Source: a bacterium
GTDB lineage: Bacteria > DRYD01
Assembly: GCA_026418475.1 (NCBI GenBank)
Contig: JAOABG010000008.1
Span: 1 to 33,994, forward strand
Direction of reading: 5' to 3'
DNA: 33,994 nt
Shown: piece by piece, positions 1 to 33,994 of the stretch
Numbering within the stretch: position 1 is the stretch's first letter
How the letters are laid out: each line of letters opens with the position of its first letter
The notes under the pieces: model-generated
Told to the model about the DNA's origin: nothing
Seen by the model: only the letters and a program-made list of their open reading frames with translations
Databases searched by the model: none
Position numbers and translations under genes: made by a program

Positions 1-1549
1 CCCCATATATGAGAATAATATTTTCAAAGGAGCAGTAGATGTAATATCTAAAAAAGCTTACTCATTTGACAAAGGAGAATTAAAGGAAATAGAAAATCCT
101 ATAGAAAAACAAACAAACACTTATTTAGAAAAAATCACAGAGACTATAGCAGAAACTAGTGAAGATTTATTGAACAAGTATTTAGATCAAGGAGAATTAT
201 CAACTCAAGAAATATTGGATAATCTTAAAAAAGCATATAAAATGAAATTAATATTTCCATTGTTTACTATTAGCTCTAAGATACCTGAATCAGTAAAACT
301 CTTATTGAAGTACATTGAACTAATATCTCTAAATTCTGATGAAGCAGAACTATTAACAGTTAACGACAAAGATTTATCAGCTTTAATATTCAAAACCCTT
401 TCAGATCCCTACAAAGGTAGGGTTTCCTATATAAGAGTATTTAGTGGAAAAATAACTAAGGATTCCTCTATTCAAAACGTTACCAAAAATTATAAAGAAA
501 AAATTTCGGTTTTAGTTGAAATATCGGGAGATCAACATAATCCAATAAATGAATGTGTTGCAGGTGATATTTGTGCAACATATAAGTTGGAACAGTCATT
601 ATCGGGAGATGTTCTTTCTTCCTCAGAAAACTCACCACTTAAACCAATTATATATCCAGAACCACTTTACGAAAAAAGTGTCGAACCTAAAAGTAAAGCT
701 GACGAAGAAAAACTCTCTTCTGCAATAAACAGAATACTTGAAGAAGATCCCACATTTAAAGCCTATAGAGACCATGATGTCAAACAATTCGTAATATCAA
801 CCATAGGAGATGTTCATCAAGATTATATCATCTCAAAATTAAAGAATAAGTATAAAGTGAATATAGAAATTACCCCTAGAAAGATACCATATTTAGAAAC
901 CATAAAAGGCAAAGCTCAAGCTGTTGGAAAGTATGTAAAGCAATCTGGAGGTAGAGGACAATTTGGTATAGCACATTTAGAATTGGAACCTCTACCACGT
1001 GGACAAGGATTTGAATTCGTAGACAGAATCGTTGGAGGAGTAATACCCAAAAACTTCATACCATCGGTTGAAAAAGGGATAAGGAATGCAATGGAAGAAG
1101 GAATACTATCTGGTAACAAAGTAGTGGATATAAGAGCCATATTATTTGATGGTAAATATCACGAAGTTGACTCAAGTGATTTAGCTTTTCAAATAGCTGG
1201 TGCAATGGCATTCAGAGAAGCCATGTCAAAATCCAATCCAATATTACTTGAACCAATAATGAACTTAGAAATCCTTGTACCAGACAGTATGTTGGGAGAT
1301 GTTATAGGACTACTAAATACCAAAAGAGCAAGAATAATGGGAATGGAAGCATCATCAAGAAAGGGTTGGCAATTCATAAAAGCAGAAGCACCATGGATGG
1401 AAATAAAAGATCTATCTGTAGAACTTAAATCAGCAACACAAGGTAGAGCCACATTTTCAATGAAATTATCACACTATGAAGAAGCTCCACCAAACATCTC
1501 ACAACAAGTAATAGCAGAAGCTAAGAAAAATCAGGAAGAAAAAGTATAA
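1..1549 (+). CDS. Elongation factor G-like translational GTPase, C-terminal part (5' end outside window)
   Basis: The open frame continues upstream of the listed ATG at 170 to the window edge (PIYENNIFKGAVDVISKKAYSFDKGELKEIENPIEKQ...). EF-G domains III-V: GDVHQDYIISKLKNKYKVNIE, SGGRGQFGIAHLELEPLPRGQGFEFVDRIVGGVIPKNFIPSVEKGI, EPIMNLEILVPDSMLGDVIGLLNTKRARIMGME. Confidence 0.93.
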   Translation, partial: PIYENNIFKGAVDVISKKAYSFDKGELKEIENPIEKQTNTYLEKITETIAETSEDLLNKYLDQGELSTQEILDNLKKAYKMKLIFPLFTISSKIPESVKLLLKYIELISLNSDEAELLTVNDKDLSALIFKTLSDPYKGRVSYIRVFSGKITKDSSIQNVTKNYKEKISVLVEISGDQHNPINECVAGDICATYKLEQSLSGDVLSSSENSPLKPIIYPEPLYEKSVEPKSKADEEKLSSAINRILEEDPTFKAYRDHDVKQFVISTIGDVHQDYIISKLKNKYKVNIEITPRKIPYLETIKGKAQAVGKYVKQSGGRGQFGIAHLELEPLPRGQGFEFVDRIVGGVIPKNFIPSVEKGIRNAMEEGILSGNKVVDIRAILFDGKYHEVDSSDLAFQIAGAMAFREAMSKSNPILLEPIMNLEILVPDSMLGDVIGLLNTKRARIMGMEASSRKGWQFIKAEAPWMEIKDLSVELKSATQGRATFSMKLSHYEEAPPNISQQVIAEAKKNQEEKV

Positions 1550-1553
1550 ATTA

Positions 1554-3209
1554 ATGAAAAAAATAGGATACATCCTGGGGCATAAGCCAAACACACCATA
1601 TGAGTTCCACTTCCTTGTTGATAAAGAATCTTTAGTTCAACTTGATGATATAGTAGTAGTAAAAAGTAATTATAACAATACAGAAGTTTTTCATTATGGA
1701 ATAGTTAGAGAAATCATAAAATACACAGAAGCAAGCCAATATGCAATAGAAACAGAATTAATAATAGATAAAAAGATACCATACATAAATATAACTGCTG
1801 CAAAGGTATTTGTAACCAGAATAGAACCTGAAATTTATGTGCCCCCAGAACCATCATCAGAGGTTTATTTAGTAGATAAAACCAATTCCGAAATTGCTTT
1901 ATATTTTGATAAAATGGATAACAAAATACCAATCGGATTTTTAAGGAACGAATGTAATGCTTATTTAAATTTGGATTTTGTTGATGGAACAAGTGGAGCA
2001 CATGTGAATATAACAGGTATGTCAGGAGTGGCAACCAAAACATCTTTTGCCACATTTCTTTTATTTTCTCTATTACAAAAATCACCATATTCTAATCAGT
2101 ATAGAGCAATAGTTTTTAATGTCAAATCATTTGATCTGCTATATCTTAACTACAAAAACAACTATAGAAATATGAAAAATGAGTCATCAAAAGACTTAGA
2201 AGAAAAATATCTAAAGCTATCCTTAGAACCTAAATCATTTAATAATGTCAAAATTCTGATACCACCGAAGAAAAATAAACTTGAAATGGATATACCCGAT
2301 AGTTTAGTAAAAGGTAGTTTATACTATTTCACATTAACAGAAATCTTTAAAAAAGAATTGTTTAAATTCTTTTTTGTTGATGAGTCAAAAGATTTTCAAA
2401 GCTTGGAAAGAATAATATCAATCGTTGAAAAACATATGCAACATTTAATAGAAAAAACAGATAAAGATTTAGAAAACCAAGGTGTAATAGAAGCACCCAA
2501 GGGATACATTGAAAATCTGGATCAGCTATTTCAATACATAAAAGATTACTTAGATGAAAACATAAGTAAACTGAATGAATCAAGGTCAACTATAAACGCC
2601 TTTTTAAGAAGATTCAAAAAAGTTAAAGAAGATTGCAATTTTCTAATAAATAAGTCCCAAGAAAACAAAACAAATATAGTTAAAGAAATTGAAAACAATC
2701 AACTAACGGTAATAGATGTCCATAATCTGAATGAAAAAGCAAAACTGTTCGTAGTATCCTCAATTCTTTACCTTATATATTTGAAAAAGGAAGAAGAAAA
2801 CGATACAAATAAATACTTTTTTGTTATAGATGAGTTAAATAAATACGCTCCAGTATCAAATGATACTCCCATAAAGGATGTTCTAATAGATATAGCAGAA
2901 AGAGGAAGAAGTTTAGGAATAATCTTGATAGGAGCACAACAAACAGCAAGCCAAATAGATCACAGAATAGTTTCAAACTGTGCCATAAGGGTAATAGGCA
3001 GGTCAGATGCTTTTGAACTATCTAAAAGTTTCTATACATTTCTACCGGAAGATCTAAAAAAGAGAGCAATTATACTCAAACCAGGTAATATGATAATATC
3101 ACAGCCTGACTGCCCAGTTCCAATTGTGATACACTTTCCTTACCCAACTTGGGCAACAAGAAAAGAAGAAGTTCTCAATGAGGTAAATATAAAAAAGGCT
3201 CTAATATAG
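1554..3209 (+). CDS. HerA/DUF87-like ATP-binding protein
   Basis: N-terminal barrel-like segment, P-loop-like ITGMSGVATKTSFATFLL, Walker B FFVIDELNKYAP, then RGRSLGIILIGAQQTASQIDHRIVSNCAIRVIGR, typical of HerA/FtsK-type ATPases. Confidence 0.8.
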   Translation: MKKIGYILGHKPNTPYEFHFLVDKESLVQLDDIVVVKSNYNNTEVFHYGIVREIIKYTEASQYAIETELIIDKKIPYINITAAKVFVTRIEPEIYVPPEPSSEVYLVDKTNSEIALYFDKMDNKIPIGFLRNECNAYLNLDFVDGTSGAHVNITGMSGVATKTSFATFLLFSLLQKSPYSNQYRAIVFNVKSFDLLYLNYKNNYRNMKNESSKDLEEKYLKLSLEPKSFNNVKILIPPKKNKLEMDIPDSLVKGSLYYFTLTEIFKKELFKFFFVDESKDFQSLERIISIVEKHMQHLIEKTDKDLENQGVIEAPKGYIENLDQLFQYIKDYLDENISKLNESRSTINAFLRRFKKVKEDCNFLINKSQENKTNIVKEIENNQLTVIDVHNLNEKAKLFVVSSILYLIYLKKEEENDTNKYFFVIDELNKYAPVSNDTPIKDVLIDIAERGRSLGIILIGAQQTASQIDHRIVSNCAIRVIGRSDAFELSKSFYTFLPEDLKKRAIILKPGNMIISQPDCPVPIVIHFPYPTWATRKEEVLNEVNIKKALI

Positions 3210-3226
3210 GAAAGGAGAATAACCCC

Positions 3227-4075
3227 ATGCTACTTATCATAGGGTTGGGATTAGTAAGTGGAGTGTTCATTGGCAAGAGAATTCTCAAAAATTCTATAAA
3301 ACAAAGGAATATATCAAAAGAATTGAAATTAACAACCACCAATTTCATTTCCAATTGTCAAAAAAATCTGAAAAATTCATTGCTTGTTATAACACAAAAA
3401 ATAGATAGCATTCCATACATAGTATATAAAAGGATACATTCAATAACAGGAATCTTGTTCATTGGTGGATTTGTGATAGCTCACTTTATTAATAATACAT
3501 TAGCATACAATCCCAAAAAATTGAATAAACTATCAAAATCTATTCATAAAAATCCTCTCTTCCCATTAGTAGAAATATTTGGTATATACATACCATTAGT
3601 ATCACATATTGTTATTGGATTAATTTTATTACGCAAAGGTAAAATAGATATGAGAATAAAGAGTGAAACAAATTACAGATACATATTACAAAGAATATCA
3701 GCATATATCATATTAAAAACTTTATTATTCCATCTAATAACAATAAGATTCAACGAATATTTACCTTTTTCAATAAGGAGGATGTTCAATATTCCACATG
3801 AAAGAGATTTAACATATCAAAAAGTTAATGTATGGTTTACTCGCCCACTTCTACCAATAGGATATATTACATACACATTCTTTATAACTTCAATAGCCTA
3901 CCATTTATCCAACGGTTTCTGGACTTCTGCCATAACTTGGGGATTAGCAAAAACTTATGAAAAACAGGTTAAATTAAGAAAATTTTCAAATTTCCTCTTC
4001 GGTACTCTTTTCTTATGGGGACAGTTAATAATCTATTTATACAGTAAACATTACAAAGATAAGAAAGAAGATTAA
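3227..4075 (+). CDS. Membrane protein resembling succinate dehydrogenase cytochrome b558 subunit (SdhC-like)
   Basis: RIHSITGILFIGGFVIAHFINN and YHLSNGFWTSAITWGLAKT resemble the His-containing helices of the b558-type SdhC family; several hydrophobic segments. Confidence 0.6.
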   Translation: MLLIIGLGLVSGVFIGKRILKNSIKQRNISKELKLTTTNFISNCQKNLKNSLLVITQKIDSIPYIVYKRIHSITGILFIGGFVIAHFINNTLAYNPKKLNKLSKSIHKNPLFPLVEIFGIYIPLVSHIVIGLILLRKGKIDMRIKSETNYRYILQRISAYIILKTLLFHLITIRFNEYLPFSIRRMFNIPHERDLTYQKVNVWFTRPLLPIGYITYTFFITSIAYHLSNGFWTSAITWGLAKTYEKQVKLRKFSNFLFGTLFLWGQLIIYLYSKHYKDKKED

Positions 4076-4083
4076 TTTATACT

Positions 4084-5808
4084 ATGCTAAAAAGTATTCA
4101 ATGGAATTTAGAAACCATATATCCTTCACCAGATTCTCCTGAAATACACAAAGAAATAGAATTACTAAAGAAACTAATAGAGAATCTTAAAATAATCATA
4201 CAATCATCAGATAAGGAAACAGAAAAAACAGATAACAATGAAAAAATAAAACAAATCATTTCAGAATATGAAAAAATAACTCAAATCAATAGGAAATTGC
4301 AAGCATACATAACATGTATTCTTTCAACAGATAGCAAAAATGAGCAAGCTCATAAAATGAAGGGAGTCCTTTATCAAATTAATTCATCTTTGCATTTATT
4401 ACATATAAAAATTGAAAAACTGATATTTGAAAGCAAAGTAGATATCTCAGAATACAGCTATTTTCTAAAGCAATCTGTAGAAAATTACGAGCATAGGATG
4501 TCTAACGAAAAAGAAGAACTATACAGCTCTCTTTACATTTCTTCATCATCAGAATGGAAAACCTTATATAATGAATTAATTTCAAACATAAAGGTTCAAT
4601 TTGAAGACAAGATTATTTCAATAAGTCAACTTAGGAACTATTATAATAACCCTGAAAGAGAAATACGTCAAAAAGCCTATGAAAAAGAAATAGAGATATT
4701 CAGTGAAAATGAATATATATTTGCCAGAATCTTAAATTCAGTAAAATGGGACTCAATAGTTATAAGTAAAAATAGAAACTTCAAAAGTATTTTAGAGCAA
4801 TCACTTTTTTACAACCAAATAGACAAAGAAGTATTAGATATAGTTTTAAACACTTCTATTGAAAATTTGGACAAATTCCAAAGATATTTCAATAAAAAAG
4901 CTCAAATATTAGGATTAGAAAAATTGGATTGGTTTGACTTATCAGCCCCTCTTTTTGCGGACAAGATAGAAAAGTTTGAATTCCATAAAGCCCAAGAATT
5001 TATCTTAGAAAATTTCTCAGGTTTCTCAGATGAACTGTATAAGATGGCCTTGACTGCATTCGACTATAATTGGATAGATGCTGAACCAAGATTAGGTAAA
5101 ACAGACGGTGGGTTCTGTATATATGTTCATAACAATGAATCAAGAATACTGGTAAATTATGATAACTCAATAAAATCTGTTTTAACATTAGCTCATGAGC
5201 TTGGTCACGCCTACCATAACTGGGTAATGTCTGAGAACACACCAATCTACAGACATTCACCATTAATATTGGCAGAGACAGCAAGCATACTGGCAGAAAC
5301 AATAACGAGGAGAAATGCAATAAAGAATTCAGAAAATAAATATGTTCAGGCATATATACTTGACGGATACCTATATACCACAAGTGTTGTAGTAATAGAT
5401 ATAATCTCACGTTTCCTATTCGAGGATAAAATCATAAACATAAGAAAGGAGAGGATATTAACACCCAAAGAATTATGTAGTATAATGTTAGATTCTCAAA
5501 AAGAAGTTTATTTAGACAGTATAAATTCTTACCATCCATATATGTGGGCAAATAAGCCGCATTATTACTCATCAAATTACTATAATTACCCTTATTTAGT
5601 TGGATTACTCATAGGATTGGCATTATACAATTTATATGAAAAAGGTAATATAACAAGTAGAGATTACAGAGAGATACTAAAAAACACTCCAAAAGATAAA
5701 CCAGAAAGAATATTAAAAGGATTGGGAATAGATTTAAAAAGTCCTGATTTTTGGCAAGAAGCTTTTGAACCTATAGAAAATGATATACGAGAGTTTGAGA
5801 AGATATAA
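4084..5808 (+). CDS. pepF: Oligoendopeptidase F-type M3 metallopeptidase
   Basis: LTLAHELGHAYHNW zinc motif (HExxH), downstream ETASILAETI, C-terminal YYNYPYLVGLLIGLALYNLYEKG; length 574 aa. Confidence 0.93.
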   Translation: MLKSIQWNLETIYPSPDSPEIHKEIELLKKLIENLKIIIQSSDKETEKTDNNEKIKQIISEYEKITQINRKLQAYITCILSTDSKNEQAHKMKGVLYQINSSLHLLHIKIEKLIFESKVDISEYSYFLKQSVENYEHRMSNEKEELYSSLYISSSSEWKTLYNELISNIKVQFEDKIISISQLRNYYNNPEREIRQKAYEKEIEIFSENEYIFARILNSVKWDSIVISKNRNFKSILEQSLFYNQIDKEVLDIVLNTSIENLDKFQRYFNKKAQILGLEKLDWFDLSAPLFADKIEKFEFHKAQEFILENFSGFSDELYKMALTAFDYNWIDAEPRLGKTDGGFCIYVHNNESRILVNYDNSIKSVLTLAHELGHAYHNWVMSENTPIYRHSPLILAETASILAETITRRNAIKNSENKYVQAYILDGYLYTTSVVVIDIISRFLFEDKIINIRKERILTPKELCSIMLDSQKEVYLDSINSYHPYMWANKPHYYSSNYYNYPYLVGLLIGLALYNLYEKGNITSRDYREILKNTPKDKPERILKGLGIDLKSPDFWQEAFEPIENDIREFEKI

Positions 5809-5846
5809 CCGCTTGTCCGAGTAAGCGGTATATAAATATACGGACA
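5808..5846 (+). ncRNA. Candidate intercistronic H-type pseudoknot, instance 1 (pepF to SDR)
   Basis: Stem 1 ACCGCTT 5808-5814 with AAGCGGT 5823-5829. Loop GTCCG 5815-5819 pairs with CGGAC 5841-5845 (TGTCCG/CGGACA if 5814 joins stem 2). Linker ATATAAATATA. Starts on the last base of the pepF TAA. Confidence 0.6.
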
Positions 5847-5860
5847 TCAAAACAGGAGTT

Positions 5861-6676
5861 ATGCTAAAAACAGAAAATATGGTGGATTTGATAAGGGAGC
5901 CTATAAAACTAAGTGGATGGGCACTGATATTGGGAGCATCATCAGGTTTTGGAGCAGCAACAGCAATAACACTTGCTAAAACAGGAATGGACATAATTGG
6001 TATCCATTTGGATAGAAAATCAACTCTCCAGAATGCCATTGATGTCAAAAATACAATAGAAAATTTGGGAAGAAAAACAATTTTTTATAACACCAATGCA
6101 GCAGATAACAGCAAAATGGATGAAATAGTTAGAGAACTCAAAAACAACATTGGAGAGAAAACAATCAGGGTACTACTCCATTCTCTAGCTTTTGGATCTT
6201 TAAAACCTTACATTGGTGATGATTCAGTTTCTAAGGAGCAATTAGAAATGACGATTGATGTTATGGCAAATTCATTGGTGTATTGGGTTCAGAAATTGCT
6301 CAAAAATAACATGTTTTGTAAAGATGCAAGGATATTTGCAATGACAAGTATAGGTTCCAGCAGAAACTGGAAAAGTTATGGACCTGTATCAGCAGCTAAA
6401 GCTATCTTAGAAGCACATATAAGACAATTGGCTTTGGAATTAGCACCATATGGTATAACAGCCAATGCCATATGTGCTGGAGTTACACCTACACCAGCAC
6501 TAATGAAAATACCGGGTCATGAAGATATGATGGAAAAAGCTCAGAAATATAATCCACATGGGAAACTGACAACACCAATAGACATAGCAAATGCAATAAT
6601 GCTATTATCTCACCCAGCTTCATACTGGATAACTGGAAACACCATCTATGTTGATGGTGGAGAATTTTTAACATGA
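5861..6676 (+). CDS. Short-chain dehydrogenase/reductase, enoyl-ACP reductase-like
   Basis: ILGASSGFGAATAITLAKTG nucleotide-binding motif, S..Y(x3)K-type active site SIGSSRNWKSYGPVSAAKAILEAHIRQLALELAPYGITANAICAGVTPTPAL, C-terminal ITGNTIYVDGGEF. Confidence 0.85.
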   Translation: MLKTENMVDLIREPIKLSGWALILGASSGFGAATAITLAKTGMDIIGIHLDRKSTLQNAIDVKNTIENLGRKTIFYNTNAADNSKMDEIVRELKNNIGEKTIRVLLHSLAFGSLKPYIGDDSVSKEQLEMTIDVMANSLVYWVQKLLKNNMFCKDARIFAMTSIGSSRNWKSYGPVSAAKAILEAHIRQLALELAPYGITANAICAGVTPTPALMKIPGHEDMMEKAQKYNPHGKLTTPIDIANAIMLLSHPASYWITGNTIYVDGGEFLT

Positions 6677-6697
6677 AATATATAGAAAGGAGAAATT

Positions 6698-8089
6698 ATG
6701 AGCTTTTTCAAAGAAGTTAACTCATTCGTAGACAAAGCTACAAAATATGTGAAAATAAGACCAGATCTATTAGAATTAATAAAACAGTGTAAATCAGTAA
6801 TAAATGTCACATTCCCAATAAAAAAAGATAACGGAGAAATAGAAACGATCTATGGTTGGAGAGCACAACATAGTTTCCACAAACTTCCAACCAAGGGAGG
6901 TATTAGAATAAGTAATGAAGTTTCTTTAGATGAAGTAATGGCATTGGCAGCTTTAATGAGTTACAAATGTGCAATAATGGATATTCCATTTGGTGGAGCA
7001 AAAGGAGCAATAAAAATAAATCCGCAAAAATATTCTGCCAATGAATTAGAAAGGGCGGTAAGAAGGTACACATTTGAGTTATACAGGAAGAATTTCATAG
7101 GTCCATCAATAGATATTCCGGGTCCAGATATGGGATCTGGAGAAAGAGAAATGGCCTGGATATTGGATACCTATGCAACTCTGTCCAACAGAGAAGTAGA
7201 TTATTTAGCTTGTGTAACAGGGAAACCAATAGAACAATCAGGAATAAGAGGAAGAAAATATGCCACAGGATTAGGAGGATTTTATATATTAAACTATCTC
7301 TTAACAGAAAGGAAGGATATAACTAAAAAATTTAAACTTGAGAAAAATATAGAGGATATAACTATATCAATCCAAGGATTTGGTAATGTTGGTTACTATT
7401 TATCAAAATTCCTTTTCGATAAGCAAATAAAAATAGTTTCTGTGGCAGATATAACAGGAACTATATATAATGAAAAAGGGATAAACATAGATAAATTGAG
7501 TGAATACGTTAAATTAAAGGGAGGTGTTTTTGGATATCCTGATGCCAAATCTACTCCCAACCCCCAAGACTGCTTAGAATTGGAAGTGGATGTCCTTATT
7601 CCAGCAGCACTTGAAAATGTTATAAATGATGAGAATGTTGATAAAATAAAAGCTCCAATAATAGCAGAAGCAGCAAATGGACCCACAACATTTAACGCAC
7701 ATAATAAACTATCAACAAATGGTAAGCTCATTATCCCAGATATACTCTATAATTCGGGTGGAGTAACAGTTTCATATTTTGAATACTTAAAAAATTTATC
7801 ACATGTTAGGTTTGGAAGGCTTGAGAAAAGACTGAGAGAAGAAAATAATATCAACCTCTTAAAAGAAATAGAAAAAGCCACAAATAATAAAATAGAATAT
7901 AAAAATGTAATCAATACTTTCTCAGAAGAGGATATAGTTAAATCAGGTTTATATGAGAGCATGATCAATGGATTCAATAGTATTTATGAAAAATCCATAG
8001 AAAAGGATATAGATATGAAAACAGCAGCTTTCGTTCTTGCAATAGAGAAAATAGCACTTTCATACAACCAACTTGGAATATTTCCATAA
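6698..8089 (+). CDS. Glu/Leu/Phe/Val dehydrogenase (glutamate dehydrogenase-like)
   Basis: KGGIRISNEVSLDEVMALAALMSYKCAIMDIPFGGAKGAIKINP, GPSIDIPGPDMGSGEREMAWILDTY, ISIQGFGNVGYYLSKFL, EAANGPTT. Confidence 0.93.
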   Translation: MSFFKEVNSFVDKATKYVKIRPDLLELIKQCKSVINVTFPIKKDNGEIETIYGWRAQHSFHKLPTKGGIRISNEVSLDEVMALAALMSYKCAIMDIPFGGAKGAIKINPQKYSANELERAVRRYTFELYRKNFIGPSIDIPGPDMGSGEREMAWILDTYATLSNREVDYLACVTGKPIEQSGIRGRKYATGLGGFYILNYLLTERKDITKKFKLEKNIEDITISIQGFGNVGYYLSKFLFDKQIKIVSVADITGTIYNEKGINIDKLSEYVKLKGGVFGYPDAKSTPNPQDCLELEVDVLIPAALENVINDENVDKIKAPIIAEAANGPTTFNAHNKLSTNGKLIIPDILYNSGGVTVSYFEYLKNLSHVRFGRLEKRLREENNINLLKEIEKATNNKIEYKNVINTFSEEDIVKSGLYESMINGFNSIYEKSIEKDIDMKTAAFVLAIEKIALSYNQLGIFP

Positions 8090-8105
8090 AAATAAATATT
8101 ATTTT
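8089..8105. terminator. A/T-only hairpin between convergent genes (possible bidirectional terminator)
   Basis: AAAATAA-ATA-TTATTTT at 8089-8105, perfect 7-bp inverted repeat between convergent stops. Confidence 0.35.
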
Positions 8106-9990
8106 ATACTAAAGTCAAACAAGAATTATAATAATTATGTAATGTATCTATAAAGCCGTTAAAAACTGGATCTCGGTTATTAACTTTCAGAGTGTTGTAA
8201 AAAATTAAGTCATCAACCAAAGAGTTCAACTCTGGATCGTTTTCGTATATGTTTTTTATGATTTTATCCCTAAATTCATAATCACTATAATTGTTAGCGG
8301 TTCTATTTTTGAAATAAGTATTGATAACCAATTGAGAAAAAAGGTAATCAAGATTTCCATACTTCTTAGAAATGTTACTCCCTGCTAATGAATTGAAAAG
8401 AGGATCCAAGAGATTTATCCATTGAACTACATTTTCAAAATTGATATTATTTAGGATATTAGAAAGTTCATCGGTATTTTGGTATGACTTTAAAATTTTA
8501 TTCAAATAGGAAATCATAATATTAACATTGTCTTTATAATTATTATCTTTGGGTAAATTTTTTAGGGTTTTTATCCACAGATTTAATCTCAGGTAAAGCG
8601 TTCTATTTTTAGGTAGATTGGGATCGAAAGGAAAAGCAGAAATGGTAGCCCTTTGAGATATACTTTTTAAAACCTCAAGTGCAGACAAAACCTTTTGTTT
8701 ATCAGGATTATTTAAGATTTGGTAAAAATTATTTGCAAAATACTTAGTAAGGACTAAGGAAGACAAATTATTTTTATAAAAATTAAATATTTGAGTATTA
8801 TCCTTTGAATTTTTTATCAATTCAATAAGTAAAGAAGAGTATATATATATTTTGAAGAAGTGGTAAAAATCACCATATGTAAAATCTTTATTTCTCAAAT
8901 TTTTTCTTATAAATGAGCTAACATAAGAAATGTAGGAAGAAAATAAATCAGTAACGGAATTTTTAACAGCCTCATTATAAGAAACACCATGAGATTGATA
9001 ATTATCAATAGATTCATTTAATATATTCTTATGTTCATTTGAAACCATTTTATCTTTCAGGTAAAAGATGTAGGAATTATCTTTAAGAGTTAAATTCATA
9101 TAGTATATGACTTCCATAAATCTGTCCAAATCATGTTTATTGGAAATAGGATATGATTTTATATTATTAAGAACAGATAAAACTTGGGAAATCAATACGA
9201 AAAAGTTTTTCCAAATCTCTACCTCTCTGAAACTTATCTCTTTCGTTATTTTTCTTAGATAATCATTTTTCAATTTTAAAGATGAAAATAAATCGTTTAA
9301 AAAACCATTTATTTGATCCCACAAATATGAATCTATATAGTTTTTAGAATTGATAACATTTAATATTTGTTTTGATTTAACAAACATATCTAGAATATTG
9401 GGCGGTACATCCTTAATATAGAAGGGGGAATTGAGAATAAAACTATTTGATAAAAATCCAAATACTTTTTTATTCAGGTAAGTATCATTATCAATAAAAA
9501 ATGATAGATCATCTATCAATTTATCATCATTATTTTTCATTATGTTTTTCAAATCTCTGGCAATAGTGGGATTTCCTTTTGAATTCGAAATAATAAAAAG
9601 AATAATTCCTGTTTCTAATAAATAATTAAAATCCTTGATAAAATAATTGGATAATGGTGTATAAATAGAAGAGTAATAATCTATGTTGTAGTTAATAAGA
9701 CCAAGCTTGTTTATTAGATCAAAAGTTTGAGGTAGATATTTATGTAAATCAAGAGGTACAGGATAATTTTTGTTTAAAGATTTCAGGAAAACCTTAAATA
9801 GGTTATTTATATTTATTGGATTTGTTTGACTAACATAATTTTGATTGCAAGCAGATGTTTGATTAATATTTTTTATAAAATTGTCTTTTGGAAGATATTT
9901 TATATTACTTTTTTTATTGTCATATTTTGTAAAAATTTTTTTACTAATAATCTTCGGATTACTAATTTTATAATTATTAATTTCCTTCAT
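8104..9990 (-). CDS. Hypothetical protein, 628 aa, N/K/Y/I-rich, no recognised domain
   Basis: Long uninterrupted ORF facing gdh, divergent from the riboswitch-controlled gene; no recognisable family motif. Confidence 0.75.
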   Translation of the reverse strand: MKEINNYKISNPKIISKKIFTKYDNKKSNIKYLPKDNFIKNINQTSACNQNYVSQTNPININNLFKVFLKSLNKNYPVPLDLHKYLPQTFDLINKLGLINYNIDYYSSIYTPLSNYFIKDFNYLLETGIILFIISNSKGNPTIARDLKNIMKNNDDKLIDDLSFFIDNDTYLNKKVFGFLSNSFILNSPFYIKDVPPNILDMFVKSKQILNVINSKNYIDSYLWDQINGFLNDLFSSLKLKNDYLRKITKEISFREVEIWKNFFVLISQVLSVLNNIKSYPISNKHDLDRFMEVIYYMNLTLKDNSYIFYLKDKMVSNEHKNILNESIDNYQSHGVSYNEAVKNSVTDLFSSYISYVSSFIRKNLRNKDFTYGDFYHFFKIYIYSSLLIELIKNSKDNTQIFNFYKNNLSSLVLTKYFANNFYQILNNPDKQKVLSALEVLKSISQRATISAFPFDPNLPKNRTLYLRLNLWIKTLKNLPKDNNYKDNVNIMISYLNKILKSYQNTDELSNILNNINFENVVQWINLLDPLFNSLAGSNISKKYGNLDYLFSQLVINTYFKNRTANNYSDYEFRDKIIKNIYENDPELNSLVDDLIFYNTLKVNNRDPVFNGFIDTLHNYYNSCLTLV

Positions 9991-10088
9991 ATTTATGTTA
10001 ATTATTTTTCAAAGCATCAGACATTGCAATATTTGTAAAAAAAATGTAAAAATTCCCTCAAAAATAAAAAGGAGAAAATTATATTCTG

Positions 10089-10094
10089 TATAAT
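10089..10094 (+). promoter_or_regulatory. Probable -10 box (TATAAT) upstream of the fluoride riboswitch
   Basis: Perfect TATAAT about 11 nt before the aptamer's first G-tract; no convincing -35. Confidence 0.5.
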
Positions 10095-10104
10095 AGAAAA
10101 GGGA

Positions 10105-10157
10105 AGGGAATGGAGTCTCCCTTTAACCGCTGCTTCAGAGGCAGCTGATGACTCCTA
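10105..10157 (+). ncRNA. Fluoride riboswitch (crcB motif) aptamer
   Basis: AGGGAATGGAGTCTCCCTTTAACCGCTGCTTCAGAGGCAGCTGATGACTCCTA matches the crcB consensus. GGAGTC 10112-10117 pairs GACTCC 10150-10155; GCTGC 10129-10133 pairs GCAGC 10141-10145; pseudoknot AGGGA 10105-10109 pairs TCCCT 10118-10122; conserved CUGAUGNCUCCUA 3' end. Confidence 0.93.
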
Positions 10158-10173
10158 AAAACAAAAATAAAGG

Positions 10174-10186
10174 AGGGAGACTCCAT
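10174..10186 (+). promoter_or_regulatory. Expression platform: anti-aptamer strand overlapping the Shine-Dalgarno and start codon
   Basis: AGGGAGACTCCAT 10174-10186 is the exact reverse complement of ATGGAGTCTCCCT 10110-10122 inside the aptamer (13 bp) and includes part of the SD and the AT of the start codon. Confidence 0.75.
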
Positions 10187-11345
10187 GGAAACAGTATATT
10201 ATCAAATATCACTCCTGGTTCTGATAGCGTTAATATCCGTCTTAATAGCAATTGAATTTAAAATCCCATTATCATTATCAGAGATAATAACAGCATCTGC
10301 GGCAAGCTACATTATTGGCATATTTGGATTACAAGAGAATCTGAGTGAATTAATTTTAAAGGCAGAATGGTTAAAAGTCCTATCTTCTCTTGGAGCAATA
10401 TTTTTAACTTTTTTAGCAGGAACAGAAGTAAATATTGGCGTTATAAAGAATAAGAGTAAAGAGGTATTATCAGTTGGTTTGTTAGGTTTCTTAGCACCAT
10501 TTATAGGATGCTTTCTAGTGGCATTATTAATCTTAAAATGGAATATCAAAGCCAGTTTAATCACAGGAATAGCTCTATCAACAACTTCAGTAGCAGTAGT
10601 TTATACAGTAATGTATAATTATAATTTAAATCAGTCTGATTTTGGTAAAGGAATATTAGCATCATGTTTTATAAATGACTTAGTAACAGTACTAGCACTC
10701 AGCTTAATATTTTCTCCATTTAACTATAAAACTCTTATTTTTTTATTTTTATGTATTATTTCTTTTATTATTATTCCAAAAGTAAGTAAATTTCTGATAA
10801 ATAAATATTCAAATAAGGGATCAGCATTTAGGGTTAAATGGATAAAGTTCATACTAATAATTCTGGGAACAGTGGCATTATGGTCAGGAAACGAACCTAT
10901 ATTACCAGCATATATCATAGGAATTATCATATCAGACACAGTAACCAAAGACGAAAATTTTATGAAAAGATTAAGATCAATAACAATAGGAATATTAACA
11001 CCTTTTTACTTTATAAAAGCAGGTTTTCTTTTGTCAATAAAAGTTATTTTGTCATTTCCAAGTTTAGTAATAATCTTACTATTCTCAAAAGTTCTATCAA
11101 AAATAATTGGCTTATATCCAATTGTAAAAATTTTTATTAAGGATAAAAACAAAAGTTGGTATTATACAATGATGATGTCAACAGGTTTAACTTTTGGAAC
11201 CATTTCAGCTTTATATGGGTTAACACATAACATTATAAACTTAAATCAATACTCATTAATAGTAGTTGCTGTAATATTAAGTGCAATAATTCCAACTTTA
11301 ATAGCAAATAGTGTCTTTCTACCAAAGTTTCTCTTCAAAAAATAA
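10185..11345 (+). CDS. Cation/proton antiporter (CPA family), predicted fluoride-inducible
   Basis: Multi-TM protein: LGAIFLTFLAGTEVNIGVIKNKSKEV, TGIALSTTSVAVVYTVM, PAYIIGIIISDTV, TPFYFIKAGFLLS. Typical Na+/H+ exchanger-like; preceded by a crcB riboswitch. Confidence 0.85.
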   Translation: METVYYQISLLVLIALISVLIAIEFKIPLSLSEIITASAASYIIGIFGLQENLSELILKAEWLKVLSSLGAIFLTFLAGTEVNIGVIKNKSKEVLSVGLLGFLAPFIGCFLVALLILKWNIKASLITGIALSTTSVAVVYTVMYNYNLNQSDFGKGILASCFINDLVTVLALSLIFSPFNYKTLIFLFLCIISFIIIPKVSKFLINKYSNKGSAFRVKWIKFILIILGTVALWSGNEPILPAYIIGIIISDTVTKDENFMKRLRSITIGILTPFYFIKAGFLLSIKVILSFPSLVIILLFSKVLSKIIGLYPIVKIFIKDKNKSWYYTMMMSTGLTFGTISALYGLTHNIINLNQYSLIVVAVILSAIIPTLIANSVFLPKFLFKK

Positions 11346-11361
11346 AAGAATACTTGAAGAT

Positions 11362-12588
11362 TTAAACCAAGGTAGAAATAACATATTCAACATATTTATC
11401 ATAGTTTTCAACATTAAACAGTTGAATATATTTATCAAAAGGTATAATAGATTCCTTAGTTTCGCATATATAGTTACACACTTTGAACAAGGTCTCCAAA
11501 GTGGAAACATATTCATCTTTATCAATTTTAAAAATATTCAATAAAAAATTAATAAATATAAGTTCAAAGGTTTGATTACTATTTTTATGTTTAAAGTTGT
11601 TTATTATAAATTTGGGATCCTGTCTTTTATTCCAGTTATACAATATTTGTTTAGATTTTTTTATAATGTTATCACCAAATATAATATTAAATCCCCAATT
11701 ACTAAGATCTCTTGAAGTTTTGAGAATATAAGCAGATAGAAGTAAAAAGAGATAATAGCTTTTTTCACGAATTATGAAATCATATTCATTTTTTAATATT
11801 TCTGAATAGATAAAGTATGACAAATCAAATACTTTTACTATTTCTATGAGCTCTTCGGGATTTGATATTTTTATGTTATATATATCAAAGAAACCCATTT
11901 CAATCAGATCCTTTATTGCAAGATAGGATCTATAAAGATTAAATATCTTGGTTATTTCTTGCTTCATTCTGACAGGATTAGTACCAGAAATACAAAAAAA
12001 ATTTTCTTTTATAAAGATTTCCGTTTGAGGATCAAAAGTCAAACCAAACTCATTTTTTATTCTTATTCCTCTGATCATTCTTATTGGATCAATAATTAAG
12101 TTATCAAAATTAACCGTTTTTAATTTTTTATTCAATATATCATCTATACAATTGTTAAGATCAATCAATTTTTCTTTATAAATGTCAAAATACAAGGAAT
12201 TTATGGTGTAGTCTCTTCTAAAAAAATCTCTTTGTAAGTCAAACGTATAAGTGAAATCTATGTATATTTTTGTGTTTATAACTGCTCTATATACTAGGTT
12301 TTTATTATCAAGTTCAACTATTTTGTATTCACATTCTTTACAAAAACATTTTATACATTTTTTATAACACTCCGGATCATAACTTTTCAATAATAAAACA
12401 ATATCAATATCAATTTTTTCATTCTTTTTATTCAATACCACATCTCTTATTAATCCACCAACAACAAAAGGAACTATTTGTTTTTTAGTAAAAAAGTTCT
12501 TATCTAATAATTTGTTTATATTTATTTTTCGAAAAAATTTTATTATCTTTTCATTTAATTTCTCCAGATTATTACTATTTTTTTTCAT
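11362..12588 (-). CDS. CCA-adding enzyme / poly(A) polymerase family nucleotidyltransferase
   Basis: FVVGGLIRDVVLNKKNEKIDIDIVLL, RRDYTINSLYFDI, DPIRMIRGIRIKNEFGLTFDPQT; class II nucleotidyltransferase head. Confidence 0.87.
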   Translation of the reverse strand: MKKNSNNLEKLNEKIIKFFRKININKLLDKNFFTKKQIVPFVVGGLIRDVVLNKKNEKIDIDIVLLLKSYDPECYKKCIKCFCKECEYKIVELDNKNLVYRAVINTKIYIDFTYTFDLQRDFFRRDYTINSLYFDIYKEKLIDLNNCIDDILNKKLKTVNFDNLIIDPIRMIRGIRIKNEFGLTFDPQTEIFIKENFFCISGTNPVRMKQEITKIFNLYRSYLAIKDLIEMGFFDIYNIKISNPEELIEIVKVFDLSYFIYSEILKNEYDFIIREKSYYLFLLLSAYILKTSRDLSNWGFNIIFGDNIIKKSKQILYNWNKRQDPKFIINNFKHKNSNQTFELIFINFLLNIFKIDKDEYVSTLETLFKVCNYICETKESIIPFDKYIQLFNVENYDKYVEYVISTLV

Positions 12589-12913
12589 TTTTAATAATAG
12601 TTTTTATATCAGCAATGGATTGATTAATACTCTGGATCAAATTTTCAACTTTCAAACCTTTATAGTTTGGTCTGAAATTTTTCAATTCCAAGTAGGAACT
12701 TTCTAAAAGTTTGAGAGCCTCATCAATTTCCTGTTTATTAATCAAATAAGTGGCATATATAACATTTTTTATATTTTTAATAAATCTTTTCTCTTCTGGA
12801 TCAGATAACATATTTTCCATTTCATCTGATATTTTTATTGCAAACTCAAAATTCTCGGAAGAAAATATATCTATTATTTGCTTAAGTTTTTTTATAAATT
12901 CTTGATCATCCAT
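12575..12913 (-). CDS. Small helical (TPR-like) hypothetical protein
   Basis: 112-aa ORF overlapping the start of the nucleotidyltransferase gene; helical repeat-like KFAIKISDEMENML...QEIDEALKLLESSYLEL. Confidence 0.6.
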   Translation of the reverse strand: MDDQEFIKKLKQIIDIFSSENFEFAIKISDEMENMLSDPEEKRFIKNIKNVIYATYLINKQEIDEALKLLESSYLELKNFRPNYKGLKVENLIQSINQSIADIKTIIKNEKK

Positions 12914-13041
12914 TCTACTTTATTATTTTTATTTTTATATATGAATTTCCTTTGAAAATCAATTGACTTATAAAAAAGGGAAAATCCAAATATTGTCAAA
13001 TTAATCTAAGTAGGTAAAAATAATAACAGGAGGTTAAATAA

Positions 13042-13662
13042 ATGTCCGCATCTACCATTTCTGTTAAGTTAAAAGACAAACCAAGGAAAGTAATCCCCAA
13101 TTATGAACCAAAAGTTAATGAAGAAAAACAAGAAAAATTAAACCTGGCAAGGGATATAATAAACAACTCAAAATTAATAGTCTTTACTTTGTATCAAAAA
13201 CCAAATGTCAGTATTAAAGCATGGGAATTTGTCAAATACAATTCTGGTATAGAGGAAATAGGTGGAGATATAAAAGTAATAAAAAATTCATTTTTAAAGA
13301 TAGCACTTGAAGAAAAAAACTATAATGAACTGGTTCCCAAAATAAGAGGAGCAGTTGTTGTAAATTACACAAAAAATGATCCCATAAACTTGGCTAAGAA
13401 ACTTGATGAAATAATTTCAACCCTAAGGAAAGAAAAAAATATAAAAGAGGATATACCGGAGATACTTTTCGGTATCCTAGAAGGCAAAGTGATCAGTGCT
13501 CAAGATGTAAATCAGTTGTCCAAAATACCCTCAAAAGAAGTACTACTTGCTCAATTAGCAGGGACATTAAAAGCACCAATATCAAAGTTAGCAAGTACAC
13601 TCAACACCATTATATTAAAATTATTATGGGCTTTACAAGCAGTGAAAGAAAAGAAAGGATAA
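13042..13662 (+). CDS. rplJ: 50S ribosomal protein L10
   Basis: KLIVFTLYQKPNVSIKAWEFVKYNSG...KVIKNSFLKIALEE, LAGTLKAPISKLASTLNTIILKLLWALQAVKEKK; directly upstream of rplL; SD CAGGAGG. Confidence 0.9.
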   Translation: MSASTISVKLKDKPRKVIPNYEPKVNEEKQEKLNLARDIINNSKLIVFTLYQKPNVSIKAWEFVKYNSGIEEIGGDIKVIKNSFLKIALEEKNYNELVPKIRGAVVVNYTKNDPINLAKKLDEIISTLRKEKNIKEDIPEILFGILEGKVISAQDVNQLSKIPSKEVLLAQLAGTLKAPISKLASTLNTIILKLLWALQAVKEKKG

Positions 13663-13697
13663 CCGCGTTCAAGAGCGCGGTATAAAAGTACTCTGAA
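13662..13697 (+). ncRNA. Candidate intercistronic H-type pseudoknot, instance 2 (rplJ to rplL)
   Basis: Stem 1 ACCGCG 13662-13667 with CGCGGT 13676-13681. The loop TTCAAGAG 13668-13675 pairs with CTCTGAA 13691-13697 (one bulged A). Linker ATAAAAGTA. Starts on the last base of the rplJ TAA. Confidence 0.62.
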
Positions 13698-13735
13698 CAA
13701 GCCAAAAGCTTGCCAAAAGCAAGTGAAAAGTGCTT
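13698..13735 (+). promoter_or_regulatory. Chain of mutually exclusive hairpins upstream of rplL
   Basis: CAAGC 13698-13702/GCTTG 13708-13712; GCTTGC 13708-13713/GCAAGT 13719-13724; AAGCA 13717-13721/TGCTT 13731-13735, with CAAAA loops in the first two. Confidence 0.5.
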
Positions 13736-13752
13736 GTAAAGGAAGGAAAAAC

Positions 13753-14139
13753 ATGGTAACCAAAGAACAAATAGTAGAAGCAATAGGTCAAATGAGTGTT
13801 TTAGAATTAGTAGATTTAATAAAAGCCATAGAGGACAAATTTGGCGTACAAGCAAGTGCTCCAGTGGCTTTTGCAGCAGCAGTACCAGGAGCCGCAGCTG
13901 CACCAGCTGAAGAAAAAGAAGAAAAAACCTCTTTTGATGTAATAGTTGTTGGATACCCAGAAAATGCTAAATTGAACGTTTTAAAAGTAGTAAGAGAAAT
14001 AACTAATATGCAATTAAAAGAAGCAAAAGACTTCGTTGAAAGTTTACCAAAACCAATAAAAGAAGGAGTTACAAAAGAGGAAGCTGAACAAACTAAGAAA
14101 AAATTAGAAGAAGTCGGTGCTAAAGTGGAAATAAAATAA
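13753..14139 (+). CDS. rplL: 50S ribosomal protein L7/L12
   Basis: [32 protein letters not shown]...[71 protein letters not shown]; start reassigned from the ORF track, SD GGAAGG. Confidence 0.97.
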
Positions 14140-14162
14140 AAATTTTTATTAATAAAAATTTT
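14139..14162 (+). terminator. 24-nt perfect A/T-only palindrome after rplL
   Basis: AAAATTTTTATTAATAAAAATTTT is its own reverse complement and begins at the rplL stop codon. Confidence 0.4.
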
Positions 14163-14283
14163 ACAAAAATTTAATCATTTTTTAAAGCTAGTTAGGAGGA
14201 GTTCTGTTACTGTTTCTTTTAAATTTAATATAGGGATTACCTATTCCAAAGATAGTTAATATAAAAAGAGGGAGAGAAAGTAA

Positions 14284-15753
14284 ATGCAAAGCTTTGAACA
14301 AAAAGATCCAAGAGGAGAAAAGTTATTTAAAAAGCCAGAATATATAAAACCACCACCATCAGATAAACAAAAATTATCATCAATTACTAAAAAAATAGAA
14401 AGTATCACAGAAATAGTTGACTTAGAAAGGGAAAGCTTAATAAAAACAATAGAAAAGCTTAAAAATAAAGCAAACATAGTAGAGTTAATCCTTAATCATG
14501 GAAGTTTAACAGGTAAAATGATATTAAAAAATGGAATAATAATAGATGTTTCATTAGACGAATATGCAGAAATAGAAGCAATAATATATTTAATTCAAAT
14601 AACGGAGGAAGATCTACTAAGCTATTTACCAATGTTTTTAAAGAAAAAACTAGAGGATGAAAACCTTCTTGATACACTTGAATCAATGATAAAGTACAGG
14701 CCACAAGATATAAGATTTGAAATTGAAATGGAAGAAGCACTTGATAAAACAGAGGAAAAAAAAATTGATAATCTTTCTCAACAAAAAGAATCTTCAGTAT
14801 CACTTGATGACTTAGATAAAGAAATTGAAGCATTACTTTTAGAAATAGATAAGAAAGAAGATACTCCCACTAAAAAAGAACAAAAAATTAATCAAATGAT
14901 AGAAGAAACAGTTATGCACGAAATCCCAGAAAACCAAGAAACAGAAACGATACCTATTGAAAAAATAGATCAAGAAAATGAAATAGTAGAATTACAAAAT
15001 GTATATAACGAAGAACAAAATCTTTTAGAAATAGTTGAAGAAAAAAATGAATATCAATATTTAGAAGAAAAACAGCATTTAGATGAATATCAACATTTAG
15101 ACGAACAGATAATAGAAATAATAGAAAAACAAGAAAATGAAATAGAAACAGCAGAAGATATAACAAACTCAATATTCGTTGAAGAAAAAATTGAAGAAAC
15201 GTTTGACCAAACAACAGAACAAATAGAATCAATGATAAAAGATAAACATACAAGCAAAAACATAGAAGAAGGTGAAATAAGAGAAATCAAAAAAGAAGAA
15301 GAATATAAAAAAGAAGAAAACATAACTACTATAAGAAATATAGAGCAAGAAAGTAAAAAAGTATTTCCAACAAGAGAAGAAAAAAGAACAACAATCAAAA
15401 CCAAGGAGGAAAGTAAAATAATGGTTATAGATAATATAGTTAGTAAATTATCCCAAATCCCTCCATTAGAAGAATTTCATATCATAAACACAGAAACAGA
15501 AGAATTAGAATACTGTTCTAATGAATCATTGGATGATTTTTCTATATCAACAATAGTTGCAGTATATAAAGATCTATCAATGTTCTCTGGATTTTCTTCA
15601 GAAAGAATAAATAATATGGTTGTAGATACAGACAATTCTTACTATGTTATTACAAATATAGATGATACAAGAATATTACTAAGCAAGTGTTCTAAAAAAG
15701 CCAATCCTTCTTTAATATCATCACTAATTAGTAAAGCCATTAAAGGTAAATGA
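14284..15753 (+). CDS. Acidic coiled-coil/low-complexity protein with N-terminal DUF4388-like and C-terminal Roadblock/LC7-like segments
   Basis: N-terminal globular segment (HGSLTGKMILKNGIIIDVSLDEYAEIEAIIYLIQITEEDLLSYLP), long Glu/Lys/Gln linker, C-terminal VSKLSQIPPLEEFHIINTETEELEYCSNE...NSYYVITNIDDTRILLSKCSKKANPSLISSLISKAI. Confidence 0.6.
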   Translation: MQSFEQKDPRGEKLFKKPEYIKPPPSDKQKLSSITKKIESITEIVDLERESLIKTIEKLKNKANIVELILNHGSLTGKMILKNGIIIDVSLDEYAEIEAIIYLIQITEEDLLSYLPMFLKKKLEDENLLDTLESMIKYRPQDIRFEIEMEEALDKTEEKKIDNLSQQKESSVSLDDLDKEIEALLLEIDKKEDTPTKKEQKINQMIEETVMHEIPENQETETIPIEKIDQENEIVELQNVYNEEQNLLEIVEEKNEYQYLEEKQHLDEYQHLDEQIIEIIEKQENEIETAEDITNSIFVEEKIEETFDQTTEQIESMIKDKHTSKNIEEGEIREIKKEEEYKKEENITTIRNIEQESKKVFPTREEKRTTIKTKEESKIMVIDNIVSKLSQIPPLEEFHIINTETEELEYCSNESLDDFSISTIVAVYKDLSMFSGFSSERINNMVVDTDNSYYVITNIDDTRILLSKCSKKANPSLISSLISKAIKGK

Positions 15754-16268
15754 TTGACTTACTTGTCATTATTTCCCTCGTTTCCTTGTTTAAAATAGGT
15801 TATGAAAGGGGGATAATTGCAGAATTAACAGATATTATTGGATTAATAATAGCTATAATAGCCTCGTTTAATCTGACTGAGCCATTCGGAAATTTAATAA
15901 GTGCCATTCTAAAAACTCCAAATAAAGTGTTAATAACTTTTACAGCAGGAATAATAGTATTTTTTTGCACATTTTTTATAATACTTGCAATAGGATACGG
16001 TTTAGAATTGTATTCAAAACGCAGTGAAACATTGGATAAAACTAACAAATTAGTTGGAGGAATATTAGCAACCATAAAAACCATCATTTTTTGGTGGGCA
16101 ATATTCTTGATAATTACAATATTCCCATCAAAAGGGCACTTCAAACAATATATTACAGATTCCTATTCATATAATGTTATATCAAACATCAATCCTTATA
16201 TGATCAGCTTTTTTCAGTATGTTTTTCCTGAAAATATAAACAAACAAATAAGAAAAATAATAAAATAA
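15750..16268 (+). CDS. CvpA family membrane protein
   Basis: IDLLVIISLVSLFKIGYERGIIAELTDIIGLIIAIIASFNLTEPFGNLI...GGILATIKTIIFWWAIFLII; ATGA overlap with the preceding gene. Confidence 0.8.
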   Translation: MIDLLVIISLVSLFKIGYERGIIAELTDIIGLIIAIIASFNLTEPFGNLISAILKTPNKVLITFTAGIIVFFCTFFIILAIGYGLELYSKRSETLDKTNKLVGGILATIKTIIFWWAIFLIITIFPSKGHFKQYITDSYSYNVISNINPYMISFFQYVFPENINKQIRKIIK

Positions 16269-16283
16269 CTACGAGGTAAAGTC

Positions 16284-17591
16284 ATGAATACAAATGAAAT
16301 ATTCCATACAAACACAGAAAACATAAGAAAAAATGGTAAAGAATTAGAAAATAAATTAATAAATATTAAAGGCTGGGTATGGAACAAAAGAAGCAGTGGA
16401 AAAATAAGGTTTCTAATACTAAGAGATGGAAAAGGTTTTATTCAATGTGTAATAGATAATCCAGAACTATTCAACATTTTTGATGAATGTACTCAGGAAA
16501 GTACATGTGAAATTGAGGGTATACTCAAAGAAGACAAAAGATCTCCATTGGGTTTTGAAATTTTAACAAAAACAATAAGACTCTTACATAAAACTATAGA
16601 CTACCCGATAACACCTAAAGAACATGGGAATGATTTCCTGTTAGATCACAGACATCTCTGGATAAGAAGCAGAAAACAATTTGCAATACTCAGGATAAGG
16701 CACAGTATAAAACATTACATAAGAGAATATTTAAATCAAGAGGGATTCATAGAGTTTGACAGTCCAATATTTACTCCTTCAGCTTGTGAAGGAACCACAA
16801 CTCTATTTGAAGTAGATTACTTCGGCGAAAAAATGTATCTATCCCAAAGTGGGCAATTGTACCAGGAAGCAGGAGCATTGTCCTTTAATAAAGTTTATTG
16901 TTTTGGTCCAACATTCAGGGCAGAAAAGAGTAAAACAAGAAGGCATTTGATAGAATTTTGGATGGTAGAACCAGAAATGGCTTTTGCTACATTAGAAGAT
17001 ATAATAGATATATCACAAAAAATGATATCTTATGTTATTCAAAAAGTCTTGGAAAATAACATCTATGAACTCATTTTATTAGAAAGAAATGTTGAAGATT
17101 TAAGAAAAATAGTTCCACCATTTTATAGAATAACCTATTCAGAAGCTGTAGATATAATCAAACGAAAAGGTATTAATTTCCATTTTGGAGATGATTTTGG
17201 GGCTCCAGAGGAAACTGCAATATCTGAAAACTTTGATAAACCTGTAATTATTACACATTATCCCAAAAATATCAAACCGTTTTATATGAAAATAGATCCG
17301 CAAAATCCAGGATTTGTTCTAAATATGGATATAATAGCACCGGAAGGGTACGGTGAGATAGTTGGAGGAAGCCAAAGAGAAGATGACTATCAAACCCTAT
17401 TAAATAGAATGCAAGAAGAAAACATACCAATAGAAGATTACCAATGGTATCTTGATTTGAGAAAATATGGCAGTGTACCTCATAGTGGTTTTGGGTTAGG
17501 AATAGAAAGATTCGTAGCTTGGATATGTAAATTAGAACACGTTAGAGAGACCATACCATTTCCACGAATGCTCTACAGATACAAGCCATAA
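16284..17591 (+). CDS. asnS: Asparaginyl-tRNA synthetase
   Basis: IKGWVWNKRSSGKIRFLILRDGKGFIQCV, class II motif 2 FGPTFRAEKSKTRRHLIEFWMVEPEMAF, motif 3 GFGLGIERFVAWICKLEHVRETIPFPR. Confidence 0.93.
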   Translation: MNTNEIFHTNTENIRKNGKELENKLINIKGWVWNKRSSGKIRFLILRDGKGFIQCVIDNPELFNIFDECTQESTCEIEGILKEDKRSPLGFEILTKTIRLLHKTIDYPITPKEHGNDFLLDHRHLWIRSRKQFAILRIRHSIKHYIREYLNQEGFIEFDSPIFTPSACEGTTTLFEVDYFGEKMYLSQSGQLYQEAGALSFNKVYCFGPTFRAEKSKTRRHLIEFWMVEPEMAFATLEDIIDISQKMISYVIQKVLENNIYELILLERNVEDLRKIVPPFYRITYSEAVDIIKRKGINFHFGDDFGAPEETAISENFDKPVIITHYPKNIKPFYMKIDPQNPGFVLNMDIIAPEGYGEIVGGSQREDDYQTLLNRMQEENIPIEDYQWYLDLRKYGSVPHSGFGLGIERFVAWICKLEHVRETIPFPRMLYRYKP

Positions 17592-17622
17592 CCTAACAAT
17601 TTAGATAAATTAAATATTTAGA

Positions 17623-17628
17623 TATAAT
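17623..17628 (+). promoter_or_regulatory. Possible -10 box (TATAAT) upstream of the sigma factor gene
   Basis: TATAAT in a roughly 60-nt intergenic region; TTTAGATA occurs twice in the same region. Confidence 0.35.
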
Positions 17629-17654
17629 TGAATTTATTGAAATTTTAACACATA

Positions 17655-18380
17655 ATGAACAAAGAAGAAATAAATTTGCTACTAAAAAAATACTATATAA
17701 CTAGAGAAAAGGCATACAGAAACAAAGTAGTGGAAATAATGCTACCATATGTAAAATATTTGGCCTATAAAAATTCCAATATAAGTGAAATAGATGATTC
17801 AATACAAAATGGAGTAATAGGATTAATCAAAGCAATAGAAAACTTCGATTTTAAAAAATCAGATAATTTTATTAGTTTTGCATCACTTTACATTACAGGC
17901 GAAATAAAAAAATACTATAGGGATTTTCATAACCTAGTAAGGCCACCTCGGGAGATCTATGAAAATCAATCTGTGATAAATCAGAAAATAAGAGAATTGA
18001 CACAGAAACTCAAGCGTCCACCTACATTGAAAGAACTAGAAGAATATACACAAATAAACAAAGAGAAGTTAATAGAACACATGGAATTTTCCAAACAAAA
18101 ACAATTCTCGTTAGAAAACAGTACCTTAGGAAACGAAAAAAAAATAAGCGAAATAATATCAGATAAAAAAAATGTAATTGAGGAAGTTGATAGAAAAATG
18201 TCACTTCAAGAGGCAATATCAAAATTGGATCCACTTGAAAAAACCGTAATAACACTAAAATTCTTTGAAGGATTAACTCAAGAAGAAATAGCCAAAAAAC
18301 TAAATACTATACAGGTAAATGTATCAAGGATTCAATCAAAAGCCCTAAAAAAACTTAAAGAAACCATCATATCAAACTAA
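17655..18380 (+). CDS. RNA polymerase sigma factor, sigma-70 family (FliA/SigB/SigF-like)
   Basis: Region 2 VVEIMLPYVKYLAYKN...GVIGLIKAIENFDF...FISFASLYITGEIKKYYRD, region 3 RPPTLKELEEYTQI, region 4 LEKTVITLKFFEGLTQEEIAKKLNTIQVNVSRIQSKALKKLKE. Confidence 0.92.
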   Translation: MNKEEINLLLKKYYITREKAYRNKVVEIMLPYVKYLAYKNSNISEIDDSIQNGVIGLIKAIENFDFKKSDNFISFASLYITGEIKKYYRDFHNLVRPPREIYENQSVINQKIRELTQKLKRPPTLKELEEYTQINKEKLIEHMEFSKQKQFSLENSTLGNEKKISEIISDKKNVIEEVDRKMSLQEAISKLDPLEKTVITLKFFEGLTQEEIAKKLNTIQVNVSRIQSKALKKLKETIISN

Positions 18381-18387
18381 ATAACAA

Positions 18388-19131
18388 TTAATATAAAATT
18401 CTTCTTATCTTTTCAAATTCAAAATCCCTTCTCATTCTTCCTTTATATAAGATTATCTTTTTATTAACATAGTCAACTTTTATTTTTTCAAACTGGTCTA
18501 TTATTTCCTGGCCATCCATAAAAACAATAACTTTTATATTATTCAGATAATTGATAAAGTCAATTGAATTAATCTCATTTTCTGGGGAAAATTCACCCTT
18601 ATGAAAACAACTCACTTGGTTTAAAATTGCTTGTGCAATATATGTTATATCAAAATTTTCATACTCATTTTTTAATAATAAAGAAAATTCTTTTAAACTT
18701 ATAGCTTTATGTTCAAAATCATAATTTGAAACATTGTTATTAACATTTATACCAATTCCTATGATATAGTTATTTTTGAACGTTTCAACTAATAAACCTC
18801 CCAACTTATAGTAAATACTTTCATATTTTATAACCAAATCGTTAGGATATATAATTCCCAAATATTCAGAGAAAGGATAATTTAAATATTTCCTCAAGGC
18901 CACAATAACAAGAATAGAAAAAAGTATAGATATGGGAAAGTCACATTTTATTACAGGATACACAAAAGATAGGTATAATCCTCCTTCATCAGAAACCCAT
19001 TCTCTTGAATAGCTGCCTTTTCCTTTAAACTGTCTTTTAGAAAGTACTGCTAAAAGATCTCCATCTTTCAATCTCTTCTTTATTTCTTCTTGTGTACTAT
19101 CACATTCATCTAAAACTATCAAGTTATACAT
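18388..19131 (-). CDS. birA: Biotin--[acetyl-CoA-carboxylase] ligase (catalytic domain only)
   Basis: DECDSTQEEIKKRL, RQFKGKGSYSREWVSDEGGLYLSFV, YPNDLVIKYESIYYKLGGLLVE, IIGIGINVNN; no N-terminal HTH. Confidence 0.87.
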   Translation of the reverse strand: MYNLIVLDECDSTQEEIKKRLKDGDLLAVLSKRQFKGKGSYSREWVSDEGGLYLSFVYPVIKCDFPISILFSILVIVALRKYLNYPFSEYLGIIYPNDLVIKYESIYYKLGGLLVETFKNNYIIGIGINVNNNVSNYDFEHKAISLKEFSLLLKNEYENFDITYIAQAILNQVSCFHKGEFSPENEINSIDFINYLNNIKVIVFMDGQEIIDQFEKIKVDYVNKKIILYKGRMRRDFEFEKIRRILY

Positions 19132-20237
19132 TTAACAGCCTCCACCATGTTGGATAATTTTTGATAAGCGACATCCCAAGTTCTGGTTCTCAATCCACAA
19201 TCAGGAGCAACATATATCCTATGACCAACCACATCCAAAGCGTATAAAATTCTTTCTTTTATTAAATCAACGCTTTCAATCTTATCGGTATGGACGTCTA
19301 TAACACCAAGACCAACAACAAAATTGTTATCTTTAAAATTTTTGAGTATATCATATCCTTTTCTATTGTGTTTACCAAGTTCCCAACTATCTCTGTTAGC
19401 GTATTCAAAATGCAGCTCTTTTATTATACCATCCAATTTCTCAATATATGGAAAAAGAAGTTGATAATTAGAAAAACAAATATGAATAGAGAAGGTGGAT
19501 TTATTTTGTAAACCATTAACAGTTTCGTAGATAGAATCAACAAACATTTCTATTTCTTCTTTTTTTGTTGTTGCAGCAGGTTCATCTATCTGAATAAAAT
19601 CAGCACCACTATTTATTATATCTTCTATATTTTGTCTTACAATATGGCATATATCTTTAAGGAATTCCCACCTATATTTTTTATCTTGGAGTTGAAATAA
19701 GTCAATTTTATAGTAATATTCATTGAAAGACCAATCAACAAGAGTATATGGTCCAGTAATAGGTATCTTAAGCTTTTTCTTGATAAATGACTTTATCTCC
19801 TGAGTTTCTTTACGATGATAATAATTTTTTAACCTCGGTTTAGAAACAATTGAAGCTTTTTTATAGTACTTATTATCAAAGCTCCTGACATGTCCCTTAA
19901 ACTCAAATCCCTCAATATTTCTTATAGGATATTCATACATTTCACTTCTATGTTGCTCACCATCATAAACAAGATCCAGTCCAACATTCTCCAAAAGTCT
20001 AACAGCATATAACGAAGAGTAAAAGACAACTTTTTGTTTATCTGTCTCAGATATATTAACATTATTAAAATTCTTTCTTATTATCTCAAACAATTCTTCT
20101 GTTTCATGTTCTATCTTCAATTTTTTAGCCCATCTAATTGCTTCATTTAAATCATCCTCATTCAGAGGTAAATTTCTGAATGGCTTAACTCTCCAAGAAG
20201 GCTTAGCCAAGGATCCTATCTCATGTGTTATTATCAT
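19119..20237 (-). CDS. Cobalamin-independent methionine synthase C-terminal-domain (MetE core) protein
   Basis: EIGSLAKPSWR, YDGEQHRSEMYEY, ITGPYTLVDWSF, DFIQIDEPA, SIHICFSNY, APDCGLRTRTWDVAYQKLSNMVEA. Confidence 0.85.
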   Translation of the reverse strand: MIITHEIGSLAKPSWRVKPFRNLPLNEDDLNEAIRWAKKLKIEHETEELFEIIRKNFNNVNISETDKQKVVFYSSLYAVRLLENVGLDLVYDGEQHRSEMYEYPIRNIEGFEFKGHVRSFDNKYYKKASIVSKPRLKNYYHRKETQEIKSFIKKKLKIPITGPYTLVDWSFNEYYYKIDLFQLQDKKYRWEFLKDICHIVRQNIEDIINSGADFIQIDEPAATTKKEEIEMFVDSIYETVNGLQNKSTFSIHICFSNYQLLFPYIEKLDGIIKELHFEYANRDSWELGKHNRKGYDILKNFKDNNFVVGLGVIDVHTDKIESVDLIKERILYALDVVGHRIYVAPDCGLRTRTWDVAYQKLSNMVEAVKCIT

Positions 20238-20645
20238 AATTCCCTCCCAGATGATAATTTATATAGTATTGCAAAATAACAGTAGCAGAATACTTGTCTA
20301 TATCTTTAGAAACACCGAACTTAATTTTGGCTAACTCAGTAGTATAATCTTCTTCAACAAAATATATTTCTACTTTTCCTTTTAACTCTTGGGAAATTAA
20401 TTTTTTCAACCGATTAGAAAATTCCTTTATAAGAGGATATAAATTGTTTAGTCGTTTAGAAACAGGAAAAACAGGTAAACCAATTACAACAGAATCTATT
20501 GAGTAATCCCTTATTATATTAAAAATTTCATTTACTGAATTTTTTGTATTCGGTATATTTTTAAGCGGCTTTATAATCTTAAAGTCAGTATTAGCAATAG
20601 CCAATCCTATTTTTTTTTACCCCAATCTATACCAAGTATTTTCAT
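20221..20645 (-). pseudogene. ruvX: RuvX/YqgF family Holliday junction resolvase-like gene, interrupted by a frameshift at an A9 run
   Basis: Start ATG at 20645-20643: MKILGIDWGKKK-stop. The frame is restored downstream as IGLAIANTDFKIIKPLKNI...SIDSVVIGLPV...FVEEDYTT. Confidence 0.75.
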
Positions 20646-20655
20646 TAATCTTTAA

Positions 20656-21027
20656 CTATTTCTTTTTAGTTCCTATTCTATTGGGTTTTGGTCCTTTTCT
20701 TGTTCTTGAATTTGTTCTAGTTCTTTGTCCTCTAACAGGTAGCCCCTTTTGATGTCTTATTCCTCTGTAGCATCTTATTTCAATCAATTCTCTAACATTT
20801 TGGCTTATCTGTCTCCTCAGATCCCCTTCCACCATATAATTCTCTTCTATGTATTTTTGTATTCTGGTTATTTCTTCTGGCGTCAAATTTTTGGCTTTTT
20901 TATATGGATCTATATTTGTATTTTTCAATATTTCCATTGCTGTTGTAGGACCTATACCATAGATGTATCTTAATGAGATCCAAAGTTGCTTGTTTTCCGG
21001 TATATTAACTCCTGCTATTCTTGGCAT
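20656..21027 (-). CDS. rpsM: 30S ribosomal protein S13
   Basis: MPRIAGVNIPENKQLWISLRYIYGIG...GDLRRQISQNVRELIEIRCYRGIRHQKGLPVRGQRTRTNSRTRKGPKP. Confidence 0.97.
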   Translation of the reverse strand: MPRIAGVNIPENKQLWISLRYIYGIGPTTAMEILKNTNIDPYKKAKNLTPEEITRIQKYIEENYMVEGDLRRQISQNVRELIEIRCYRGIRHQKGLPVRGQRTRTNSRTRKGPKPNRIGTKKK

Positions 21028-21045
21028 AATATTTTCACCCTCTTT

Positions 21046-21162
21046 TTACCCTTGAACTTGTTTATGTTTTTTGGATTTTGTACAAATAACTCTTATTTTC
21101 CCATTTCTTTTTATAACTTTGCAATAAGCACATATTTTTTTTACAGAAGATCTCACCTTCAT
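21046..21162 (-). CDS. rpmJ: 50S ribosomal protein L36
   Basis: [38 protein letters not shown], 38 aa with the CxxC...C...H zinc pattern; too short for the ORF track. Confidence 0.95.
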
Positions 21163-21168
21163 TTTCGA

Positions 21169-21735
21169 TTACCTACCTTTTGCTCCTTTTTTACTTTCTT
21201 TTAGTATTAGTTTTTCATCCAAGTATCTAATACCTTTTCCTTTATAGCTATCAGGTTTTCTAATCTTTCTTATATTTGCAGCAATTTGTCCAACAAGCTC
21301 TTTATCTAATCCACTAACAGATACTTTTTGTGGATCTTCAACCTTGACTGATATACCCTTCGGAGGATAAAATACAACAGGATGAGAATAACCGACAAAG
21401 AACTCAACTCCCTCACCCTTCTGATTAGCCTTCCATCCCAAACCAACTATTTGCAGTGTTTTCGTGAACCCCTCATTAACTCCAATAACCATGGAATTTA
21501 TTATGCTCCAATATGTTCCAGCCAATTTCCTTATGAACCTATCAGCTCTCTTTGATTGCTCACCCAATTTGGGAATTACAAAAATTTTATTCTCCTCGGT
21601 TTTTATTTCTACGAACTCTGTCCTAAAAGTTTTAGAAACAGATCCTTTAGAACCTATTAAAGTGAGTTTATCTCCTTTCATTTCAACTTTTGTGTTAGGT
21701 GGCAAAACTATTGGCTTCCTTATTAATTTTGACAT
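21169..21735 (-). CDS. rplF: 50S ribosomal protein L6
   Basis: MSKLIRKPIVLPPNTKVEMKGDKLTLIGSKGS...PDSYKGKGIRYLDEKLILKESKKG. Confidence 0.96.
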   Translation of the reverse strand: MSKLIRKPIVLPPNTKVEMKGDKLTLIGSKGSVSKTFRTEFVEIKTEENKIFVIPKLGEQSKRADRFIRKLAGTYWSIINSMVIGVNEGFTKTLQIVGLGWKANQKGEGVEFFVGYSHPVVFYPPKGISVKVEDPQKVSVSGLDKELVGQIAANIRKIRKPDSYKGKGIRYLDEKLILKESKKGAKGR

Positions 21736-21749
21736 ATCTCTTTCCTCCC

Positions 21750-22145
21750 TTAGTAAACAAATCCTATTATTTCTCCACCAATTTTATTTTTCATGGCTTC
21801 CCGGTGTGAGACAATACCTCTTGAAGTGGACACAATTGTTAACCCCATACCGGAAAAAACTAAGGGTATATCATTGTAAGATTTATAAATTCTTCTACCA
21901 GGTTTACTAACCTTTACCAAATCATTCAATATTGATTTTCCATTGTGATATTTTATTTTCACGACAAAATTGTAAGAAAACTCACTTACCGGTTCTACAG
22001 AGTAATCCACAATATAGCCTTCTCTTTTCAATAGATCAAGTATTCCCTTTTTAAATTTAGAACCCGGTATTTTTACAGTTTCATGTTTCCTATTTATGGC
22101 ATTTTTGATTCTAGCAAACATATCAGCAACTGGATCGGTAACCAT
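21750..22145 (-). CDS. rpsH: 30S ribosomal protein S8
   Basis: MVTDPVADMFARIKNAINRKHETVKIPGSKFK...GLTIVSTSRGIVSHREAMKNKIGGEIIGFVY. Confidence 0.97.
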   Translation of the reverse strand: MVTDPVADMFARIKNAINRKHETVKIPGSKFKKGILDLLKREGYIVDYSVEPVSEFSYNFVVKIKYHNGKSILNDLVKVSKPGRRIYKSYNDIPLVFSGMGLTIVSTSRGIVSHREAMKNKIGGEIIGFVY

Positions 22146-22162
22146 TGTTTAACTCACCTCTC

Positions 22163-22348
22163 TTACCAACTTGCTTTTCTGACACCCGGAATTAATCCTT
22201 CATACGCCATCTTTCTTAAACACATTCTACATATTCCGAATATCCTTATATATCCTCTGGGTCTTCCACAAACCCTACATCTATTTCTAAACCTAACTTG
22301 GTATTTAGGAGCTTTTTTCCATTTTTCTAACTGACCTTTTCTGGGCAT
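22163..22348 (-). CDS. rpsN: 30S ribosomal protein S14, zinc-binding type
   Basis: [46 protein letters not shown]. Confidence 0.97.
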
Positions 22349-22363
22349 AAACTCCTCCTTATA

Positions 22364-22918
22364 TTACTTTTTAAATGGTAATCCAATTAATCTGAGCAAT
22401 TCATAAGCTTCTTTATCATTCCTAGCAGTAGTTGTTATATTTATATCCATTCCTCTGACTTTATCAATGTCATCATACGATAACTCAGGAAATATTATCT
22501 GTTCTTTTATACCAAGATTGTAATTCCCTCTTCCATCAAAACCATTATTGTTTATCCCTCTAAAATCCCTAATTCTGGGTAGTACGATAGAAATGAGCTT
22601 ATCGAGAAAAGCCCACATTTTTGCTTTTCTCAAAGTAACTTTAAGCCCTATATTCATACCTTTTCTGAGCTTAAAATTGGAAATAGATTTTTTAGCTTTT
22701 ATGACTACAGGAGCCTGACCAGTTATAACAGTTAGCTGCTTTTGTATTTTTTTTATTATATCCTGATTTTGAGTTGCATCACCAACACCCATATTGACAA
22801 CAACTTTTTCTATTTTAGGGACCTGCATAACATTCTTATAATTAAACATTCTCATTAGCTCTGGAACAACCTCTTTTTTATATTTTTCATATAATCTCAT
22901 TTCATTTAGTTTCAGCAT
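22364..22918 (-). CDS. rplE: 50S ribosomal protein L5
   Basis: [19 protein letters not shown]...[66 protein letters not shown]. Confidence 0.97.
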
Positions 22919-22929
22919 TTTTTTATTAT

Positions 22930-22969
22930 CCGAGGATTTTTATTCCGCTTGATCCCCCGGTAAAGCGGA
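22930..22969 (-). ncRNA. Candidate intercistronic H-type pseudoknot, instance 3 (rplX to rplE)
   Basis: Minus strand TCCGCTT(22969-22963)-TACCGGGGGATC-AAGCGGA(22950-22944)-ATAAAAA-TCCTCGG. Loop CCGGGG(G) 22960-22954 pairs with (T)CCTCGG 22936-22930, with G.U at one or two positions. Confidence 0.58.
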
Positions 22970-22970
22970 T

Positions 22971-23297
22971 CTATTTTTCAACCTTTATCTCCTGTTTAGT
23001 TCTTTTTGATATTCTTATTTTCACTTTTTTTCCATCTTTCTCAATAAACTTATAACCAACTCTAGTAGGTTTATTATCAGTAGAATCAATAAGCATCAAA
23101 TTAGAAATATGAATAGGCCTTTCTACTTGAACTATTGTAGGTTTTTTTTGTTCTGGATTCGGAGATTTCACATGTTTTTTAACCTTATTTATTCCTTGTA
23201 TGGTTACCCTATCACCAACAACTTTAACAACTTTACCAACCTCTCCTTTATTTCTTCCAGATATAACCAAAACTTTGTCACCTTTCCTAATTTTCAT
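22971..23297 (-). CDS. rplX: 50S ribosomal protein L24
   Basis: MKIRKGDKVLVISGRNKGEVGKVVKVVGDRVTIQGINKVKKHVKS...RVGYKFIEKDGKKVKIRISKRT. Confidence 0.97.
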   Translation of the reverse strand: MKIRKGDKVLVISGRNKGEVGKVVKVVGDRVTIQGINKVKKHVKSPNPEQKKPTIVQVERPIHISNLMLIDSTDNKPTRVGYKFIEKDGKKVKIRISKRTKQEIKVEK

Positions 23298-23298
23298 T

Positions 23299-23667
23299 TT
23301 ATACCACCTCTGTTGCTAATGATAATATTTTAGCAAAACCTTTTTCCCTTAGTTCCCTGGGTATTGGCCCAAAAATTCTCGTACCCTTTGGATTCCCCTG
23401 ATCGTCAATTATAACAACAGCATTATTATCAAATCTAACATAACTACCATCTTGTCTTCTGTATTTCTTAGTGGTTCTAACAATAACAGCTCTGACAACA
23501 TCCCCTTTCTCTATATTTGAATTTGGTATAGATTCTTTAACAGCAACTTTAACTATATCTCCTATATAACAGTAAATCTTCTGTGAAGCTCCATAAGTTC
23601 CAATCAATTGGACCTTTTTGGCTCCAGAGTTGTCAGCAACAGTTAGCTTAGTCATTCTTGGTAACAT
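23299..23667 (-). CDS. rplN: 50S ribosomal protein L14
   Basis: [26 protein letters not shown]...[25 protein letters not shown]. Confidence 0.97.
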
Positions 23668-23714
23668 AATTATACCACTCCTTTACACTCGTAGCCAATA
23701 TTCTTAAAATCCTC

Positions 23715-23972
23715 TTACACATTTTGTGCTTTTTCTAAAACTTTAATAACAACCCACTTTTTTAACCTACTCAAAGGTCTAGATTCAATAATTAAGACTT
23801 TATCACCTTCACTGCATTCATTATTTTCATCATGAGCATAAAATTTTTTATAAGTTTTAACCACTTTTTTGTATTTTGGATGCATTTTATTTCTTTCCAC
23901 TTTGACAACCACAGTTTTATCCATTTTATCACTAACAACTACTCCAACAAACTTCTTTTTATTTGTTCTCAT
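23715..23972 (-). CDS. rpsQ: 30S ribosomal protein S17
   Basis: [68 protein letters not shown]. Confidence 0.97.
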
Positions 23973-24177
23973 TTATATCACTCCTTTTAGTGGACATCAA
24001 ATACTTTATTCTTGCTATTTTTTTTCTGAAAGTTGAAAATAAATGTGGTTTCAATTCACCAGTTATAGTAGATTTCATTTTATTATCAAAAAATTCTTTT
24101 CTCGTATTTTTCAATTCTTTAACTAAATCACTATAACTCATACTTCTGAGCAACTCAAGATCTTTTCTAGATTTCAT
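23959..24177 (-). CDS. rpmC: 50S ribosomal protein L29
   Basis: [63 protein letters not shown]. Confidence 0.93.
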
Positions 24178-24180
24178 AAT

Positions 24181-24594
24181 TTATCCCCCCTGCTTTCCAA
24201 CAAATCTCGTCTTTATTGGAAGCTTATATGAAGCTTGTCTCAAGACTTCAAAAGCTTGTTCTTCCTTTAAACCTGTAACTTCAAACATTATGGTACCAGG
24301 TCTGACAACAGCAACATATCTGTCAACATCTCCTTTACCGCCCCCCATTCTTGTTTCAGCTGGCTTCTTAGAAACACTCTTATGAGGAAAAACTCTTATC
24401 CATATCTTACCACCCTTTTTCAAATTTTTAGATATCACAATTCTTGCCGCCTCTATCTGATTAGCAGTAATCCAAGCAGGTTCCAGAGCTTGAATACCAA
24501 AATCACCAAAAACTACTCTATTACCCTTTGTAGCTCTCCTTTTCATTCTTCCCCTCTGGGTCTTCCTATATTTTGTTCTTTTAGGTGCCAACAT
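24181..24594 (-). CDS. rplP: 50S ribosomal protein L16
   Basis: [52 protein letters not shown]...[28 protein letters not shown]. Confidence 0.97.
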
Positions 24595-24612
24595 AATACA
24601 TCCACCTCTCTA

Positions 24613-25386
24613 TTATACTAAATCTTTTGGCATATTTGCTAACTTAAGTTTCTCCAATACTTCAAACTGTTTTTTAGTATCCTCATCTCTAAACGTTAAT
24701 CCCTTATATATCCACACCTTTACACCTATAACTCCCCATTTGGTTAAAGACTCATCCAAAGCATAATCTATATCGGCTGTCAGAGTTTGAAGAGGAACTT
24801 TTCCAAGGATAATCCTTTCGGTCCTGGCCAATTCAGCTCCATCTAACCTACCAGATACTTCAATTCTTATACCTTGAGCACCAACCCTCATAACTCTTAC
24901 TGCAGCAGCTCTCATAGCTCTCCTGAAACTCACTCTCTGTTCCAACTGTCTTGCTATGCTATGTGCAACCAACTTGGCACTCAAATCAGGATGTTCAACC
25001 TCTCTAACCTCAACAATAACATCCTGTTTACCAAATTCTCTCTGAATTTTTGATCTTATATTTTCTATTTCAGAACCTTTCTTACCAATAATAACCGCAG
25101 GCTTGGAAGTATAAATAGTTATATGAATATTAGATCCTCTTCTTTTTATAACAATTTTCTCAATCGATGCTGGATTCGGATCTTTAAATTTTGCACTACC
25201 TTCCTTAACTTTTATTCCCATCCTCTGTATCACACTCTTCCTTACTTCTTTAAAAATAAATTTTCTTATGTTATTATCTTCAATTAAAGCATCTTGATAC
25301 TCTTTTCTCTTGGGGAATAACCAAACACTATCCCAATATTTATTTATACCAAGTCTGAGGGCTTTAGGATGAACTTTCTGGCCCAT
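24613..25386 (-). CDS. rpsC: 30S ribosomal protein S3
   Basis: MGQKVHPKALRLGINKYWDSVW...ITIYTSKPAVIIGKKGSEIENIRSKIQ...FRRAMRAAAVRVMRVGAQGIRIEVSGRLDGAELARTE. Confidence 0.97.
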   Translation of the reverse strand: MGQKVHPKALRLGINKYWDSVWLFPKRKEYQDALIEDNNIRKFIFKEVRKSVIQRMGIKVKEGSAKFKDPNPASIEKIVIKRRGSNIHITIYTSKPAVIIGKKGSEIENIRSKIQREFGKQDVIVEVREVEHPDLSAKLVAHSIARQLEQRVSFRRAMRAAAVRVMRVGAQGIRIEVSGRLDGAELARTERIILGKVPLQTLTADIDYALDESLTKWGVIGVKVWIYKGLTFRDEDTKKQFEVLEKLKLANMPKDLV

Positions 25387-25400
25387 AACTTACCTCCTTA

Positions 25401-25940
25401 CTACTTCTTTACCATTTCCTTCTTAATTTTTTTAACAGGCTCTCTGTAAGCAACCTTAACAGTTAAATGAGAAGTTGGTTTTAATATTCTCGTGGCACTA
25501 CCTCTGTATTTAGTATCCCATCTCTTAATAAAAGGACCTTTGGTAACAAATAACTCATATATGAAAAAGTTATTAATATTTAAATCTTTGTATCTATCTG
25601 AAAGATACTCTATATTAGCTTTTACAGAGAGAAGTAGCTTTTCAACCATTCTTGCAGCTTTTCGAGGGATAAAAGCAACAATATTGATAGCATCATCCAA
25701 ATTTTTATTCCTCAGTAAATCAAGAATGGGCATCAATTTTTTATAAGATGTTCTTAAGTATCTGGCAAAAGCGTTGAATTTCAGAAAATCTACTTTAAAC
25801 TCATACCACTTTTCCTTCCAATAGCTTTCGTGAGCCACTCTTTTGGCCTCAACTAAATTCTTTGCATATATTATCTGACTAAGATAATCCTTATCTTCTT
25901 TTGATTTTTTATATTTTATTTTGAAAGCATATTGATACAT
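25401..25940 (-). CDS. rplV: 50S ribosomal protein L22 with N-terminal extension
   Basis: L22 core ARYLRTSYKKLMPILDLLRNKNLDDAINIVAFIPRKAARMVEKLLLS...FVTKGPFIKRWDTKYRGSATRILKPTSHLTVKV. Start reassigned to ATG at 25940 (SD AGGAGG). Confidence 0.93.
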   Translation of the reverse strand: MYQYAFKIKYKKSKEDKDYLSQIIYAKNLVEAKRVAHESYWKEKWYEFKVDFLKFNAFARYLRTSYKKLMPILDLLRNKNLDDAINIVAFIPRKAARMVEKLLLSVKANIEYLSDRYKDLNINNFFIYELFVTKGPFIKRWDTKYRGSATRILKPTSHLTVKVAYREPVKKIKKEMVKK

Positions 25941-25950
25941 ATTAGTCCTC

Positions 25951-25984
25951 CTATTTTTTTTAGCTGCTCTATTTTTTAGCTGCT
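25951..25984 (-). repeat. Imperfect tandem duplication spanning the rpsS stop codon
   Basis: CTATTTTTTTTAGCTGCT (25951-25968) followed by CTATTTTTTAGCTGCT (25969-25984). Confidence 0.7.
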
Positions 25985-26250
25985 TTAGCAGCTTTTTTAT
26001 CAGGATGGCCCTTGAACGTTCTGGTTGGTGCAAACTCCCCTAATTTATGATTCACCATTTGTTCATTAACATAAACAGGAACATGTCCCTTACCGTTGTG
26101 AACAAGAAAAGTTAGCCCAACCATCTCAGGAACAATTGTGCTCCTTCTTGACCAAGTTTTTATAGTTTTTTCACCCTTTTCTTTAGCAACAAGAACTTTT
26201 TTATAAAGTTTAGGATCGACGTATGGCCCCTTTTTTGTACTTCTACCCAT
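25969..26250 (-). CDS. rpsS: 30S ribosomal protein S19
   Basis: [19 protein letters not shown]...[51 protein letters not shown]. Confidence 0.97.
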
Positions 26251-26273
26251 ACTTAGTCCCTCCCAATTATTTA

Positions 26274-27101
26274 CTATTTTTTGCTTCTCCTAGATATAAT
26301 AAATCCTGTGGAAGGTTTCTTTTTCTTTCTTGTCTTATATCCAACAGTTGGTTTACCCCAAGGGGTAACACTAGGTCTACCAGGGTGAGTTCTACCCTCT
26401 CCTCCTCCATGAGGATGATCAACAACATTCATACAACTTCCCCTCACATGAGGCCTCCAACCCATATGTATATTTCTCCCAGCTTTACCAATTACAATGT
26501 TAGAATGATCTGAATTAGAAACCCTACCAATAGTGGCCCTGCACTTCAAATTCACCTTCCTTATTTCACCCGATGGTAACCTGACTATAGCATAATCACC
26601 CTCTTTACCTATAAGTTGAGCAACACTTCCAGCAGAACGAACAAGTTGAGCACCCTTACCAGGGTACAACTCTAAATTATGAATAAAAGTTCCAACAGGA
26701 ATACTCCTCAAAGGTAAACAGTTACCAACCTTTATTTCAACATCTTCACCAGATAATATAGTATCCCCAACTTTTAAACCTTCGGGAGTTAAAATATACC
26801 TTTTCTCCCCATCTGAATACTCAACCAAAGAAATCCATGCCGTTCTATTTGGATCATATTCTATTGTCTTTACAACAGCAGGAATATTATCTTTATCTCT
26901 TTTAAAATCAATTATTCTTATTCTCTTTTTATGACCTCCAGATCTGAATCTAACGGTAACCTTACCTTGATTATTTCTCCCAGCCTTAGGTTTTTTAATC
27001 TTAGTCAAAGGTTTATAAGGTTCATCCGTTGTTAAAATTTCTTTAAAATTATGATACGTTGTAAACCTTCTACCTGGAGAAGTAGGATTAGTTTTCTTCA
27101 T
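26274..27101 (-). CDS. rplB: 50S ribosomal protein L2
   Basis: [18 protein letters not shown]...[30 protein letters not shown]...[43 protein letters not shown]. Confidence 0.98.
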
Positions 27102-27116
27102 AAACTCTCATCTCCT

Positions 27117-27464
27117 TTATTTTTCTTTCTCTATAGAAGAATCAATGGCTTCTATTCTGTATCCCTCTTTCAAAGTAACAACCGCTTTTTTATATGATGG
27201 TCGATTATATTTAAATCTGTATCTATAATACTTCGTTCTTGAGGGTATATTTATTACATTTACCTTTTCAACTTTGACATTAAAAATTTTTTCAACAGCT
27301 TCTTTTATATCATTTTTATTAGCAGAAGGTAAAACTTTAAAAACATACTTTTTTAATTTAGTTTCATTCAATAATCTTAGAGCCTTTTCTGTAAGAACAG
27401 GTTGCTTTATAACTTCAGATGGAGCCAATTTAACGTCTTTATGCTTTGACTTCTGCCTGTTCAT
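27117..27464 (-). CDS. rplW: 50S ribosomal protein L23
   Basis: VIKQPVLTEKALRLLNETKLKKYVFKVLPSANKNDIKEAVEKIFNVKVEKVNVINIPSRTKYYRYR. Confidence 0.94.
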   Translation of the reverse strand: MNRQKSKHKDVKLAPSEVIKQPVLTEKALRLLNETKLKKYVFKVLPSANKNDIKEAVEKIFNVKVEKVNVINIPSRTKYYRYRFKYNRPSYKKAVVTLKEGYRIEAIDSSIEKEK

Positions 27465-28158
27465 ACTCTCCTACCTCCTTATTAAAATAATCAACAAATA
27501 AATCTTTCAATACAAGCAACGATTTTTTATCCAGCACAATTTTGTCAGCACTCAAAAAATCCTCTACATTAATATTATTAGCCTTAATTATGTTTCTAAC
27601 CTTTTGATAATTTCTTACACTCTTTATCAGATTTATAGTGTTTTGATCTTTTTCAGCATACATAATCAAAAATTTCTTTATTTTCCCAAACTCCTTTTCA
27701 ATATTATCAAAAATAGACTTTACCTTCTTTGTATTGGCTTCATTAAAATTGTATTCTTTTAAAACCACAAAATCACTTATTTTGCTATATATAAGAGAAT
27801 AGAGAGATAATTTTCTCTCCTTTTTGTTCATCTTAATACTCCAATCTCTTGGTTTAGGACCAAAAACCACTCCACCTTTTCTCCAAATAGGAGACCTGAT
27901 ACTTCCATGCCTTGCTCTACCAGTGTGTTTTTGAGGCCATGGTTTTTTACCCCCACCTCTAACCTCGTCTCTCCTTTTCGTAGATACTGTTCCCAATCTC
28001 CTATTAGACCACTGAAAAACTAAATGTTGATGTATATGATGTAAAGATGGCTTCCTGTTAAAATCCAAAACCATCTTCTCTATAGGAACTACGTTATTGT
28101 TACTATCCAGATCATAGATAACCACTTCTTTTTGAAGATCGTTCACTTCTTTTTTCAT
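27439..28158 (-). CDS. rplD: 50S ribosomal protein L4
   Basis: HQHLVFQWSNRRLGTVSTKRRDEVRGGGKKPWPQKHTGRARHGSIRSPIWRKGGVVFGPKPRDWS; start reassigned to ATG after AAAGAGGTG. Confidence 0.95.
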   Translation of the reverse strand: MKKEVNDLQKEVVIYDLDSNNNVVPIEKMVLDFNRKPSLHHIHQHLVFQWSNRRLGTVSTKRRDEVRGGGKKPWPQKHTGRARHGSIRSPIWRKGGVVFGPKPRDWSIKMNKKERKLSLYSLIYSKISDFVVLKEYNFNEANTKKVKSIFDNIEKEFGKIKKFLIMYAEKDQNTINLIKSVRNYQKVRNIIKANNINVEDFLSADKIVLDKKSLLVLKDLFVDYFNKEVGEYEQAEVKA

Positions 28159-28178
28159 ACCATTCACCTCTTTAAAAT

Positions 28179-28799
28179 TCAATTTTTAACTATCTTAACA
28201 ACTGAATTTTTAGAACCCGGTATTCCACCTTTGACCAAAATTATATTCTTATCAGGTATAACATCAATTATTTTTAAGTTTCTTATTGTAACCTTTTCAT
28301 TTCCATATCTTCCAGGTCTTCTTTTACCAGGTCTTGTGGGACCTATTCTTGAGGTAGCATTACTTCCAGCTTTTCTGTGGTGCTTACTACCATGAGACAT
28401 GGGTCCTCTTGAAGCATTCCACCTTTTTATCATTCCCGAAAATCCCCTACCCTTAGTATAACCAGTTATGTTAACAATATCATCTTTTACAAAAACACTT
28501 GAGTCTATAACATCACCGATTTTATACTTAGAGGCAATTTCAGGACTTACCCTTATCTCACTCAAAATTTTGTAATTTTCTCCAACATTCTTAAATACAC
28601 CACTTGATGGCTTGTTAAGCCTATCAGTCTTTATAAAACCCACCTTCAAAGCACAGTATCCATCCCTTTCATTCGTCTTTATATCAACAATCCTACATGG
28701 ACCAGCCATTATTGCAGTAACAGGAACCAAAACTTTGTCCTGATACACCTCTGTCATTCCCACTTTGACACCCAAAATCCCAATTTTTGCTTCCTTCAT
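28179..28799 (-). CDS. rplC: 50S ribosomal protein L3
   Basis: GILGVKVGMTEVYQDKVLVPVTAIMAGPCRIVDIKT...YTKGRGFSGMIKRWNASRGPMSHGSKHHRKAGSNATSRIGPTRPGKRRPGRYGNEKVTIRNLKI. Confidence 0.97.
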   Translation of the reverse strand: MKEAKIGILGVKVGMTEVYQDKVLVPVTAIMAGPCRIVDIKTNERDGYCALKVGFIKTDRLNKPSSGVFKNVGENYKILSEIRVSPEIASKYKIGDVIDSSVFVKDDIVNITGYTKGRGFSGMIKRWNASRGPMSHGSKHHRKAGSNATSRIGPTRPGKRRPGRYGNEKVTIRNLKIIDVIPDKNIILVKGGIPGSKNSVVKIVKN

Positions 28800-30028
28800 A
28801 ACAGTCCCTCCTTCGCTCTTATTCCAATAAATAAAGCTGACAAAATAATAAACAAAGACACAACTTTAAACAAATTCAAAATCCCCAACATATAACCTAT
28901 TTGAGAAATACAAAAAATACCAAAATAAGATAAAGATATGTTAAACATTGAATATATTCCCATGACTTTCCCCAGAACTTCACCATCTGTCAATAACTGA
29001 ACTTTATTATTAGTAAACCCAAAAGTCAAAGCCTGGAAAACACCAATAAAGAATATTATAAAAAAGGAAAATTCAGGTAAAAAAGATAAAATGAGAATAA
29101 GCAAACCATATACCAAAATAAAAAACTCTTCTCTAAAAGATAGTATTACCTGATAATTAGTAGAAGCAACTATAAAAGCCCCCACCATAGCACCTAATCC
29201 CAAACAGGACATCAAAAAAGAAAAATAACTAATACCCGCACCCAAAATTTCTTTAGTAAAAACCTGCAAAAAAGACATCAAAGATATACCCCAAAAATTA
29301 ACAGTGAATATACTATAAAAACATTTCTTTATACTCCTGTTTGAATTAATATAATACAATGTATTTTTGAGTGTTTCAATAAAAGTTTTGTCAGTTTTAT
29401 TATCATTTAAATTATTGATATCTTTTGAACGAATCTCATTAGAAAAAAGTAAATATATCATAAGTGGAACAAAAGATAAAGCATTCAAAGCAAATCCCCA
29501 AGATAAACCAAAATATTTTGCAACATATCCAGCAATAATAGGACCAACTATCCTTGAAAAATTAAAAGATATCCCTTGCCAACTAAAAGAACCAGGTATA
29601 TCTTGCTTATCTTTAACAATAGAGTTTATCAACTTACTTCTCGTAGGAAAATAAAAACTACTTGTTATCCCCAAAAATAAAGCGAGAATTAAAAAATTTA
29701 TAGTATTCAAATTGTTAGTAAAAACCAAATAAGAAATGAAACAAGCATTCAAAAAATCAACCATACTTATAGCCAAAAGAATTAATCTCACACTAACCTT
29801 ATCAGAAAGATATCCTGCAAAAAAAGAAAGAAAAACAGAAGGAATAAACCTAATCAAATTATATATACCTATGTATTGAGAGGCAAGTCTTTCACTTTTT
29901 ATCATCTCAACAATTACCCATTGTCTTAGTGTAAAATCAACCCAAGTACCAATCAACGAAAAAGTATTAAAAACCCAGTAGAATAAATAATTACTATTTT
30001 TGAAAGTTCTAAAAGGGTTTTGTATCAT
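28796..30028 (-). CDS. MFS transporter (MFS_3/EntS-like), embedded in the S10 operon
   Basis: FRNSN-type start NPFRTFKNSNYLFYWVFNTFSLIGTWVDFTLRQWVI, RFIPSVFLSFFAGYLSDKVSVRLIL, about 12 hydrophobic segments; ATGA overlaps with both neighbours. Confidence 0.87.
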   Translation of the reverse strand: MIQNPFRTFKNSNYLFYWVFNTFSLIGTWVDFTLRQWVIVEMIKSERLASQYIGIYNLIRFIPSVFLSFFAGYLSDKVSVRLILLAISMVDFLNACFISYLVFTNNLNTINFLILALFLGITSSFYFPTRSKLINSIVKDKQDIPGSFSWQGISFNFSRIVGPIIAGYVAKYFGLSWGFALNALSFVPLMIYLLFSNEIRSKDINNLNDNKTDKTFIETLKNTLYYINSNRSIKKCFYSIFTVNFWGISLMSFLQVFTKEILGAGISYFSFLMSCLGLGAMVGAFIVASTNYQVILSFREEFFILVYGLLILILSFLPEFSFFIIFFIGVFQALTFGFTNNKVQLLTDGEVLGKVMGIYSMFNISLSYFGIFCISQIGYMLGILNLFKVVSLFIILSALFIGIRAKEGLL

Positions 30029-30339
30029 ATAGTTTTAATAAAAACCTCAACACCAGCAGGTATTTCCATCTTTTTTATCTCTTCTATAGTTTTTGGAGTA
30101 TAATTGATCAAATCAACCAATCTCTTATGAACCCTCAATTCGAAATGCTCACCCGATCTTTTATCTACGTGAGGAGATCTAGTTATACAAAACACTCTCT
30201 TTTTTATAGGTAAATATACTGGTCCAGAAATAGTAGCACCCGTACCTAAAGCAATATCAACTATTTTACTAACAGATTTATCCAACAAATTATGATCCCA
30301 ACTTAACATTTTTATTCTTATTCTTGGTAACTTTGACAC
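30025..30339 (-). CDS. rpsJ: 30S ribosomal protein S10
   Basis: RIRIKMLSWDHNLLDKSVSKIVDIALGTGATISGPVYLPIKKRVFCITRSPHVDKRSGEHFELRVHKRLVDL; GTG start with AGGAGGTG SD. Confidence 0.97.
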   Translation of the reverse strand: MSKLPRIRIKMLSWDHNLLDKSVSKIVDIALGTGATISGPVYLPIKKRVFCITRSPHVDKRSGEHFELRVHKRLVDLINYTPKTIEEIKKMEIPAGVEVFIKTI

Positions 30340-30471
30340 ACTTTACACCTCCTAAACCAATTCACCCATTTTATCAACAAAAACTATATCTTAATTTCTT
30401 CCTGGTATTTAATATATTCAACAAAAAATATGACAATCCTACAAAAATACAAAAAAATTAAACAAAAATTA

Positions 30472-31671
30472 TTATTTTTTACTCTCTATCCACTTTTTCC
30501 TATATTCCTGTTGAATATATTCCATACTATTTGAATTACTAAAAACATCATTCATGAAATTTTTAAATATATTACTTCTTACAACAGGATCAGGAATAAC
30601 GTTATAAAAATAGAGATCAAAAACTTTGCCTTTAGGAAAAAGTTTTATCATCTCTTTTTTCACCGATCTAATAAGATCGTCCTGATCTTCAACACTGTAA
30701 TTCCCTTTTACACTAGGTAAAACAGGAACCATCTGGAAAAACCTATTCTGATTCTCAAAATTAGTTAAGAACTTTATAAACTTTAGAGAATTACTAATCC
30801 TCTCCAAATCTCTGTTATTAACAACACTTAAACTCATCATGGTAACTGGATAGTTTTTAAAAGGAAACAGAATAACAGAAGTAGAAGCGTAAAGCTCAGG
30901 ACTCTCCTTTTTTATTCTATATAAAAACTGAGGACCTATAAGAATAGAAGCCACCTTACCATCTTTATACATAGAATAAGCAACATCAACAGAAGAAACT
31001 AAAAATCCCGAAGGTAAATAATCCCTATTCTTTCTCAAAGTTGTAAAAAATTTGATAACCTGATCATTAAATGGATCATCAGGATCTCCAATCAATCCCA
31101 AACCTAACATGTCCTGTTCAAACTTCAAAAATGGATAGAAACCATAAACTCCTTTTTCCTGCCTTATTTTTCTTACTACATCAAAGAACTCTTCATAATC
31201 TCTTATTTCCACTTTAGAAAAATCAAATATCTTCTTGTTGTAAATCAACATCTTGGTAGAAGAATACCATGGAATAGTTATCAATTCATTTCCAATTTTA
31301 CACCCCTCAATCAAATTAGAATGAAAATAATGTTCTATATCTCTGTCATAAATCATTATATCAACAATCATACCCTGTTTATATAATCCAGCAGCCAACT
31401 GAGGATTAATATTTACAACATCAGGAGAAAGATCAGTACCAAAATTTGTAAGCATCTTTTGATAAATAGAATCTATTGGGTAATCCTGCCAATTAACCTC
31501 AATACCATAAATTTCCTCAAAATTCTTTATGATACCCTCAATATAATCCGTAAAATATGGCTTCAAAGAAGAAGACCAAAAAGTTATACCCGAAACCTTA
31601 TTATTTAAACCACAGGAACTTAAACAAAAAGCAAAAATAAAAAGCCCAAAAATCAGTAGAAAATAAAACAT
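30472..31671 (-). CDS. Extracellular solute-binding lipoprotein (sugar ABC-type)
   Basis: Lipobox-like FCLSSCG, ITFWSSSLKPYFTDYIEGIIKNFEEIYGIEVNWQDYP...SPDVVNINPQLAAGLYKQG. Confidence 0.82.
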   Translation of the reverse strand: MFYFLLIFGLFIFAFCLSSCGLNNKVSGITFWSSSLKPYFTDYIEGIIKNFEEIYGIEVNWQDYPIDSIYQKMLTNFGTDLSPDVVNINPQLAAGLYKQGMIVDIMIYDRDIEHYFHSNLIEGCKIGNELITIPWYSSTKMLIYNKKIFDFSKVEIRDYEEFFDVVRKIRQEKGVYGFYPFLKFEQDMLGLGLIGDPDDPFNDQVIKFFTTLRKNRDYLPSGFLVSSVDVAYSMYKDGKVASILIGPQFLYRIKKESPELYASTSVILFPFKNYPVTMMSLSVVNNRDLERISNSLKFIKFLTNFENQNRFFQMVPVLPSVKGNYSVEDQDDLIRSVKKEMIKLFPKGKVFDLYFYNVIPDPVVRSNIFKNFMNDVFSNSNSMEYIQQEYRKKWIESKK

Positions 31672-31680
31672 AAAACTATA

Positions 31681-32448
31681 CTACCTCCTTCTTTTATTAT
31701 AGTACTCAACAAAAATTTTTGTATACATCTTTGCCCTTTCATAATGATCAACCAATAATTTAGAATTACTACCCTTGAAATTTCTTTCCTCAAAAAAAAT
31801 AAAAGGTATAGAAACCTCTCTTACAACATCAATAAAATTCAATATATCAACCCATAAATAAACAGGGAAATCATACGAAAACCTCACATTATTAAGCAAT
31901 TTATAGTTTAAAAGATTAACATAAATATATTCCAAAAGATTTCTTTTATACAATCTGAAACCACAAAAGAAATCGGAAATCCGCTTTCCATAAAATATCC
32001 TTATTAAATCAACCATTTTCTTATTGATCAAATATCTAAAAAAATTCTTTTTACTTAACATCAAACTATTAAAGGAATATCTACTACCAGTCAGAAAATC
32101 GTATTTTTTTGATAAATTCAAAAAAATCGGTATATATGATGGCAAATGCTGGAAATCACAATCTATAGTCAAAACATACTCATAACTCCTCTCAAGAGCA
32201 AAATAGAAACCTTTAAACAAATTTTCCCCATAACCCAAATTAACATCATTAAAAATAAAAAACAATTTATCCCTCATATTGAGAGGTAATGAATTATTAA
32301 TATACAAACAGATTTCCTTAGTTAAATCATCAGAATTATCCTCCATAAAAAGAAAATGAACATGTTTGCTTATATATCCCAATATTGACTTAATAAAATC
32401 CAATATTTTATCATATTCGTTGTATACTGGGCAGATAACCAAAATCAT
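31681..32448 (-). CDS. Glycosyltransferase family 2
   Basis: MILVICPVYNEYDKILDFIKSI, FLFMEDNSDDLT, NLGYGENLFKGFYFAL, VLTIDCDFQHLPSYIP, DFFCGFRLYKR. Confidence 0.88.
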   Translation of the reverse strand: MILVICPVYNEYDKILDFIKSILGYISKHVHFLFMEDNSDDLTKEICLYINNSLPLNMRDKLFFIFNDVNLGYGENLFKGFYFALERSYEYVLTIDCDFQHLPSYIPIFLNLSKKYDFLTGSRYSFNSLMLSKKNFFRYLINKKMVDLIRIFYGKRISDFFCGFRLYKRNLLEYIYVNLLNYKLLNNVRFSYDFPVYLWVDILNFIDVVREVSIPFIFFEERNFKGSNSKLLVDHYERAKMYTKIFVEYYNKRRR

Positions 32449-33994
32449 AAATTACAATATATTTTCAACCAATATTCCAAATACAATAAACTCCAAATAA
32501 ACAATCTTCTATTTTTTCTACCTGTGAAATGTTCTTCTAAAACATCCTTCACATGTTTTCTACTCATCAAGTTGTATATTCTTGCCTTTGGATTCAATAG
32601 TTTCTTTTTAACAAACTCAATACTTTCTCCTTTAAACCAGCTAGTATCTGGAGCTGTAAATCCCTGCTTTTTCAATTCCGAAATCTTTGAACCTATAAGT
32701 CTATTTGCTAACAATCTTAAAATATATTTCCCATTAACAACCTCTGCCTTTTGTTTAATTTCATTATCGAAAACATCAACATTTTTAAAGCTGCTCAGTT
32801 TTAAAAAAGCAGGTATCCTCAGAGCTAAATTTATAACTTCATTATCCAGAAATGGCACCCTCACTTCCAAACCATGAGCCATAGAAAGTTTATCTTCAAT
32901 AATCAATAACCCATGTAAAAAAGTCTTTACCTCAAAATAAAAAGCCATTAACAACATAGTATCATAATCCAGTTTTTTATTACACATAGATGAAAATTGT
33001 TTTTTTAAGATAGAAACAAAAATATCTCTGGTGTAATCTTCACCTACCTCTTTAATCATTTGTTCAAATATTCTACGAAAATAATTAGGATCTACCAATC
33101 TGTGCCAATAACTATAATAGCTATCAACAAATTCCTCAAACGATTTGGCCTGTGCAAATGAATGATACCTCCATGGATATCCTCCAAAAAGCTCATCACC
33201 TCCAGTACCACTCAACACAACCTTGACAAACTTAGAAGCCAATTTAGAAGCGTAAAAATTTGGATAACTCTGCCCAACACGAGGCTCCTCTAAATGGTAA
33301 ACCAATTTTTCAAAACACCTCTCCATATCACCAGCTTTTAAAACCATTTCATAATGCTCTGTCGAAAACAAATAAGACATGTACTCAGCCTTATCTCTCT
33401 CATCAAAACTCAACTCCAAACCACTTACACTTGTCATGTCAAAACCAATAGTAAAAGTCTTCAAAGTATTGGACTTAAATAATTTAGAAGCAAAGGCTAC
33501 CAATATACCAGTATCAATACCTCCACTCAGATAACTACCCACTTCGACATCAGAAACCATTTGTCTCTTAACAGCAGATTCCATAATAACACTCAATTCA
33601 TCAATTGCTGCGTTCTTATTCAAAGAAAAATCAACTAAAGAAATGAAATCAAAATCCCAATAATCTCGGATATAAAAATTTCTCTTCAGTAAATCAATTT
33701 CAATATACTTACTAGGCTCCAAAATGAAAATATCTTTATACAATGTCTTATTTGATAAAAAATTTTGAAAAGTTAAATACTCCAATAAAGATGAATTATC
33801 CAATTTGAAATTCCAACCCCTATAAACCAGAATTGACTTCACTTCACTTGCAAATGTAAAATTATAATCTTCATCAATAGACCAGTACATTGGCTTTATA
33901 CCGCACCTATCCCTAACAAGATATAACTTCTTTTTAAAATTATCATACAAAGCAAAAGAAAACATTCCATTAAATTTTTTAACGCATTCTATAC
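32445..33994 (-). CDS. Asparagine synthase (glutamine-hydrolysing) family, 5' end outside window
   Basis: FNGMFSFALYDNFKKKLYLVRDRCGIKPMYW, SYLSGGIDTGILVAFAS, VVLSGTGGDELFGGYPWRY, HGLEVRVPFLDNEVINLALRIP; frame stays open to the window edge. Confidence 0.92.
   Translation of the reverse strand, partial: IECVKKFNGMFSFALYDNFKKKLYLVRDRCGIKPMYWSIDEDYNFTFASEVKSILVYRGWNFKLDNSSLLEYLTFQNFLSNKTLYKDIFILEPSKYIEIDLLKRNFYIRDYWDFDFISLVDFSLNKNAAIDELSVIMESAVKRQMVSDVEVGSYLSGGIDTGILVAFASKLFKSNTLKTFTIGFDMTSVSGLELSFDERDKAEYMSYLFSTEHYEMVLKAGDMERCFEKLVYHLEEPRVGQSYPNFYASKLASKFVKVVLSGTGGDELFGGYPWRYHSFAQAKSFEEFVDSYYSYWHRLVDPNYFRRIFEQMIKEVGEDYTRDIFVSILKKQFSSMCNKKLDYDTMLLMAFYFEVKTFLHGLLIIEDKLSMAHGLEVRVPFLDNEVINLALRIPAFLKLSSFKNVDVFDNEIKQKAEVVNGKYILRLLANRLIGSKISELKKQGFTAPDTSWFKGESIEFVKKKLLNPKARIYNLMSRKHVKDVLEEHFTGRKNRRLFIWSLLYLEYWLKIYCNL

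Follow-up and report, generated by a model that had tools for sequence, protein, structure and literature searches.

Pseudoknots in the 5' leaders of Calescibacteriaceae genes as a candidate substitute for the Shine-Dalgarno sequence

Signals for translation initiation in bacteria are regarded as linear: an mRNA has a Shine-Dalgarno sequence (SD), or its start is unstructured or leaderless. RNA structure is usually considered an obstacle or a switch. The closest working analogue of the element that we describe here is in tisB of E. coli, where an H-type pseudoknot in the leader is needed for 30S binding and for translation of its own mRNA (PMC7708055). Related pseudoknots are known from toxin mRNAs (PMC11228461). 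The tisB knot and our element are alike in fold (H-type) and in place (the 5' leader of a bacterial mRNA). But tisB is a single stress-toxin mRNA whose knot lies ~100 nt 5' of a sequestered ribosome binding site and whose translation requires S1 (PMC7708055), while our element precedes dozens of housekeeping genes, with the knot beside the AUG, an SD that is often absent, and no bS1 found in the genomes.

Several translational riboswitches (preQ1-I, SAM-II, SAM-V, SAM/SAH, and fluoride) are likewise compact H-type pseudoknots close to the start codon, and their third loop is A-rich. The element differs from these in that it has no Rfam match, its genes share no common pathway, its stem 2 is freely variable, and the SD is not sequestered; indeed, the knot is found where the SD is missing. 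Given the unrelated genes and the mostly weak or absent SD, we rejected a riboswitch of the preQ1-I or SAM-II type. Viral -1 frameshifting pseudoknots of the BWYV type have a GC-rich stem 1, a short loop 1, and an A-rich loop across the minor groove of stem 1. The element shares the GC-rich stem 1 and the short loop 1, and we propose that it shares the A-rich minor-groove loop, but it has no conserved slippery site and it precedes the start codon, mostly outside reading frames.

The dicistrovirus IGR IRES shares with our element the idea of a pseudoknotted RNA that starts translation without an SD, but it is viral and triple-knotted. It is also not a precedent, because it is active in E. coli without its fold: the fold is dispensable there, and activity needs S1 and an SD-like sequence (PMC9458429). 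A survey of SD-less initiation makes no mention of a structured replacement for the SD in the parts that deal with leaderless mRNAs, S1, and low structure (PMC5397173). We found no account of our family in a search of open-access papers.

Three leader pseudoknots in one window

The window is the whole 33,994-nt stretch of contig JAOABG010000008.1 that we analyzed. It has a G+C content of 30% and belongs to a genome (G000; 1.57 Mb in 189 contigs, 79% complete) from a lineage of uncultured hot-spring bacteria. By rplB, the closest named relatives are Candidatus Calescibacterium sp. SKYB25 (98%), a MAG from a Tibetan hot spring (90%), and MAG S143 (77%), which places the window in Ca. Calescibacterium, phylum Calescibacteriota. 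The initial annotation reported three sites, at 5808, between rplJ and rplL, and between rplX and rplE. The sequence, coordinates, and pairings of all three check out, and all three are H-type pseudoknots:

5805..5846, + strand: pseudoknot 1, 5' of an SDR gene (FabI/FabL-like); the conserved A at -4 is 5805
5808-5814/5823-5829, + strand: stem 1 of pseudoknot 1, ACCGCTT/AAGCGGT
5815-5822, + strand: loop of pseudoknot 1
5829-5837, + strand: linker of pseudoknot 1, TATATAAAT
5815-5819/5841-5845, + strand: stem 2 of pseudoknot 1, GTCCG/CGGAC
5861..6676, + strand: SDR family oxidoreductase, enoyl-ACP reductase-like, served by pseudoknot 1
13662..13698, + strand: pseudoknot 2, between rplJ and rplL, with linker TATAAAAGT
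13662-13667/13676-13681, + strand: stem 1 of pseudoknot 2, ACCGCG/CGCGGT
13668-13675/13691-13697, + strand: stem 2 of pseudoknot 2, TTC(A)AGAG/CTCTGAA
13753..14139, + strand: rplL (ribosomal protein bL12), served by pseudoknot 2
22930..22968, - strand: pseudoknot 3, between rplX and rplE, with CCGC at 22968-22965 and GCGG at 22948-22945
22944-22936, - strand: linker of pseudoknot 3, AATAAAAAT
22960-22955/22935-22930, - strand: stem 2 of pseudoknot 3, CCGGGG/CCTCGG
22364..22918, - strand: rplE (ribosomal protein uL5), served by pseudoknot 3 and without an SD (TAATAAAAAAATG)

Pseudoknot 1 is kept in the close relative G003, with differences confined to the loop and the flank. The start codon of the SDR gene lies 52 nt from CCGC, and a short AGGAG sits 2 nt from the ATG. 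Its orthologues in G002 and G004 are without the pseudoknot and have SDs of -10.6 and -11.8, respectively (dG of pairing). Pseudoknot 2 is conserved in G003 and G002, and it is missing from G004, whose rplL has a strong SD (-11.2). The rplL leader also contains an extra short hairpin (AAGCTTGCCAAAAGCAAG) between pseudoknot 2 and the SD, within 13700-13752 on the + strand; this gives rplL the longest pseudoknot-to-start distance in the window. In pseudoknot 3 of G002, stem 2 is GCCGAGG/(U)CUCGGC, which has different letters but retains the pairing.

A generic scan for this architecture found the 5808 site in the window, and 10 shuffled windows gave no match. A covariance model that covers stem 1 and the linker, built partly from the three sites or their close kin, recovered all three (E = 5.5e-7, 2.4e-5, and 1.1e-3) and gave one further weak match (E = 0.7), which is an antisense echo of pseudoknot 1. 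The element is not a known Rfam class: an Rfam scan of the window found nothing at the elements, and permissive scans of 16 element loci gave only sub-threshold chance matches (to snoRNA, miRNA, CRISPR, and similar families). The sole Rfam match in the window is elsewhere, a fluoride riboswitch (RF01734, 55 bits) at 10097-10164 on the + strand. It is directly 5' of a gene (10185-11345) that resembles CPA2-family cation/proton antiporters, not crcB.

A dispersed family with a covarying stem 2

Similar elements are dispersed through the genomes, with the consensus A-N3-CCGC-S2a-(L2)-GCGG-WAUANAAR(U)-S2b. In order, the parts are CCGC, T/C, a stem-2 strand of 5-11 nt, L2, GCGG, W-A-T-A-N-A-A-R-T, and the second stem-2 strand, which usually begins 8-12 nt past GCGG. 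The element spans 35-45 nt, and long forms have an added stem. An unpaired A is found four bases 5' of CCGC in 62/67 copies. No U-tract follows stem 1, as first reported; in nearly all copies the A-rich linker WATANAART is there instead, so we rejected an intrinsic terminator.

The family is larger than first described. The pattern CCGC-N(6-22)-GCGG-NNNANA matches the G000 genome 28 times and its reversal 3 times; 27 of those 28 matches carry a strong stem 2 (5-10 bp, of differing sequence). The pattern is enriched, with at least 12 matches each, in all six Calescibacteriaceae genomes (G000-G005, from Ca. Calescibacterium and its sister genus; we refer to the two genera as genus 1 and genus 2). 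None of 53 other genomes has a comparable excess over the reversed-pattern control, and G006, from a sister family in the same order, has one match to each of the two patterns. A wider model search of 386 genomes applied strict filters and scored just 17 candidates per genome, so outside the family it counts only as weak negative evidence, and the taxonomic range beyond Calescibacteriaceae is a lower bound.

The genes downstream of the element include rplL, rplE, rpsD, rpmE, rpsB, rplQ, rpmF, frr, tig, acpP, gapA, mdh, ssb, recA, rpoZ, hppA, sufC, asnS, acs, and ilvE, with some of these names assigned by reading the sequence. About 30-40 genes per genome are served; these are mostly housekeeping genes, and many are probably highly expressed. 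They have no common pathway. This list is too mixed for a single metabolic regulon, which we ruled out, and since the element precedes at least 34 different gene groups, it is not an autoregulatory leader of a ribosomal protein. We also rejected a phage-borne element. A viral collection had no long-form matches and nine short-form matches, of which three had a stem-2 score of 12 or more, which is about the rate for swapped pairs (see below).

To quantify covariation, we compared 101 copies from five genomes. Stem 2 pairs (score of 12 or more) in 95% of these, as compared to 25% if loops and tails are swapped between copies, and the mean pairing score is 17.2 as compared to 10.35 for the swap control (standard deviation of control means, 0.28). 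This control is conservative, since G-rich loops and C-rich tails are common to all members. The 101 copies contain 83 distinct stem-2 sequences, with pairing kept, which bears out the initial proposal of a selected RNA pseudoknot and rules out a copied DNA repeat (except for about 12 long copies in G004, discussed below). Stem 1 covaries as well in G002, at rpoZ (CTGC/GCAG, with stem 2 ACAGGGA/TCCCTGT) and at acs (CTGCC/GGCAG). By comparative sequence analysis, the covariation establishes an RNA pseudoknot structure.

Orthologous copies tell the same story at two distances. Among 26 orthologous pairs from G000 and G003, the fraction of changed sites was 4.4% and 3.3% for the two stem-2 strands and 3.5% for the linker, as compared to 14.8% for L1, 14.3% for L2, and 14.0% for the flank; the stem-2 figure alone is unbiased, because the search pattern fixes stem 1 and parts of the linker. 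Six of 34 orthologue groups (rpsD, cutA, STAS, acpP, jag, and kbl) have the element in both genera. There, the sequence of stem 2 is mostly or wholly different, yet it pairs. The complementarity of loop and tail is thus kept in orthologues where examined. The initial annotation had named three outcomes that would count against it (a lack of further instances, loss of this complementarity in orthologues, and an Rfam match); we checked all three, and none spoke against a selected pseudoknot family.

Start codons, Shine-Dalgarno sequences, and a proposed role

In all 67 contexts that we examined, a same-strand start codon lies 43-90 nt after CCGC. Relative to CCGC, the position of the upstream stop codon ranges from -155 to +39, and 6/67 copies have no same-strand gene end within 200 nt on the 5' side. 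Many genus-1 copies begin only a few nt from that stop, while in genus 2 a gap of 11-111 nt separates the two. The element belongs to the 5' leader and is anchored to the downstream start codon; it had looked stop-anchored because the genes of genus 1 are tightly packed.

We compared the leaders of 34 orthologue groups in G000, G002, and G004, using protein alignments to place the starts. A group was included if one or more of its genomes had the element; the SD played no part in the choice. All 38 orthologues without the element have an SD dG of -7.3 or below (median -11.0). The 56 with the element have a median of -4.0, and 42 of them are weaker than -7 (p = 1.5e-13, with vs. without; orthologues are not fully independent observations, and this holds for the next comparison as well). 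Within genes, 27/29 comparisons agree with a swap (Wilcoxon p = 3.5e-6). The swap goes both ways: at rplE, tig, rpmE, and rplL the element is found in genus 1 and the SD in genus 2, and asnS, sufC, hppA, rpmF, and rpsB show the reverse. The clearest case is rplE. Its listed neighbours in the ribosomal cluster of the window all have strong SDs and rplE has only the knot, while the ribosomal cluster of G004 is knot-free and its rplE carries GGAGG. The mirror image is asnS. Two decayed copies have kept CCGC/GCGG and the linker and have lost stem 2, and both have a strong SD, namely recA in G000 (SD -11.5) and kbl in G002 (SD -10.0).

The element and the SD are not mutually exclusive, as 14/56 element-bearing orthologues have a good SD too. 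A weak SD is also seen in ~28% (genus 1) to 44% (genus 2) of the element-free genes sampled, so the knot is not a requirement for every SD-less start. Across copies, the strength of stem 2 is not correlated with the strength of the SD.

Spacing is consistent with a role near the start codon. Among the SD-less copies in genus 1, 17/22 have 23-33 nt from GCGG to AUG (mode 25-28); the distance is longer in copies with an SD (p = 2.6e-4), as if an SD had been inserted. SD-less and SD copies do not differ significantly in genus 2 (p = 0.30). Stem 2 of the SD-less genus-1 copies usually ends about 10-13 nt 5' of the AUG, close to where the SD/anti-SD helix would lie. The 3' end of the 16S rRNA is canonical (GGATCACCTCCTTT), so the loss of the SD is not caused by a changed 16S.

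Searches with TIGR00717 and PF00575 did not find bS1 in G000-G005, which are metagenome-assembled genomes that are 71-90% complete. The only S1-domain proteins found in them are PNPase and, in five of the six, an ORF of ~575 amino acids with a single S1 domain. The element-free G006 has a four-domain S1 protein (named 30S ribosomal protein S1 in NCBIfam). If gaps in the assemblies are independent, chance absence of bS1 from all six would have a probability of ~1e-5, which is a rough guide only. As no protein with several S1 domains was found in G000-G005, the element is probably not an S1-dependent standby pseudoknot of the tisB type. The tie between the missing bS1 and the element is only suggestive, because there is just one evolutionary contrast, between one family and one genome, with incomplete assemblies.

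On sequence evidence, then, the element appears to work like an SD, in that it lies just 5' of the start and is exchangeable with the SD at orthologous genes. Because of position, swap, relics without stem 2, and spacing together, we propose that this cis-acting H-type pseudoknot substitutes for the SD in translation initiation (probability of roughly 0.7). The evidence suggests that the knot recruits or positions the ribosome, and we infer that it binds the ribosome and raises initiation. Specifically, a knot about 10-25 nt 5' of the start codon would act in cis. Stem 1 would stack on stem 2, with the A-rich linker WAUANAARU in the stem-1 minor groove; in this compact form, the knot would dock on the 30S platform near the usual site of the SD/anti-SD duplex, holding the A-rich and unstructured downstream AUG in the P site. 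The knot may also compensate for the missing bS1. A more speculative scenario, which we consider possible but just short of probable, is that the lineage lost bS1 and evolved a genome-wide, 30S-docking knot that replaced the SD gene by gene, as a cellular counterpart of an IRES, with a triple-interleaved form in at least one other lineage (see below).

Alternatively, the element might be a shared regulatory leader: an RNA-binding protein, a ribosomal protein, or a small ligand would bind the core and switch a large regulon, and the SD would be weak since initiation depends on the bound factor. Conservation in stem 1, the linker, and the unpaired A at -4 is what a recognised core would give, and jag/khpB, which encodes an RNA-binding protein, has the element in both genera. 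But the genes served (ribosomal proteins, acpP, gapA, tig, ssb, recA, and others) have no common pathway, membership turns over (only 6/34 groups have the element in both genera), and replacement by a constitutive strong SD is not predicted, so we consider this explanation unlikely. An mRNA stabiliser, which would block a 5'-3' exonuclease or shield the 5' end after intercistronic cleavage and so prolong the life of the downstream cistron, fits with compact GC-rich knots 5' of probably abundant proteins, often within operons whose neighbours need different output (rplJ/rplL and rplX/rplE). It predicts neither the loss of the SD nor a fixed distance to the AUG in SD-less copies, and it seems improbable.

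Another explanation is at the DNA level. GCGG-TATAWAAAT could be an inverted repeat combined with a -10-like promoter, whose mRNAs would have short leaders or none and would not need an SD; the linker does resemble a -10 box about 17-25 nt 5' of the AUG, and leaderless starts would account for weak SDs. This is very improbable: transcription that began there would cut through stem 2, which covaries; linker-to-upstream distances vary by more than 30 nt; and there is no conserved -35 at a fixed distance. Finally, the initial annotation proposed a stop-codon-anchored element that blocks 3'-5' decay or controls reinitiation. The closeness of many genus-1 copies to the stop of the upstream gene fits with this, but the variable and sometimes absent stop largely refutes it, since the constant neighbour is the start codon.

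If the knot does substitute for the SD, then cellular genomes would contain a structured initiation signal: a recurrent fold that replaces the SD at orthologues, including ribosomal protein genes. Dozens of housekeeping genes in these bacteria have a knot where their relatives have an SD. Genes that have either an SD or a knot are a natural experiment, and the system could be used to test how start sites are chosen by ribosomes that lack bS1. The knot could be a compact part for SD-independent expression in thermophiles. Also, gene finders that score the SD would misjudge starts that bear the element.

Long forms of the element

Long insertions in L2 are tolerated, with a stem-1 loop of up to 42 nt. 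In the long copies of G004, L2 is roughly 15-35 nt and the whole stem-1 loop is 23-42 nt; a strong SD is found in 0/18 of the copies with long loops. About 12 of the long copies in G004 (loci L358-L368 and L160) are near-identical over ~160 nt and lie 5' of unrelated genes. Most of these include a trailing AT-rich hairpin (AAAAGTGTATA...TATACACTTTT) and conserved upstream sequence. This subset looks amplified, as if a leader element had spread by copying to new places in the genome.

In several long copies, the strand just 5' of stem 1 pairs with L2, so that there are three interleaved helices. The third helix is TTAGCCT/AGGCTAA in most of these and TTTAGCGTTCTT/AAGAACGCTAAA in another.

Outside of the order, we found one long-form copy in G147, which is a single 2.27 Mb contig. 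This copy (locus L214, 1500-1540) lies between an argD-like gene and argG. A 400 kb sample of G147 had no other long copy, and a second candidate (locus L339) was judged by inspection to be due to chance. The long copy in G147 may reflect either horizontal transfer or deeper ancestry. It has GGTTAGCCT/AGGCTAACC and GCTGGG/CCCAGC pairings, and its third stem, TTAGCCT/AGGCTAA, is that of G004.
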